From an archaeon (GTDB lineage: Archaea > Nanobdellota > Nanobdellia > Woesearchaeales > GW2011-AR9): a stretch of DNA of 55,642 bases. Below are positions 1-55,642 of this stretch, in pieces. How positions within the stretch are numbered: position 1 is the first letter of the stretch; the number at the start of each line of letters is the position of its first letter. The notes under the pieces were generated by a model, which saw only the letters and a list, made by a program, of their open reading frames with translations, searched no databases and was not told the DNA's origin. The position numbers and the translations under genes are program-made. The stretch is taken from NCBI GenBank assembly GCA_018696395.1, contig JABHQR010000016.1:1-55642 (forward strand). The letters run 5' to 3'.

Positions 1-50
1 AATGGAAGCTCTAAAGAATTGCAAAGTTTAATAATCTCTGAATGTAATCT

Positions 51-116
51 AGTATTATACTGGTTTGTTATGGTTTTTTGTGTCATAACCTAAAGTTATA
101 ACTTACCAGTATACTA
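51..116. other. Nested inverted repeats, possible RNA hairpin or operator
   Basis: The outer arms are AGTATTATACTGGT (51-64) and ACCAGTATACTA (105-116), complementary apart from a three-base insertion in the left arm. Inside them lie GTTATG (67-72) with CATAAC (84-89), and a perfect palindrome AAGTTATAACTT (93-104). The symmetry is visible directly. Whether it acts in RNA or as a protein-binding site is unknown. No gene covers positions 1-232 in what I can see. Confidence 0.4.
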
Positions 117-153
117 ATCTATTCCTTTTGGGACAGCGCCATTTAATAGTATA

Positions 154-165
154 TTTTATAAATAG
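154..165 (+). promoter_or_regulatory. TATA-like promoter box with long leader
   Basis: TTTTATAAATAG resembles an archaeal TATA box. Transcription would start about 25 bases downstream and leave a leader of roughly 50 bases that ends in a strong Shine-Dalgarno site, GGAGG at 219-223, before the ATG at 233. Confidence 0.45.
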
Positions 166-232
166 TTCATTATTTTTATAATCATTATCCTGATTTGATA
201 GATGTTCTAAATTTTATTGGAGGAATAAAAAA

Positions 233-1339
233 ATGTCGTTACAAACAATATTAGATGAAATGCCGGTTAGTTTTAGGTTGCCATTCTTAAGAAGTGTATC
301 TTCTTCTGGGAATAACCAAGCAAATGAAGCTTCTGGGTTATTATTAAATGAATTAGAAAAAGATTTGAAAATGGGTCGTGGTGATACTCCTCAAAGTAAA
401 ACCAGAATCGAGTATACTACTTTAATGGATGCAAAAATTGATGAAGCTAAGTTTAATGAAAATTTAGATGAAATTAATGATCTTACATTTAGGTTAGTAA
501 CTTCTCATAAATATTGTGGATTAATTGAAAAAGATGTCAAAAAAATTAATGATCCTATTATTACTAGGAAAGTTATTGATGAATATAAATCAAAAGATCC
601 ATGGGGTGGTGGGACCTGGGAGATGGTTGTTAATTTAATGGAACATCTTGGTCAATATCAAGAATCTCTTGAATATGGATTGCAATCAATTGATATAATA
701 AATGAAAGAAGGATAAGAGGTCCTAAAGGTTCATGGAAAAATCATGGTGTTGATAATATTTATCTTAAATTTGATATGTTTGAAGAAGCTGTAGAAATTT
801 GTTTAGATAATTTAGATTTTGATAAAGCAATTAGTTTAGCTGAAAAACATTTAGTTGAAGAAAAATTGCCTGGTATTTATCAAAGGGTGTTTAATGAAGT
901 AAAAGGAGGCGGTTATCATCAGGGATTTCCAGTTCAAATTATGGCTGCTAAAAAGTTAGGTGATGAAACACTTTTAAGAGAATCTAAAGTCAGTTATGTT
1001 AATTGGTTAATTGATACTGGTAAAGATGGGAATTTAAATTTAATAAGGGAAGTAGGTACGCTTGAACAATTAAATACTATGCATTCTCGGATTGTAAATT
1101 ATCATGTTGATGAATTATCTTGTAATTTTATTAATTCAGAACGTGGCCAGTATCATTTAGGTTGTTTACTTGAATCAGCTGAAGAAGCTTACCAAGATAC
1201 TAAACATGATGGTTTTGCAGTTCATGTTATGGACACTGCTGTGAAATTAGGTGATTTTCCTAAGGCAAGTGAATATGCTAATATTTTGAACTCTCCTAAT
1301 GCTAAGCTGTATGAAGAAGCAGCTCAATTGATGGGTTAA
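233..1339 (+). CDS. Hypothetical helical-repeat (TPR-like) protein
   Basis: This 368-residue soluble protein has no signal peptide and no membrane segment. The ATG is supported by GGAGG ten bases upstream. I do not recognise the family. Residues about 130-360 show short paired amphipathic helices with recurring hydrophobic/Ala patterns (LEYGLQS, FEEAVEICLDNLDFDKAISLAEKHL, AVKLGDFPKASEYA), which resemble degenerate TPR or other alpha-solenoid repeats. That suggests a protein-protein interaction role, by inference only. It is followed by a T-rich terminator and looks monocistronic. It belongs to the minority of genes here with a long leader and strong ribosome site, which may mean high or regulated translation. 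Confidence 0.75.
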   Translation: MSLQTILDEMPVSFRLPFLRSVSSSGNNQANEASGLLLNELEKDLKMGRGDTPQSKTRIEYTTLMDAKIDEAKFNENLDEINDLTFRLVTSHKYCGLIEKDVKKINDPIITRKVIDEYKSKDPWGGGTWEMVVNLMEHLGQYQESLEYGLQSIDIINERRIRGPKGSWKNHGVDNIYLKFDMFEEAVEICLDNLDFDKAISLAEKHLVEEKLPGIYQRVFNEVKGGGYHQGFPVQIMAAKKLGDETLLRESKVSYVNWLIDTGKDGNLNLIREVGTLEQLNTMHSRIVNYHVDELSCNFINSERGQYHLGCLLESAEEAYQDTKHDGFAVHVMDTAVKLGDFPKASEYANILNSPNAKLYEEAAQLMG

Positions 1340-1354
1340 TTTTTTTCTTTTTTC
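1340..1354 (+). terminator. T-rich terminator
   Basis: A run of thymines broken by a single C follows the stop codon directly. Archaeal polymerase terminates at such T-tracts without a hairpin. Confidence 0.5.
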
Positions 1355-1395
1355 TTAGAAACTTTTAAATAATATTGCAACTACTAATTATTATA

Positions 1396-1482
1396 ATGAA
1401 GAAATTTGATTCACAAGAAATTATTTGTAATAACATTACTGTCTCTTTAGATTTTAAACCCATATTTCTGCCGGTACAATAA
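1396..1482 (+). CDS. Possible 28-residue leaderless small protein
   Basis: An ATG at 1396 opens a 28-codon frame ending in TAA, with the N-terminus MKKFDSQEIICNNI. A TTTTAAATA box at about 1364-1372 lies some 28 bases upstream, the spacing expected of a leaderless archaeal gene, and a T-rich stretch follows. Without conservation data this may be chance. The rest of the 275-base gap up to 1614 holds only the hairpin at 1547-1571. Confidence 0.25.
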   Translation: MKKFDSQEIICNNITVSLDFKPIFLPVQ

Positions 1483-1546
1483 ATTCGGCCACATTTTTTA
1501 ATTAATCTTTAACAAATTATATTCTTTATTTCTTTAGGTAATTTTT

Positions 1547-1571
1547 TTCAAATAAAGTTAAGTTATTTGAA
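1547..1571 (+). promoter_or_regulatory. Stem-loop in the 5' leader of the P5CR-like locus
   Basis: Perfect nine-base arms TTCAAATAA (1547-1555) and TTATTTGAA (1563-1571) flank a seven-base loop. The stem can be extended outward by TATTTCTT and AAGAAATA with a bulge. It lies 30 bases before the GGAGG at 1601-1605, so it could be a leader hairpin or an operator. Confidence 0.45.
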
Positions 1572-1614
1572 GAAATAAATAAACAATAACACAAAAATTA
1601 GGAGGAAAAATAAA

Positions 1615-1713
1615 ATGGAATATCAAGAATTTGAAAAAAGAAAAAATGAACTAGAAGAGGAGTGTGAAATCACTTTTGGGACTACCAGTGATTGTATTCC
1701 TTGTCAAAGATAA
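1615..1713 (+). CDS. 32-codon frame overlapping the P5CR-like gene
   Basis: The strong ribosome site GGAGG (1601-1605) serves this ATG, not the P5CR frame. The product starts MEYQEFEKRKNELEEE, is charged and probably helical, and ends CIPCQR with a CxxC. It overlaps the P5CR-like frame by 50 bases in another register. It may be a leader peptide that couples translation, the 5' remnant of another gene, or the true N-terminus of the downstream protein separated by a frameshift or sequencing error. Confidence 0.4.
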   Translation: MEYQEFEKRKNELEEECEITFGTTSDCIPCQR

Positions 1714-2461
1714 GATTATTTCTATTATTGGTGCAGGTAGTTTGGGAACTGCAATTATTGAATGTTTGGTTTGTAAAGGACATCAGAACATAATCGCTAC
1801 AAGGAACAATTCTGATGAATTAATTAATTTGAAAAGAAAGTATGGTATTCAAACAAGTATTGATAATCAATTTGCAGCAAACAAATCAGATATAATTATT
1901 TTAACTGTTAAACCATATTTGATTGATAAAGTATGTAATGGAATATTTTCTTATTCTGGAGATAAGTTAGTTCTTTCATTAGCAGCAAATAAGTCAATTG
2001 AAGATATTGAAAATATACTCACTAATTCAAGAGTTGGTCGAATTATGACTGGAATTAATGTTAAGGATGAATTGGCTACTTATTGTTTAGGAAGTAAGTG
2101 TAATCATATCGATGAAAAGATAGTACATTATATTTTTGGAAATGAGTCTATCAATACTACTGAACAGGGTTTAGCAGAAAGAACTTATTTGGCTTGTGAG
2201 TCTGGGTTAATGCCTTTTGAGATAGAACAGAAAGTTCAAAGATTATCCGCATTAGGATCTGATAACGCTAGGTTAATAATTGGCCATATGTTTAAATCAG
2301 TATATTATCAGATCTGTGATGGCTTGGATGGTTACGAAATTTGTGATAAAGTTGGTGGTGCAGGAAGTTTCACAGATAAGATTAATCAAGAGATTAATGA
2401 TCAGGGTACTTATGCATTTAAGCTTGAACTTATGGGCAGAATAATTAAATCTTTAAAGTAA
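1664..2461 (+). CDS. Pyrroline-5-carboxylate reductase-like protein
   Basis: P5C reductases reduce pyrroline-5-carboxylate to proline with NAD(P)H, and this 265-residue frame matches their overall plan. A Rossmann GxGxxG signature (IIGAGSLGTAI) lies at residues about 21-31, VKPYLIDKV follows near 85, and the C-terminal helical dimerisation region (LAERTYLACESGLMPFEI through GGAGSFTDKI) is present. The usual start MxKIxIIGxG is absent: the frame can begin only at GTG 1664, TTG 1676 or GTG 1688, none with a good ribosome site, while the good site serves an overlapping frame at 1615. The first 14 residues are hydrophobic and atypical. No other proline gene is nearby. Family assignment is fairly secure; the start is not. 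Confidence 0.7.
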   Translation: MKSLLGLPVIVFLVKDKIISIIGAGSLGTAIIECLVCKGHQNIIATRNNSDELINLKRKYGIQTSIDNQFAANKSDIIILTVKPYLIDKVCNGIFSYSGDKLVLSLAANKSIEDIENILTNSRVGRIMTGINVKDELATYCLGSKCNHIDEKIVHYIFGNESINTTEQGLAERTYLACESGLMPFEIEQKVQRLSALGSDNARLIIGHMFKSVYYQICDGLDGYEICDKVGGAGSFTDKINQEINDQGTYAFKLELMGRIIKSLK

Positions 2462-2548
2462 TTTTTTTATTTTTTAAATTAACTGAAAACTTCAAGTACT
2501 ATTGAACTTATCGTAACTCTTATATATCCAAAGTAATTACTTTTTTTA

Positions 2549-3409
2549 ATGATCAAAAAGTTTTTATTAATTATTTTCTCAATTATAATTCTTAGTTCAA
2601 TACTTTTAACAAGCTGTACTTTAGAACAAGAAATTTTTCTTAAAGTTGATGATGTTAATTTAACTACTGATGAAATTGACTTTAATTCTAATCTATTAAT
2701 TATTATTCATATGGAACCTGGAAATTTTCCTGATACAACTGAACAACCTGGAGAGTATTGGGATGAATTAGTTGATTTAGTAGAATTGGCTAATCAACAC
2801 AATTTAAAATTAAATTTAATGTTTAACCCTCAATGGGGTACTTATATCTTAGAAGAAGAAGAGAGGTTAAATTTGGTAAGGGAATGGGAATCAGATGGGC
2901 ATGTACTTGGTGTACATCACCATGGGCCACAAATGGGTGCATGGAACGGATATACTAATCAAGAAAATTATATCTATAATTCAAAATATCTTGGTACTAT
3001 TGAAGATATGATGGGTATTTTGAATCAATTGCCTGTTTCAGGTCAAATGCTAGTTGGTGTAATTAGTAATGATGATGATAAAAATTATGATTTTCCAGAA
3101 AATTTTATTTATAGTTTAGATGGTGGAATAAACAGTTTTGAAGATTTAATGTCTACTCCTGAACCTTGTACTTACAATAATCAAGATTTAATTTGTATAA
3201 GTCATGCTATTTATGGGACTGGTGGTGAAGTTGCAGTAAGTTTAGAAGAAATTGAACTTGCATTAACAGTAGCAAATGAAGACCAAGTTGTTGGAATAGT
3301 TTTCCATGCAAACAATTTTGGTGATGCTCCTATCCCTTATGTGATTCTTTTTGAATATCTAAATAAACTGGATATTGAAAGTGTAGCCATTAGTGATTTA
3401 AATATTTAA
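2549..3409 (+). CDS. Lipoprotein with NodB-like deacetylase fold
   Basis: The protein (286 residues) begins with a hydrophobic segment ending in a lipobox, LLTSC, with Cys near residue 23, so it is probably membrane-anchored outside the cell. The mature part resembles the polysaccharide deacetylase/glycoside hydrolase TIM-barrel superfamily. It has an early beta strand ending IIHMEPG, then a helix leading to LKLNLMFNPQW, then GHVLGVHHHGPQMG, where consecutive histidines sit where NodB metal ligands usually lie. The canonical DD motif after strand one is not evident, so activity is uncertain. A TATATA box at about 2519-2526 gives leaderless spacing. Substrate unknown; a surface glycan is a guess. 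Confidence 0.6.
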   Translation: MIKKFLLIIFSIIILSSILLTSCTLEQEIFLKVDDVNLTTDEIDFNSNLLIIIHMEPGNFPDTTEQPGEYWDELVDLVELANQHNLKLNLMFNPQWGTYILEEEERLNLVREWESDGHVLGVHHHGPQMGAWNGYTNQENYIYNSKYLGTIEDMMGILNQLPVSGQMLVGVISNDDDKNYDFPENFIYSLDGGINSFEDLMSTPEPCTYNNQDLICISHAIYGTGGEVAVSLEEIELALTVANEDQVVGIVFHANNFGDAPIPYVILFEYLNKLDIESVAISDLNI

Positions 3410-3465
3410 ATTAATTTACATCTGATTTCTAAACCGAAGCTTTTAATAATAAAAAAGTAATACTA

Positions 3466-4044
3466 ATGTGTATGATGTCAAAAAAAGGGGCGATAAGCTT
3501 AGCAATTAACACAATAGTTATTGTTATGATTTCATTAGTAGTTCTTGGTTTGGGTATTTCTTTAATGCGTAATATGATTAGTGGTGCAGAAGAGATTAAA
3601 GATCAGTTAGATATGCAAACTGAAGAAGAGTTAGAAAGATTACTTGTTGATCAAGGTAAAAAAGTAGCTTTACCATTACATACTGTAACTTTAGAAGCTG
3701 GAGAAAATCATGTATTTGGGATAGGGATACTTAACATTGATACAGATACTTATGGCGAAGAATTTACAATAAATATTGAACTTTCTAAAGTACTTGATGA
3801 TACAGATGATGAAATTACTTCTGAAGTAGACATTGCTGGTGCTTTATTATGGGTATTATATGATACATCAACTTTAACAATTGAAGAGAACGGGTATCGT
3901 AAAGAATCAATCCTAGTTGATGTACCTGAAGATGCTAAAAAAGGAACTTACATTTACAACGTAGAAGTTGATTACATTACTCCTCCTGAGGGTGAAAGTG
4001 ACCAGTATGATAATGTTAAGAAGTTCTATGTAACAGTTGAGTAA
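3466..4044 (+). CDS. Type IV pilin-like secreted protein
   Basis: This 192-residue protein opens with a short basic stretch (SKKG) followed by a long hydrophobic helix, AISLAINTIVIVMISLVVLG. That arrangement is typical of archaeal class III (pilin/archaellin) signal peptides. The remainder is beta-rich with an acidic composition and ends in a domain with alternating Val/Tyr strands, probably an immunoglobulin-like fold displayed outside. Three in-frame ATGs (3466, 3472, 3475) are possible; an AT-rich box about 25 bases upstream favours leaderless initiation at 3466. It may be an adhesive pilin or a membrane-anchored surface protein. The partner prepilin peptidase and ATPase are not in this window. 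Confidence 0.6.
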   Translation: MCMMSKKGAISLAINTIVIVMISLVVLGLGISLMRNMISGAEEIKDQLDMQTEEELERLLVDQGKKVALPLHTVTLEAGENHVFGIGILNIDTDTYGEEFTINIELSKVLDDTDDEITSEVDIAGALLWVLYDTSTLTIEENGYRKESILVDVPEDAKKGTYIYNVEVDYITPPEGESDQYDNVKKFYVTVE

Positions 4045-4058
4045 ATATTTTTTTTAAT

Positions 4059-4718
4059 TTATATTAACATCTCTTCTAAGAATTTCTTTGGATTTTTAGA
4101 TTCAATTATGGAATGGGCTATTAACACTCCCTGTGCACCTAGAATTAAAGCATGGCCAAGATCTTCTTTACTATGGATTCCAGCTCCACACAATATTTTT
4201 GTTCTTCTACTAATCTTTTTAACTTCTTCGACAGCTTTTAATATGATCTCTGGTTTAGCTTCTGTTATGGAAATATTACCGCCAATCAATTGTTTAGCTT
4301 CATAAGCAATATAATCTGGTTTAAGTTCTGCAATATTCTTAACTTCAGATAATGTTGAAGCACAAACAATAGTTTTAATTTTTTTCTTTTTACATAATGC
4401 TACTATTTTAGTCAATTTATCAAACTTAATCTTTTTTTCAGAATGGTTCAATAAGCATCCTGTTACACCTAATGATTGTAATTCATCTAAACAAATATTT
4501 CCTGTATGTGCTCCATAATTTGTTTTATTTACAAATTGTGTAAATACTTTGAATTTAGAATTTTTAACAACAAGTGAAGTTGTTAGAATTGTTGGACATA
4601 AAATAATCTCATACTTTCTTTTTCTGAATTTGTTTAATTTTTTTACAAAGTTCAAACTACTTTTTCCAGATACTTTTTGATAATTCTTGAAATTAATTAT
4701 TATTAAAGGTTTGTCCAT
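4059..4718 (-). CDS. tpiA: Triosephosphate isomerase, archaeal type
   Basis: It interconverts dihydroxyacetone phosphate and glyceraldehyde 3-phosphate in glycolysis and gluconeogenesis, in the cytoplasm. At 219 residues it has the short archaeal length (bacterial enzymes are about 250). Catalytic residues are all visible: Asn9 and Lys11 in INFKNY, His92 in NHSE, and Glu140 in YEAKQLIGG. The phosphate-binding CGAGI lies at 177-181 and a second glycine segment, LGAQGVLIAHSI, near 193-204. The usual Pro-Pro after the catalytic Glu is replaced by Ala-Lys. It is convergent with the pilin-like gene and is the clearest marker that the host is an archaeon. Confidence 0.95.
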   Translation of the reverse strand: MDKPLIIINFKNYQKVSGKSSLNFVKKLNKFRKRKYEIILCPTILTTSLVVKNSKFKVFTQFVNKTNYGAHTGNICLDELQSLGVTGCLLNHSEKKIKFDKLTKIVALCKKKKIKTIVCASTLSEVKNIAELKPDYIAYEAKQLIGGNISITEAKPEIILKAVEEVKKISRRTKILCGAGIHSKEDLGHALILGAQGVLIAHSIIESKNPKKFLEEMLI

Positions 4719-4794
4719 TAAACCTATTATGTTATCTTTTCTTTTTTAACTTTATCGAGTACTAAGCGGTTGTGAAAAATAAGAAATAGTAACC

Positions 4795-4800
4795 TTTATA
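4795..4800 (+). promoter_or_regulatory. TATA box, leaderless spacing
   Basis: TTTATA lies 30 bases before the ATG at 4825. A leaderless transcript is expected, and there is no ribosome site. Confidence 0.55.
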
Positions 4801-4824
4801 ACTTGATATAAAAGGCTTCAATAA

Positions 4825-5127
4825 ATGGAAACAATTTATGTTATTGTGGGAAAAGATATAGTAGATGGCCTTTCTAATGATGAAGTTTATGCTAATCAGA
4901 TTAGGGAGTTGGAAAGAATTACAAGGCATGAAAAACCAGTTTTTGCTAATGGTTTTTTAAAGTGTGTCCCAGAAGGTCTTGAAAAGAGAATTAATGGTGA
5001 TTCTGATGTTGAGTTAAGGATTTGTGGTGCATATGCTCATCGAGAAGTACAAATTCAGCAAACTGCTTTACAAGTTCGTGGTTATAATGCTAATGCTTAT
5101 GAACCAGCATGTATAAGGCAAATCTGA
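4825..5127 (+). CDS. Small protein resembling the C-terminal part of isochorismatase-like hydrolases
   Basis: This 100-residue protein is too short for the roughly 180-200 residue isochorismatase-like cysteine hydrolases, yet its second half follows their pattern: a strand (VELRICGAYAHREV), a TA-containing helix (QQTALQVRGYNANAY) and an EPACI end, like the family's G-x-cis-x-C-V, TA..A...GY, D-AC sequence. The position of the catalytic cysteine is occupied by REV, so hydrolase activity is not expected. It could be a degenerate or regulatory relative. The resemblance is by eye and may be superficial. It is a single gene with its own promoter. Confidence 0.5.
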   Translation: METIYVIVGKDIVDGLSNDEVYANQIRELERITRHEKPVFANGFLKCVPEGLEKRINGDSDVELRICGAYAHREVQIQQTALQVRGYNANAYEPACIRQI

Positions 5128-5160
5128 TTCTATAATCTAATATTTTAATTATTTTTTTTC

Positions 5161-5790
5161 TTACTTTATCATCACATATCTCTTAGAAATATAATTAATA
5201 ACTAACAGCACAATAAGGATAACTCCTAACACAAATACATTCGAAATAAATATCTCTTTAGCAATTAAGAAAAAGAATGATTCTGAAAATGTAGTTATAA
5301 GAAATGATTCCAACGGGAATTGCCAATTACCTTGTGGAAATAGGATCAAATGAAACACTTCAAAAATTTTCATAAAATTGAACAATGATACTATTAACAA
5401 AAATAAGGAAAAAACTAAACCAGAAATGGTTCCATACTTAATTAAAATATTAATCTTATCTTTTTCTTTTTTGTAAAAAGTTAGAATCAATGTAAGTAAC
5501 AATAACAAAGCATAGAATAAATAATTCTTCCATTGTATAACTTTATTTACATCATCTAAATGGGACAGTTCTTGACTAGTTATGTCTTGTTCTAATAAGT
5601 AACTTTGCAAAACATTTTGTTCTTCTAAATTATTATTAGAATTAACATAATCAATTACTAATTGCTGATTTTCATTAAGTTCAGTATTAAACATAACTAC
5701 TTTGTAAGATAAAAGTAAGAAAAAGATTGGTATTATGATTATAAAAATTACTTTACTTATCTTAAACCAATCAATATTTTTAATTTTCAT
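5161..5790 (-). CDS. DUF1461 (TIGR01906-type) integral membrane protein
   Basis: Four hydrophobic segments lie near residues 10-30, 88-106, 118-140 and 180-203 of 209 residues. The loop before the last membrane span carries FHLILFPQGNWQFP and TTFSESFF, closely matching the FHxxFFxxGNWxFP...LFPExFF signature I associate with DUF1461. The family has no assigned biochemical function. An extracytoplasmic loop of about 55 residues follows the first span. It lies 18 bases downstream of the tandem Lrp regulator on the same strand, so the two are probably co-transcribed. Confidence 0.75.
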   Translation of the reverse strand: MKIKNIDWFKISKVIFIIIIPIFFLLLSYKVVMFNTELNENQQLVIDYVNSNNNLEEQNVLQSYLLEQDITSQELSHLDDVNKVIQWKNYLFYALLLLLTLILTFYKKEKDKINILIKYGTISGLVFSLFLLIVSLFNFMKIFEVFHLILFPQGNWQFPLESFLITTFSESFFFLIAKEIFISNVFVLGVILIVLLVINYISKRYVMIK

Positions 5791-5808
5791 TTATATTAAA
5801 TTAATCTC

Positions 5809-6801
5809 TTATTTACAAATAATTTTTGGAACTGCTGTTACATAATGTCTTTTGTATAACAGGTATGCATCATACTTTTTAACAATATTACTAAATTCAG
5901 ATTTAATCTGTTTAATTGTTTTATGGAACTCTTTAGGACTGCTGGAAATAATATTAAACCATAAATCCCATGTACCTAATACTTTCTCTGCCTTTAAGAT
6001 GTAAGGATGATCCTTAATAAAAGTCTCCAGTTTTTTTTCGTTCTTAGTATCTAATGTGGATAATTGTACTGTAAATGTATATGAATTAAATCCTAACACC
6101 TCTAAGTTTGGTATAATTGTAAATTTTTTAATAATTCCACAATCCTCTATCTTTTTTATCCTAAGTCTAATAGCATCAGCAGATAGTTTAACTTTTTCAG
6201 CAAGTTGGTAAGTTGAGACCCGAGAATTATTTGATAATACTTTAATTATTTTCAAATCTTTTTCATCATACTTATATTTTATGACTTCTTTTACTTTTTC
6301 TATCTTCTTTCTTTTTTTATCTAAAATTAATTTATCATAAGCTTTGTAAGGAAACATTCTTGAAACATAATTATTGATATTAGCTAAGGTTTGTTTTTCT
6401 AAAATTATATCAGAAAAAATTTCCATAACTTTAGTAACTTGCTGATCGAAATCATTTAGACTTCTTGCAATCAATTTCCATTCAAAATCCCACCTGTCAG
6501 AATATTCTAGTAATTCTAATGTGTTTTTATGTGATTTAAGATGTTTAATGAATTCTTTCTTTTTGTTTTCATCTTTTTCATCAACAATGAATAATATATG
6601 ATAAATTCGGTAACCTAATTTAGTGAAATTAATCATTGGAACATAATTTTGTATTGCTTCCAACTTTTCTAATCTTTTAATTCGATAAGTAACATTATCT
6701 CTTGACAATTCAATAACTTTAGAAATCTCAGAAATCTGTAATCGGGAGTTATTTGCTAAAACAGTTAATATCTTTTTATCTTTTTTATCTAATTTTATCA
6801 T
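5809..6801 (-). CDS. Tandem-domain Lrp/AsnC family transcription regulator
   Basis: Two complete Lrp/AsnC units are fused in 330 residues. The first winged HTH (about 4-55) has ILTVLANNSRLQISEISKVI and a recognition helix with NVTYRIKRL; the second (about 178-228) has IIKVLSNNSRVSTYQLAEKV and AIRLRIKKIE. Each is followed by an alpha-beta RAM-like effector domain (about 60-150 and 235-325). The fusion replaces a homodimer by an intramolecular pseudo-dimer. It binds DNA, probably in response to an amino acid or a related small molecule. A paralogue with the same layout lies at 40381-41376. Confidence 0.85.
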   Translation of the reverse strand: MIKLDKKDKKILTVLANNSRLQISEISKVIELSRDNVTYRIKRLEKLEAIQNYVPMINFTKLGYRIYHILFIVDEKDENKKKEFIKHLKSHKNTLELLEYSDRWDFEWKLIARSLNDFDQQVTKVMEIFSDIILEKQTLANINNYVSRMFPYKAYDKLILDKKRKKIEKVKEVIKYKYDEKDLKIIKVLSNNSRVSTYQLAEKVKLSADAIRLRIKKIEDCGIIKKFTIIPNLEVLGFNSYTFTVQLSTLDTKNEKKLETFIKDHPYILKAEKVLGTWDLWFNIISSSPKEFHKTIKQIKSEFSNIVKKYDAYLLYKRHYVTAVPKIICK

Positions 6802-6870
6802 AACTTCAAAAATGCCTTGTTTTTTTATAAATTTATCTGTGAATTTGATAACTCTTGCTAAATGTTTTCT

Positions 6871-6876
6871 TATATC
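6871..6876 (+). promoter_or_regulatory. Promoter box of the 6922 gene
   Basis: TATATC lies exactly 40 bases upstream of the GGAGG at 6911-6915. The same box-to-ribosome-site distance is seen at 7787 and 7827, which suggests a shared promoter and leader design for two neighbouring hypothetical genes. Confidence 0.45.
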
Positions 6877-6921
6877 TCTTCTGTGTATGGTATTATAAGA
6901 AAAACTAATTGGAGGGAAAAA

Positions 6922-7665
6922 ATGGTAAATTTAGAACAACAAATAAGAAATGCTTTAATTGAGGAAAGAAGGGATTCATTATATGAAAAATTTTCTACAG
7001 ATGATTATAAACGAAAAATAGGAGGAGCAATGTATAAAGTTTTTGATGTTATAATGGGTCGTTTTCAAGAATTATCTGGTGAAGATGAACCTATTGGTGA
7101 TATGGAAAAAGGTATGATGAAAGTAATGATGCAAGTTCAATTATCACAAATGCTTAATGATGAAAGTCTTAAACAAATGGCTTATGATTTTGCAAAAACT
7201 ACATACATGACAAAAGATGAAGTTATTCAAAATATTGAATTTATGTATTCAAAACTTGAATCAATGCCTGGAACTAATCTTGAAGCTCTTAAAAAATTTA
7301 AAGAACTAAATACTCAACATTTATGTTCTTCTGATGGTAATGATTATTATGTTTCAAAACTAGTTGAAATTGCTGAAAAAAAAGGTGTTGAACATGCTTT
7401 AAGGAAAGAAACTAAGTATGAAATTATTAGAGTAAAGTATCCGACAGCTAAAGAATATATTAAAAGTTGTTTATCAAATATATCCCGAAATATGGAATCT
7501 CTTGACGATGTTGTTCCTGTAATGCAAATGGATGGTGAAGCTGGAAGATTAGTTGCAATACTTGTTCAGTCAGCAAAGGAATCAGCTTTAGAAATGGGTA
7601 TTATTAATCGAGAAGTACAAAAGGAAGCGATATATAACGAAGCTGTAAAAATATATGGGAATTAA
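6922..7665 (+). CDS. Hypothetical all-helical cytoplasmic protein
   Basis: I chose the ATG at 6922 because GGAGG precedes it by seven bases; an upstream in-frame ATG at 6862 lies before the probable transcript start. The 247-residue product (MVNLEQQIRNAL...) is soluble, strongly helical and rich in Met, Lys and Glu. It contains a Met-dense stretch (MEKGMMKVMMQVQLSQML) near residues 63-80. There is no signal peptide or recognised motif. The downstream neighbour at 7840 has the same type of leader, so co-regulation is plausible. Function unknown. Confidence 0.7.
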   Translation: MVNLEQQIRNALIEERRDSLYEKFSTDDYKRKIGGAMYKVFDVIMGRFQELSGEDEPIGDMEKGMMKVMMQVQLSQMLNDESLKQMAYDFAKTTYMTKDEVIQNIEFMYSKLESMPGTNLEALKKFKELNTQHLCSSDGNDYYVSKLVEIAEKKGVEHALRKETKYEIIRVKYPTAKEYIKSCLSNISRNMESLDDVVPVMQMDGEAGRLVAILVQSAKESALEMGIINREVQKEAIYNEAVKIYGN

Positions 7666-7786
7666 TTATTAAATAAGCTCTTTTAGATTTTTTTATTTTA
7701 TTTTACTGATTTAGTATATTATGCTTATTTGCCTTTAATATTAATGTGATCTGAGCTATATGTGTGATAATTGTTAATTCATTTCT

Positions 7787-7792
7787 TATATC
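7787..7792 (+). promoter_or_regulatory. Promoter box of the 7840 gene
   Basis: TATATC lies 40 bases before GGAGG (7827-7831), identical spacing to the upstream gene's promoter at 6871. Confidence 0.45.
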
Positions 7793-7839
7793 ATTATAGC
7801 GTAAGTTCTACTATAAATATCATCTTGGAGGAAAACAAA

Positions 7840-9666
7840 ATGGAAGCAACTGCACAACAAGGACGTAAAGTTGAAGTGGTAGGTGATGGTGAACTTAACA
7901 GGAAAAGACAATCATTAGTTGGATTAGTTAGGAATAATCCAGAATTTGATTCTATACCTAATGAAGAGTTAGGGCCAAAAATAAAAGTTCCTAACGATAA
8001 TATTGAAGAGGTTAGAGAATATGTAAACCAGTTTCTTGAACATGTTAGTGAATTATATTATGAAGCAGAAAAACGTTCTGGGCAACAGGGCGGATTATCA
8101 TTAAGTCAATTTGAATCAATTCTAAGAGAAACACATTCTGAACCTGAAGTGGCACTTGGTTCATTTGCTTTTGTACAATATATCAGGGGTGAACAATTAG
8201 TTCAACCACATGCACAATTAGAAGAAGCTGAAAAAATTTTAGAGGAAGCATTAGACGCTCCATGGACAAAAAGATTTGGCATGGCACACGAAGTAGACTC
8301 TGTTTATCGACTTTTAATTAAGGAGATGAAAAGTCAAGCTAACCTCATTAATGAACAAAAAATATTAGAAATTCAAGCAAGAGAAGAAAGAGAAACAAAA
8401 ATTGATAGTTACCAAATAGAATTGGAACATCAGCGTAAACAGTTTTTACTTGATACTGATAGGATCAGGGAGCAGTATGAAGTCAGAAAAGATAAGTTAG
8501 TTGATGATAAATTGGCTGAACTTAAAGCTCAAGAGTTATTGCAAAAAGAAAAAGAACAAGAATTAGTAAATCAAAGACAAGAGTTATTGCAACAATACAA
8601 AATAAAATTGTTTGATAGGGTTGTAGATTTAGAAACTAAAGAACGATGGGACATTATGAAAAAGATCTGTCGTGAAACTAGGTATACAATCGGTTGGGAA
8701 AATATTCAACATTTAGTTGAAGCAGAATTGAAAGAGGGGGATAATTTAGAAGATTTTCCTGCAGAACCTCGAAGAAATAAAGGGGAATATAAAGAACAAT
8801 TTTTGAAAAGATATTTTGGTACTTTACTTACTAGAAGATTGTCTAACGTTGAATTAGATAAAGATAGAGCTATGATGGGTGCTTTTGATATTTTGTATAA
8901 TCATTTAATTGAATCTGAAGAATTGCCTAATGTAGAAACTGTAACTTTAGATGATTGGCACAATGTTTTAGCACAAAATGAAGATGGTATTGAGGGATTA
9001 GTAACTACCTATGAAATGGCAGAGATAGAAGATACTACCTTAAGGGATGAAATTAATGAAATGTTGGAAAGTGATGGTAAGTTAAATAGTTATATTGATG
9101 AGGCGAATTTAATTAATTCATCTTGTAATCAATTTTTTGGTAAAGGCTGGAACTTACATATGCCTAAAATTGAAAATGAAAAATCTTATTTAGATTATTT
9201 GAAATTTGCAGAAGAAAAATTTTATGAATTAACTAATCATGAAAGATCAAGTCATGAATATCATGTGGGGTCAATATTACTTTTCACTGAGAAAAAAAGT
9301 CCAACAGGTAATGTTCCAGTTGGAATGTATATAATTGAAAGAGATAAATCTAAAGAAACATATGTTAAAAACCATGAATCTGGAGAAAAATGGTACTGTC
9401 AAAAAATAGAATCAGATGAAAGAATAACAAAGAATAAGGATTTAGTAAAATATTCACGTATTGACCACGTTAGATTACTGGGATTTAGGGACTTTTGTTC
9501 AGAGATGCAAATGAGGTATAAGTTCGGGTCTAAAACAACTTTATTCAGGGTGAATCTCCAAACTTATCACCCATACTTTAAGCAAGAATTTCAAGCAAGG
9601 TTATTGTATGATAAAGCTATGAAAAGTAGGTTTGAGGGGTTGTTAGGAAGTGAAAAGAAAGAATAG
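7840..9666 (+). CDS. Hypothetical coiled-coil protein
   Basis: Start at ATG 7840, nine bases after GGAGG; the frame is open farther upstream but only into the leader. The 608-residue product has three parts: an N-terminal helical region (1-180), a central coiled coil (about 180-265) rich in Glu, Gln and Lys, and a C-terminal part (about 270-600) with mixed helices and a beta-rich segment, VGSILLFTEK...GNVPVGMYIIERD, near 475-500. There is no membrane segment or signal peptide. The architecture suggests a structural or scaffolding protein of the cytoplasm, but I recognise no family. Confidence 0.7.
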   Translation: MEATAQQGRKVEVVGDGELNRKRQSLVGLVRNNPEFDSIPNEELGPKIKVPNDNIEEVREYVNQFLEHVSELYYEAEKRSGQQGGLSLSQFESILRETHSEPEVALGSFAFVQYIRGEQLVQPHAQLEEAEKILEEALDAPWTKRFGMAHEVDSVYRLLIKEMKSQANLINEQKILEIQAREERETKIDSYQIELEHQRKQFLLDTDRIREQYEVRKDKLVDDKLAELKAQELLQKEKEQELVNQRQELLQQYKIKLFDRVVDLETKERWDIMKKICRETRYTIGWENIQHLVEAELKEGDNLEDFPAEPRRNKGEYKEQFLKRYFGTLLTRRLSNVELDKDRAMMGAFDILYNHLIESEELPNVETVTLDDWHNVLAQNEDGIEGLVTTYEMAEIEDTTLRDEINEMLESDGKLNSYIDEANLINSSCNQFFGKGWNLHMPKIENEKSYLDYLKFAEEKFYELTNHERSSHEYHVGSILLFTEKKSPTGNVPVGMYIIERDKSKETYVKNHESGEKWYCQKIESDERITKNKDLVKYSRIDHVRLLGFRDFCSEMQMRYKFGSKTTLFRVNLQTYHPYFKQEFQARLLYDKAMKSRFEGLLGSEKKE

Positions 9667-9731
9667 AATTAATTTTAATTATTTTTTTATTTTTTTTACA
9701 AGGAGAAGACTTCTGTTAAAATATCGTAAAA

Positions 9732-10916
9732 TCATCTAAATACAACACTTTTCAATTCATCTTCTTTAATTAATTCGATAAATTTATGTTCATTATCTTT
9801 TACATCATTAAAAACTAATGGTGTTCGGTTATTATCTAAATGAACTAATTCATAATCTAACCTTTCTTCATCAACAATAATCTTCACATAACTTTTTTGT
9901 CTTGGTTCTAACATTCCAGTTTCAGAATTTAAATCATACTCATCACGCCAACTTCCAGGATGTATAAATACTTCTCCATCTTTAGCTTCAAAATATTTGT
10001 CATGAATATGACCAAGAACATGAATCTTGTATCTCCTTTTCCTTTTCTTTTGAACTTTCTGGAACTTATGCATAATTTTGTCAACATCCCAATGAGTTTT
10101 TTTAATTCTACGATAAAACTCTCTTAGTAACTCTTTAGGATAAGTATAAGTTGGATCATAATGATATCTTACTGGGTAATATAATATGCTCATCATTAAA
10201 TGAATAAATCCTCTTAATGTTAATTTGTGTAATAATCCTGTATGTTTTGCAAACATTTCTTGTCTTGGAAAAATTCTTTCCATTACTGGATTTTTTTCTT
10301 TTTCATCCAAAAAATTACTAACTATACTAAAAGAAACCCAAGGGATGTTTAATATTTTTTTACCTTTATATGTTAAATACCAATATTTTGGATCAATCTT
10401 GTTAAGATAATCATACATGTGACCATGTTCAGCTAAAACTTCATTATGTTGATATTTTAATCCTGGAAAATGTACATTTGATCTATTATTTTTTCCACCA
10501 ATCAATTTTTTAAGTTTTGATCTAACCTGTTTAAACATTAAATCTGCATCATGGTTGCCTATTACAAAGAATAAATGTTTATTTTGTTTACTTACAAAAT
10601 AACTTAATGCATCAAATACTTCTTTATGAGCATTATAAATTAAATTTAATTTAGCTAAAGATGTATCTTTACAAATATGTCTTGGATAATGATGATTTTT
10701 TTTCTTGGTAATTTTTCCTTTTCCAATAAACTCTTTTTCTAAAATAATTGGGCATTTTAAGAAATCAAAACTGTCTCCATTAAACACTAAATCCACATCA
10801 TTTTTTTTATTACTGAGCTCAAGAATTAATTTAGACAGGAGTTTATCACTAACAAAATCATCTGTGTATGTTCCACAGCCCATTTCTACATCTCCAAGAA
10901 TAATGATCTCTTTCAT
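9732..10916 (-). CDS. Calcineurin-like metallophosphoesterase
   Basis: The 394-residue protein carries the ordered metal-binding motifs of the superfamily: GDVEMG (8-13), NGDSFD (46-51), GNHD (120-123), EHGH (163-166) and GHIH (302-305). It would hydrolyse a phosphoester using two metal ions; the substrate is unknown. Motif one is normally D-x-H; here Asp9 is followed by Val-Glu, so one metal ligand is Glu11 instead of His. A basic insertion (residues about 190-298) containing KKRKRR separates the last two motifs and may contact membrane or nucleic acid. It is divergent from the small gene at 11044. Confidence 0.85.
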   Translation of the reverse strand: MKEIIILGDVEMGCGTYTDDFVSDKLLSKLILELSNKKNDVDLVFNGDSFDFLKCPIILEKEFIGKGKITKKKNHHYPRHICKDTSLAKLNLIYNAHKEVFDALSYFVSKQNKHLFFVIGNHDADLMFKQVRSKLKKLIGGKNNRSNVHFPGLKYQHNEVLAEHGHMYDYLNKIDPKYWYLTYKGKKILNIPWVSFSIVSNFLDEKEKNPVMERIFPRQEMFAKHTGLLHKLTLRGFIHLMMSILYYPVRYHYDPTYTYPKELLREFYRRIKKTHWDVDKIMHKFQKVQKKRKRRYKIHVLGHIHDKYFEAKDGEVFIHPGSWRDEYDLNSETGMLEPRQKSYVKIIVDEERLDYELVHLDNNRTPLVFNDVKDNEHKFIELIKEDELKSVVFR

Positions 10917-11012
10917 TTTTTAGTTATATAAACATTAGTTAATCCTTTATTTATAAACTTTTTGTTTAATTATTACTGTTTAGTAGTCAAAATACTTGGT
11001 TTTGCAGATAAC

Positions 11013-11023
11013 CTTATAAAATA
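11013..11023 (+). promoter_or_regulatory. TATA box, leaderless spacing
   Basis: CTTATAAAATA lies 31 bases before ATG 11044, in the 127-base divergent gap shared with the metallophosphoesterase gene. Confidence 0.55.
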
Positions 11024-11043
11024 ATACCTGATTTTGTGGCGTT

Positions 11044-11301
11044 ATGTCAAATAAAAAAGATATGTCATTAGGGGATTTAGTTTCCAGTTCAGCTAAAGCA
11101 TTAGCTTTTACAGCTAGTTTAGGTGCATGTACTGTATTATATGCTAATATTCAAAGTTACTTCATCAGTTCATCGTTTATTTCAAGTAATTTTTCTGATG
11201 CTCATGAAATGATTGAAAATTATGATTCAACTAATAATTTATTTGATAAAGTATTTTCTTATGGTGGTTATATTGCTGCTAAGAATTGTATCGGAGAATA
11301 A
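11044..11301 (+). CDS. Small membrane-associated hypothetical protein
   Basis: An 85-residue protein with one moderately hydrophobic segment rich in Ala, Ser and Leu (about 15-42) and a polar C-terminus. It has its own leaderless promoter and no operon partner; the next gene is convergent and ends ten bases away. There is no recognisable domain. Confidence 0.6.
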   Translation: MSNKKDMSLGDLVSSSAKALAFTASLGACTVLYANIQSYFISSSFISSNFSDAHEMIENYDSTNNLFDKVFSYGGYIAAKNCIGE

Positions 11302-11311
11302 ATATTTCATA

Positions 11312-12340
11312 CTAATTTACTACTGACATTTTTTTAATTTGAGATTTAGGGATCATTCTTTTCAAATAAGATTTTAATTTTTCTTTAACTTCTATCTCTA
11401 ATTCAAGTTCTAAACCAATTTTTTCTACTTCTTTGTCCCAGTCAATATCAGGAAGTTTTGTAATAGTTCCTTTAAGTTTTCTACCAGCTTCTTTTATGTC
11501 TTTTTCAATCTTTTCAGCTTCAGGTGTGCCAAACATTTTAGTTGCAGGAAACTTAGTAAACGCGTTTGCGCCTGCTTGCATTAATAATCCGACTTCTTCA
11601 TAACGTCTAGCTGTCGTACCTGCAATGATACCTAACTTTGGAAATCTGATTCTTGTTTGTGCAATCCACCACAAATAATCTTCAGTTTCCGGGCCATTAC
11701 CATCTTCAAAAATTGTACCTTTAACTGGTTTTAAGGCATAGAATGTAATCCTGTCTAACTGGTATTTTTCAATGAAATTTACTAATAATTCGAAATCTTT
11801 TCTTTTTTCACCTAACCCAATAACCATTGTCATACTACGTTTGAAATCTTTAGCATAATCAAACATCTCTTCATAAGGTTTAATTGGTTTATCAGGGCAT
11901 ACAAAATCATGCAATTTAGGTTCAATAGTCTCTATAGAACTTACAATCCCTTTCACATAAGGTTTGAACAATTCTAAATCTTCTTTTTCAATAACGCCTA
12001 AATTTAACCAAATCTTTTCACCATAAACTTTACTAATTAATTTAATTCTTTTAAGTAATTCATCTCTTGGGAATATTCTATAGCCACCAGTAAGAAACTC
12101 TATTCTCCACCCTAATGCTTTTGATAAAATTGCTTCTACTAAATCAGAACTTAACTTTCTTTTTGCAGTAGGAGCATGTTTGATTTTATGTTTAACAGTT
12201 GATCTGAAACAGAATTTACAAGTACCCAGGTCACAATACCAACTAAGAAATATACATCTCCCATACCATGTTACTGGCTCGAAATTTTCATTGTACACTT
12301 GAGTTGCTTTCTGAAGCAATTCTTTTGTAGATTCTTGCAT
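11312..12340 (-). CDS. Radical SAM protein, biotin-synthase-related
   Basis: A radical SAM enzyme of 342 residues from the internal ATG at 12340; homology-like sequence begins there (MQESTKELLQKA), while the longer ATG at 12409 overlaps the upstream racemase. The 4Fe-4S cluster cysteines are C36, C41 and C44 in CDLGTCKFC, spacing CX4CX2C, unlike the canonical CX3CX2C. The rest shows a TIM-barrel order, with FLTGGYRIF, WLNLGVIEKEDL, SSIETIEPKLHD and MVIGLGEKRKDF. Biotin-synthase-related archaeal proteins (COG2516 type) share these features but have unproven substrates. It is probably in one operon with the racemase. Confidence 0.8.
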   Translation of the reverse strand: MQESTKELLQKATQVYNENFEPVTWYGRCIFLSWYCDLGTCKFCFRSTVKHKIKHAPTAKRKLSSDLVEAILSKALGWRIEFLTGGYRIFPRDELLKRIKLISKVYGEKIWLNLGVIEKEDLELFKPYVKGIVSSIETIEPKLHDFVCPDKPIKPYEEMFDYAKDFKRSMTMVIGLGEKRKDFELLVNFIEKYQLDRITFYALKPVKGTIFEDGNGPETEDYLWWIAQTRIRFPKLGIIAGTTARRYEEVGLLMQAGANAFTKFPATKMFGTPEAEKIEKDIKEAGRKLKGTITKLPDIDWDKEVEKIGLELELEIEVKEKLKSYLKRMIPKSQIKKMSVVN

Positions 12341-12387
12341 GTGTGTATATAGAAAAGGTCGTATTTTTAAAATTAACTTGGGAAATA

Positions 12388-13089
12388 TTAATCTTTTATA
12401 GCATAACATACAGCTGATTCTGCTAAAATCTGTAATGTATCATAAACTTTGATATTAACATCTTTTTGAGTTATTGCCAAAGGAATTTCTGTACATCCTA
12501 ATATAACTGCATCAGTTGATTTCATCACCATCTTTTTAATTATTGAAATAACCTCTCTTTTTGTTTTGCCTTTTACTTCTCCACTCATTATCTCTAAAAT
12601 TAAATCTGTTATAAACTGGTAGTCTTCGTTTATTGGTGTTAAACATTTAATATTATTTCCATCTAATATCTTTTGGTAAAGTTTAAGTTTTAATGTTGTT
12701 TCTGAAGCAAGCAGGCCAACAATATTATGATTATCCAGTTTAATCTTTTTTACAGTTTCTTCCATAATACTAATTATCGGAATTGTAGATTTTATTCTCA
12801 TCTCATTAATAAAGTAATGAACTGTGTTACAAGGAATTACAATAAAATCACATCCCGCTTTTTCTAAAATTTCAATTCCTTGCAAAAGTTGTTGTAATAC
12901 TAATTTTTTATTAACTATTCCCAACTCATCAAAACCAAATAAAGGTAATGAATATATCACCATTGGTGGGAAATCTGTGTCTTGTGTAGCTTGATATTTT
13001 TTTTGACAATAATGTATTATTTTATAATAAAAATTAGCTGAAGTTTCTGGTCCCATTCCACCTAATATCCCTATTTTTTTAAATACCAT
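12388..13089 (-). CDS. Aspartate/glutamate racemase family protein
   Basis: Cofactor-independent racemases use two cysteines as acid and base; both are present, C87 in IPCNTVH and C200 in LGCTEIPL. The N-terminal IGILGGMGPETSA is the family hallmark, and the 233-residue length is normal. It likely interconverts L- and D-forms of an amino acid such as aspartate or glutamate in the cytoplasm. Its start overlaps the upstream gene's end by 11 bases, so the two are translationally coupled; the radical SAM gene follows closely. Confidence 0.88.
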   Translation of the reverse strand: MVFKKIGILGGMGPETSANFYYKIIHYCQKKYQATQDTDFPPMVIYSLPLFGFDELGIVNKKLVLQQLLQGIEILEKAGCDFIVIPCNTVHYFINEMRIKSTIPIISIMEETVKKIKLDNHNIVGLLASETTLKLKLYQKILDGNNIKCLTPINEDYQFITDLILEIMSGEVKGKTKREVISIIKKMVMKSTDAVILGCTEIPLAITQKDVNIKVYDTLQILAESAVCYAIKD

Positions 13090-13828
13090 AATTTCCCACC
13101 TTCATTTCTAAAGACAGGTTAAGAGATACAGAACCTGATAATTTTGCAACTATTTGCAGTAAATCTATAGCTGGTTGTACAAAAAAAAGGTTATTTGGTT
13201 CATAACTTTTTGTGATACTAGTTGAATCAGAGGTAGAATAAAAGAAAGGATATATGGTTTTTGTATCTATCCCTATTTTTTTAAGGATTGTCAATGTTCC
13301 TTTCTGTTGAGAAGCATATTGTTTATCAAGAATAGTTATACACCCTTCTGCCTGTTCTAATTTCTGTGAATAAAGGCATGCATCTAATAATGAACACATA
13401 TATTTATCATTTGTTGGGTCATAAAGTATAATTTTACCTTTATGAAGAATAATTTTGCCATTTTGATTCTGACCAGCATAATAGTGTTTTTGAAGATATT
13501 TAATCACTTCTTTTGCATGTTCTACTAAATCAGATTCATATACAACTTTATCAGGAGCAAAACCCCATTGTGATAATGAATTAACATAATCATTTATATC
13601 CAATTCTTGTAATTTTTCTTCAAATTGGGGATTATAATCATCAATAAAAAGCCATTTTTCTGTTTCTGCTCCAAATAAAGTCAAATAATTAGATAATAGC
13701 TTTCCCCAAGTTGCACTTACTTGGTGATTTATATTTGGATGTTCATTAGTGTAAATATGTCCAGATTCTACAATCATTTTTGATTTTTTTTTATTTGTTG
13801 GAAATTTTAATTTTAGTATATTTGTCAT
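13079..13828 (-). CDS. Unknown protein coupled to the racemase gene
   Basis: A 249-residue soluble protein, N-terminus MTNILKLKFPTNKK. Its stop codon overlaps the racemase start. It has no signal peptide and no motif I can name. Visible features are a conserved-looking segment, HIYTNEHPNINHQVSATWGK (about 24-43), then FIDDYNP, and a central region rich in Gln and Tyr. The overlap suggests it acts with the racemase, for instance as an enzyme using or making the D-amino acid, but that is inference. Confidence 0.65.
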   Translation of the reverse strand: MTNILKLKFPTNKKKSKMIVESGHIYTNEHPNINHQVSATWGKLLSNYLTLFGAETEKWLFIDDYNPQFEEKLQELDINDYVNSLSQWGFAPDKVVYESDLVEHAKEVIKYLQKHYYAGQNQNGKIILHKGKIILYDPTNDKYMCSLLDACLYSQKLEQAEGCITILDKQYASQQKGTLTILKKIGIDTKTIYPFFYSTSDSTSITKSYEPNNLFFVQPAIDLLQIVAKLSGSVSLNLSLEMKVGNYGI

Positions 13829-14002
13829 TTTTATAACCTCACAAAGAATTTATTAAGACAATGCTAACAAATTATCTTCTTATAACAAGAAAGATTTTAT
13901 GTTCATTTTTTAGACGTTTAATTGTTAATTTCATCTTATACAATATCTGTCATTGTAATAAAAATATATATTTAACGTCTCATTTAAAACAATATTTTAC
14001 AG

Positions 14003-14024
14003 ATTTGTTCTAAATAGAACAAAT
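14003..14024. promoter_or_regulatory. Palindromic operator candidate
   Basis: Perfect nine-base arms ATTTGTTCT (14003-14011) and AGAACAAAT (14016-14024) are separated by AAAT. The site sits just upstream of the TATA box of the ACT-domain regulator and within the divergent promoter region shared with the racemase operon. It could be an autoregulatory site of that protein. Confidence 0.55.
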
Positions 14025-14032
14025 TAGTTAAA

Positions 14033-14040
14033 TTTATATA
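14033..14040 (+). promoter_or_regulatory. TATA box of the ACT-domain gene
   Basis: TTTATATA lies 30 bases before ATG 14063. This places the start at 14063 rather than the TTG at 14042, which would lie upstream of the transcript start. Confidence 0.6.
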
Positions 14041-14062
14041 CTTGATTAAATTACTATTGTTT

Positions 14063-14701
14063 ATGAATAAATCAACTACTGAATTAACTGTAGAATATAT
14101 ACAAGAACATCCTTATATCAAAAATTGTCTGAAGAAAAATTTAATCAACTACTCATCTTTAGCTAGATTAATCAGTAAAGATTTGAAAATTGAAAAAAAG
14201 TCATCTAAAGAAGCTATTTTAATTGCAGCAAGACGTTTTCAATATAAATTAAAAGCAGAGTTAAATAATGAAAAAAAAATAAAAGTAATACTAATTAAAT
14301 CGGAGATTAGTATTAAAAATAAAATTGGTGTTTTAATCTTAAATAAATCTACTGACTTAGATTATCTCATTGAACTTCAGAAAAATGTTAAAAAAGAAGA
14401 AGGAATTATGCATGTTTTAGAAGGAACCGATAATTATACTATTATAACTCAAGAAAGATATATACTTAAATTATATGAAAAATTTGAGAATAATATAATT
14501 AAATCTCATGAAAATTTAGTTATCATTGATTTTAAATCTCCTGAAGAAATTGAGAAGATTACGGGTGTAATATCATATTTAACTTCTCTTTTTGCAGAGA
14601 ATGGTGTTAATATCTTAGAATTTCTTTCTTGTTGGAGAGATACAATTTTTGTTATTGATAAAAAGGACATAAATAAAGCTATTGATCTCTTAAATTTTTA
14701 A
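14063..14701 (+). CDS. ACT-domain protein with N-terminal helical (HTH-like) region
   Basis: From ATG 14063 the protein has 212 residues. The N-terminal ~65 residues (TVEYIQEHPYIKNCL, NYSSLARLISKDL, AILIAARRFQYKL) look like a winged-helix or helical DNA-binding module. The remainder has two beta-alpha-beta-like units, the second (about 150-210) fitting an ACT fold: NLVIIDFKSP, ITGVISYLTSLFAENGVNILEF, TIFVIDKKDINKAIDLL. ACT domains bind amino acids. A plausible role is an amino-acid-responsive regulator. It is divergent from the racemase operon with a palindrome between them, so control of that operon is a reasonable guess. Confidence 0.7.
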   Translation: MNKSTTELTVEYIQEHPYIKNCLKKNLINYSSLARLISKDLKIEKKSSKEAILIAARRFQYKLKAELNNEKKIKVILIKSEISIKNKIGVLILNKSTDLDYLIELQKNVKKEEGIMHVLEGTDNYTIITQERYILKLYEKFENNIIKSHENLVIIDFKSPEEIEKITGVISYLTSLFAENGVNILEFLSCWRDTIFVIDKKDINKAIDLLNF

Positions 14702-14712
14702 TTATAATTTTT

Positions 14713-16227
14713 TTAATATAAGACATCCAACACTACACGTTTTTGTTCTTTCTTTTCACTGTAAGTGTAAGGTACATATATTTTTTGATTAGTAAATGGG
14801 TCTATACTTGTATAATACATACATGTAGAAACGGTCATTGGTGTAGGTGTAAATAATTGTAAACTAACATTTTCCATACCTTTCAAAGCATTAGCTAATT
14901 TTTTTGCTTCTTTCATACTTGATCCAGGATGACCAGTAATGAAATAAAATGATAACTCTTTACCACTATTTAAACTATTAAAATATTCTATAAACTCATT
15001 CATTGATCCATCTTCTTTATTCATTAATTTAAGAACAGTTTGATTAACATGTTCCGGCGCGATTCTAAGAGTATCATAAGTATGGTGTTGAACAATCTCT
15101 TTAATGTATGCTTTTGGAGCTAAGTCGTATCGTATTCCACTTCTGATATAAACATTTTTTATTCCTGGCAATTTTCTAGCTTTTGTTAATAAGTTAAGTA
15201 ATCTAGTATGACTCTTATCCAAATTTTCACATTTGATACAATCATTATGACATTTGTGGCAGTCCATTCCATACATATTAGCACTTGGTCCACCAAAATC
15301 GTCAATGTTACCTTTAAAATAAGGCAATCTTATCATTTGTTTAATCTCTTTTAATATAGATTCTTCTGATCGAGAAATAATCTTATCACCTTGAATAAGT
15401 CTTAACGCACAGAAATTACAATTTCCAATACAACCTCGATGAGTAACTATGCTGAACTCAAAACTTCTTAAATGTTCAACTGGTATTTTTCTGGTGAAAG
15501 GCATTTCATAATATTCATCCAAGTCTTTTGATGTATATTTTGGGGATTTGTATTGTAATATGTACCTTTTACCTGTTTGTTGTGCAATGTTTTGATGATT
15601 GTTTATCATTATTTGCATCTTACAAAATTGTTCTTTCGAATCGATAACTTCTTCTTCGGTTGGAAGTAGTTGAAAATCTTCAGGCAATTCTCTGGATATT
15701 ATACATGTACCTTCAATATTGTTTAATTCTTTTTTATCTTTAATTCTTTGAGCAACTTCTAAAATTTGTTTTTCACCATTACCATAAACTAAAATGTTTG
15801 CACGAGAATCTAATAAAATAGATTTTCTTAACCTGTTCTGCCAATAATCAAAATGAGTAAACCTTCTTAATGTTGCTTCAGTTCCACCGATAACTATTGG
15901 AGTTTCTTTGAAATTTTTCCTAGCCCAATTACTAAACACTGTAACTGCTCGATCAGGTACATTTTCATCATAATCATTATATTCATCTTCTGCTCTTGAC
16001 CTTTTCAATGGTGTATAATTTCTTACCATAGAATCTATTGCACCTGAAGTGATTCCAAAAAATAATTTTGGTTGACCTAAACTAATGATATCTTCTTCTT
16101 TAGTTGGTTGTTCAATAACACCTACTGTGTATCCTTTTTTTTCTAACAATCTCTTAAGGATTGCTACCCCTGACATAGGATGATCAAAGAAAACTTCGCC
16201 TAGTAGGAAAATAATGTCATATTGCAT
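14713..16227 (-). CDS. YgiQ-family radical SAM protein
   Basis: At 504 residues it has the YgiQ layout: an N-terminal cobalamin-binding-like domain (HPMSGVAILKRLLEKKGYTV at 16-35, IVIGGTEATLRRF at 111-123) and then the radical SAM core with cluster cysteines C266, C270 and C273 in HRGCIGNCNFC. A secondary Cys-rich loop, MDCHKCHNDCIKC, follows near 320-335. The C-terminal part has FFITGHPGSS-like (YFITGHPGSS) and LQLFTPTPMTVST segments characteristic of the family. Its exact reaction is not established; it may modify RNA, protein or a cofactor. It is convergent with the ACT gene and is a single transcription unit. Confidence 0.9.
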   Translation of the reverse strand: MQYDIIFLLGEVFFDHPMSGVAILKRLLEKKGYTVGVIEQPTKEEDIISLGQPKLFFGITSGAIDSMVRNYTPLKRSRAEDEYNDYDENVPDRAVTVFSNWARKNFKETPIVIGGTEATLRRFTHFDYWQNRLRKSILLDSRANILVYGNGEKQILEVAQRIKDKKELNNIEGTCIISRELPEDFQLLPTEEEVIDSKEQFCKMQIMINNHQNIAQQTGKRYILQYKSPKYTSKDLDEYYEMPFTRKIPVEHLRSFEFSIVTHRGCIGNCNFCALRLIQGDKIISRSEESILKEIKQMIRLPYFKGNIDDFGGPSANMYGMDCHKCHNDCIKCENLDKSHTRLLNLLTKARKLPGIKNVYIRSGIRYDLAPKAYIKEIVQHHTYDTLRIAPEHVNQTVLKLMNKEDGSMNEFIEYFNSLNSGKELSFYFITGHPGSSMKEAKKLANALKGMENVSLQLFTPTPMTVSTCMYYTSIDPFTNQKIYVPYTYSEKKEQKRVVLDVLY

Positions 16228-16295
16228 AAGGTAAAGAAAATAAAGGGAGTTTTAAATATGTTGTTAAGAAAGTTGATAGATATTACTTTTTTGAT

Positions 16296-16541
16296 TTACT
16301 TCTTTTTAAATTGTGCTAAAATTGAACCAATGAATAATCCAAAAAATAAATTACTTAATAACATGAGTTCACCAATGTCAAAAATGAATTTTCTAAAAAG
16401 CATTAAGGTTAGCAAAATAAAGAAAACATACAATTCATAAAATTCTATCTTTTTTTTCATTAATATTAATTCTGGTTTAAATCCAATAATTATTCCAATA
16501 ATAATAAGTACAATTATAATTAATAATAATAAATTGACCAT
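16296..16541 (-). CDS. Small membrane protein, paralogue of 17057-17311
   Basis: An 81-residue protein with two or three transmembrane helices. The segment IGIIIGFKPELILMKKKIEFYELYVFF is shared, with substitutions, with the protein at 17057-17311 (GGIILGFKPEFIFKKKINYFHLYIFF), so the pair arose by duplication. The conserved GFKPE.I..KK loop lies between helices one and two. It is part of a same-strand cluster of tiny membrane proteins at 16296-17592. Function unknown. Confidence 0.65.
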   Translation of the reverse strand: MVNLLLLIIIVLIIIGIIIGFKPELILMKKKIEFYELYVFFILLTLMLFRKFIFDIGELMLLSNLFFGLFIGSILAQFKKK

Positions 16542-16547
16542 CTTCTT

Positions 16548-17060
16548 CTATTTGCTCACTTTAAAAAAGAATATTGCTTCAAGGATTAAAGTTACAAATC
16601 CAGTGAATATACTTAATCCAAAAAGAATAATCGTTACCATTAAAATACCATTTACTATATACAAAATACCAATGTTTTTAGCAATACTCCCATAATATCT
16701 CTTTAATTTTAAAATTTCTTTTCCTGCAATAATTGCAATAATTCCCATTAATATCAAGGGACTGATAGCATATATCAAATTTGAATCTGAAATAACTGTG
16801 AACATTATTGAATAAATAATAGTAACTCCAAAATAAATCCACATCAGAATTTCTAATTTTTTTAATTTCTTTAACTTTGCAATTTCAATATAACCTAACA
16901 TAATAAACAGGGAGAACATTGTTGATATTAATACCATTACTGTATAAATAATGTACATTGAATTACTTTGAAATAATGAGTATAATATCCCTATTAATAC
17001 TGATGGGAAAACTAAAATTGCAGCTATTACTGCAGACCATGCTGATAATTTTAGATTCAT
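16548..17060 (-). CDS. Five-helix membrane protein
   Basis: The 170 residues contain about five hydrophobic helices and few charged residues, with a Lys-rich loop (IAKLKKLKKLE) between helices two and three. It lies between the two paralogous 80-residue proteins and overlaps the upstream one by four bases, so the cluster is translated as an operon. No family recognised. Confidence 0.65.
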   Translation of the reverse strand: MNLKLSAWSAVIAAILVFPSVLIGILYSLFQSNSMYIIYTVMVLISTMFSLFIMLGYIEIAKLKKLKKLEILMWIYFGVTIIYSIMFTVISDSNLIYAISPLILMGIIAIIAGKEILKLKRYYGSIAKNIGILYIVNGILMVTIILFGLSIFTGFVTLILEAIFFFKVSK

Positions 17061-17311
17061 ATATTTTTAAATTCCTCTACAATTCTTGAAATAATTAAAC
17101 CTATTATTGATCCAAAAACAAATATACTCATTAATGTAATCAAAAGATTGTCATAAATCAGTTCTTTTATTACTTTAACAATAACCCAACTAAAAAATAT
17201 GTATAAATGAAAATAATTAATCTTTTTCTTAAATATAAATTCTGGTTTAAATCCTAATATGATCCCCCCAGCTAGAAAGGTGATTATCAAAATTAAGTAT
17301 AAATTAAACAT
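17057..17311 (-). CDS. Small membrane protein, paralogue of 16296-16541
   Basis: An 84-residue protein with two to three hydrophobic helices. It shares GFKPEFIFKKK and the following HLYIFF helix with 16296-16541. It overlaps the downstream five-helix gene by four bases (ATGA-type coupling). The three proteins may form one membrane complex. Confidence 0.65.
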   Translation of the reverse strand: MFNLYLILIITFLAGGIILGFKPEFIFKKKINYFHLYIFFSWVIVKVIKELIYDNLLITLMSIFVFGSIIGLIISRIVEEFKNI

Positions 17312-17337
17312 AAATCATAAACCTCATAATTTAATTA

Positions 17338-17592
17338 TTAAATAGTAATTATTAATAAAATTAACCCCATTAAGATAATTATAACACCCATAACCAACCC
17401 TAAAGGTGCAAAAAACTTTCTAGTCATTTTTATCGCTTTATTAACACCAAAAATTTTTCTAATTAACCATGCTTTAGGCATTGTTTCAACATATTTTCTT
17501 GCATATTTAGAATCCCTAATGAATTTTGAAGAATAATATATGTTAAAAGAACCTATTCCAATTAATAAAATTGAATACATTAAATCTTCCAT
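17338..17592 (-). CDS. Small two-helix membrane protein
   Basis: Starting from the ATG at 17592 (the frame extends to a TTG at 17604) it has 84 residues. An N-terminal helix is followed by a basic loop, RDSKYARKYVETMPKAWLIRK, and a C-terminal helix near 57-82. It is the first gene of the membrane-protein cluster. No function can be assigned. Confidence 0.6.
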   Translation of the reverse strand: MEDLMYSILLIGIGSFNIYYSSKFIRDSKYARKYVETMPKAWLIRKIFGVNKAIKMTRKFFAPLGLVMGVIIILMGLILLIITI

Positions 17593-17733
17593 AGAAATTT
17601 CCAAATATAATCTATTACTTAATATTTAGTATTATACTTACATACATCAAATGTCTTTTACTTAACATTTTTCCTAAAAACAAGGTATATCTCATATATT
17701 TTAATCAATCAGTTTAAGATTTTCTTTTCCTAT

Positions 17734-17739
17734 TATATC
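17734..17739 (+). promoter_or_regulatory. Promoter box of the 17772 lipoprotein gene
   Basis: TATATC lies 27 bases before the GGAGG at 17761-17765, similar in sequence to the boxes at 6871 and 7787. Confidence 0.4.
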
Positions 17740-17771
17740 TCTTAGTTTTAATAAAAAACTGGAGGGAAAAT

Positions 17772-18158
17772 ATGAACGGCTTAGGAAATATTGTTGTGGC
17801 TGCAGCGTTAGCAGTAGGAGTTTCACAAACTATGGGTTGTGCAAGTACTTGTAATGACATTGAACGAAGAGGTGGACTAGTTGGAACATATACGTCTGAC
17901 TATGTTGTAATTAGTCAAAGTGGTGGCTTAATTATGGACGTATATAAACTAAATGATGTGTATGTAGAAAGTGAAACTGGATCAGATGGGTGGCGGTTCG
18001 TTGATAACAAAGGGTACCCTACTTTTATTGGTGGTGACACTAAGACAATTAGGGTTGATGATCTGAACCGAGATGTCTGGGGTAAATACCACGAATATCA
18101 TATGGAATTTGAATCAGAAACTTATCGGGACCTGTACAATCCAATGGATACTGAATAA
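17772..18158 (+). CDS. Putative lipoprotein
   Basis: A 128-residue protein with a short hydrophobic N-terminal segment (IVVAAALAVGVSQTMGCAS) ending in a lipobox-like MGC near residue 23, so probably exported and lipid-anchored. GGAGGG precedes the ATG by seven bases. The mature part is beta-rich and polar, with acidic and aromatic residues (YHEYHMEFESETYRDLY). No recognised family. A long T-tract ends the transcript. Confidence 0.65.
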   Translation: MNGLGNIVVAAALAVGVSQTMGCASTCNDIERRGGLVGTYTSDYVVISQSGGLIMDVYKLNDVYVESETGSDGWRFVDNKGYPTFIGGDTKTIRVDDLNRDVWGKYHEYHMEFESETYRDLYNPMDTE

Positions 18159-18170
18159 TTTTTTTTTTTT
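18159..18170 (+). terminator. T-tract terminator
   Basis: Twelve consecutive thymines directly follow the stop codon of the lipoprotein gene, the strongest archaeal-type termination signal in the window. Confidence 0.6.
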
Positions 18171-18212
18171 ATTATATTCATCAATAAAAATCTTAACGAG
18201 GTAAAAAATAAA

Positions 18213-18524
18213 ATGACATGGGATAGTTTTGATACATTTTTACTAGCATGTGTGGCAATAGGATCATGTAGCAATGAAAGTAATAACGGAATAGAAAGTA
18301 AATTATCTGAAACAAATCAACAATTGGAATCAGTAGGAAAGCAATTGAATAATCTTAATGAAAGTTTACAACAATATGGGGTACATATTCAATATGATGA
18401 CTTGAATAATGATGGTAATTCACAAGAACCATTTATTGAATATCGTGGAGTAAGGTATGTTCCATTAACTGGAACTTGTTTATTTTTCATTTTCTTAACC
18501 ATAATATATTTAAATGTTCTTTAA
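18213..18524 (+). CDS. Small protein with coiled-coil core and C-terminal membrane helix
   Basis: Of its 103 residues, 1-18 are mildly hydrophobic and end in GSCSNES, which may be a lipobox-like site. Residues about 25-52 form a coiled coil rich in Asn, Gln and Leu (LSETNQQLESVGKQLNNLNE), and about 84-103 form a transmembrane helix (LFFIFLTIIYLNVL). A GAGG site lies about ten bases upstream. It precedes another small membrane protein gene by 12 bases and is probably co-transcribed with it. Confidence 0.6.
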   Translation: MTWDSFDTFLLACVAIGSCSNESNNGIESKLSETNQQLESVGKQLNNLNESLQQYGVHIQYDDLNNDGNSQEPFIEYRGVRYVPLTGTCLFFIFLTIIYLNVL

Positions 18525-18536
18525 TTCTCAAATTTT

Positions 18537-18926
18537 ATGTCAAATGTAAGAGAATCATTAGTAGGGACAATTGATCATTTAGTTATAGAAAAAATTGAAA
18601 CTTCCAATGTTTATAACTCATTTAGGAATGGAATTCATGCTTGGGAAAAAACTAAAGAATATAGTTTAGATTTCAAATCTGTTGCTTATGATCAACCTCT
18701 TGAAGCAATATTTGGAGCAATGCAAGCTGTTGGAGCAGGAATTAGTTTTGGTGCAATAACTCCATTATTATATGGTTTGATAAATAGTTCAAGTTTGGCT
18801 GAAGTTGGGATGTATTCTGTAGCTAGTGGTGTTTGTTTAGGTATTGGTACAGAACTATTAGGTAATGCTATGGACATAGCTCATATAGCTGAAAGAAGAA
18901 TATATACAACTTTTCCAAGAAAATGA
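18537..18926 (+). CDS. Small membrane protein
   Basis: A 129-residue protein with a polar, helical N-terminus and two glycine/alanine-rich hydrophobic stretches (about 57-82 and 88-112) that could form a hairpin in the membrane. There is no recognisable motif. It follows the previous small gene directly. Confidence 0.6.
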   Translation: MSNVRESLVGTIDHLVIEKIETSNVYNSFRNGIHAWEKTKEYSLDFKSVAYDQPLEAIFGAMQAVGAGISFGAITPLLYGLINSSSLAEVGMYSVASGVCLGIGTELLGNAMDIAHIAERRIYTTFPRK

Positions 18927-18966
18927 ACATTTTAGGTTAAAGAATAAATCGCATTATATCTTCTTA

Positions 18967-20283
18967 TCAAACAAATAACAAAACACTTAACCCAACTGCA
19001 AGTATGATCCCGAAAATGCTTATTATCCATTTACCATATTCTTTTCCACCAAATAAATAAGCAATACCACCTTTAACTAAGGTATTACTACAAACCGCTA
19101 TTGTTATGGTTGTAACTGCAGCTTTAGCTGAAATATCTCCAGCTAATGAAAGTGATGCCATTGAAATAGTTATTGCATCTACATCAGCTAACCCTGATAA
19201 TAAACCCGCTAAATATAACCCAGAATTACCTAAAATTATTTGCAAAAATTTTGCAATGAATAATACAAATGCGAAAAAAAGTCCAAACTTAATTGCTGGA
19301 ATTAAAGCAAATGGACTATCAAAATCAACCTTTTTCTTTACTTTCTTTTGTTTCTTTTCACTTAAGTAAATAAATAGTACTGATGAAAATCCTGCTAATG
19401 CCATTGTACCAATAGGTAATATCAAATATTTTAAGAGTGATTTGTTAATTACTAACACTTCAAATAATACTCTTAAAAACATTGTAGATGATGCAATCAT
19501 AACTCCTGCAACAAAAGGTTTGACAATTTTTTTTAACCTTTTTGATTCTAATGATAATGAAGAAGTTACAGCAGTACTTGAAACTAATCCACCTAAAAAG
19601 CCTGTTAAACCAATCCCTTTATCAGCACCAATATTTTTTATCAGAATATAACCAACATAACTTATACCTGTAATGAACACTACCATTAACCATATCTTAA
19701 ATGGGTTGAAAACTGCAATTTCAGATAAGATTGCTGCTGCTTTTGGAAAACTGTTAATTAAATCATTTAATATCGGGAGATCTGTTAATGCATAAGATAT
19801 ATTTGGTAAAAGAGGTAAAACAACTAAACTAATAATTGCAAATTTCAATGATGCATAAAGTTCTTCCGATTCAATCTTTTTTGCGAACCCATGTAACTGG
19901 GGTTTAAATGCTAAAACTGTAGCTGTTACAATTGCAACAATAACTGAAAATGTTATATATCCTTTCATAACAAATATACCTAACAAGAAACATATTAAAG
20001 CAGATATTTCTGAAGTAATACCAGTATTACCTGTTTTATTTGAAACAATGACATATCCAGCAACAATTAATGCTATTACTGAAATAAATCCAACTGTAAT
20101 TATAATGTCAAATCCTACGAGAACGTTTGAAATATGACCAATGAACGCACCGAATGAAGCTAGTAAAACAAATGTTCTAATGCCACCAAAATCTTTAATT
20201 TTTCTTTTTTGGAACTCATATTCTCTTTCAATACCTATGACTGCACCTAATGCTATTGCAAGAAAAAAATGTAATATTGTCAT
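18967..20283 (-). CDS. MgtC/SapB-DUF4010 membrane protein
   Basis: I take the ATG at 20283 (438 residues); the frame extends three codons to a TTG. The N-terminus HFFLAIALGAVIGIEREYEF followed by KDFGGIRTFVLLASFGAFIG is the MgtC/SapB signature, including IGxERE and the basic-GGIRT loop. The C-terminal two thirds form the DUF4010 portion, with further helices including GFLGGLVSSTAVTSSLS and ADVDAITISMASLS. About 12 transmembrane helices are expected. The family is linked to Mg2+ homeostasis or envelope stress in other organisms, but the archaeal role is untested. Monocistronic. Confidence 0.88.
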   Translation of the reverse strand: MTILHFFLAIALGAVIGIEREYEFQKRKIKDFGGIRTFVLLASFGAFIGHISNVLVGFDIIITVGFISVIALIVAGYVIVSNKTGNTGITSEISALICFLLGIFVMKGYITFSVIVAIVTATVLAFKPQLHGFAKKIESEELYASLKFAIISLVVLPLLPNISYALTDLPILNDLINSFPKAAAILSEIAVFNPFKIWLMVVFITGISYVGYILIKNIGADKGIGLTGFLGGLVSSTAVTSSLSLESKRLKKIVKPFVAGVMIASSTMFLRVLFEVLVINKSLLKYLILPIGTMALAGFSSVLFIYLSEKKQKKVKKKVDFDSPFALIPAIKFGLFFAFVLFIAKFLQIILGNSGLYLAGLLSGLADVDAITISMASLSLAGDISAKAAVTTITIAVCSNTLVKGGIAYLFGGKEYGKWIISIFGIILAVGLSVLLFV

Positions 20284-20392
20284 AGCTTCCAATCAACACA
20301 CCTCTATATTAATAATATTTAATAGATATTTAAATGTTTTTAAATTAAACTGATAACAAGTTATAATTGTTTAAATATTTGAATAAAATAAT

Positions 20393-20914
20393 TTAATCTA
20401 ATATTATGTCTAAATTATCTAATAAATTAATCACTTCTGGCATTGAAAACATAGTTTTTTTAAGAATGTTCAGATTCGGATCTATACTATAATTTTTAGC
20501 AGTTTTAAAGTTTGTAGAATTTAAATTAGTATTTTCAAAACGACTTCTTTTAAGGTCTGAATCATTAAATTTAACTTTAGTTAAATTAGTTCCAAAAAAA
20601 TGGCATTCAATAATCTCACAATTATTAAAAATAGTGTTTTTCAGGTTTAAATTAGAAAAATCAGACATGGATATCGAACAATTTTCAAAACTAAAACTAA
20701 ATAAAAATTTGTTGCATTTTGAAAAATTTAATCCCAATATTTTACATTTTTTAAAATTACAATTTTGAATCTGAGTATTTTCTAAATAAACATTTGACAA
20801 ATTACATTCTTCAAAAACACAATCAATGAAACTAGAACTTTTGAAAGATTTATCGGTAAAGTTATCATTTTTAAATATTTTAGATTCAAACTCTTTATTT
20901 TGAAATTCCATCAT
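20393..20914 (-). CDS. Pentapeptide-repeat protein
   Basis: Most of the 173 residues follow the five-residue pattern with Phe or Leu at the centre: SFIDCVFEECNLSNVYLENT, NCNFKKCKILGLNFS, NLKNTIFNNCEIIECHFFGT, LKRSRFENTNLNSTNF. This predicts a right-handed quadrilateral beta helix. Such proteins are cytoplasmic or target-binding, some protecting DNA gyrase; no specific role can be inferred here. Two adjacent ATGs make the exact first residue uncertain. Confidence 0.88.
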   Translation of the reverse strand: MMEFQNKEFESKIFKNDNFTDKSFKSSSFIDCVFEECNLSNVYLENTQIQNCNFKKCKILGLNFSKCNKFLFSFSFENCSISMSDFSNLNLKNTIFNNCEIIECHFFGTNLTKVKFNDSDLKRSRFENTNLNSTNFKTAKNYSIDPNLNILKKTMFSMPEVINLLDNLDIILD

Positions 20915-20975
20915 ATTTGGATTATTTTGATACTTTATAACTTTTGCTTGTTTAATGTTTTAATTAATATGTCAT

Positions 20976-21803
20976 TTATTTAGAATAAGCAATATCCATT
21001 GCTTCTCTGATTTTATCAAGACCTTTTTCATTAAATGCGATTCCTAGTCTTGGTGTTGCTCCAGATATTACAATTGCGTTGAAAATATTAGTGAGCGAAT
21101 TTACTGAATAAATAATTCCATTTTTTCCTGTGCAGGTTGTTGCATGATATATCTTTTTATGAGTACTTTTTTTTGCATATTTTATTGTTCTTTTGATAAC
21201 TGATATGTCTTGATTCCATCTCAATGGGTTCCATTCAGTTACATATTCATCAAATATCCCTCTAAGATTATCTATGTGGGCGGAAGGAAATTCATTATGT
21301 ATTGTTGGGGCACAAACATTAACAGAAGTTTTTATATCTAATGAATTTACTATCTTTGTAAGGGCATTTTTAACATTTTGTTTATTGTTCCCATCACAAT
21401 TATTACAATAACACCCATTTTTCATTATCCAAGGCATATCAAAAAATATTCCATCGTAATATCCCATTATATCATTTAATTCAGGTAAAAGAATATCTTC
21501 TATGTATCTTGAAGAAGGACACATTAAAGATAAAGGTTTGTTATTTTTATCTCTTTGTGCGTATTGTTTAAATTTATCTCTTCCAAAAGGACCAGTATAT
21601 AATATGGCTTTCATTCCTTCATCATGAATGATAGATGTTATGTCTTTGGTCCTTTGTTTTTGAATACTAAAAAGTCTTCTGCCAGAATGTTCTATTTCAG
21701 TTGCACCTGTTTTTTTGAGTAGTTTGATATAATTTTGATATTCTTTTAAATTTATAGGTGCATGTAAATTAAATCTATGAGATAAATAATTTCGGAATAC
21801 CAT
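20976..21803 (-). CDS. Putative glycoside-hydrolase-like TIM-barrel protein
   Basis: This 275-residue protein follows the pattern of hypothetical glycosyl hydrolases (GHL6-like). It has an early strand with TEIEHSGRRLFS, then IIHDEGMKAILYTGPFGRD, a conserved YYDGIFFDMPWI, a metal-like GCYCNNCDGNN, and TEWNPLRWNQ. The sequence DGIFFD with Cys-x-Cys-x2-Cys downstream is characteristic. There is no signal peptide, so it is probably cytoplasmic, unusual if it acts on a polysaccharide. Catalytic identity is unproven. Confidence 0.6.
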   Translation of the reverse strand: MVFRNYLSHRFNLHAPINLKEYQNYIKLLKKTGATEIEHSGRRLFSIQKQRTKDITSIIHDEGMKAILYTGPFGRDKFKQYAQRDKNNKPLSLMCPSSRYIEDILLPELNDIMGYYDGIFFDMPWIMKNGCYCNNCDGNNKQNVKNALTKIVNSLDIKTSVNVCAPTIHNEFPSAHIDNLRGIFDEYVTEWNPLRWNQDISVIKRTIKYAKKSTHKKIYHATTCTGKNGIIYSVNSLTNIFNAIVISGATPRLGIAFNEKGLDKIREAMDIAYSK

Positions 21804-21879
21804 ATTAAATAAGAATTATCATCATTATTATATAAATTTTTTTTAAATAATATTTCAATCATGTTTTTTCAACGATATT

Positions 21880-21887
21880 TTTATATA
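21880..21887 (+). promoter_or_regulatory. TATA box, leaderless spacing
   Basis: TTTATATA lies 31 bases before ATG 21911. Confidence 0.6.
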
Positions 21888-21910
21888 CCTCTTAAATAAA
21901 ACATATTGTT

Positions 21911-22393
21911 ATGAAAAAAATGTTTTGGCCAGTACCGTCTACAAAGAAAAATGTTCCTAAATCAAAATTTAAAAAAGGTTTTGGTAGAAATAAAGAGGGT
22001 GGAAGATTTCATTGTGGAACAGATATTTTAGCAAAATATGGGTCAAATATCATAGCAATTGAATCTGGATTAATTAAGAATATTTTTTTATTTACATATC
22101 TGGAATTAGATCAATTCAATAAATATGAAAATACCTATGCAATTGCAATCCAACATGAAAAAGGTAATTATGCTTTATACTGTGAATTACAAAAACCGAA
22201 ATTGAAGATTGGACAAAAAGTAAAAGCGGGACAATTAATTGGGAAAGTTGGAAGAATTTTTGTACACAAACCAAAACATACAATGTTACATTTTGAATAT
22301 CATTCTAAATTGCCAAACTCTACAACTAAATGGTATAAAGGAAAAAGGCCAAAAAGTTTATTGAGTTCTACTAAATACCTCCAGTGTATCTAA
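21911..22393 (+). CDS. M23-like peptidase domain protein, likely altered active site
   Basis: The 160 residues match a LytM/M23 fold. FHCGTDILAKYGSNIIA (about 34-50) gives the HxxxD metal pair, then AIQHEKGNYALYCEL, the LKIGQKVKAGQLIGKVG strand-turn near 97-113, and MLHFEY near 128-133. In active M23 enzymes the last motif is HxHF; here the first His is replaced by Met (TMLHF). No signal peptide is visible. It may bind a peptide or glycan without cleaving it, or cleave inefficiently. Confidence 0.7.
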   Translation: MKKMFWPVPSTKKNVPKSKFKKGFGRNKEGGRFHCGTDILAKYGSNIIAIESGLIKNIFLFTYLELDQFNKYENTYAIAIQHEKGNYALYCELQKPKLKIGQKVKAGQLIGKVGRIFVHKPKHTMLHFEYHSKLPNSTTKWYKGKRPKSLLSSTKYLQCI

Positions 22394-22394
22394 A

Positions 22395-22526
22395 TGTCCG
22401 AGTGAGTAATATTGTAATAAACATTGCATAGTTGTTGATGAAATAAATGATGGTCCTAATGAAATCGCTCAATAATTTACCGAACGGATTAAAAAAGTAA
22501 TTGAATTTTTTGATTATCAATTTTGA
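22395..22526 (+). pseudogene. Degraded short Cys-motif protein gene
   Basis: One frame reads CPSE-stop-YCNKHCIVVDEINDGPNEIAQ-stop-FTERIKKVIEFFDYQF, followed by TGA. It is protein-like in composition with two internal TAA codons (22407 and 22473) and no usable start. This looks like a decayed gene for a short cysteine-containing protein. It lies between the M23-like gene and the broken NUDIX gene, so both neighbours point to local decay. Confidence 0.45.
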
Positions 22527-22562
22527 AATGTTTTATTAATGAAGACCATCTTTAGATTTAAA

Positions 22563-23012
22563 ATGGAGAAAGTTCAAGTAGAAGTAATTGTTTTTAGAAA
22601 AGTAAATAATTATTTTGAATTCCTAATCTTAAAAAGAATTGCAAGCAAAGGGGGATTTTGACAACCACCTTGTGGGCGTCTAGAAAAAGATGATAAATCA
22701 AACTTAAATGCTGCATACAGAGAAGTATTTGAAGAAACAGCAATTTTAAAAAGTCAAATAATCAAAGTTATTGAAGACGTACATTATTTTAAAATGGATG
22801 CACACTATCTCACACAAGAACCAATAGAACCAATAGAAGAATTTGTTTTTGCTTTTGAAGTTGAAAGTGATACTAATGTTCAAATTGATAATAATATCTC
22901 TGTTGAGCATGATAAATTTAAATGGGTTACATTTGAAGAGGCAATTAGTTTGTTAAAATGGGGCAATAACAGGGATGCATTTAGAAAATTGAATAAAATT
23001 TTGATGAATTAA
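22563..23012 (+). pseudogene. NUDIX hydrolase gene with in-frame TGA
   Basis: From ATG 22563 the frame encodes MEKVQVEVIVFRKV...KGGF, then TGA (22659-22661), and continues QPPCGRLEKDD to a natural end at 23012. NUDIX proteins have GFWQxPGGxxE at this place, so TGA replaces the Trp codon by a single base change. The NUDIX box is also eroded: G to C, and REVFEETAI instead of REUxEExGU. Other genes here end in TGA, so the code is standard. A pseudogene is the simplest reading. An alternative is translation of the 3' part alone from the ATG at 22794, which lacks the catalytic box. Confidence 0.75.
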
Positions 23013-23040
23013 TTGTGATTAAATATTTTTTTAAAGTAAT

Positions 23041-23100
23041 AACGATGAATTCTTATTTTGTAGATGTATATAAGCAGTTTAGATATTTAAGTGCTTTTGT
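23041..23100 (+). repeat. Dispersed repeat, copy A (5'-truncated)
   Basis: It shares AACGATGAATTCTTATTTTG and TATTTAAGTGCTTTTGT with the other copies but lacks the 5' hairpin. The last four codons and stop of the P-loop kinase gene (minus strand) lie inside it, so insertion probably reshaped that gene's C-terminus. Confidence 0.7.
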
Positions 23101-23605
23101 ATTTATTTTTACTTTTTAGATTATTTTTAATCTCATCTATAGTCTCTTCAATTGATTCTCCTTGAGTATCAATCAAAATTCCAAAATTATTATTACATAC
23201 TAAATTATAAACTTCTTCAGCTACTCCCTCACCTATTGTTCTCTTACGATCTTTATCTCTTTGAATACATGTATTTAATGATGCTTTTAATGTGAAAATA
23301 TAACTGTCAAATGTAAGATTTTTAATAAGATAGTCTAAAACTTCTTTATGATAAATACAACCATCAAAAATTACTATTTTATCTTTCTTAAGTAATTCTT
23401 TAGTTATAGGTATAACAATATCCAACCCCTTAATAAAATTTTCAGCAAGAATACAGGCTGAATTTGAGGCATAATGATCTAATTTATTTTCTTTCAGAAC
23501 AGCATCCAAATCAATTCTTTCTGCATTTAAATCCTTAACAAGCCTTTTAGCACAAGTTGACTTTCCAGATCCTAGTGTTCCAGACAGAACTATGTAATAA
23601 CTCAT
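23087..23605 (-). CDS. P-loop kinase-like NTPase
   Basis: The Walker A motif GTLGSGKST lies at residues 9-17 of 172, followed by LIDxDxV-like AERIDLDAVL and a Walker B-like IVIFDGCIYH near 76-85. A DRDKDRKRT-like (RDKDRKRT) lid-like basic segment near 115-122 and a C-terminal Asp/Glu-rich helix follow. The fold matches small adenylate-kinase-like or zeta/AAA_33 kinases; the substrate (nucleotide, sugar, RNA) is unclear. The C-terminus ends within repeat copy A. Confidence 0.75.
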   Translation of the reverse strand: MSYYIVLSGTLGSGKSTCAKRLVKDLNAERIDLDAVLKENKLDHYASNSACILAENFIKGLDIVIPITKELLKKDKIVIFDGCIYHKEVLDYLIKNLTFDSYIFTLKASLNTCIQRDKDRKRTIGEGVAEEVYNLVCNNNFGILIDTQGESIEETIDEIKNNLKSKNKYKST

Positions 23606-23689
23606 GGTATCGTAAAATTATTTTGTATTTAATTAATTTTCTGCTATATTAATTTTGAACAAGACTTAAACAAAAAAGTTTTGATTAAA

Positions 23690-23697
23690 TTTATATA
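23690..23697 (+). promoter_or_regulatory. TATA box, leaderless spacing
   Basis: TTTATATA lies 30 bases before ATG 23720. Confidence 0.6.
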
Positions 23698-23719
23698 GTT
23701 TTATATTTATTATTTTTTT

Positions 23720-24202
23720 ATGGCTGAAAAACCATCTATAGATTATGCAAAAGAACGACCTCCAAAGAATATTTTCCCTATTGAAAAACAGATGTTGGTT
23801 TTAGGTCAAATTAAAAACTATATCTATCATAATTTACCTCCAAATACAAAATTTCATAGAAAAAGGATATTTGGGTCTTTGGCAAAAGGAACATTTGGAA
23901 AATATGAAAGGAAATGGAAAGGTCGTAAATTTTCAGATGTTGATGTTTTATTTGTGGTTGATGATAATTTTAGACCACCACCAAAATGGAAAGTTCATTT
24001 TAAAGCTGAAACGAAAGTGTGGGTCGTTTATGATGTTGATGTAGTTCCAATTGCTACAGAAGATGAAACTGTTTTTGTGGATGTTCAGTATATTATTTTA
24101 ACAAAAACATTTGCTAGTAAACCTGAAACCATTGCCAGAGCAGAAGAATGGGGGATTCCATTAAATAAGTTTTTAAGTAAGAATAAGTTTATACATTTAT
24201 AA
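23720..24202 (+). CDS. Nucleotidyltransferase-fold protein
   Basis: Residues about 51-78 of 160 contain the pol-beta nucleotidyltransferase signature: FGSLAKGTFGK followed by SDVDVLFVV, giving the GS motif and the metal-binding DxD pair. A third acidic residue is probably in VYDVDVVPI (about 110-118). The enzyme could transfer a nucleotide to a small molecule or RNA; the lack of an adjacent HEPN partner argues against a MntA/HepT toxin pair. It is single, leaderless and close to a decaying patch. Confidence 0.75.
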   Translation: MAEKPSIDYAKERPPKNIFPIEKQMLVLGQIKNYIYHNLPPNTKFHRKRIFGSLAKGTFGKYERKWKGRKFSDVDVLFVVDDNFRPPPKWKVHFKAETKVWVVYDVDVVPIATEDETVFVDVQYIILTKTFASKPETIARAEEWGIPLNKFLSKNKFIHL

Positions 24203-24285
24203 CTTTCTTCTTAGCATCACTATTTTATTAACATAACGTTGCGTTGTTATGTGGGGAAACAGTATGACGCAGGCGCTTTTGGAAT

Positions 24286-24582
24286 TTACTTCATATAAAC
24301 CCAAGCAGATTTTCCACTTTTGAGAAAAACTTTTTGCCTTCTATAAGAATTTGTTTCATAATCATCAATTAAATTCAATTCTTTAGAACTTACTAAAAAA
24401 AACAATCCTTTAACATATCTGCCCTTTTTTGGAAGAATAATCGGATATTTATTATTATTTATTTTAATTTTTGATCTTGTAAAATCCAATAATACCTCTG
24501 ATGAAGATTCTGCTATCCTTCCAAAAACAGATTTTTGTATTTCTGGTTTTTTTAGAGTTCCATAAACAAAAAGTTTTTCCAT
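24286..24582 (-). CDS. Gamma-glutamylcyclotransferase-like (AIG2-type) protein
   Basis: The 98-residue protein has the family's glycine-containing N-terminus LFVYGTLKKPEI, GLFFLVSSKELNLIDDYET and a downstream Y.R (NSYRRQ). The catalytic Glu would be within DDYET. Members cyclise gamma-glutamyl amines or peptides, or act in amine modification. It is slightly short for the family but complete at both ends. A hairpin CATAAC/GTTATG at about 24231-24252 lies after its stop codon and could mark its 3' end. Confidence 0.75.
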   Translation of the reverse strand: MEKLFVYGTLKKPEIQKSVFGRIAESSSEVLLDFTRSKIKINNNKYPIILPKKGRYVKGLFFLVSSKELNLIDDYETNSYRRQKVFLKSGKSAWVYMK

Positions 24583-24666
24583 TATATTCTAAAGATGATA
24601 GTAATATAAAACCTTTTCGAAAAGCGTTGAGTAATATTGAACATGACACTTTCTAGGCGAACTTCT

Positions 24667-24685
24667 GTAGCTACAAAGCGGCTAC
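24667..24685 (+). repeat. GCTACAAAG(C/T)GGCTAC motif, copy 1
   Basis: GTAGCTACAAAGCGGCTAC matches the motif at 45454 and 54015 with one change, and the inverted copy at 42954. It lies in the 179-base gap upstream of the large phosphohistidine gene, next to a perfect palindrome, CTTTTCGAAAAG, at about 24613-24624. Confidence 0.6.
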
Positions 24686-24733
24686 AAAGTTTATTGAGTT
24701 GAAATAACAATCACTTCTATTTTAATAAAATAT

Positions 24734-24741
24734 TTAAATAG
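24734..24741 (+). promoter_or_regulatory. TATA-like box of the large phosphotransferase gene
   Basis: TTTAAATA lies 28 bases before ATG 24762, consistent with leaderless transcription. Confidence 0.5.
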
Positions 24742-24761
24742 TCATAAATTCTATATTTATT

Positions 24762-27700
24762 ATGTATACTAAAAATTTAAAAGAACTTTCTTACAAAAAT
24801 GTTGCTGAAGCTGGAGGGAAAGGATCATCTTTGGGTGAAATGCTTCAAGTTGGGTTTGTAATTCCTGATGGTTTTGTAATATTAGCTTCTACCTTTGATA
24901 AATTTCTTAAACAAGCAGGAATCGAAGCAAAAATTGAAACTGTGCTGAAATCAGTTAACATTGAAGCGATGCATACTGTAGAAGTTGCTTCAGAAAAGAT
25001 ACAATATTTAATTCTTAATGCACAAATTCCAAATGATATTGCAGAAGAAATTATCTCTTCATTTAATATACTTAATGCTAAATTTGTTGCAGTTAGAAGT
25101 TCTGCTACTGCTGAAGATAGTGCTGATGCAGCATGGGCAGGTCAACTTGACACTTTTCTAAATACAACTAAAGAAAATGTTATTGAAAATGTACGTAAAT
25201 GTTGGGCTTCTTTATTTAGTCCTAGAGCTATCTTTTATCGTTTTGAAAAAAAGTTACATGATGAGCATGTATCAGTTGCAGTAGTTATACAAAAGATGGT
25301 ACAAAGTGATATTGCTGGAATTGCATTCTCTGTACATCCCGTAACACAAGACCATAACCAAATTTTGATTGAAGCTGGATTTGGATTAGGTGAATCTGTT
25401 GTTAGTGGTGCAGTAACACCTGATAGTTTTGTTATTAACAAAAAAGATAATTCTATCTTAAGTAAAAGTGTTCATTCACAAACTAAAAAACTTGTTCGTA
25501 CTTCTAAGAAAGGTGTTGATTGGGTTGATATTCCTGAATCTGAAGCTAGTCAGCAGAAGATTACAAATGAACAATTGTTTACATTATCTAAAGAAATAGA
25601 AAAAATTGAGTCTCATTATAATTTCCCTGTTGATGTAGAATGGGCAATTGAAAATGACATTATTTATATCACTCAAAGTCGCCCTATTACAACACTTGAT
25701 TCTGCATCAATTGTAAAAAATTCAATTGTTAATGAAATCTTATCTGAAGAATGGAATAAAGATTGGGAAAATAAATATTCTCTCTTTCTAAGTTCTGCAT
25801 CTTGTAAAACTTATTTTTCTCCAATGCAAAAAATTACTGGTTTTTGTTTTAGAAAGATTTTGATAACTCATAAAGAAGGGATTACAAGTTGTTATCACCT
25901 TATTGAAGACTATGAAAAATTTGGTAATCATCTAGCAGATATCATTGCAAAAGATCCAAGTACTGTTGAAAAGTGGGTCTTAGAACTTAAAAAACAAGCT
26001 GATACAATTCGTGAATTTATATCTAAAGTAGATATAAAAAAATTTAGTAATAGAGATCTTGTAAAAATTTGTGCATTGCTAGACATATTTGGTGCTTATC
26101 ATATACCTAATAAAACTGTGATCAATTTTTTCTCAGAAGATTTGTTCAAAAAACATGCACCATTACTTGAAGAAGGAAGAAAATATATTGAAATAGTTTA
26201 CCATGACATTGATTCATTTGGTGAAAAGTTAATTGAGAATATTAAATCAAAAAACCAAACCTATTCTATTGAAAAATTAAGTTCATTATTAATAGAAGAA
26301 GCATTTGAATTTTTTGAGAAAGGAATTTTACCTGACAAAAATATTCTCAAATCTCGTTTTACAGATTCAGGATTATTACTTACTAAATCAAATAAATCAA
26401 CAAATATTTCAAAAGAAGATGTTAACAAAATAAAAAATAGTTGGATTGCAGAATTACAAACTGACACAATTAAAGGTAAAGGTACTTTTCCAGGTAACAT
26501 TAAAGGTGTATGTAGAGTTATTGTAAATTATCGTAAAGATGCAAATTTGCAAGATGGAGAAATTCTTGTTACTGGTATGACTGATCCTAATTTTGTTCCA
26601 TTAATGAAAAAAGCAGCTGCTATTGTAACTGATGCTGGTGGTCTTTTATCTCATGCAGCAATTGTTTCCAGAGAACTTAAAATCCCGTGTGTTGTGGGTA
26701 CAAAAGTTGCTACATCACTTTTGAAGTCTGGTGATGTTGTTGAGGTTAATGCGGATATTGGGACAGTTCAAATTGTTAATAAAAAAGAGCTTACAAAAAT
26801 ATTTAGTAGAGAAAGGCCACTGATTTATTTTAATATGTGGAATGATTCTGATAGGATGGGTTACAAAGATTTTTTAAATTTAGATATAGAACAGAATTTT
26901 TTTGTAAAAGAAGAAAATAGTAAAACAAGCGTATATTATCTTCAAAATTTTTTAAGTATATTTGATGAAACATTAAAAGAAAATGTAAAATCTTCTCTTC
27001 CTAAGGCTCTTAAAAGAATGAAGCAAGAATGGACTTACTTAATTCCTTATCTAGAAGAGGAATCAAAAATTTCTAGTTACAAAGAATTAATAGAGTATTA
27101 TAATCATTTAGTCTCTTGGTGGTCTGGGATGACTACTATGTTTACAGCTCCAGATATATGCAAAGAAGAAAAGATGATCTCTGAACTACTTGAATTACGT
27201 AAAGAAAGTGAAAAACATAGTGATAAAATGTGTTCAGTAATGACTAATTTTTTAAAAAATAAATTTCCTTTAGAATATTGTATTATTACTATTGATGAAA
27301 TTAAAAAACTTAATGATGGTAAAGATATAGATATTTCAATTATTAAACAAAGAAAAAAAGGATATGTTATGGATAATGGAATTATTAAAGTTAATTCTTC
27401 ATTTGATGAAATTATAATTCAAAAAGGCTATTCAATTTATAATCCAAACAAAATCCCTGATGGAGATGTAATTATAGGAAATGTTGCGTTTCCGGGAAAT
27501 ATTTCTGGAAAAGTAAAAATTATAAAAATTTCAAATGATCTGAAGAATATTGAACAAAATGATGTTATTGTTACTGAAATGACTAGTCCAGATTATGTAC
27601 CTTATCTCAAAAAAGCAGCAGCTATTATTACTGATGAAGGTGGTATTACTTGTCATGCTGCTATTGTATCTAGAGAATTAGGGATTCCTTGTGTTATTGG

Positions 27701-27785
27701 AACAAAAAATGCTACATTAATCTTAAAGACAGGAGATATAGTTGAAGTTGATGCCAAGAAAGGAATAGTAAAGAAAATAGATTAA
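24762..27785 (+). CDS. PEP synthase/rifampicin-phosphotransferase-like protein with two phosphohistidine domains
   Basis: An N-terminal ATP-grasp (PEP synthase/PPDK N-terminal) domain spans about 1-312 (AGGKGSSLGEM; AVRSSATAEDSADAAWAGQ; DVEWAI...YITQSRPITT). It is followed by a helical region (about 313-565), a phosphohistidine domain with TDAGGLLSHAAIV (His631), another helical region (about 675-890) and a second phosphohistidine domain with TDEGGITCHAAIV (His965). No C-terminal PEP-binding TIM barrel is visible. The order resembles rifampicin phosphotransferase (ATP-grasp, substrate-binding region, His domain) with the last two modules repeated. It would transfer the beta-phosphate of ATP through His to an unknown acceptor. 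It is not a normal ppsA; 1007 residues is longer than PEP synthase. Confidence 0.8.
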   Translation: MYTKNLKELSYKNVAEAGGKGSSLGEMLQVGFVIPDGFVILASTFDKFLKQAGIEAKIETVLKSVNIEAMHTVEVASEKIQYLILNAQIPNDIAEEIISSFNILNAKFVAVRSSATAEDSADAAWAGQLDTFLNTTKENVIENVRKCWASLFSPRAIFYRFEKKLHDEHVSVAVVIQKMVQSDIAGIAFSVHPVTQDHNQILIEAGFGLGESVVSGAVTPDSFVINKKDNSILSKSVHSQTKKLVRTSKKGVDWVDIPESEASQQKITNEQLFTLSKEIEKIESHYNFPVDVEWAIENDIIYITQSRPITTLDSASIVKNSIVNEILSEEWNKDWENKYSLFLSSASCKTYFSPMQKITGFCFRKILITHKEGITSCYHLIEDYEKFGNHLADIIAKDPSTVEKWVLELKKQADTIREFISKVDIKKFSNRDLVKICALLDIFGAYHIPNKTVINFFSEDLFKKHAPLLEEGRKYIEIVYHDIDSFGEKLIENIKSKNQTYSIEKLSSLLIEEAFEFFEKGILPDKNILKSRFTDSGLLLTKSNKSTNISKEDVNKIKNSWIAELQTDTIKGKGTFPGNIKGVCRVIVNYRKDANLQDGEILVTGMTDPNFVPLMKKAAAIVTDAGGLLSHAAIVSRELKIPCVVGTKVATSLLKSGDVVEVNADIGTVQIVNKKELTKIFSRERPLIYFNMWNDSDRMGYKDFLNLDIEQNFFVKEENSKTSVYYLQNFLSIFDETLKENVKSSLPKALKRMKQEWTYLIPYLEEESKISSYKELIEYYNHLVSWWSGMTTMFTAPDICKEEKMISELLELRKESEKHSDKMCSVMTNFLKNKFPLEYCIITIDEIKKLNDGKDIDISIIKQRKKGYVMDNGIIKVNSSFDEIIIQKGYSIYNPNKIPDGDVIIGNVAFPGNISGKVKIIKISNDLKNIEQNDVIVTEMTSPDYVPYLKKAAAIITDEGGITCHAAIVSRELGIPCVIGTKNATLILKTGDIVEVDAKKGIVKKID

Positions 27786-27822
27786 CTTTTCTCAAGAATT
27801 ATAAGCTTCTGATAATACACAA

Positions 27823-27980
27823 GCCTTTACCGAGTGCTTTGCATTATGGCATTCGCCTAACGATGAATTTTTGTATGGTTTAATCATAAAAGGTAATAAC
27901 CTAGTATGACCACTCAATTAAATTAATCTCTTGTTAAGTAGACATACCTAGTTGGATATTTAAGTGCTTCTGTTGGTTAA
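27823..27980 (+). repeat. Dispersed repeat, copy B (with internal insertion)
   Basis: It begins GCCTTTACCGAG, continues TTGCATTATGGCATTCGCC and TAACGATGAATTTTTG, and ends GATATTTAAGTGCTTCTGTT. About 60 extra bases lie between the two halves compared with the other copies. It fills most of the 253-base gap between the phosphotransferase gene and the redox island. Confidence 0.75.
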
Positions 27981-28038
27981 AAAATTAATTCTGGTATCAA
28001 ATTTTGTAATATATTATACTCTTTTAAAACATCACTTT

Positions 28039-28524
28039 TTAATTTTCAACAAATACCTCGTTGATTGAAGGGTTTAATTCAATTTTATTAATTTTTCCAA
28101 CTTTAGTTTTTATGATAACTCTTTTCAGAGATAATTTTTCAATGATTCGATGAATTTTTACCCTATGCAAACCAGATTCTGTCTCAAATTTTGATTGATT
28201 AAGTTTACCTTTATTTTTAATTAAAATATTAATTATTACTCGTTCATCAGATTCTAAGAAATTTAGCAATTCATTTATATCTTTAGTAAAACTTTTCTTT
28301 TCTTTAATTTGTTTAGAAACAATAAGATAAAAAGAGAAAAAACCTACAAAAAGTCCTAAAGATGATAATATTAAAATCATATATGGGATCGGAATAAAAC
28401 AACCACAAGCATTCCCTCTATTAATAGCATCAGAAACATAAACTGTTAAAAAAGAAACAGTAAAAACAAAACCTAATATAATCGAAATCCCTAGATATAT
28501 TGCTTTAATTTTCTTTAATTTCAT
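28039..28524 (-). CDS. Membrane-anchored winged-helix protein
   Basis: Using the ATG at 28524 (the longer frame begins at TTG) the protein has 161 residues. Two hydrophobic helices (about 6-30 and 45-68) are separated by an extracytoplasmic loop containing CGCF, and a winged-helix domain follows at about 85-150 (LLNFLESDERVIINILIKNKG, FETESGLHRVKIHRIIEKL). It could read a signal at the membrane, with the CxC loop as a candidate thiol sensor, and control the divergent thioredoxin-CcdA operon. Confidence 0.75.
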   Translation of the reverse strand: MKLKKIKAIYLGISIILGFVFTVSFLTVYVSDAINRGNACGCFIPIPYMILILSSLGLFVGFFSFYLIVSKQIKEKKSFTKDINELLNFLESDERVIINILIKNKGKLNQSKFETESGLHRVKIHRIIEKLSLKRVIIKTKVGKINKIELNPSINEVFVEN

Positions 28525-28569
28525 TTTTTGTAACAACAAATTAAGTATAATTACAACTTATGTAACAAT

Positions 28570-28971
28570 ATGATATTAAAAAATGTTTTGGTTTTATTGG
28601 GGCTGTTATTGCTATTTGGGTGTAATGTAGGTGGGGCTGAAACACTAAATTCATCCAATATTGAAATGATTACTATCACTTCTTCAGGAAATTTTTCATA
28701 TGAAGAATGTATAAATAGAAATTTAGAAGATCAATACTTGATGTTGGAATCAAAATACTGTGGACATTGTCAAAAATCATTACCTCTCTTTTTAGAAGTA
28801 TGTGAAGAATTGAACTTAACTTGTAATGTGATTGACATATCTGAAGATATTGAAAAAGAAAAATTAGATTATTATAAGATTAATATTATGTATACTCCAA
28901 CTTTTGTTTTTGATTGTAATTATTATGTCGGTGCAATGGAAAAAAGTGAATTCTTGGAGGTATTGAAATGA
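28570..28971 (+). CDS. Thioredoxin-like lipoprotein
   Basis: The 133 residues start with a hydrophobic signal ending in a lipobox, LLFGC (Cys18), so the protein is anchored outside the membrane. The thioredoxin active site is YCGHC (C64, C67), and a cis-proline segment MYTPTFVFDC lies near residues 110-119. It likely exchanges disulfides in the cell envelope and receives electrons from the CcdA-like protein encoded next; the genes overlap by four bases (ATGA). The first gene of the redox island. Confidence 0.85.
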   Translation: MILKNVLVLLGLLLLFGCNVGGAETLNSSNIEMITITSSGNFSYEECINRNLEDQYLMLESKYCGHCQKSLPLFLEVCEELNLTCNVIDISEDIEKEKLDYYKINIMYTPTFVFDCNYYVGAMEKSEFLEVLK

Positions 28972-29792
28972 AAAATAAGAAAATAACTATCTTTTTAATT
29001 TCAATTGTTGCATTACTAACTTTTTTCTTTTTAACAAAAAATTTATCAGTTAATATATTAGATAATTTAGGATTGAATCTTCCATTACCCCTATTTACAA
29101 TAATAATTGCATTAATTGATGGATTTAACCCTTGCAATTTATTTGTTTTAACATTATTATTAAGTTTAATGTTAACAGAATCTCATTCAAGAAAAAAGAT
29201 ATATTTAGTAGGATTTAGTTTTATTATAGTAATTTATTTATTTTATTTTCTTTTTATGGCAACATGGCTTAACATTTTCAAATATATCGGATTTATAGAC
29301 CCATTAAGGATAGGAATTGCTATAATTGCTATCACTGCTGGAATAATTAATTGTAAAGAGTTATTCTATTACAGAAAAGGGATTACTTTAATGGTTCAAG
29401 ATAAACATGTTGGACCCTTAAAAAGAAAAATCCAACATGTTGCAAAATTAATAAATAAAGGTTCAACACTTACGCTTATTGGTGCTTCAATAGTTCTAGC
29501 AATTTTTGCATCATTAGTAGAATTACCTTGTACTGCTGGATTTCCAATTATTTATACTGGTGTATTAACTGGAGTAATTCTAGAGAACAGTTTATTTTAT
29601 TATCTTTATTTGGCATTATATAATTTAATTTATGTATTACCACTAATAATAATAATTAGTTTACTTGGCTATATATTTCATGGTAAGCAAATTAGCAAGA
29701 GAACAATGTCTTTAATAAAATATATTGGGGGATTTATAATGTTGTTATTAGGAATAATATTACTAATTAATCCTAGTTTGTTAGGTGTTTAA
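28968..29792 (+). CDS. CcdA/DsbD-like transmembrane thiol carrier
   Basis: The 274 residues have about six to seven membrane helices. Cysteines sit in DGFNPCNLF (C56) and VELPCTAGFP (C188), in the two positions that in CcdA/DsbD pass electrons across the membrane. It likely transfers reducing power from a cytoplasmic thiol donor to the thioredoxin-like lipoprotein. It overlaps the previous gene by four bases and abuts the next with no gap, so the three form one operon. Confidence 0.82.
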   Translation: MKNKKITIFLISIVALLTFFFLTKNLSVNILDNLGLNLPLPLFTIIIALIDGFNPCNLFVLTLLLSLMLTESHSRKKIYLVGFSFIIVIYLFYFLFMATWLNIFKYIGFIDPLRIGIAIIAITAGIINCKELFYYRKGITLMVQDKHVGPLKRKIQHVAKLINKGSTLTLIGASIVLAIFASLVELPCTAGFPIIYTGVLTGVILENSLFYYLYLALYNLIYVLPLIIIISLLGYIFHGKQISKRTMSLIKYIGGFIMLLLGIILLINPSLLGV

Positions 29793-30446
29793 ATGAAAAT
29801 TTCAACTGCTAGTACAATTTTAGGAAAATTATGTGATATTACAAGAATTAACAAAAAATTTCATCAATATCAACCAGTAATAATTGAATCAAAAGATAAT
29901 CAAATTATTAGTCCGGTAGAAGCAACAATAAATCATGTTGGTAATATTTCAGAAGAAGGAATATTATTAACAAAACAAAATAAAACAGTAAAATTAGATA
30001 ATTTAATTGGGCAATATGCAGAAAATTTTTATGGGTGTAAGTATATTAATTTTTACTTAAGTCCTTTAAATCGTCATTTTTGGGTAACTCCTACAGAAGG
30101 AAAATTTATTCATATACAAAAAAATGAAGGAAAATCTAAATGGCCAGTATTCATTGGACTTGAAGATTTAATTGGTATTGAAATGTTTAGTGAAGCTGTA
30201 ATTCAAAATTCTTCAATTGGTATGATATATCAAACAAATGAATATGATGTTGCTATGATAGCAGTTGGATCACTTAATGTTAATAGGATACATACTGATT
30301 GTAAAATTGAAAACCAATACGAAAGAGGTGTCCCAGTAGGATATTTTAGTTTAGGTTCAAGCATGTTATTATGTTTCCCGCGAGATTTAAAAACAATAGT
30401 TTACAGTGGTCAAAAAGTTAGAATGGGACAAGCAATATTAATCTGA
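29793..30446 (+). CDS. Phosphatidylserine-decarboxylase-family protein
   Basis: Motifs of the PSD family appear in order over 217 residues: ISPVEATI near 39-46, FYLSPLNRHFWVTPTEGKF (about 87-105), MIAVGSLNVNRI near 155-166, and GYFSLGSSMLLCF with LGSS at 187-190. The LGS(S/T) motif is where the precursor cleaves itself to form the pyruvoyl cofactor. It would decarboxylate a serine phospholipid (archaetidylserine in archaea) or a related compound. Its place directly after thioredoxin and CcdA genes is unexpected. The length matches the short archaeal-type enzymes. Confidence 0.78.
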   Translation: MKISTASTILGKLCDITRINKKFHQYQPVIIESKDNQIISPVEATINHVGNISEEGILLTKQNKTVKLDNLIGQYAENFYGCKYINFYLSPLNRHFWVTPTEGKFIHIQKNEGKSKWPVFIGLEDLIGIEMFSEAVIQNSSIGMIYQTNEYDVAMIAVGSLNVNRIHTDCKIENQYERGVPVGYFSLGSSMLLCFPRDLKTIVYSGQKVRMGQAILI

Positions 30447-30468
30447 TTATTCAAAATACATAGAAAAG

Positions 30469-30476
30469 TTTATATA
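30469..30476 (+). promoter_or_regulatory. TATA box with adjacent dyad
   Basis: TTTATATA lies 30 bases before ATG 30499. Between them is an imperfect dyad, GCAT-TATT-ATGC (about 30484-30495), placed where a repressor would block initiation, possibly the DUF134 protein itself. Confidence 0.5.
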
Positions 30477-30498
30477 TGGTTGTGCATTATTATGCGTA

Positions 30499-31014
30499 AT
30501 GGCGAGGCCAAGAAAAATAAAAAAAATAGAATTTCAGCCAGAAATAACTTACTTTAAACCAAGAGCAGTTCCTTTAAATCAACTAATTGAAGTAGAATTA
30601 ACTTTTGATGAATTAGAAGCATTAAGATTATCAAACATTAAAAAATTATCTCAAACAGATGCTGCAAAAAAAATGAAAATTCATCAATCTACATTTCAAA
30701 GAACATTAACAAGGGCAAGAGAAAAAGTGACTGATGCTTTAGTTAATGGAAAGGCAATAAAAATTCATGGAGGTGAATATAAAATGCCAAGAGGAGATGG
30801 TACTGGACCAACTGGGTTTGGTCTTGGTGCAGGAAGAAATTTTGGAAAAAACAGGGGCATGTTTGGCCAAGGTAGGATGAAAGGTCCATTTTCAGCAGGA
30901 CCCAATGGTGTTTGTGTCTGTCCAAAATGTAATTTTGAACAAAGACATGATATTGCTCAACCTTGTAATAAAATTAAATGTCCTAAATGTGGGGCAGAGA
31001 TGGTAAGAAAATAA
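30499..31014 (+). CDS. DUF134 DNA-binding protein with C-terminal zinc-ribbon-like region
   Basis: The N-terminal ~95 residues are a DUF134 module: MARPRKIKKI start, ELTFDELEALRLSNIKKLSQ and the HTH-like AAKKMKIHQSTFQRTLTRAR. A Gly/Arg/Phe-rich linker (about 100-135) follows. The C-terminal segment has CVCPKC, H, PC and CPKCGAEM (about 138-168), suitable for metal binding. This fused arrangement is commonly found beside NifX-like and MinD-ferredoxin genes, as here. Likely a metal-responsive regulator of the island. Confidence 0.85.
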   Translation: MARPRKIKKIEFQPEITYFKPRAVPLNQLIEVELTFDELEALRLSNIKKLSQTDAAKKMKIHQSTFQRTLTRAREKVTDALVNGKAIKIHGGEYKMPRGDGTGPTGFGLGAGRNFGKNRGMFGQGRMKGPFSAGPNGVCVCPKCNFEQRHDIAQPCNKIKCPKCGAEMVRK

Positions 31015-31016
31015 AA

Positions 31017-31754
31017 ATGGAAATAGCAATAAGTACAAATGGAAGTAATTTAGACTCGTTAGTTGATCAAAGATTTGGAAGATGTAATCATTTTTTAGTT
31101 ATTGAACTTTTAAATCAAAAAAAAATTAATTTCAAAGTAGTTGAAAATGAAGGTGCAAAACAAGGTCATGGTGCAGGAATTAAAGCAGCTCAACAAATTA
31201 ATGAATTAAATGTAAATTTTGTAATTACTGGAAATTTAGGACCAAATGCATCAAATGTTCTAAACCAATCAGAAATAAAAGTATATCAAGGATCAGGTAA
31301 CATAAGAGAAGTTATTGAAAAATTTAGCAACAATGAATTAAAAGAAATTTCTCAAACAGTTGAAGGACATTCTAACATAAAAAATGTTACAAATGAATCA
31401 GATGAAAGAATATTTTTTCCATTAATCAACGATAAAGGGATTGATTCTGAGATTTCAACTCATTTTGGCCATGCACCTTATTTTGGTATATATAATAATA
31501 TTAAAAAAGAACTTAAAATAATTGATATGAAATTAGACCATACAAATTCGGTAAAGTCGCCTGTTGATCAAATTATAGAAACTGTTAATCCAACAACTAT
31601 TTTTGCATTAGGAATTGGAGCAAGAGCAATTCAATTATTTAATGAAAAAGGTATTTCAATAAAAACAGGGAATTTTAAAATTGTTAAAGAAGTTATTGAA
31701 AATTGGGGCCAGTTAGATTCACAAGTTCAAAGTTGTGCTTATGGTCATAATTAA
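31017..31754 (+). CDS. Protein with two NifX/NifB-like (dinitrogenase FeMo-cofactor biosynthesis) domains
   Basis: The ATG at 31017 is two bases after the DUF134 stop; the 245 residues divide into two similar halves. Half one has IAISTNGSNLDSLVDQRFGRCNHFLVIE, QGHGAGIKAAQQI and VITGNLGPNA; half two has FPLINDKGIDSEISTHFGHAPYFGIY and TIFALGIGARAIQLF. These match the NifX/NafY-like fold that carries Fe-S or metal clusters. No nif genes are present, so a general cluster-carrier role is more likely than nitrogen fixation. It ends in CAYGHN, a possible metal ligand tail. Confidence 0.82.
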   Translation: MEIAISTNGSNLDSLVDQRFGRCNHFLVIELLNQKKINFKVVENEGAKQGHGAGIKAAQQINELNVNFVITGNLGPNASNVLNQSEIKVYQGSGNIREVIEKFSNNELKEISQTVEGHSNIKNVTNESDERIFFPLINDKGIDSEISTHFGHAPYFGIYNNIKKELKIIDMKLDHTNSVKSPVDQIIETVNPTTIFALGIGARAIQLFNEKGISIKTGNFKIVKEVIENWGQLDSQVQSCAYGHN

Positions 31755-31785
31755 ATAAATTATAAAACCTAACAACTGATTGCCT

Positions 31786-31820
31786 CAGAAAGTAAATCTT
31801 TCAGTGCAGATCATTTTTTT
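31786..31820 (+). terminator. Hairpin followed by T-tract
   Basis: GAAAG and CTTTC arms around TAAAT, within CAGAAAG...CTTTCAG, are followed by a run of eight T at 31813-31820. It probably ends the DUF134-NifX transcript. The next gene has its own TATA-like box, CCTTATAACT, at about 31840-31850. Confidence 0.45.
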
Positions 31821-31897
31821 TAATTTGATTTTTGGTTATTCCTTATAACTAATGATAATCAGTCAAGGGACATAATAAAGCAAAGAAGGAAATAAAA

Positions 31898-33244
31898 ATG
31901 TGGATTAGATTATCGTTTTTACAAAAGAATTTGGTATATGCAATTCCAATTTCTTTAATTTTAGGAGTATTGTTTGGATATTTAATTGATTCTTCAGTTT
32001 TAAAAATATTAATTCTTCCATTAACTATATTAATGATTTATCCTATGATGGTAACTCTGAACATTAAATCTTTGTTCACATATTGTAAACCAAAAACACA
32101 AATATTAATTCAATTAGTTAATTTTATTATTATACCTTTAGTTGGTTTTGGTATTGGATTAGTCTTTTTAAAAAATACCCCTTATTTAGCATATGGGCTT
32201 TTGTTAATAGCTTTACTTCCTACAAGTGGAATGACTATTTCGTGGACTGGATTTGCAAAAGGAAATGTTAATCTTGCTATTAAAACAACAATTATTGGAT
32301 TAATATTAGGTTCATTATTAATGCCTTTTTATACTGCATTTTTTGTAGGTCAAACAATTAGTTTGCCAATCCTTAAAACATTTATTGAACTTGGAAAAGT
32401 AATATTTTTACCTTTGTTATTAGGTTTTATTACGCAAATTATTTTAAAAAAGATATATGGTGAGATGCATTTTAATAAAAATATAAAATCAAAATTCCCA
32501 TTATTATCAACTTTAGCAGTTATAGGGATTATTTTTGTTGCTATGGCTTTAAAATCAAAATCAATAATTGCTGATCCATTAGAAGTACTTTATTTATTGA
32601 TTCCATTAATCCTTTTTTATATATTTAATTATTTTTTGACCTCAATTATTGGAAAATATTTTTTATCAAGGGAAGATGCAATAACTCTTGTGTATGGGTC
32701 TGTCATGAGGAATCTTTCAGTTGCTTTAGCAATTGCATTAATTGTTTTTGGAGATAATGGTGTTGAAATTGCATTAATTATTGCTGTTGCTTATGTTATT
32801 CAAGTACAATCTGCCGCATGGTATATTAAATTTTCAGAGAAAGTATTTGGTGTGATCCCAGAAGATGTTATAAAAGATATCGTAGAAGAGGGGCTTTTTG
32901 CTTTACATAATAATTTAACACTATATGATGTGATTAAATTGCTTGATGAAGAACATATTAATTCAGTTGCAATTTTAAATAGAAAAGAAAAGATAGTTGG
33001 ATTAATTACTAGTCAAATAATTATAAATTTATTAGCAGATAATAAATCTCTAAAAACAAAATTAAGTGATATAAAATTACCTACCCCATTACAAATTAAT
33101 GAAAGAACTCCCATTAAAAAAGTTCTTAGTATAATGAAACAAAAACATAAATACAAAGTTTTAGTTATAAATCAAAAAGGAAAAATTTCGGGAGTACTTA
33201 CAAAATCAGAGATTATTAGTAAGTTTGCAGGAGAGATAAAATGA
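31898..33244 (+). CDS. ACR3/BASS-type transporter with C-terminal CBS pair
   Basis: Residues 1-315 hold about ten helices with the BASS/ACR3 pattern: MMVTLNIKSL near 50, LLPTSGMTISWTGFAKGN near 108-125, and SVMRNLSVALAIALIVFG near 269-286. ACR3 members export arsenite or other oxyanions; bile-acid-type members import organic anions. The hallmark ACR3 cysteine is not at the expected position here, so the substrate is open. Residues about 325-448 form two CBS domains, which sense adenine nucleotides. The fusion implies energy-state control. It overlaps the next gene by four bases. Confidence 0.8.
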   Translation: MWIRLSFLQKNLVYAIPISLILGVLFGYLIDSSVLKILILPLTILMIYPMMVTLNIKSLFTYCKPKTQILIQLVNFIIIPLVGFGIGLVFLKNTPYLAYGLLLIALLPTSGMTISWTGFAKGNVNLAIKTTIIGLILGSLLMPFYTAFFVGQTISLPILKTFIELGKVIFLPLLLGFITQIILKKIYGEMHFNKNIKSKFPLLSTLAVIGIIFVAMALKSKSIIADPLEVLYLLIPLILFYIFNYFLTSIIGKYFLSREDAITLVYGSVMRNLSVALAIALIVFGDNGVEIALIIAVAYVIQVQSAAWYIKFSEKVFGVIPEDVIKDIVEEGLFALHNNLTLYDVIKLLDEEHINSVAILNRKEKIVGLITSQIIINLLADNKSLKTKLSDIKLPTPLQINERTPIKKVLSIMKQKHKYKVLVINQKGKISGVLTKSEIISKFAGEIK

Positions 33245-33651
33245 GTAAATTAATTAGGATTGAAACAAAAAAAGAATTAAAAAGAGTTATTGATGAAATT
33301 AAAAAGAAAGCAAATAATTTTAATTTTATTATTAGAAATATTTTTGATATGTCTGAAGAATTTAAAAATCATGGGGTTGAAGTCGCAAAAGATTTTGAAT
33401 ATTATTCTATAATGCTCTGTAATCCTTTTAAAGCATATAAAAACAGATCTGAAAATCCAATTAGAGGTGCAGTTCTCATCCCACCTAAGCAGATTATTTT
33501 ATATAAAAAAAATGATAAAACAATAATAGCATATATGTCTGTTGAAAAAGATGATATTAAAAAAATCTTACCAAATGATAAACTATTTCAAAAAGGATTA
33601 TCTGAATCTTGTATGAATATTACAAAATTAATAAAACAAATAGCTGAATAA
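33241..33651 (+). CDS. DUF302 family protein
   Basis: A 136-residue soluble protein with the family's order: IIRNIFDMSEEFKNHGVEV, YYSIMLCNPFKAY (CNP motif near 60), PIRGAVLIPPKQIILYKK and a final helix. DUF302 proteins are widespread and often lie next to metal or sulfur genes; the biochemical role is unknown. It is coupled by ATGA overlap to the transporter, so they probably act together. Confidence 0.75.
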   Translation: MSKLIRIETKKELKRVIDEIKKKANNFNFIIRNIFDMSEEFKNHGVEVAKDFEYYSIMLCNPFKAYKNRSENPIRGAVLIPPKQIILYKKNDKTIIAYMSVEKDDIKKILPNDKLFQKGLSESCMNITKLIKQIAE

Positions 33652-33653
33652 AA

Positions 33654-34250
33654 ATGAAAAAAAAGATATTCAATGAATTAAAGAAACATTATCCTTTTAC
33701 TTTGTTTGGAGCAATTACAGGAATTATTATAATGATATTATGTTATAAAATTCCTTCAGAAACATCTTATGAAATATTCTATATTTTGCATCCAATCCAT
33801 GTAATACTTAGTGCATTAGTTACTGCTTCAATGTACAAGATTTATGCAAAAAAAGTAAATCCTTTTGTTTTAATTTTGATTGGTTATATGGGTTCAGTTG
33901 GAATTGCTACACTTAGTGATTCAATAATACCTTATATTGCTGAAATAATGTTGGATCTTCCAAATAAAGGAATTCACATTGGATTTATTGAAAAATGGTG
34001 GTTAATTAATCCATTAGCTTTTTTAGGTATAGCAATTGCTTATTTTAATCCAACAACTAAATTTCCTCATGCTGGACATGTATTACTTAGTACTTGGGCA
34101 TCTTTATTTCATGTTATGATTGCATTAGGAACAACATTGAATGTTAGTCAAGCTATTTTAATATTTATTTTCTTATTTATTGCTGTGTTAATACCTTGTT
34201 GTATGAGTGATATTATTTTCCCACTTTTATTTGTAAAGAGGAATCCATGA
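33654..34250 (+). CDS. His/Cys-containing multi-helix membrane protein
   Basis: The 198 residues have about five to six membrane helices. Conserved-looking polar residues lie within or beside them: HPIHVILSA (about 47-55), FPHAGHVLLSTWASLFHVM (about 143-161) and the near-terminal PCCMSDIIFP. Paired His and Cys in the membrane suggest metal or heme binding, or metal transport. I cannot name a family. It lies between the DUF302 gene and the MinD-ferredoxin pair and overlaps the latter by four bases. Confidence 0.65.
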   Translation: MKKKIFNELKKHYPFTLFGAITGIIIMILCYKIPSETSYEIFYILHPIHVILSALVTASMYKIYAKKVNPFVLILIGYMGSVGIATLSDSIIPYIAEIMLDLPNKGIHIGFIEKWWLINPLAFLGIAIAYFNPTTKFPHAGHVLLSTWASLFHVMIALGTTLNVSQAILIFIFLFIAVLIPCCMSDIIFPLLFVKRNP

Positions 34251-35089
34251 TGGTTAAAATAATTGGAATTACAGGAGGAAAAGGAGGAACAGGTAAATCT
34301 ACTGTAGCTACAGCAATTGCAATACAATTATCTAAAAAATATAAAGTATTGCTTGTTGATGCTGATGTTGACTGTCCAAATGATCATTTAATTTTAAATT
34401 TAAAAAGAAAAGAATACGAAATAGTTCAACAAAGAATACCAACATGGAATACAGATAAATGTATCAGCTGTGGTTTATGTGGTACTGTTTGTAAAACAAA
34501 TGCTATTGTTAATATTCCAAATAAAAGTCCTATGTTTATTAGTACCCAATGTAATGGATGTGGTGCTTGTTTTTTTAAATGTCCAGTTAAAGCAATAAGT
34601 TGGACAAATAAAGAGATTGGAAAAATTTATTTTAATAATGAAGATAAAATACACTTTTTATCTGGAGAACTAAAAGAAAAAGAACCAGTTTCAGAATTTA
34701 TTGTTAACTCATTGAATGAAATAATTACTAAAATCTCTCAAAATTATGATTATATTATAATTGATACTGCTGCAGGAACTCATTGTCCAGTAATAGCTGC
34801 ATTAGAAATGTGTGATGAAGTACTTGCTGTTACTGAACCAACACCATTAGGGAAACATGATTTAGAAGTAATATTAAATTTATTAGTTAAGTTAAAAATT
34901 AAATCAAATATAATTTTAAATCGGTCAGACATAGGAGATAAAAAATTTATTGAATTACTTTCTAAAGAGATTAATATAGATATCATCTCTGAAATTCCTT
35001 ATTCAGAAGAAATTGTAAATAATTATGCTAATGGTATCCCTATTGAAAATAAACAAATTAATGAAATTACTAAAAAAATAATAAAATGA
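34247..35089 (+). CDS. MinD-superfamily ATPase with inserted ferredoxin domain (1)
   Basis: A deviant Walker A, GGKGGTGKST, lies at 10-19. Two 4Fe-4S motifs are inserted: C72, C75, C78, C82 and C102, C105, C108, C112. A Walker B-like DYIIIDTAAGTHCPV follows near 168-182. The 280-residue length and order match COG1149-type proteins. ATP hydrolysis is probably coupled to Fe-S chemistry, such as electron transfer or cluster delivery to NifX-like partners. It forms a tandem pair with the next gene, overlapping it by four bases. Confidence 0.9.
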   Translation: MMVKIIGITGGKGGTGKSTVATAIAIQLSKKYKVLLVDADVDCPNDHLILNLKRKEYEIVQQRIPTWNTDKCISCGLCGTVCKTNAIVNIPNKSPMFISTQCNGCGACFFKCPVKAISWTNKEIGKIYFNNEDKIHFLSGELKEKEPVSEFIVNSLNEIITKISQNYDYIIIDTAAGTHCPVIAALEMCDEVLAVTEPTPLGKHDLEVILNLLVKLKIKSNIILNRSDIGDKKFIELLSKEINIDIISEIPYSEEIVNNYANGIPIENKQINEITKKIIK

Positions 35090-35976
35090 AAAAAATAACT
35101 ATATTATCAGGAAAAGGGGGAGTTGGAAAAAGCAGTATTCTAGCTTCTTTAGCAATTACTATTTCAAAAGAAAAAAAAATCATCTGTGCAGATTGTGATG
35201 TAGATGCATCTAACTTAGCATTGGTGTTAGGGGCAGAAAAACAAGAAGAATGGGAAAATTTAACAACAAATAAAGAAGCAGTTTTTGATTTGACTAAATG
35301 TAATTCATGTAAAAAATGTTTTGAAGAATGTTATTTTAAAGCAATTGGCTGGAAAGATGATAAACCATACTTAAAAAATTTTAGTTGTGAAGGTTGTGGC
35401 ACTTGCCAAATAGTTTGTCCACAAAATGCAATATCATTAAAAGAGATTAATAATGCTAAAATGGGCTATTCTAATACAAGATATAAGTTTAAAGTAGTAT
35501 CTGGTCAATTAAATGTTGGAAGTTCAGGTTCAGGAAAAGTAGTTTTTAAAGTTAGAAAAAAAGCTGAAGAATTATTTAACAATTGTGACCTAATGTTAAT
35601 TGATTCAGCTGCTGGGATTGGTTGCCCAGTTATCGCATCAGTTTCTGGAACTGATCATGCAATTATTATTACTGAACCAACACCATCAGGAATATCAGAT
35701 ATGAAAAGAGCATTCAAAGTAGTAAAACATTTTAAAATACCTTGTAGCATAATAATTAATAAATGGGACATTAACGAAATTAATTCAGGAAAAATTGAAG
35801 AGTTTGCTAATTCTAAAAATATTTGTATTATTTCAAAAATACCTTTTGATAAAAAGTTTGCTAAAGCTTTAACAAAAATGATACCAATAATTATTCTTGA
35901 TAAAAATTATGAAAAAATATTTTTAGATATTAAAGAAAAATTGTTTAAAGAGATTTATATAAATGGGAAAATTTAA
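35086..35976 (+). CDS. MinD-superfamily ATPase with inserted ferredoxin domain (2)
   Basis: The 296-residue paralogue has Walker A GKGGVGKSS (9-17) and cluster cysteines C72, C75, C78, C82 and C101, C104, C107, C111. DLMLIDSAAGIGCPVIAS and TEPTPSGISDM follow. Divergence from its neighbour suggests a heterodimer with distinct roles. It overlaps the half-permease gene by 14 bases, so the ATPases and the permease are tightly coupled. Confidence 0.9.
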   Translation: MKKITILSGKGGVGKSSILASLAITISKEKKIICADCDVDASNLALVLGAEKQEEWENLTTNKEAVFDLTKCNSCKKCFEECYFKAIGWKDDKPYLKNFSCEGCGTCQIVCPQNAISLKEINNAKMGYSNTRYKFKVVSGQLNVGSSGSGKVVFKVRKKAEELFNNCDLMLIDSAAGIGCPVIASVSGTDHAIIITEPTPSGISDMKRAFKVVKHFKIPCSIIINKWDINEINSGKIEEFANSKNICIISKIPFDKKFAKALTKMIPIIILDKNYEKIFLDIKEKLFKEIYINGKI

Positions 35977-36382
35977 TGAATCTATCATAAAATCATTGAA
36001 AAGTTTATGGAATGCTTTCCCTATTTTAATTGGAATAATATTATTAATTTCATTGATAAATGTTTTAATACCAAAATCTACTTATTCTTTGATCTTTACT
36101 GGGAATTATATCACTGACTCTTTTGTTGGTGGGATATTAGGTAGTATTCTCGCAGGAAATCCAATTACAAGTTATATTATTGGGGGAGAATTACTTAATG
36201 AAGGAATTAGTTTAATTGCTATTACTGCATTTTTAGTATGTTGGGTTACTGTTGGACTAATTCAACTTCCAGCAGAAATAACAATACTTGGGAAAAAATT
36301 TGCAATCATTAGAAACTTAATTTCATTTATATTTTCAATAGTTATAGCTATAATAACAACAATGGTGGTGAATTTAATTTGA
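35963..36382 (+). CDS. Half-size permease (COG0701/ArsP-like), first half
   Basis: Four hydrophobic helices in 139 residues, with GSILAGNPITSYIIGGELL near 59-77 and VGLIQLPAEITILGKKF near 93-109. The spacing resembles one half of the ArsP/COG0701 permease family, which exports metalloid or organic metal compounds. Full-length members have about eight helices, so this and the next gene probably form one split transporter. It overlaps both neighbours. Confidence 0.65.
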   Translation: MGKFNESIIKSLKSLWNAFPILIGIILLISLINVLIPKSTYSLIFTGNYITDSFVGGILGSILAGNPITSYIIGGELLNEGISLIAITAFLVCWVTVGLIQLPAEITILGKKFAIIRNLISFIFSIVIAIITTMVVNLI

Positions 36383-36867
36383 AAAATAAATCTTCTTGGT
36401 TATTTTTATTAGGGTTAATTATTATTTATTTTATCACATTAATATTTAAACCATCTAAATTTTATGAAGCATTAAGTTATTTTTCAAACATAATGTTAAT
36501 CATATTACCTATATTTATTCTAATTCTAATTTTAATGGTTCTAATAAATTATTTTGTTAAAACAAAAAGATTAATTAAGATTTTAGGTAAAAATTCAGGG
36601 ATTAAAGGATATGTACTTGTTATTATTTCTGGGATTATTTCATCCGGACCTATTTATATCTGGTATCCTTTACTTAAAAATTTAAATGAAAAAGGAATGA
36701 AAAAAGGATTAATTGCAACTTTTTTGTATTGTAGATCAATAAAAATACCTTTATTACCTTTGTTAATATTATATTTTGGATTACCGTTTACAATCATATT
36801 TAATCTATTGATTATAATCGGAGGAATTGCACAAGGAATCATATTTGATATATTTAAAATTGAATAA
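36379..36867 (+). CDS. Half-size permease (COG0701/ArsP-like), second half
   Basis: A TTG start overlaps the previous stop (TTGA), so it is coupled. The 162 residues include about four helices and the characteristic SGIISSGPIYIWYPLLKNL with a downstream YCRSIKIPLLPLLILYFG. It completes the eight-helix set with the preceding gene. The single Cys in YCRS is the only one in the pair's membrane region. The last gene before repeat copy C. Confidence 0.65.
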   Translation: MKNKSSWLFLLGLIIIYFITLIFKPSKFYEALSYFSNIMLIILPIFILILILMVLINYFVKTKRLIKILGKNSGIKGYVLVIISGIISSGPIYIWYPLLKNLNEKGMKKGLIATFLYCRSIKIPLLPLLILYFGLPFTIIFNLLIIIGGIAQGIIFDIFKIE

Positions 36868-36890
36868 AAAATGAACTATTATGGGTTTTT

Positions 36891-36974
36891 TGCATTATGC
36901 TTTGCACTCAACAATGAATTCTTATTATATAAGTAGAAATGATGTTTAAATATTTAAGTGCTTTTGTTGGTTAA
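36891..36974 (+). repeat. Dispersed repeat, copy C
   Basis: It contains TGCATTATGCTTTGCACTCA, ACAATGAATTCTTATTATAT and TATTTAAGTGCTTTTGTTGG; the 5' GCCTCTACC is missing. It separates the permease operon from the ArsR-fusion operon within a 184-base gap. Confidence 0.75.
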
Positions 36975-37022
36975 TGTTTAAATTAGAATAAAATAATCTT
37001 TTTTTATAAAAATCGAAAGATT

Positions 37023-37054
37023 CATATATCAACATATCAACAAAGAGTGATATG
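37023..37054 (+). promoter_or_regulatory. ArsR-type operator candidate overlapping the promoter and start codon
   Basis: Perfect dyad CATATCA (37033-37039) and TGATATG (37048-37054) separated by eight bases; the right arm contains the start codon. An extra TCATATATCA at 37022-37031 is a near-copy of the left arm and overlaps a TATA-like sequence. This is where an autorepressing ArsR protein would bind. Confidence 0.55.
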
Positions 37055-37585
37055 AACAGAAAACAAAATTTAAAATTATTAAAAGCATTATCTGAAGAAA
37101 CAAGATACAGGATTATTGAAGTTTTATTAAAAGGAGAATTTTGCGCTTGTAAAATTCCTACATTAATTAGAAGAACACAATCTAATACTTCTATGCATCT
37201 TTCAAAACTAACAGATGTTGGGATTGTACAATTTCGAAAAGTTGGAAAAACTTCGCTATATTCAATTAAAGAAGAATTAGTATATGAAATATTCAAAATA
37301 TTGGGTCATGGAGTCAATATAAAAACAAAACAACAGGGAAAGAAGACTATGAAAATTGAATTATTAGAAACTGGATGTTCAACTTGTATTGGACTTGAAG
37401 ATAATGTTAGAACTGCATTAGAAAGATCTGGTAAGAATGCTGAGATAATTATTATTAATGAATTTAATGATATAATAAAAAAAGGTGTTATGTCAATACC
37501 CGCAATCATTATTGATGGAAAAATTAAATCATCAGGTAAGGTTGTTAGCTCTGAGATAATTGAGGGATGGTTAAATGAAAAATAA
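37052..37585 (+). CDS. ArsR-type regulator fused to a thioredoxin-like disulfide domain
   Basis: Residues 1-90 are an ArsR-family winged helix (LLKALSEETRYRIIEVLLKGEFCAC, with C31 and C33 as candidate metal ligands, then RRTQSNTSMHLSKL). Residues about 100-177 match the small TM0996/redox-active-disulfide-protein-2 family: MKIELLETGCSTC (C109, C112) and MSIPAIIIDGKI with the cis-Pro. In other ars-like operons these are two proteins; here they are one open frame, so a single molecule may sense metal and thiol redox state. An internal Met at 100 could also give a free redox protein. Confidence 0.85.
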   Translation: MNRKQNLKLLKALSEETRYRIIEVLLKGEFCACKIPTLIRRTQSNTSMHLSKLTDVGIVQFRKVGKTSLYSIKEELVYEIFKILGHGVNIKTKQQGKKTMKIELLETGCSTCIGLEDNVRTALERSGKNAEIIIINEFNDIIKKGVMSIPAIIIDGKIKSSGKVVSSEIIEGWLNEK

Positions 37586-38026
37586 TCATGTTCTATTCTG
37601 TTTTGGTCTAATACTTATACTTTTTTTAGCAGGTTGCTCAAATAATTTAACAGGCGAGGTCACATTAGAAACTGAAGAAAATTATATTAAAAAATAGAAG
37701 TATACCACTTTCACAGTAATAACCAATGTAATGTATGCAAAACAATTGGTGCAAATTTGGATGAAACTATAGAAAGATATTTTTTAGATGAAGTTAATTC
37801 TGGAAAAATAATTTATGGCCATATTAATGTTCAAGATCCCACAAATAGTGAAATAACTGAAAGATATGGTGCTACTGGAACATCTCTTTGGATAGGGGTT
37901 TATGATATAAATGGATTTTATGCTGAAAATGATCAATCAATTTGGTATAAACTGAATGACAAAGAAGAATTCATAGATTATTTGAAAAATCTTATTGAAA
38001 AACGACTATCTGGAGAGATGAATTAA
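37575..38026 (+). CDS. ArsF-like thioredoxin-fold lipoprotein, frameshifted
   Basis: The first 40 codons from ATG 37575 encode a lipoprotein signal (LILILFLAGC) and stop at TAG 37695. In the -1 frame, immediately after the A6 run at 37689-37694, the sequence continues IEVYHFHSNNQCNVCKTIG and runs to 38026 with INVQDPTNSEITERYG, a pattern of the family NCBI calls nitroreductase subunit ArsF. The combined protein would be about 150 residues with CNVC at about 52-55. One extra A in the homopolymer would join the frames, so it is a sequencing error, real mutation or slippage site. It overlaps the ArsR gene by 11 bases. Confidence 0.75.
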
Positions 38027-38027
38027 T

Positions 38028-38738
38028 ATGACATTTATGGGTTTTATGGAGTTAATGGGTAAAAGTAATATTCCCATTCTAGCTGCTTTTTTTATCGGTT
38101 TAATGAATGCTATTAGTCCTTGTCCTTTAGCTGCAAATATTACTGCTATAGCTTATATTAGCAAAAAAATTGATAATAGTAAACATACAATTATAGTGGG
38201 ATTATTGTACACTTTTGGTAGAATGTTTACTTATGTTTTAATAGCATCACTTATTATCTGGTTTGGTCTAAATATTCAAATAACTTCTCTAACTCTTCAA
38301 AAATATGGTGATAAAATATTAGGGCCTTTTCTAATTATCCTAGGGTTAATCATGTTAGATATTATAAAATTTGGATTTTTCAAGAAGAGTGATAAATTCA
38401 ACAAATTTAAAGAAAAACTTTCAACTAAAGGATATTTTGGAAGTTTTATGCTTGGTGCAATCTTAGCATTAGCATTTTGTCCATTTAGTGCAGTGTTATT
38501 TTTTGGTATGCTAATACCTCTTGCAATTAGTGCAGGTGATGGAATTATAATCCCTTCAATATTTGCTATAGCAACAGGATTACCAGTCATAATATTTTCA
38601 TTCATTTTAGTTTATAGTATTAATAAACTCGGAACAGTAATGAACTATGTTAATAATTTTGAGAAAATTGTAAGGAAATCTACTGCAATAATAATAATTC
38701 TAATTGGATTATATTATGTGTATAAATTGTTTTTGTGA
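38028..38738 (+). CDS. ArsG-family/CcdA-like transporter
   Basis: A 236-residue, six-helix protein with cysteines in ISPCPLAANI (C32) and AFCPFSAVLFFG (C151), the CcdA-type pair. The SPCPLAANITAIAYI start matches the family NCBI labels aromatic arsenical efflux permease ArsG. In this setting it more likely delivers electrons to the ArsF-like lipoprotein encoded one base upstream, though transport has been proposed for the family. Operon with ArsR fusion, ArsF-like and cupin genes. Confidence 0.8.
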   Translation: MTFMGFMELMGKSNIPILAAFFIGLMNAISPCPLAANITAIAYISKKIDNSKHTIIVGLLYTFGRMFTYVLIASLIIWFGLNIQITSLTLQKYGDKILGPFLIILGLIMLDIIKFGFFKKSDKFNKFKEKLSTKGYFGSFMLGAILALAFCPFSAVLFFGMLIPLAISAGDGIIIPSIFAIATGLPVIIFSFILVYSINKLGTVMNYVNNFEKIVRKSTAIIIILIGLYYVYKLFL

Positions 38739-38748
38739 GGTACTAAAA

Positions 38749-39060
38749 ATGAAAAATAAATGGGAAGATGTAAGTGAAATGATTGACTATTCTAAAGGTG
38801 GAATAATAAGTAAAGTTATTGAAAAAAACGATATTAGTGATGTGACTCTTTTTTGTATGTCAAAAGAAACTGAGATCTCTACACACACATCAACAAAAGC
38901 AGGTTATGTTTATGTTGTTGAAGGTAATGGCATATTTAATCTTGAAGGTGAAGAGATTCATATTAAGCCAGGTATATTAATATTCATGAGTGCAAATGCC
39001 AAACATTCATTGAGTGCAAAAGAAGATACGTCATTTATTTTAATTTTAAATAAAATCTAG
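38749..39060 (+). CDS. Small cupin protein
   Basis: The ATG at 38749 is preceded by GAGG at a suitable distance; 103 residues. The cupin pattern is clear: ISTHTSTKAGYVYVVEGNGIFNLEGE (motif one) and IKPGILIFMSANAKHSL (motif two). Metal ligands of motif one are partly replaced (only one His, in STHTST), so it may bind metal or a small ligand, not catalyse. It ends the arsR-fusion operon, just before repeat copy D. Confidence 0.8.
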   Translation: MKNKWEDVSEMIDYSKGGIISKVIEKNDISDVTLFCMSKETEISTHTSTKAGYVYVVEGNGIFNLEGEEIHIKPGILIFMSANAKHSLSAKEDTSFILILNKI

Positions 39061-39074
39061 CAATTTACTAAAAA

Positions 39075-39172
39075 CTCTACCGAATACCTTGCATTATGCC
39101 AAGCACTCAACAATGAACTCTTATTATATAAGTAGAAATGGTGTTTAAATATTTAAGTGCTTCTGTGGTTAA
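39075..39172 (+). repeat. Dispersed repeat, copy D
   Basis: A nearly full copy: CTCTACCGAATACC, TTGCATTATGCCAAGCACTC, AACAATGAACTCTTATTAT, AAGTAGAAATGGTGTTTAAA, TATTTAAGTGCTTCTGTGG. It lies in the 257-base gap between the cupin and Fic genes. Confidence 0.8.
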
Positions 39173-39260
39173 TATTACCCTTATACAAGCAGTGAATGAA
39201 ATATTTATGATAATTAGAAGAAGATTCTTTTTATTGCATATATCACAATGAGTAATGTAC

Positions 39261-39276
39261 TTTGTATGGCCACAAA
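39261..39276 (+). repeat. Direct repeat flanking the Fic gene (left)
   Basis: TTTGTATGGCCACAAAT-like sequence; a near-identical copy TTTGTATGGGCACATAT lies at 40269-40284 immediately after the Fic stop codon. A third weaker copy, TTTATGGTCAC, is at about 40306. These could be traces of an insertion event. Confidence 0.35.
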
Positions 39277-39286
39277 TAAACGAAAG

Positions 39287-39295
39287 TTTTAAATA
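39287..39295 (+). promoter_or_regulatory. TATA box of the Fic gene
   Basis: TTTTAAATA lies 31 bases before ATG 39318 (leaderless spacing). Confidence 0.55.
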
Positions 39296-39317
39296 GTTTT
39301 GTGCACATACAGACATT

Positions 39318-40268
39318 ATGACATATGTTGAAATAATTAAAAGAAATAAGAAAGAATATTATTATGTTACCAAAAACATTAGAATTTCGAATAATAAGTG
39401 GAAAAAAGTTAGATCTTATTTAGGTGATAAAAAACCAACTAAAAAAGATATTTTCAATGCTGCTAAAGATATTGAAGGTAAGATTAAAGAATTAGGTTTA
39501 GATAAAGATAAATCCCCCTATAGATATCTTAATGAGATTGATGCTGAACTATTACAAGATTTAAAAAAAAGTTATAAATCTTGGTTAGATTCAACTCCGG
39601 AAAGTATAAAAAATAAAACTAATGAAAATTTTATGATTCGATTTACCTATAACAGTAATGCAATTGAAGGTAACAGATTAACTTTAAGACAAACTGCATT
39701 GATCCTTAAAGATAAAGTAATTCCTTCTGGTGTAACTGCTGGAGACTATAATGAAGCAATTAATGGGAGAGAGTGTTTAGATTATATTAAAGAATATAAT
39801 AAAAGTTTTAGTAAATCACTACTACTAAAAATAAATGAAATTCTTACAAAGAATACAGATGTAGTTTATGGCGGAAGAATAAGGTTTTTTCCGGTAGAAA
39901 TCCAAGGTTCTGACCATAACCCTCCTGGAGAAAAAGAAGTCTTAAATCATGTTAATAATATGATGAAATGGTTTAGTAAAAATAAGAATAGTTTACATCC
40001 TTTTGAATTAGCTGTAATTTTACATCACAAGTTAGCTTGGATTCACCCTTTTGAAGATGGAAATGGGAGAACAGCTAGAACTGTAATGAATTTTATATTA
40101 AGTAAGAAAGGATTTCCTATGTTTTTTATTCCTTTTGATAAAAGGGAAGAATATTATTCTGCTTTAGAAGAAGCTGACAAAGAGAATTATACAAAGTATG
40201 TTTCAATGATGTTAAAATTAGTTGTTGATCAAGTCAAATCTTATGGGCACAAGAAAGAGAAAAAATAG
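39318..40268 (+). CDS. Fic/DOC family protein
   Basis: The Fic catalytic motif HPFEDGNGR starts at His243 of 316, and the upstream inhibitory helix motif SNAIEGN (residues about 113-119) classifies it as a class II-like Fic with an intramolecular inhibitor. The N-terminal ~90 residues form a basic helical/strand extension. Fic enzymes transfer AMP (or another nucleotide) to target hydroxyls; the target is unknown. It is a single leaderless gene without an obvious antitoxin partner. Confidence 0.92.
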   Translation: MTYVEIIKRNKKEYYYVTKNIRISNNKWKKVRSYLGDKKPTKKDIFNAAKDIEGKIKELGLDKDKSPYRYLNEIDAELLQDLKKSYKSWLDSTPESIKNKTNENFMIRFTYNSNAIEGNRLTLRQTALILKDKVIPSGVTAGDYNEAINGRECLDYIKEYNKSFSKSLLLKINEILTKNTDVVYGGRIRFFPVEIQGSDHNPPGEKEVLNHVNNMMKWFSKNKNSLHPFELAVILHHKLAWIHPFEDGNGRTARTVMNFILSKKGFPMFFIPFDKREEYYSALEEADKENYTKYVSMMLKLVVDQVKSYGHKKEKK

Positions 40269-40284
40269 TTTGTATGGGCACATA
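40269..40284 (+). repeat. Direct repeat flanking the Fic gene (right)
   Basis: TTTGTATGGGCACATAT-like partner of the repeat at 39261. Just downstream, 40351-40368 is a GC-rich patch (CGCCCCGGCCGTCCGTC) very unlike the surrounding AT-rich DNA, in the 3' region of the minus-strand Lrp gene. Confidence 0.35.
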
Positions 40285-40380
40285 TTGGGTAACTTTTAGG
40301 CTTTTTATGGTCACCTGAATAACTTGGAAGAAAATTAGGGTTGAGAATAAACGCCCCGGCCGTCCGTCAAGTCTTGGATT

Positions 40381-41376
40381 TTAACAATATTTAGGATTTT
40401 GATCTTTAATCGGGAAAAAATTATATTTATATTGTTTAAATATTTGTAATGTATCGTAAGAAATAATTTCTTCTGCAAAGTTATTTTTTAGTTCAGTCAT
40501 AATTTCATTTAATTGAGTTATATTTGTAACATCTATATCTAGTTCATAGTTCCAAGAACCCATCATTCTTACTACATTAACTATATTATTTTGTTGATAT
40601 GATCTATTGAAAAATTCTTTTTCTTTTTGTAAAGATTGAAATCTAATTTGCAGTAAGATTTTATAAGATTGAATCTCTAATAATCCTTTATTTAGACTAA
40701 CTTTAGATCCTTCAATAATTTTGTCTTTAATCAATTTCTTTAACCTTCTGTGAATATTGTCTACCGGAGATTTTAATTCTGATGCAATTTTGATTATTGG
40801 TTTTCTTGCATTTTCACAAAGTTTAGATAATATTGCTTTTTCATATTCATCTAATTTATAATTTTGAGTTTTTCCTCCCCAGAATGGGGAATATTTGTCT
40901 GTTCTTTTTTTGTCTACAATATAAGTTCTTTTTTGATGTCTAATATCTATATGATTTAAAGGTGTGACTTCATGAATAAATTTTTGGTAATCTTTTTGGA
41001 TTTGATTATTGATTTCAAATGATTCATAATTGTCTTTTGCTATTGTTCCAATAATTAGATCATATTTTCCATAACAAGTTACAATCCAAGCAATATTTTC
41101 ATTTTTTTTAAAATCATTAATCATAATATTTAATTCTTTTTCAGAAATGTTTCTTAATTTCAAATATAATTTGTAAGCTGAATAGCCGAGTTTTGGTCCG
41201 TTAATCATTAAGACAAATTTGTTAATTATTCCTTTTTCTTTTAATCTGTCAATTCTATATTTAACTACTTCTTTTGAAGTTTTAGTTTTTTTTGCAATTT
41301 GTGAATAAGACTGTCTTGCATCTAATTCAAGTTGATATAAAATTTGTTTATCTTTCAAATCTATTGATTTTATCAT
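40381..41376 (-). CDS. Tandem-domain Lrp/AsnC family transcription regulator
   Basis: A 331-residue paralogue of the protein at 5809-6801. HTH one spans about 6-52 (ILYQLELDARQSYSQIAKKT, VVKYRIDRLKEKGII) and HTH two about 178-228 (ILSKLCENARKPIIKIASEL, NIHRRLKKLIKDKII). Each is followed by a RAM-like domain, with IAWIVTCYGKYDLIIGTIA near 90-110. It probably binds DNA as an intramolecular dimer responding to a small metabolite. It is divergent from the hypothetical gene at 41474, which may be a target. Confidence 0.85.
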   Translation of the reverse strand: MIKSIDLKDKQILYQLELDARQSYSQIAKKTKTSKEVVKYRIDRLKEKGIINKFVLMINGPKLGYSAYKLYLKLRNISEKELNIMINDFKKNENIAWIVTCYGKYDLIIGTIAKDNYESFEINNQIQKDYQKFIHEVTPLNHIDIRHQKRTYIVDKKRTDKYSPFWGGKTQNYKLDEYEKAILSKLCENARKPIIKIASELKSPVDNIHRRLKKLIKDKIIEGSKVSLNKGLLEIQSYKILLQIRFQSLQKEKEFFNRSYQQNNIVNVVRMMGSWNYELDIDVTNITQLNEIMTELKNNFAEEIISYDTLQIFKQYKYNFFPIKDQNPKYC

Positions 41377-41473
41377 ATTTTTATTAAAATCGTCAATTAT
41401 ATTTAAATATTGCGTTTTAATTGCATTTATTAAACGAAACTTTTATTTATCTTTTAAATCCCCTATTTTTAAA

Positions 41474-42763
41474 ATGATAGAAAGGTATGATAATGTATAT
41501 CGGCGCTGTAGAATTGATTTCAAAGAGATTTTAAAAGTTAGATCTAGAATTACTCAGGGGGATTTTCCGATAAGGCTTGAGCATTTAACTTTTTTATCTC
41601 ATGTTTCTAAATCTAATGCTTGTCATGCACTGAGCTTTCCGATGGAAGAGTTGGCAAATCATATAAAATATTTAAGAGACAATGATTCTTTTTCGGAGAG
41701 ATTTAAAAGAGAAAATGATTTTTATAATTCTAAGCCATATGGAGAAGGAGTTTTATTAAGAAGAAGGGTTGGGCTCGGTCAAATTACTCTTTCTGATGCA
41801 AAACTAGAGCAGATTTTAGGATTAAGAGAATTATTATTTGTTTTTGGTAGGGAGATTTTTCCAGAACAGATTGTGTCTATTCCTGATTTGCCTGAGATTG
41901 GCACTACTCCATATTTGTTACCTTTTTTCGTTGTAACTGAAGTCACTAACAGCAGTAGAGAATATTACTTAACATCAGAAAGAGATTTTACTCTACAGTT
42001 TGGTTCTTTATCAACAAAAGAAATTGATGCATTGTTTGAAAGAAATATTACAAGAATAAGTCCGAGCTCAACTCCAAATTTAGGTTCTAAACAAAGAGAA
42101 AAAGATTTTAGGAAATTAAGAAGAGAAAGATTATCTTTTGATTATGGTAGTCAAATTTTGATGGAAGAATTAGAAGATGGAACTTATTTATCTCCTGTTT
42201 ATTTAAGAAAATGGCCTCACCCAACAATAAGATTTGGAAGAAATACAAATTTAAGAAGCAGGCCTAAACCAGAAGAATATTTCTTGGCAACAACAAATCC
42301 TAATGAAATTTCAATTTTAACTGAACGTCTTTTATTTGGTAAAAAGATGCCGAGTAGTTATAGGAGTTTAAGGTCTTTATTTGGGGGAATCATTATTGAA
42401 GGTGATACTAGAAATACAGGGTATTTTATAGGGGGAGGAATTTTTGAACCAAGATTAATTATTAATCCTCTAAATTTTGATGGAAGAGAGTGTAATTCTA
42501 GTTTAAAACTTACGTATGGAAGAAAGGTTAAAACTTTTTTAGAAGAATTAGAGTGTATCATTTTAAAAAATATTGATGAGAGAGGTATAAGAACTATTAC
42601 AACTGAAGATCCAGAATATTTTCATAGATATAGAAGGACTGGGATTGATTCAGATGCATGGGATGAACCAAGATATGCTCATCCTGAAAGAAGATATCAT
42701 TCTAAGGCTAAAGAAATTAAGCCTTTAATTTGTCTAATGCCTAGGGGAAGGTATTCATTATAA
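41474..42763 (+). CDS. Hypothetical Arg-rich soluble protein
   Basis: A 429-residue protein with no signal peptide, no membrane helix and a high content of Arg, Glu and Pro. Mixed alpha/beta features appear, for example LLPFFVVTEVTNSSREYYLT (about 148-167) and FGGIIIEGDTRNTGYFIGGG (about 297-316). The C-terminus is rich in Arg, His and Tyr. It resembles no family I know. Only 97 bases separate it from the divergent Lrp regulator, so it may be regulated by it. Confidence 0.7.
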   Translation: MIERYDNVYRRCRIDFKEILKVRSRITQGDFPIRLEHLTFLSHVSKSNACHALSFPMEELANHIKYLRDNDSFSERFKRENDFYNSKPYGEGVLLRRRVGLGQITLSDAKLEQILGLRELLFVFGREIFPEQIVSIPDLPEIGTTPYLLPFFVVTEVTNSSREYYLTSERDFTLQFGSLSTKEIDALFERNITRISPSSTPNLGSKQREKDFRKLRRERLSFDYGSQILMEELEDGTYLSPVYLRKWPHPTIRFGRNTNLRSRPKPEEYFLATTNPNEISILTERLLFGKKMPSSYRSLRSLFGGIIIEGDTRNTGYFIGGGIFEPRLIINPLNFDGRECNSSLKLTYGRKVKTFLEELECIILKNIDERGIRTITTEDPEYFHRYRRTGIDSDAWDEPRYAHPERRYHSKAKEIKPLICLMPRGRYSL

Positions 42764-42817
42764 TGCATTAAAAATGATAAATATTTTAGAATTGGTGAAC
42801 TTTTTAGAAATTCATAT

Positions 42818-43000
42818 GCTTCTTACAATTCACAAAAAGCACCACCAGGACTTCTTACATAATGCAAGGCGCCCTAACTAAAATTCATTAGATTTTTGCA
42901 AAAAATCAAACAAAAATCAAGAAAATTGTCAGAAAATACAGCTTTTTAACGCTTCGTAGCCAGTTTGTAGCCATGGGGCTTCCGGCAAATTGTAAGAAGC
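42818..43000. mobile_element. Segment bounded by 13-base perfect inverted repeats (MITE-like)
   Basis: GCTTCTTACAATT (42818-42830) and AATTGTAAGAAGC (42988-43000) bound 183 non-coding bases. Inside are an inverted fragment of the dispersed-repeat hairpin (CATAATGCAAGGCGCC, 42858-42873) and an inverted GCTACAAA(C)TGGCTAC motif (42954-42972). It abuts repeat copy E. Together they fill the 375-base gap 42764-43138. No ORF of note is inside. Confidence 0.5.
42954..42972 (-). repeat. GCTACAAACTGGCTAC motif, inverted copy
   Basis: Read on the minus strand it is GGCTACAAACTGGCTACGA, matching the motif at 45454 and 54015 with two changes. It is inside the segment bounded by inverted repeats. Confidence 0.55.
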
Positions 43001-43100
43001 CTCTACCGCGTGCCTTGCATTATGCCAGGCACCAAACGATAAATTCTTATTTTGTGGGGATAGAAAGGTGTTTGGATATTTAAGTGCTTCTGTTGTAATT
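42999..43100 (+). repeat. Dispersed repeat, copy E
   Basis: GCCTCTACCGCGTG, CCTTGCATTATGCCAGGCAC, CAAACGATAAATTCTTATTT, GGATAGAAAGGTGTTTGGA, TATTTAAGTGCTTCTGTTG. A hairpin GCCTTGCAT/ATGCCAGGC with one mismatch lies near its 5' end. It directly precedes the promoter of the zinc-ribbon gene. Confidence 0.8.
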
Positions 43101-43108
43101 ACAGAAAG

Positions 43109-43120
43109 TTTTTAATATAA
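43109..43120 (+). promoter_or_regulatory. TATA-like box of the zinc-ribbon gene
   Basis: TTTTTAATATAA lies about 25-30 bases before ATG 43139, immediately after repeat copy E. Confidence 0.5.
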
Positions 43121-43138
43121 TCATACAATAATATTACT

Positions 43139-43603
43139 ATGGTATCGGGCGACCATTTTAAATGTGCATGTGATTATGAATGGAGAACAAGAAAAGATAT
43201 TGGTGAACCTTCTATCTGTCCTAGGTGTAAAAGCACTTATATCACAAATGTTGATCAAATTAGAAGAAACAGGAAAATAAAAGAAAAGATAAAGGAACAA
43301 AAAAGAAAAAAGCTTAAAGAAGAAGCTGAAGAAAAAGAATTTCAAGAAAAAAGAAAAAAAGAGTTAGAACGAGAAAAGAGAATTGAAAAGTTAATTAATA
43401 AATTGAAAAAGGGACATAAGTTTAAATATTTTTTAATAAAATATCGATTTTACTTTTTAATTTTATTATTTGTATTATTAATTAGTCTCTGTTATCCAAA
43501 TCAATTAATTATAATGATATTAATTATTTTACTATTATTTTTTTTAACATTAATAGCATCAATCCTAGGATTTATTATGTATAATAAATTAATCAAAAGC
43601 TAA
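43139..43603 (+). CDS. Zinc-ribbon, coiled-coil, membrane protein
   Basis: Residues about 8-32 hold CACDYEW and CPRC, a zinc-ribbon-like CxC...CxxC. A highly charged coiled coil (about 40-92) follows, then two hydrophobic helices (about 103-120 and 124-148). The ribbon and coil face the cytoplasm. The ribbon resembles those in nucleic-acid-binding proteins. It is followed 35 bases later by another charged coiled-coil membrane protein, so the two may be partners. Confidence 0.65.
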   Translation: MVSGDHFKCACDYEWRTRKDIGEPSICPRCKSTYITNVDQIRRNRKIKEKIKEQKRKKLKEEAEEKEFQEKRKKELEREKRIEKLINKLKKGHKFKYFLIKYRFYFLILLFVLLISLCYPNQLIIMILIILLLFFLTLIASILGFIMYNKLIKS

Positions 43604-43638
43604 AATTTAAAAATATGAACCATTTATTAGGAGTATAT

Positions 43639-44802
43639 ATGAAGAAAAAAGATTCAATGACTAGTAAAGGGTGGTATCCTAGTCATGATGAACTATATAG
43701 TAAAATCCATCTAATTGAAGAAGCAATATTGAGGCATTTATTTCTAATAAAAAAAATGTGTTATGAATTACCACATAATCAAACCGAATTTACTGTAAAG
43801 ATAGAAGAAGGAGACAATAATAGAACTTGGGATTTGGTTTATCATTATAATTCTCCCCTAAAAGAAAATGATAAAAAAATAAGGGGTATTTTCCAGATTG
43901 AGTATAAAACTCATAGGAATGAATGGGGTAAAGCAGTTCATAACCATATAAAACAGATAAAAGCAAGAATTAAAAATGTTACTCCTAAACCAATCTTGTT
44001 ATCATTTGATGAACATTTCTCAGAATTTATTCCAGCATTGGAAAGAGCTGGAATTGATATGGTCATATTGCCTAAACAATTATGGGACAATCCTAAGGAA
44101 TATACCTATGAAATAAAAAGAAAGTCACTTAATGTTAATTTTAATAAGAAATACTTTGACAAAAAAAAGAAAGAAAGGTTAGAAAAGGAAGAAAAAGAGA
44201 AAGAAAAAAAGAGATTAGAAGAAGAGAAGAAAAGGAAAGAAGAAGAAAAGAGAAAGCAGAAATTAAAAGAGGAGAGAGAAGAAAGAAGAAAATCTTATGA
44301 ACGAAAGAAAAAAAGAGAAAGAAAAGAGAAAGAAAAGGAAAGACTTTGGATTGAAAGTATTAAAGAAAGAGAGAAAGAACAAAATAAAGAAGGGGCAAAG
44401 GTAATAATAGTTTATGATGATGATAATAAAGAAGAAAGAAAAAGAAGAGATTTAGTAAAAAAAGAAGAGGAAAGAATAAGTAGGTTAAATAAATTGTTCT
44501 TATTGGGTTCATTATCCTTTATTATAATAATTATATTCATTGCAAATTTTGATGCAATAAAAAGTTTTGTTAATACAACAGATTTTTTCTCAGACACCGG
44601 CCTATTAAATTTAAATGATGAGCCTACAGACTCTGATATTCAAATATGTAATGAAGAGGCAAATAAATTATGTGTTGGGCAGGGTTATGAATCGGGTGGT
44701 GGTACTGCAAGAATAGTTAGTGATGGAATTAACTGCATGGTTGGGTGTAGAGATGGTGGTACTGTTATAATTATTGATGATATATTTATTACAGATTCTT
44801 AA
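43639..44802 (+). CDS. Membrane-anchored coiled-coil protein with nuclease-like N-terminal domain
   Basis: I prefer ATG 43639 (AGGAG seven bases upstream) over 43615; 387 residues. The N-terminal ~170 residues contain WDLVYHY and, later, FQIEYKTHRNEWGKAVHNHI. The D...E-x-K arrangement is reminiscent of PD-(D/E)xK nucleases, a suggestion only. Residues about 175-300 are an extremely charged Lys/Glu coiled coil. A transmembrane helix (LFLLGSLSFIIIIIFIANF, about 292-310) is followed by an outside tail with four cysteines (ICNEEANKLCVGQ, NCMVGC). Function unknown. Confidence 0.6.
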   Translation: MKKKDSMTSKGWYPSHDELYSKIHLIEEAILRHLFLIKKMCYELPHNQTEFTVKIEEGDNNRTWDLVYHYNSPLKENDKKIRGIFQIEYKTHRNEWGKAVHNHIKQIKARIKNVTPKPILLSFDEHFSEFIPALERAGIDMVILPKQLWDNPKEYTYEIKRKSLNVNFNKKYFDKKKKERLEKEEKEKEKKRLEEEKKRKEEEKRKQKLKEEREERRKSYERKKKRERKEKEKERLWIESIKEREKEQNKEGAKVIIVYDDDNKEERKRRDLVKKEEERISRLNKLFLLGSLSFIIIIIFIANFDAIKSFVNTTDFFSDTGLLNLNDEPTDSDIQICNEEANKLCVGQGYESGGGTARIVSDGINCMVGCRDGGTVIIIDDIFITDS

Positions 44803-44843
44803 TATTAAGTCAGGTTATTTAAAAGATGGTTAAAAAATAATAC

Positions 44844-45365
44844 CTAACCTAAATTTAACCAACAACTGCTAACAATCTTAAAATCATCATTACATTTATA
44901 CCAATCTTCTCCTTCTTTTTCAACTAATATACAATTGGACTTTTCTTTTACTTTACAAGGAAATTGGATGTATGTACTAACCTCAAAAGTGTCAAGTTCT
45001 CCTAATGAATATTCACTTGAATCTAATTCTTCAGAATCAACTTGGTATTGTTTACCCTCTAAAGTATAAACTTTATTCCAAAATTCCCAATGACTTTCAA
45101 ATGTTCTATTATCCGGCAAATAATTTTCTCTGATTATTGTAATTGAATCATCTTCTTCAATTATTTTAACATCATCAGGCATATCTAAACTTTCAGTTAT
45201 TTGCGATTTAACCATTTCTAAAATTAATGGATAAGAGCTTTCAACTTGAAATGTTACATCTGCAAGTCCATTTTTACTCCAAACTTCTTTAGTTTCCATA
45301 CTAGCACATCCACTTAAAACAACACTTGATAGAATAATTAATGCTATAAAAATATATTTTTTCAT
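44844..45365 (-). CDS. Putative lipoprotein
   Basis: A 173-residue protein with a lipobox, VVLSGCAS (Cys20), so exported and anchored. The mature part alternates beta strands with acidic loops and has four cysteines near the C-terminus (FPCKVKEKSNCILV, YKCNDDFKIVSSCW), possibly two disulfides. No family recognised. It belongs to a surface-protein region and may be a substrate of the envelope disulfide system, by inference. Confidence 0.65.
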   Translation of the reverse strand: MKKYIFIALIILSSVVLSGCASMETKEVWSKNGLADVTFQVESSYPLILEMVKSQITESLDMPDDVKIIEEDDSITIIRENYLPDNRTFESHWEFWNKVYTLEGKQYQVDSEELDSSEYSLGELDTFEVSTYIQFPCKVKEKSNCILVEKEGEDWYKCNDDFKIVSSCWLNLG

Positions 45366-45453
45366 TTTGAACCCCCAATTGAATAATCAGTTTGTAAGAA
45401 GAATATTATTTAAACTTTATTACTTGATTTTTTTAAAAACATTTTTCCCTTTT

Positions 45454-45484
45454 GTAGCTACAAAGTGGCTACGAGAATTATATA
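45454..45484 (+). repeat. GCTACAAAGTGGCTAC motif, copy 3, with TATA-like tail
   Basis: The 31 bases are identical to 54015-54045: GTAGCTACAAAGTGGCTACG followed by AGAATTATATA. At 54015 the TATATA is the methyltransferase gene's TATA box. Here no gene starts within 700 bases on this strand, but repeat copy F begins nine bases downstream, so it could drive a short repeat-derived RNA. Confidence 0.65.
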
Positions 45485-45492
45485 GTAAGACA

Positions 45493-45594
45493 GCCTCTAC
45501 CGCATGCCTTGCATTATGCCAGGCGCTCAACGATGAATACTTATTATAGAGGTAGAAATGGTATTTATGTATTTAAGTGCTTCTGTGATTAAGA
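45493..45594 (+). repeat. Dispersed repeat, copy F
   Basis: A full-length copy: GCCTCTACCGCATG, CCTTGCATTATGCCAGGCGC, TCAACGATGAATACTTATTA, GAGGTAGAAATGGTATTTA, TGTATTTAAGTGCTTCTGTG. The 246-base gap 45366-45611 holds this, the preceding motif and nothing else visible. Confidence 0.8.
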
Positions 45595-45611
45595 TTAATC
45601 TTATACAATTC

Positions 45612-46115
45612 TTATTTTTTTCTTATTAGAACAATTGTGATTCCAACAATACCTAATATAATTGCAAATATGTTAAACATAGATGGAAAAAAGTTAGTAC
45701 CATTATTCAATAAAACTGTCATTAATGTAATTATACAAATTGTTAAGCTGTAAACTATTTTTTTCTTTTTAATATTAAAAATTAAAATAAACCCAAATGC
45801 TACAATCAAGATATATCCTAAAACATCAATAAAAATACTTATGAAAGGAATATTTTTATAAGCAAAAAAGTAAGCTATACTCCAACAGGTAATATTAATA
45901 TAAGTTAAGTTTAGTACTTCTTTGTTTAACTTTTCTTTTATAATATAAATTAATATTATAATTGAAAATAAAACCATCGCTCGGTCAAAGCTAGATATTG
46001 ATCTTCTAAAAAGAGTTAAGATTTCATTATCTGTTAAGAGAGTAAAAAAACTGAGTGTACTTAATACGCAATATACAAAAATAGAATATAAATAAATCTT
46101 TAATACTTTTTCCAT
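45612..46115 (-). CDS. Multi-helix membrane protein
   Basis: The ATG at 46115 (MEKVLKIYLYSIF) is preferred; the longer frame to 46283 runs through the promoter and into the divergent surface gene. From this start it has about 167 residues and five or six hydrophobic helices with few charges. No motif is recognised. Confidence 0.6.
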   Translation of the reverse strand: MEKVLKIYLYSIFVYCVLSTLSFFTLLTDNEILTLFRRSISSFDRAMVLFSIIILIYIIKEKLNKEVLNLTYINITCWSIAYFFAYKNIPFISIFIDVLGYILIVAFGFILIFNIKKKKIVYSLTICIITLMTVLLNNGTNFFPSMFNIFAIILGIVGITIVLIRKK

Positions 46116-46181
46116 AATAATATACTTTTTTTCATATTTATAAATTTTAGTATAATTTAAATATAAACTTTTCAAGAAAAA

Positions 46182-46193
46182 TTTTAAATATAT
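46182..46193 (+). promoter_or_regulatory. TATA box of the first FG-GAP gene
   Basis: TTTTAAATATAT lies 31 bases before ATG 46213. The same box with identical spacing precedes the paralogue at 52286, so promoter and gene were duplicated together. Confidence 0.65.
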
Positions 46194-46212
46194 GCCATAG
46201 TATGTATATAAC

Positions 46213-47979
46213 ATGAAACTTACAACTATAATATTAACTTCATTATTAGCATCAAATTCTTTAGCAGCACCACCAATTGACAATGATGGTGATGGAATTC
46301 CTAGATTTAGGGATTGTGATGATACAAATCCAAGAATTGGTTTACCATTAAGACAATATTGGGATTCTGATACTGATGGTTTGGGAGATATTTCAACAGT
46401 AATATATTATTGTGGAATAGTTTCAGGTTATGTTAGAAATCATTTAGACTGTGATGATACTGATTCAAGTATTGGTTTACCAATAAGACAATGGATAGAT
46501 TCTGATGTTGACGGTTTTGGAAATCGAGCTACAAGGGTTAACAATTGCGAATTACTTTCAGGTTTTGTTACAAATTATTTAGATTGTGATGATACGGATA
46601 GTTCAATTTATCCTGGTGCTGAAGAAACTTATGATGGTTTAGATAATGATTGTGATGGTAATGTAGATGATTATGCAACTTTGTATGTTACTGATGTTGA
46701 TTATACATTTATAGGAGAATCTGCAGGTGATGCTGTTTCTGGTGGTAAACTAGTTGATGATGTAAATGGTGATGGGACTTTAGATGTTTTAATTGAAGCA
46801 CCAGGTTCTGATTTAGGTGGTACAGATTCAGGTACATTTTATCTTGTAACAGATTTTAGCAGCGACACAGTATCTTTAGGTAGTGCACAAGCAAGAATTA
46901 TAGGAAGCAATTCAGCAAATGATTTTGAATCTGCGGGAGATACTAATAATGATGGTTATGGAGATTTATTATTTGGAGTATACACTTATAATGCTGCTTA
47001 TTTATTTTTAGGGCCTTTAACTGGAGATATTAGTTTCAGTTCACCAGATGCTATTATAGATGGTGAATATACTACTGGGTATCATGCGGGTTTTAGTATA
47101 TCGGAAGGTACTGATTTTAATTTAGATGGTTATGATGATATTATCATTAGTGATGAATGTAACGCCACCACTCATGATGGTGGAGCTGCATATATAGTTA
47201 ATGGACCAATTACTGGAAATATTAATTTAAGTTCAGCTGAGGTTACAGTTTATGGTGAGAATTCAGTAAATCTTGGATGGTCAATCTCCTCAGCAGATAT
47301 TAGTGGGGATGGATTTTCAGATTTACTCATCTCTTCTTATAATGCCGCCGCCCATGGGGGATTATCTTTTACTGGAGGCGCTTTTATTTTACATGGTCCA
47401 TCATCTGGAACTTATACAACTTCAGATAGTGATGCAATAATTATTAGTGAAAATGATGAATCTGGTTTTGGTTCTGAAATTACTACCGTTGGAGATACTA
47501 ATAATGATGGTTATGATGATGTTCTTATTGGAGCTATGTGCGATGGAATTGGGGGTTCAGTTACTGGTGATTCGATGTATGGTTCATTAAGTTTAATGTT
47601 AGGACCAATTAGTGGAAATCTCACTTCTCCTAGTGATGTAGATACTTATTTTATAGGATATATGGCCTATGAAGCTCGTGATGATTTTTTTGTAAATTCA
47701 TATGGTGATTCATATGGTGATATTGATGGTGACAATAATAGTGATATTATCATTCAAAGTTCAGGTGAAACTAGTTATGTGATGTTTGGTCCTGTAAGTA
47801 CTGGTACTATTGATTCGTCAGACATGGATTTAACTATTGAAGATTATTACAGCGTGTCTGGAGGAAGAGATTTTGATGGGGATGGATTAGACGACCTGTT
47901 ATTGGGGGATTCTGATTCAGATTTAGGTGGCACCGGTTCTGGAGCCGCTTATCTGTTATTTGGTGGAAATTTTTATTAG
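46213..47979 (+). CDS. Secreted MopE-motif/FG-GAP beta-propeller protein (1)
   Basis: A Sec signal peptide (about 1-18, ending LAA) is followed by three Asp-rich Ca-binding repeats (DNDGDGIP; DCDDTDSSIG twice) and a MopE-type motif with ETYDGLDNDCDGNVDD near 138-153. The region to 588 has at least five FG-GAP/integrin-like blades with DxNxDGxxD loops (GDTNNDGYGDLLFG, TDFNLDGYDDIIIS, GDTNNDGYDDVLIG, DFDGDGLDDLLLG). Such proteins form Ca-stabilised beta-propellers on the surface, for adhesion or recognition. It is strongly similar to 52286-53986, including promoter and both ends. Confidence 0.88.
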   Translation: MKLTTIILTSLLASNSLAAPPIDNDGDGIPRFRDCDDTNPRIGLPLRQYWDSDTDGLGDISTVIYYCGIVSGYVRNHLDCDDTDSSIGLPIRQWIDSDVDGFGNRATRVNNCELLSGFVTNYLDCDDTDSSIYPGAEETYDGLDNDCDGNVDDYATLYVTDVDYTFIGESAGDAVSGGKLVDDVNGDGTLDVLIEAPGSDLGGTDSGTFYLVTDFSSDTVSLGSAQARIIGSNSANDFESAGDTNNDGYGDLLFGVYTYNAAYLFLGPLTGDISFSSPDAIIDGEYTTGYHAGFSISEGTDFNLDGYDDIIISDECNATTHDGGAAYIVNGPITGNINLSSAEVTVYGENSVNLGWSISSADISGDGFSDLLISSYNAAAHGGLSFTGGAFILHGPSSGTYTTSDSDAIIISENDESGFGSEITTVGDTNNDGYDDVLIGAMCDGIGGSVTGDSMYGSLSLMLGPISGNLTSPSDVDTYFIGYMAYEARDDFFVNSYGDSYGDIDGDNNSDIIIQSSGETSYVMFGPVSTGTIDSSDMDLTIEDYYSVSGGRDFDGDGLDDLLLGDSDSDLGGTGSGAAYLLFGGNFY

Positions 47980-48037
47980 TTAATATTTAAAAAATAATAC
48001 CAAAAAAATTAAAAAGTAATTTTAGTTCATAAATAAG

Positions 48038-48292
48038 ATGAATAATAATGGAAAAAAAAGGAAACCAACATTAATATTCTTTTTAAGTTTGACTTTCCCA
48101 AAAAGATATATGTGGTGGTTTGATAAAGAACATTTAATTAATGTTAAAGGGAATAAAAGAGTGATTACATTTATCCTTTTAATATTAATAAGCCTGCTTG
48201 GAATTTATCTAATGGTAGTTGAAAGTTTTTTTTTCGTAATACTCCCCTTATTATTTAGTTATGATTTTTACTTAGTTGCTAAAAAAAGATGA
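48038..48292 (+). CDS. Small membrane protein
   Basis: The 84 residues have a basic N-terminus (NNNGKKRKPTL) and two hydrophobic stretches near 40-60 and 62-78. The start overlaps no neighbour, but the end overlaps the protease start (ATGA), so it is coupled to that gene. Function unknown; it may be a small partner of the lipoprotein protease. Confidence 0.55.
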   Translation: MNNNGKKRKPTLIFFLSLTFPKRYMWWFDKEHLINVKGNKRVITFILLILISLLGIYLMVVESFFFVILPLLFSYDFYLVAKKR

Positions 48293-49209
48293 AAAATAAA
48301 ATATTTTTATTAATAATTATGGTCACCTTGTTATTAACTAGTTGTTCAAATTATGAATCAGCATACTATTCATTAGATTATGAATCAAATTTAACTTATG
48401 AAAGTAATGAAGAAGTAGAAGAAAAATCAGATGAAGTTAATCCATTTAATGAAAGTCTGATTGATGAGGAGGTTAAAGAAGAAACTGAAGAAGAAGAACT
48501 TATCGATAATATAGAAGAGATTATTGATACTTTCAAAAAAACAAATGAATACACTATTTCTGACAATGAATTTCTACACTGTAACATGATATTTGATAAA
48601 GAGTATGAGAATTATGTAGATAGGTATGATTATGTTTTTGATGATTTTTGTAATGTTGATGAAAAACTTCCTTATGTTAGTGATTTTTTTTATGATAAAT
48701 ATTTAGTTTTGATAATGGATGTTGATGAATGGTCCAATTTAGCATTATATCTTGGAGATGGTAATATAGTAATTAATAAAAAATATTGGACTTTAAAAGA
48801 TTTAGATGAAGCTATTGCTCATGAGATGACCCATAGCGCAATAGAAGGATTGTGGTTACCTCTGTGGTTGGAAGAAGGTATAGCAGATTATCATGCATTT
48901 AAATATGTAGATAAAATAGAAAATATTAGAACTACCTCGATAAGTGACATTGAATTGTGGGATGAGTATTCAGATGATTATGGAACAACAATTAAACAAT
49001 ATATCCAAGCAAGATATATTGTTAGAAAACTTGTTGAAAATTATGATGATGACATAATTTATAATTTAATTATAGAGCTTGATGGAGAGATAGATTATTA
49101 TGATTCAATTGAAATAAAAAATGAAAAAGTTTTAGATGCAATTAAAAAAATAACCAATGATGAGAATATTACTTTAGATGAAATTGTTAACCCTCAAGAT
49201 TATGATTAA
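48289..49209 (+). CDS. Gluzincin-like metalloprotease lipoprotein
   Basis: The lipobox LLLTSCS (Cys19) anchors the 306-residue protein outside. An acidic linker (about 30-75) precedes the catalytic region with HEMTH at 178-182, the zinc-binding HExxH, and WLEEGIADY with Glu196 as third ligand, as in gluzincins (peptidase MA-like). The enzyme is probably a surface protease. Its target may be one of the surrounding surface proteins. It converges with 49206-50039, overlapping by four bases. Confidence 0.82.
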   Translation: MKNKIFLLIIMVTLLLTSCSNYESAYYSLDYESNLTYESNEEVEEKSDEVNPFNESLIDEEVKEETEEEELIDNIEEIIDTFKKTNEYTISDNEFLHCNMIFDKEYENYVDRYDYVFDDFCNVDEKLPYVSDFFYDKYLVLIMDVDEWSNLALYLGDGNIVINKKYWTLKDLDEAIAHEMTHSAIEGLWLPLWLEEGIADYHAFKYVDKIENIRTTSISDIELWDEYSDDYGTTIKQYIQARYIVRKLVENYDDDIIYNLIIELDGEIDYYDSIEIKNEKVLDAIKKITNDENITLDEIVNPQDYD

Positions 49210-50039
49210 TTACAACTAATTTTAACATTATCCCAATTTGAACCAGTATAATCCAATGTTTCTTTACCTGTGAGTAAATTGTCAGACATCTCTTCTTCAG
49301 TGATTATAACACCCTCAAATTTAATCTCTTCTCCTTTTAACTCATCAATTCTATCTATTAGAAATGATGTTGCAGTTGCAAGTTCTTCAATTTCAAAACC
49401 TAAAATAATTATATTAAAATTCCCATTTGAATTTTCAATTAATTTGATTATTGACTCACCTTCATTTAAATAAGAATTACAATCTTCTATTCCAAGGACA
49501 TCATCAATCATTTTATTTTTACAAGAAGTTCCAAAAGCAATATAAATTGCATCTGATGATTCTGAAAATTCTGAATCTAATATTATTGTCCAATTACCTA
49601 ACGCAGGACTAATCTCTAAATTTGAATACGAATCTAATGATGTTGCCATTAAGTTTACCCATGAAGTATCGTTCTCACCAACAACATAATGTCCATTAAA
49701 TGGTTTTCCTTTAAAATAATCAATATAATTTTCTAATCCTTGTTTACAATCATAATTAGATAAATCCATTATTTCATTTACTTCAATTACCTCTTCAGAT
49801 TCATCTTCTTCTAATTTTATCTCTTCAATTCCAGTGGTGTCTTCTTTAATAATTTCTTCTGATACCTCGTAAGAATCAGTTTCTATATCTTCATCACAGA
49901 TGTTATTCTCATCTTGGTCTAAGCAACAACTATCTTCATAATGAATATAAGGGTCGTTACAAATAATCTCATTAGAACAAGAAATTGTTAATATGCAAAT
50001 TAACAGAATTATTAAATTAATTATTATTGTCTTTTTCAT
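49206..50039 (-). CDS. Lipoprotein with S-layer-like C-terminal domain
   Basis: The lipobox is LTISCS (Cys21) in 277 residues. A short Cys-rich segment (ICNDPYIHYEDSCCLDQDEN, about 26-45) and an acidic linker follow. Residues about 160-250 resemble a domain of archaeal S-layer proteins: DAIYIAFGTSCKNKMIDDVLG with CNSYLNEGESIIKLI and IILGFEIEELATATSFL. It is probably a cell-surface protein. The assignment rests on the pattern G.SC.N....LG...C...L..GE..I.L and is by eye. Confidence 0.6.
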   Translation of the reverse strand: MKKTIIINLIILLICILTISCSNEIICNDPYIHYEDSCCLDQDENNICDEDIETDSYEVSEEIIKEDTTGIEEIKLEEDESEEVIEVNEIMDLSNYDCKQGLENYIDYFKGKPFNGHYVVGENDTSWVNLMATSLDSYSNLEISPALGNWTIILDSEFSESSDAIYIAFGTSCKNKMIDDVLGIEDCNSYLNEGESIIKLIENSNGNFNIIILGFEIEELATATSFLIDRIDELKGEEIKFEGVIITEEEMSDNLLTGKETLDYTGSNWDNVKISCN

Positions 50040-50114
50040 AACAGATTAATAATCTTATCTAAAATATAAATATTTTGGAAAAAATATTTAAAGTAGATTT
50101 ATAAAAATAATTGT

Positions 50115-52190
50115 ATGAGATATAAATTATTAATTTTAACTTTATTTTTTATAATGTTATCATCATCAGTTCTAGGTAATGTTGAGAGAGATATTTTTAT
50201 TATTGATTCAGATGGGGGTGTCACATATAAAAATCAGTATGTGATGGCAATAGAATATGGATATTATTATGAATCAATGGAATTACCATTTCCTGTTGAT
50301 TCAAATTACACTAATTTAGAATTTTATGATTCATATGGCGAAATTGAAGGAGACTATTCAGAGACTAATGAATATGCTATTGATTTATATCATTTGACAA
50401 CAGAAGAGATTGAATATGGAGAACCCTATGAAATTGGTTATACAGTAGATTTGCCGGATTTAACAATTACTAGGTATCGTGAAAATTATTTTTTTAAGCA
50501 TATGTATGCATTCTTAGATGACTATCCTATTGATGTCTATGTATGTGTCCCAGGTAACGCTTTACCTTATGCTCAAGAATATGATAGTTCACTAGATGAA
50601 TATGATTTTTATGATTATGAATTTGAAATACCAACTTACATCCCTGAATTTGAATACGATTATTCTATTGAAACATATAGCCCTTATCAAAGCGTAGATG
50701 AACAAATTGAATCTGTGGATGTCTGTCCAAATGGTTATGGAGAGTATGAACTAGATGAAAATGATATTGTGGAAGATTATTATTTATATTATGAATTTCA
50801 AATAAACTCTGAAGATGATGGATTATTTACTGAAGATTTAGGAGACATTACAATAAGTGGGCCTATCCAACACAAAGAATTAATATTAAACCAGTTGGAT
50901 GGAATATCTAATATTGTAGAACCATTAGAGGAATTAGATTTAGAAACTCCCTTAAATTATGAAATTTTTTTTTCAAGTAACAACGATGATGTATTTGAAA
51001 CAGAATATGCATTAATATCTTACCCCAATGGTAATGGTTTCCTTCAAATAGATACTATTACTATAGATGATGAAGAATTTTTAAAATTAAATGTAGCTTC
51101 TTTGATAATTAACAGCGCATTAATAAATACTTATGATGAACCTTCAAAAATGTACGATTATTGGTGGCATCTAGGAGATGTAGGTGCTATTGCTTATGAT
51201 TTAATGAAGGAATCAGGATTATCAACTAGTGAAATTGATGAAGAATTAGAATTATCTAAAGAACTTTTGAGTGAACATAAATTTAACCATTTGGATTATC
51301 TCTCTGAAAGTAATATCGCATTATATCAAACTCAGCAGATTGAATCTTCTTGTCCTGGGGCAATTAATTATATTAATGAAATTACAGAAAGCTTATCAAA
51401 CATTGAATTTGATTCGCTAAAGGAATTAAATAATTTTTTGATATATAACTTAAATGATTATTGCAAGGAGGATTTAACTAACTTGTTTGAAGAATTATAC
51501 TTAAGTAATGATGACCCAATGAGTTATAGTTTAAGAATAGAATCGTTATTAGAATCATTAGAATTAATTGAAGATTATGATTTTTCTGAGAAAACAGAAT
51601 TAGAACAAGAGATAAATGATGTTATAAGTTATTTTGAAACGGGAAATATTGAAGATGGAATTAATTCTTTAGAAGAAGCAGAAGAACTTTATGGTGAAGT
51701 TGAATCTGATATTCTCTTAATTGAAGAATTTGAAAGAATGAAATCAGAATTAATTGACCCAATTGATGTTCAGAGAAATGATATTGCTGTACTTAATGAA
51801 TTTAGAGATAAAGTTGATGAGGCAACTGAATTATTTGAATCTGGAGATTTTGAAGAAGCAGTCATTAAATTAGAAGAGGTTGAAGAGATTTATAATTCTG
51901 AATTACTAAACATAGTTCACTTACTAACAACCTATAGTTCAATAGAAGAAGAATACAATGAATTATCAACAATATCAAAGTTTCCCACTAGTTTTTTAAT
52001 TGAACCTAAATTTGATAAAGTAATTCAAGAATTAAATTCTGGTGATATTAGTTCAACTGAAGAGGCATTGCAAGAGTTAGGAACATTTGTAATTAATGCA
52101 AAAACTAATTCAATAATATTTTATGGGTCTATGATATTAATTTTTATAGTTATTTGTTACATTTTTTTTATTAAAAATAAAAAAAAATAA
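50115..52190 (+). CDS. Large acidic secreted protein with C-terminal membrane anchor
   Basis: A Sec-type signal (about 1-20, ending VLG) is followed by a beta-rich domain (about 22-260) loaded with Tyr, Glu and Asp, a helical region (about 270-660) with coiled-coil character, and a C-terminal transmembrane helix (SIIFYGSMILIFIVICYIFF, about 664-685) with a lysine-rich end. The layout, exported domain with a single C-terminal anchor, suits a surface receptor or stalk. No family recognised. It is flanked by the two FG-GAP paralogues. Confidence 0.7.
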   Translation: MRYKLLILTLFFIMLSSSVLGNVERDIFIIDSDGGVTYKNQYVMAIEYGYYYESMELPFPVDSNYTNLEFYDSYGEIEGDYSETNEYAIDLYHLTTEEIEYGEPYEIGYTVDLPDLTITRYRENYFFKHMYAFLDDYPIDVYVCVPGNALPYAQEYDSSLDEYDFYDYEFEIPTYIPEFEYDYSIETYSPYQSVDEQIESVDVCPNGYGEYELDENDIVEDYYLYYEFQINSEDDGLFTEDLGDITISGPIQHKELILNQLDGISNIVEPLEELDLETPLNYEIFFSSNNDDVFETEYALISYPNGNGFLQIDTITIDDEEFLKLNVASLIINSALINTYDEPSKMYDYWWHLGDVGAIAYDLMKESGLSTSEIDEELELSKELLSEHKFNHLDYLSESNIALYQTQQIESSCPGAINYINEITESLSNIEFDSLKELNNFLIYNLNDYCKEDLTNLFEELYLSNDDPMSYSLRIESLLESLELIEDYDFSEKTELEQEINDVISYFETGNIEDGINSLEEAEELYGEVESDILLIEEFERMKSELIDPIDVQRNDIAVLNEFRDKVDEATELFESGDFEEAVIKLEEVEEIYNSELLNIVHLLTTYSSIEEEYNELSTISKFPTSFLIEPKFDKVIQELNSGDISSTEEALQELGTFVINAKTNSIIFYGSMILIFIVICYIFFIKNKKK

Positions 52191-52254
52191 CGTAAATAAT
52201 AATAATGTCATGAAGTAAAAAAATCCACTTATATTTATAAAAATTTAAGTGAAA

Positions 52255-52266
52255 TTTTAAATATAT
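52255..52266 (+). promoter_or_regulatory. TATA box of the second FG-GAP gene
   Basis: TTTTAAATATAT lies 31 bases before ATG 52286, as in the paralogue, with the shared downstream TATGCC(A/T)TAGTAT. Confidence 0.65.
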
Positions 52267-52285
52267 GCCTTAGTATATAAATAAC

Positions 52286-53986
52286 ATGAAATTTACACCA
52301 ATAGTATTAGCTTCATTATTGTCAACAGAAAGCTCTCTTGCTGCGCCTCCGGTTGATTCTGATGGGGATGGTATTCCAGCACATGTAGATTGTGATGATT
52401 CAGACCCAACTGTGCGAAGACCTTTAAGACAATATCTTGATTCAGATGGAGATGGTTATGGAGACAGGTCAACAAGAGTACACCATTGTGGGATGCTTTC
52501 AGGTTATGTTAGAAATAATCTTGACTGTGATGATACTGATTCAAGTATAGGATTACCTCTAAGACAATGGTTAGACACTGATAGTGATGGTTTTGGAGAC
52601 CGAACAACAAGAATTAATGATTGCGAAATACTTTCTGGTTATGTTACAAATCGTCTAGATTGTGATGATAGTGATAGTTCTATTTATCCAGGTGCTGAAG
52701 AAACTTATGACGGTTTAGATAATGATTGTGATGGTAATGTAGATGATTATGCAACTTTATATGTTACTGATGTTGATTATACATTTATAGGAGAATCTGC
52801 AGGTGATGCTGTTTCTGAAGGTAGAATTGTTGATGATGTAGATGGTGATGGTTCTTTAGATGTTTTACTTGAAGCATCAGGTTCTGATTTAGATGGTACA
52901 GATTCAGGTACATTTTATCTTGTAACAGATTTTAGCAGCGACACAGTATCTTTAGGTAGTGCACAAGCAAGAATTATAGGAAGCAATTCACAAAATGATT
53001 TTGAATCTGCGGGAGATACTAATAATGATGGTTATGGGGATTTATTATTTGGAGTATACTCTGATAATGCTGCTTATTTATTTTTAGGACCTTTAACAGG
53101 AGATGTTAATTTTAGTTCACCTGATGCTATGATAGAAGGTGAATATATGGGGGGTCTTGCTGGTTATGATATATCGGAAGGTACTGATTTTAATTTAGAT
53201 GGTTATTATGATATTATTATTACTGACGCTTATTATGGTGATACCTATATCATTAATGGACCAGTTACTACAGATATTAATTTAAGTTCTGCTAATGTTA
53301 AATTAAGTGATATTTATATGCCTGGACAAGCAGTTTCTTCAGCAGATGTTAATGGAGATGGATATCCTGATTTAATAGCAACTTCTTTTTATGCAGTTAG
53401 TGGATTATTTTGCACTGGAGATGCTTTTATTTTACATGGGCCATTATCTGGAACTTATGGCATTGCAGATAGTGATGCATCAATTGGTAGTGAGAATGAT
53501 GAAGCTAATTTTGGACATGAAATTACTACTATCGGAGATACTAATAATGATGGTTATGATGATATTCTTATTGGAGCTGGTAGTGATTATGTTATGGGAG
53601 GTTCATTTTATGGTTCTTTAAATTTAATGTTAGGGCCAATTAGTGGAAATCTAACTTCCCCTACTGATGTAGATTCTTATATTATAGGGGATATGGAATT
53701 TGGATATTATGGTCATTCATATGGCGACATTGATGGTGACAATAACAGTGACCTCTTGATTCAAGGTTCAGATGAAAAAACATATGTTCTGTTTGGTCCG
53801 GTAAGTACTGGTACTATTGACTCTTCAGAGATGGATTTAACTGTTGAAGATTATTACATTACATCTGGAGGAAGAGATTTTGATGGAGACGGATTAGATG
53901 ACTTATTATTAGGAGATTCTGATTCAGATTTAGGAGGTACTGGTTCTGGAGCAGCTTATCTGTTATTTGGGAACAATTTTTATTAG
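52286..53986 (+). CDS. Secreted MopE-motif/FG-GAP beta-propeller protein (2)
   Basis: A 566-residue paralogue of 46213-47979. It has a signal peptide (about 1-19), three Ca-binding repeats, a MopE motif with the same ETYDGLDNDCDGNVDD, then FG-GAP blades (GDTNNDGYGDLLFG; GTDFNLDGYYDIIITD; ADVNGDGYPDLIATS; IGDTNNDGYDDILIG). It is shorter by about 22 residues, with deletions in loops such as the one after YIVNGP/YIINGP. N-terminal repeats differ more than the central part. Recent duplication with diversification of loops suggests antigenic or ligand-specificity variants. Confidence 0.88.
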   Translation: MKFTPIVLASLLSTESSLAAPPVDSDGDGIPAHVDCDDSDPTVRRPLRQYLDSDGDGYGDRSTRVHHCGMLSGYVRNNLDCDDTDSSIGLPLRQWLDTDSDGFGDRTTRINDCEILSGYVTNRLDCDDSDSSIYPGAEETYDGLDNDCDGNVDDYATLYVTDVDYTFIGESAGDAVSEGRIVDDVDGDGSLDVLLEASGSDLDGTDSGTFYLVTDFSSDTVSLGSAQARIIGSNSQNDFESAGDTNNDGYGDLLFGVYSDNAAYLFLGPLTGDVNFSSPDAMIEGEYMGGLAGYDISEGTDFNLDGYYDIIITDAYYGDTYIINGPVTTDINLSSANVKLSDIYMPGQAVSSADVNGDGYPDLIATSFYAVSGLFCTGDAFILHGPLSGTYGIADSDASIGSENDEANFGHEITTIGDTNNDGYDDILIGAGSDYVMGGSFYGSLNLMLGPISGNLTSPTDVDSYIIGDMEFGYYGHSYGDIDGDNNSDLLIQGSDEKTYVLFGPVSTGTIDSSEMDLTVEDYYITSGGRDFDGDGLDDLLLGDSDSDLGGTGSGAAYLLFGNNFY

Positions 53987-54014
53987 ATTCTTTTTTTGAC
54001 TTTTTTCTAAGCCT

Positions 54015-54045
54015 GTAGCTACAAAGTGGCTACGAGAATTATATA
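54015..54045 (+). promoter_or_regulatory. GCTACAAAGTGGCTAC motif and TATA box of the methyltransferase gene
   Basis: Identical over 31 bases to 45454-45484. Its TTATATA ends 23 bases before the ATG at 54069, acceptable for leaderless transcription. The inverted repeat GTAGC...GGCTAC lies directly upstream of the TATA box, a typical site for an activator or repressor. Confidence 0.65.
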
Positions 54046-54068
54046 CTCTAACTTCCAGTAAGTATTAC

Positions 54069-55133
54069 ATGCAAAAATGTAAAACTTGTGGGAAACAGTT
54101 AGAAAGTGATGAAATCGATTTCTGTAAAGATTGTTTTTCTTTCCACGATTTCAAATATTCTTCTAACAAACGTAAAGAGATTAGGAAAGCCTACAGTAAT
54201 TGGAAAAATAGTAGGCCGAAAGTAATTGATCTTTTTGCTGGATGTGGTGGTTTTAGTTTAGGTTTAGAAAAAGCTGGTTTTGAGATTATTGGTTTTATTG
54301 AAAATTGGAAACCTGCAATTGAAACATACAGACTAAATCATCCCAATGCTAAACATATTGGCAAAGACATTAGGAAAATTGATTTGTCTAATCTTAAAAA
54401 ATATGAAAATGAAGTTGATTTAATTATTGGTGGTCCTCCTTGCCAAGGTTTTAGTCTGTGTGGTAAAAGAGATATTAATGACTCTAGAAATAATTTATTT
54501 AAAGAATATCTAAAAGTTGTAAAAATAATAAATCCCAATTTTATTCTTTTAGAAAATGTTCTTGGTATATCTACCATGAGATATTCAAAAGATAAACTTG
54601 TATTAAATGAAATAATCAATAGTTTGATAAAATTAGGTTACTCAGTTACATATAAAATTCTTGATGCAACTGACTATTATGTTCCACAGAGAAGGAAGAG
54701 ATTAATTATTCTTGGGACAAAGATGAACGTATTTCCAAAATATGGTGGCAAGAAATTATCAGTATGGGAATCAATAAAAGATTTGCCAGAATTTAATTCT
54801 GATTTAAATGGTCATGAGGTTTCTAATATGACCAAAGAAACTTTAGACAAAATTAAAAAGCTTAAGTTTGGAGAGAAGATGTCTAAGAATTTCAATTTTT
54901 CTAGACAAAGATTACCTCCAAACAAACCATCGAAAACAGTAACTACAGTACCAAACTTTATTCATCCCTACTACAACAGATTTCTGACACCACGAGAATT
55001 AGCTAGGTTACAAAGTTTCCCAGATGATTTTCTGTTTACAGGTTCTCGCACAGCAATGATAAGGCAGATAGGTAACGCTGTTCCACCATTAATGGCAGAA
55101 GTTATTGGCAACAGCCTAAGGAGGGCTTTTTAA
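54069..55133 (+). CDS. DNA (cytosine-5) methyltransferase with N-terminal zinc-binding tail
   Basis: The enzyme adds a methyl group to C5 of cytosine in DNA using SAM. Motif I DLFAGCGGFSLG (54-65), catalytic GGPPCQGFS with Cys125, ENVLG (162-166), QRRKRLI near 206-212 and the C-terminal RELARLQSFPDDF and QIGNAVPP are all present in 354 residues. The N-terminal CKTCG (C4, C7) and CKDC (C19, C22) form a small zinc finger not found in standard enzymes. No restriction enzyme gene is seen before the window ends. It is followed by membrane and pilin-like genes, so it probably belongs to an integrative or conjugative island. Confidence 0.92.
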   Translation: MQKCKTCGKQLESDEIDFCKDCFSFHDFKYSSNKRKEIRKAYSNWKNSRPKVIDLFAGCGGFSLGLEKAGFEIIGFIENWKPAIETYRLNHPNAKHIGKDIRKIDLSNLKKYENEVDLIIGGPPCQGFSLCGKRDINDSRNNLFKEYLKVVKIINPNFILLENVLGISTMRYSKDKLVLNEIINSLIKLGYSVTYKILDATDYYVPQRRKRLIILGTKMNVFPKYGGKKLSVWESIKDLPEFNSDLNGHEVSNMTKETLDKIKKLKFGEKMSKNFNFSRQRLPPNKPSKTVTTVPNFIHPYYNRFLTPRELARLQSFPDDFLFTGSRTAMIRQIGNAVPPLMAEVIGNSLRRAF

Positions 55134-55134
55134 A

Positions 55135-55368
55135 ATGAGTATAATTGAAAAACTTCTGATAACGTTATGTTTTGAATGTGTTATGGTATTCTTTGCTTTA
55201 CTTGGACTTCTTGTAAAAAGAAAGTTTGAGAAACACTGTAAGGTAAAACGTTATCGTAAACTGATTAACAAAAAGATGCAAGTTTTGGAACAGATACAAT
55301 CAAGTGACCCCATGTTTGCATTTCGGCAATTATTTTCTTCTAACAAATTTGGAGGTTTGAAAAAATGA
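55135..55368 (+). CDS. Small membrane protein of the type IV secretion-like cluster
   Basis: A 77-residue protein with one hydrophobic helix (about 6-26) and a basic C-terminus (KRKFEKHCKVKRYRK). A GGAGGG ribosome site (55120-55125) lies inside the end of the methyltransferase gene, and its own stop overlaps the next start (ATGA). No recognised domain; its placement suggests a role in the secretion system. Confidence 0.6.
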   Translation: MSIIEKLLITLCFECVMVFFALLGLLVKRKFEKHCKVKRYRKLINKKMQVLEQIQSSDPMFAFRQLFSSNKFGGLKK

Positions 55369-55642
55369 AAAAAATACTGTTAAGTCTATTAATGCTAAGT
55401 TTGTTCCTTATGCCCTTAGTATTAGCCGAAATAGATTTCGATACTGAACTAAGTGAAGATGAACAAGACCAAGTTGATGCTATCTTAGAACCGGTAATGA
55501 AAATTTATGCTACTGTCAAATATACTGCTACTGTTATTGGAGTAATGATGTTAGTTGTTGCTGGAGTGTTATTTACTACAGCTGGTGGAGACAATTCTCA
55601 GAAAGAAAAAGCTAAACAAATGGCAGCAGGAGTGGTTATTGG
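55365..55642 (+). CDS. TrbC/VirB2-like pilin, partial at window end
   Basis: The frame begins at ATG 55365, nine bases after GGAGG, and runs off the right end after 92 codons. It starts with a Sec signal peptide (MKKILLSLLMLSLFLMPLVLA), then an acidic stretch and a hydrophobic segment, TATVIGVMMLVVAGVLFTTA, followed by GGDNSQKEKAKQMAAGVVI. The order matches TrbC/VirB2-family pilins (signal, helix, short polar loop, second helix), which build the pilus of type IV secretion or conjugation systems. The second helix lies beyond the window. Confidence 0.7.
   Translation, partial: MKKILLSLLMLSLFLMPLVLAEIDFDTELSEDEQDQVDAILEPVMKIYATVKYTATVIGVMMLVVAGVLFTTAGGDNSQKEKAKQMAAGVVI

Follow-up and report, generated by a model that had tools for sequence, protein, structure and literature searches.

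Architecture of the fused gene and its cassette

The window analyzed here, the whole 55,642-nucleotide stretch of contig JABHQR010000016.1, carries a 177-amino-acid arsR-arsE fusion gene at positions 37052 to 37585 (this gene and the other parts of its cassette lie on the forward strand) that reads from ATG to stop in a single frame and has a homologue at L065:3001-3534. As an earlier note on this DNA had claimed, an ArsR with cysteines C31 and C33 runs without a stop into a domain with CSTC at residues 109 to 112. The N-terminal ArsR/SmtB winged-helix domain (amino acids 1 to 84; 37052 to 37303) matches the ArsR/SmtB metalloregulator model NF033788 over amino acids 8 to 80 (72.0 bits; cutoff, 55) as well as PF01022 (HTH_5; 35.1 bits; cutoff, 22), and Foldseek matched its fold to the ArsR-family repressors CadC, NolR, and HlyU. 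In the alignment, its CxC metal-binding cysteines, C31-A-C33, precede the recognition helix and are kept in relatives.

The C-terminal ArsE/MTH895 thioredoxin-like domain (amino acids 100 to 177; 37349 to 37582) contains the CxxC pair C109-S-T-C112 and SIPAI at the cis-Pro position, and PF13192 (Thioredoxin_3) matches amino acids 100 to 174. The earlier label "thioredoxin-like" can be narrowed to ArsE; amino acids 101 to 175 match TIGR00412 (MTH895/ArsE family) with 69.8 bits (cutoff, 62). This half is related to MTH895 (1ILO) by both sequence (E value, 1.5e-11) and fold (Foldseek TM score, 0.83 over the target); the ArsE domain is common to the two, whereas MTH895 is a free-standing protein of 77 amino acids. 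Since the domain is here part of a 177-amino-acid frame and not a free-standing ArsE of about 77 amino acids, our claim is for an ArsE domain rather than a free ArsE. Between the two halves lies a linker (amino acids 85 to 99; 37304 to 37348) with predicted disorder at residues 87 to 98. The monomer structure model, with two confident domains, pLDDT below 50 for residues 87 to 98, and an overall pTM of 0.48, shows two separate domains on a floppy linker without a confident mutual arrangement.

Downstream of the fusion gene follow arsF, arsG, and a cupin gene, in that order. The 5' part of arsF (37575 to 37697) has a lipobox-like FLAGC and is cut short by a stop codon that follows six consecutive A. 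The 3' part of the gene (37695 to 38026) continues in a different frame, in which the sequence from 37757 on matches NF040494 with 65 bits. The arsG gene (38028 to 38738) encodes a CcdA/DsbD-type permease that matches the equivalog model NF040495 with 283 bits (cutoff, 200), and the final gene of the conserved cassette (38746 to 39060; PF07883) encodes a small cupin protein that is 83% identical in L065. With the ArsF and ArsG of an arsEFG operon encoded directly downstream, the CxxC domain is the E of such an operon. Operons of the arsR-arsE-arsF-arsG type are known for resistance to organoarsenicals (nitro and amino aromatic arsenicals). The window arsF is broken by a one-base frameshift in the six-A run at 37689 to 37694, whereas L065 has an intact arsF of 149 amino acids and the gene is also intact in other relatives. 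This frameshift may be a real mutation, a sequencing error, or programmed slippage, and the window copy of the cassette may be decaying. The full-length fusion query and TIGR00412 each gave one match in the genome of the window, both in the fusion gene, so no separate ArsE of the TIGR00412 family can cover for the fusion.

Several other genes lie upstream of the fusion gene. Positions 31898 to 33244 encode an Acr3/SBF-family transporter with two C-terminal CBS domains, and a gene for a DUF302 protein is also found upstream. Beside the arsenic genes, 34247 to 35089 and 35086 to 35976 encode a tandem pair of MinD/ParA-type ATPases, both of which have a 4Fe-4S ferredoxin domain inserted. Two adjacent, overlapping half-size ArsP_1-like permease genes (35963 to 36382 and 36379 to 36867) each align, with scores under the Pfam cutoff, to one and the same N-terminal portion of the model and possibly encode a split heteromeric permease; a similar pair of short ORFs occurs in L035 (G060).

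Predicted operator and promoter

The dyad that the earlier note had placed over the start codon is present as CATATCA-N8-TGATATG, a predicted 22-bp operator at 37033 to 37054 that matches exactly and extends over the ATG at 37052 to 37054. The operator span first proposed, 37023 to 37054, holds this dyad but also takes in part of a TATA-like element predicted from the upstream alignment about 25 nucleotides before the ATG (37018 to 37029). No other exact match to the dyad is present in the window or anywhere else in the 1.38-Mb genome. The next best genomic site, located within a coding gene and differing at one position, was rejected as a second operator, and we therefore claim no wider regulon.

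In the upstream alignment, most related arsR genes carry the dyad shortly before their start, best recognized as CATATCAAT..ATTGATATG or, with reversed polarity, as CATATTGAT..ATCAATATG, and an A/T-rich TATA-like sequence precedes it. Such a layout suggests that the mRNA is leaderless and that the operator separates the promoter from the ATG. Against the consensus ATCAAN6TTGAT, quoted in PMC9137774 for ArsR sites of bacteria, the window core, ATCAA-CAAAGA-GTGAT, has one mismatch, and L065 has none. Sites that fit the core with one mismatch are no rarer in the A/T-rich window than chance predicts, so the case for the operator rests on position and conservation.

The second fusion genome and the origin of the fusion

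When the same architecture was sought in other genomes, as had been proposed, it was found once, in genome G467 (archaeon SI047_bin70; JABHYY010000034.1), which belongs to the same class as the genome of the window and to a different order and family. The orthologue is likewise a fusion of 177 amino acids, 80% identical without gap or stop, and both domain HMMs exceed their cutoffs in it. The conserved cassette (37023 to 39065 in the window; L067:9737-11768) aligns by blastn over 2.04 kb (2046 columns) with 84% DNA identity; the similarity sets in shortly upstream of the operator and breaks off beyond the cupin gene. Because ArsG is 90% identical between the two genomes, compared with 61% for ribosomal protein L15e (named from its sequence), and because the flanking genes differ, horizontal transfer of the cassette is likely, in a comparison that rests on this one housekeeping protein. 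Judged by synteny, the two fusion genomes hold one transferred cassette and represent a single evolutionary event. A very similar YdeI-like protein is encoded elsewhere in the genome of the window (L097:1124-1729, contig C24 of G000) and beside the arsRE cassette of G467 (L065:5206-5787), and its gene is possibly a second one shared by transfer. None of the plasmid records covered 80% of the fusion or matched its ArsE part, and no match to the fusion was found among viral contigs.

The window and orthologue fusion genes have diverged to an overall dS of 0.73. With dN/dS values at that distance of 0.11 for ArsR and 0.155 for ArsE, both halves have been under purifying selection after long divergence; the 15-codon linker, at 0.40, is weakly constrained by this measure. 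Under neutrality, the linker would have stayed open with a probability of about 0.32 if only stops are counted; an assumed rate of 0.05 indels per substitution lowers the probability of an open, indel-free linker to about 0.06. The kept frame is thus a suggestive sign of selection for the fused form, not significant alone.

The earlier statement that the two parts are normally separate proteins is borne out by all other relatives checked, in which arsR and arsE are separate and often overlap or abut; relatives have the genes of the operon unfused but in the same order. The loci compared contain 28 pairings of arsR with arsE on one strand no more than 2 kb apart. Only two of them, those of the window and its orthologue, are fused, while in about eight the genes overlap by four bases (ATGA or GTGA) and in two, those of G010 and G333, the arsE ATG follows the arsR stop without a gap. 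Of the 15 TIGR00412 matches over the cutoff in the class scan, 13 were in frames of 73 to 117 amino acids, and the other two were the fusion and its orthologue; the genomes searched overlap between scans. Given that arsR and arsE overlap or abut in relatives, one small mutation would be enough to fuse them. At the window junction, the arsE ATG stands between an ACT codon and an A (ATGA overlap, 37349 to 37352), and the data fit either loss of an abutting arsR stop or a one-base slip past an overlapping TGA as the single step.

Further candidates for fusion were rejected. An apparent second fusion in G154 (open frame 207) consists of separate ORFs 108 bp apart; in G010, G333, and G523, the match to the full fusion is interrupted by stops and represents adjacent separate genes; and the ArsE-like gene of a member of the Desulfobacteraceae (L066) is free-standing, with no arsR fused to it. 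Several unfused ArsR relatives (L002, L003, L059, and L064) have a cysteine-rich C-terminal tail, e.g., KKCCCMEG, which is absent from the fused proteins.

Function of the fused protein and its relation to known ars systems

The gene probably encodes a bifunctional ArsR-ArsE, the first product of a mobile arsR-arsE-arsF-arsG-cupin arsenic resistance cassette that represses itself and is induced by arsenicals. Around the observed architecture, two-genome conservation, operon context, and operator sequence, we infer dimerization, an arsenical ligand, repression, ArsE chemistry, and dual products. The ArsR half would dimerize on the 22-bp dyad, which is flanked by the TATA-like region on one side and the start codon on the other, and so block its own operon until binding of an inorganic or aromatic trivalent arsenical at C31/C33 released it from the DNA. 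The ArsE half, held on the flexible linker, would use its CSTC pair to run the thiol-redox step of ArsEFG detoxification, in which ArsF and the ArsG permease would be its partners. Between tightly packed genes, the fusion would have arisen when arsR lost its stop or the frame slipped by one base past the ATGA overlap, and with the internal start codon of arsE retained, some free ArsE could also be made. Since the CxxC domain is the operon's own ArsE, a catalytic or carrier role is a simpler reading than sensing.

Met100 aligns with the first residue of free-standing ArsE, and the orthologue has the arrangement AAAGGAGG-CATAAGATT-ATG, in which AAAGGAGG is a perfect Shine-Dalgarno sequence 9 nucleotides before the same ATG in a region where the frequency of AGGAGG is about 0.37 per kb. 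The candidate start in the window (37331 to 37351) has a weak purine-rich GGGAAAGAAG followed by ACT-ATG, a poor ribosome-binding site. Free ArsE may thus also be made, more probably in the orthologue. The orthologue's Shine-Dalgarno sequence and the weakly conserved linker would suit a nested gene, in which readthrough is incidental, the working ArsE starts at the internal ATG at 37349, and the ArsE tail of ArsR does little. We think this unlikely, as the window has only the weak purine tract and neither genome has acquired a stop or an indel in the frame at the dS given above, although the neutral probability of this under the assumed indel rate is only suggestive.

More doubtful is an integrated sensor of metal binding and thiol state, as suggested in the earlier note: the CSTC pair would feed thiol or arsenical state, for example as electrons or arsenic, to C31/C33, and DNA binding would depend on both. 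Thiol oxidation by diamide, like arsenite, frees Paracoccus ArsR from DNA (PMC9137774), an ArsR not reported with a CxxC partner domain (PMC9137774), and the cysteine-rich ArsR tail of several relatives sits where the fusion has ArsE. Against such a sensor stand the disordered linker, the low pTM with no confident domain arrangement, and the role that ArsE already has in the operon; moreover, the close unfused ArsR proteins of L056, L057, and L058 have no tail cysteines, so none seems needed. Still more doubtful is ArsE as a regulatory module, with CSTC handing arsenical or reducing equivalents to C31/C33. In that case the repressor would read both arsenical load and ArsEFG turnover, and how much free enzyme accompanies the fused sensor would depend on the internal start. 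The weakest alternative, a frameshift or assembly error at about 37310 to 37350, which the earlier note had named as a finding that would refute the fusion, is very improbable, for although one false indel at the ATGA overlap could make the fusion and arsF just downstream appears to have slipped by one base in its A run, the same in-frame fusion without a relative indel stands in a separately assembled genome, and the idea was rejected as largely refuted by this orthologue.

Several known systems come close to the bifunctional ArsR-ArsE that we favor. Operons of the arsEFG type were reportedly described by Chen, Zhang, and Rosen in 2019; the ArsE, ArsF, and ArsG families are present in order here too, whereas in the window ArsE is fused to ArsR, arsF is frameshifted, and the host is an archaeon. 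Redox partner genes of the same kinds occur in described ars operons, where they are separate genes, mostly accompanying arsC. Repressors fused to an enzyme are known as ArsR-ArsC in Leptospirillum ferriphilum, Microbacterium, and Sinorhizobium (PMC6205960), which likewise join a repressor to an effector of its own ars operon, although there the effector is arsenate reductase and the hosts are bacteria. ArsR-M, an ArsR-methyltransferase of Brevundimonas sp. M20, is bifunctional and binds its own promoter (PMC10190100); it too combines a repressor with an arsenic enzyme, but the effector is a methyltransferase and the gene sits in a met operon. Our full-text literature search, with subscription papers outside its scope, found no paper on an ArsR-ArsE or ArsR-thioredoxin fusion. 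As repressors fused to enzymes of their own operons are already known, we regard the ArsR-ArsE fusion as a genuine but modest variation.

With this fusion, ArsE becomes one of the few ars effectors found in one chain with their own repressor, and the arsEFG system is placed in small archaea as a transferable cassette. The locus also ties an archaeal ArsR subgroup to an operator motif published for bacterial ArsR proteins, and it offers a compact test case for whether an operon's enzyme can feed back directly on its own repressor.
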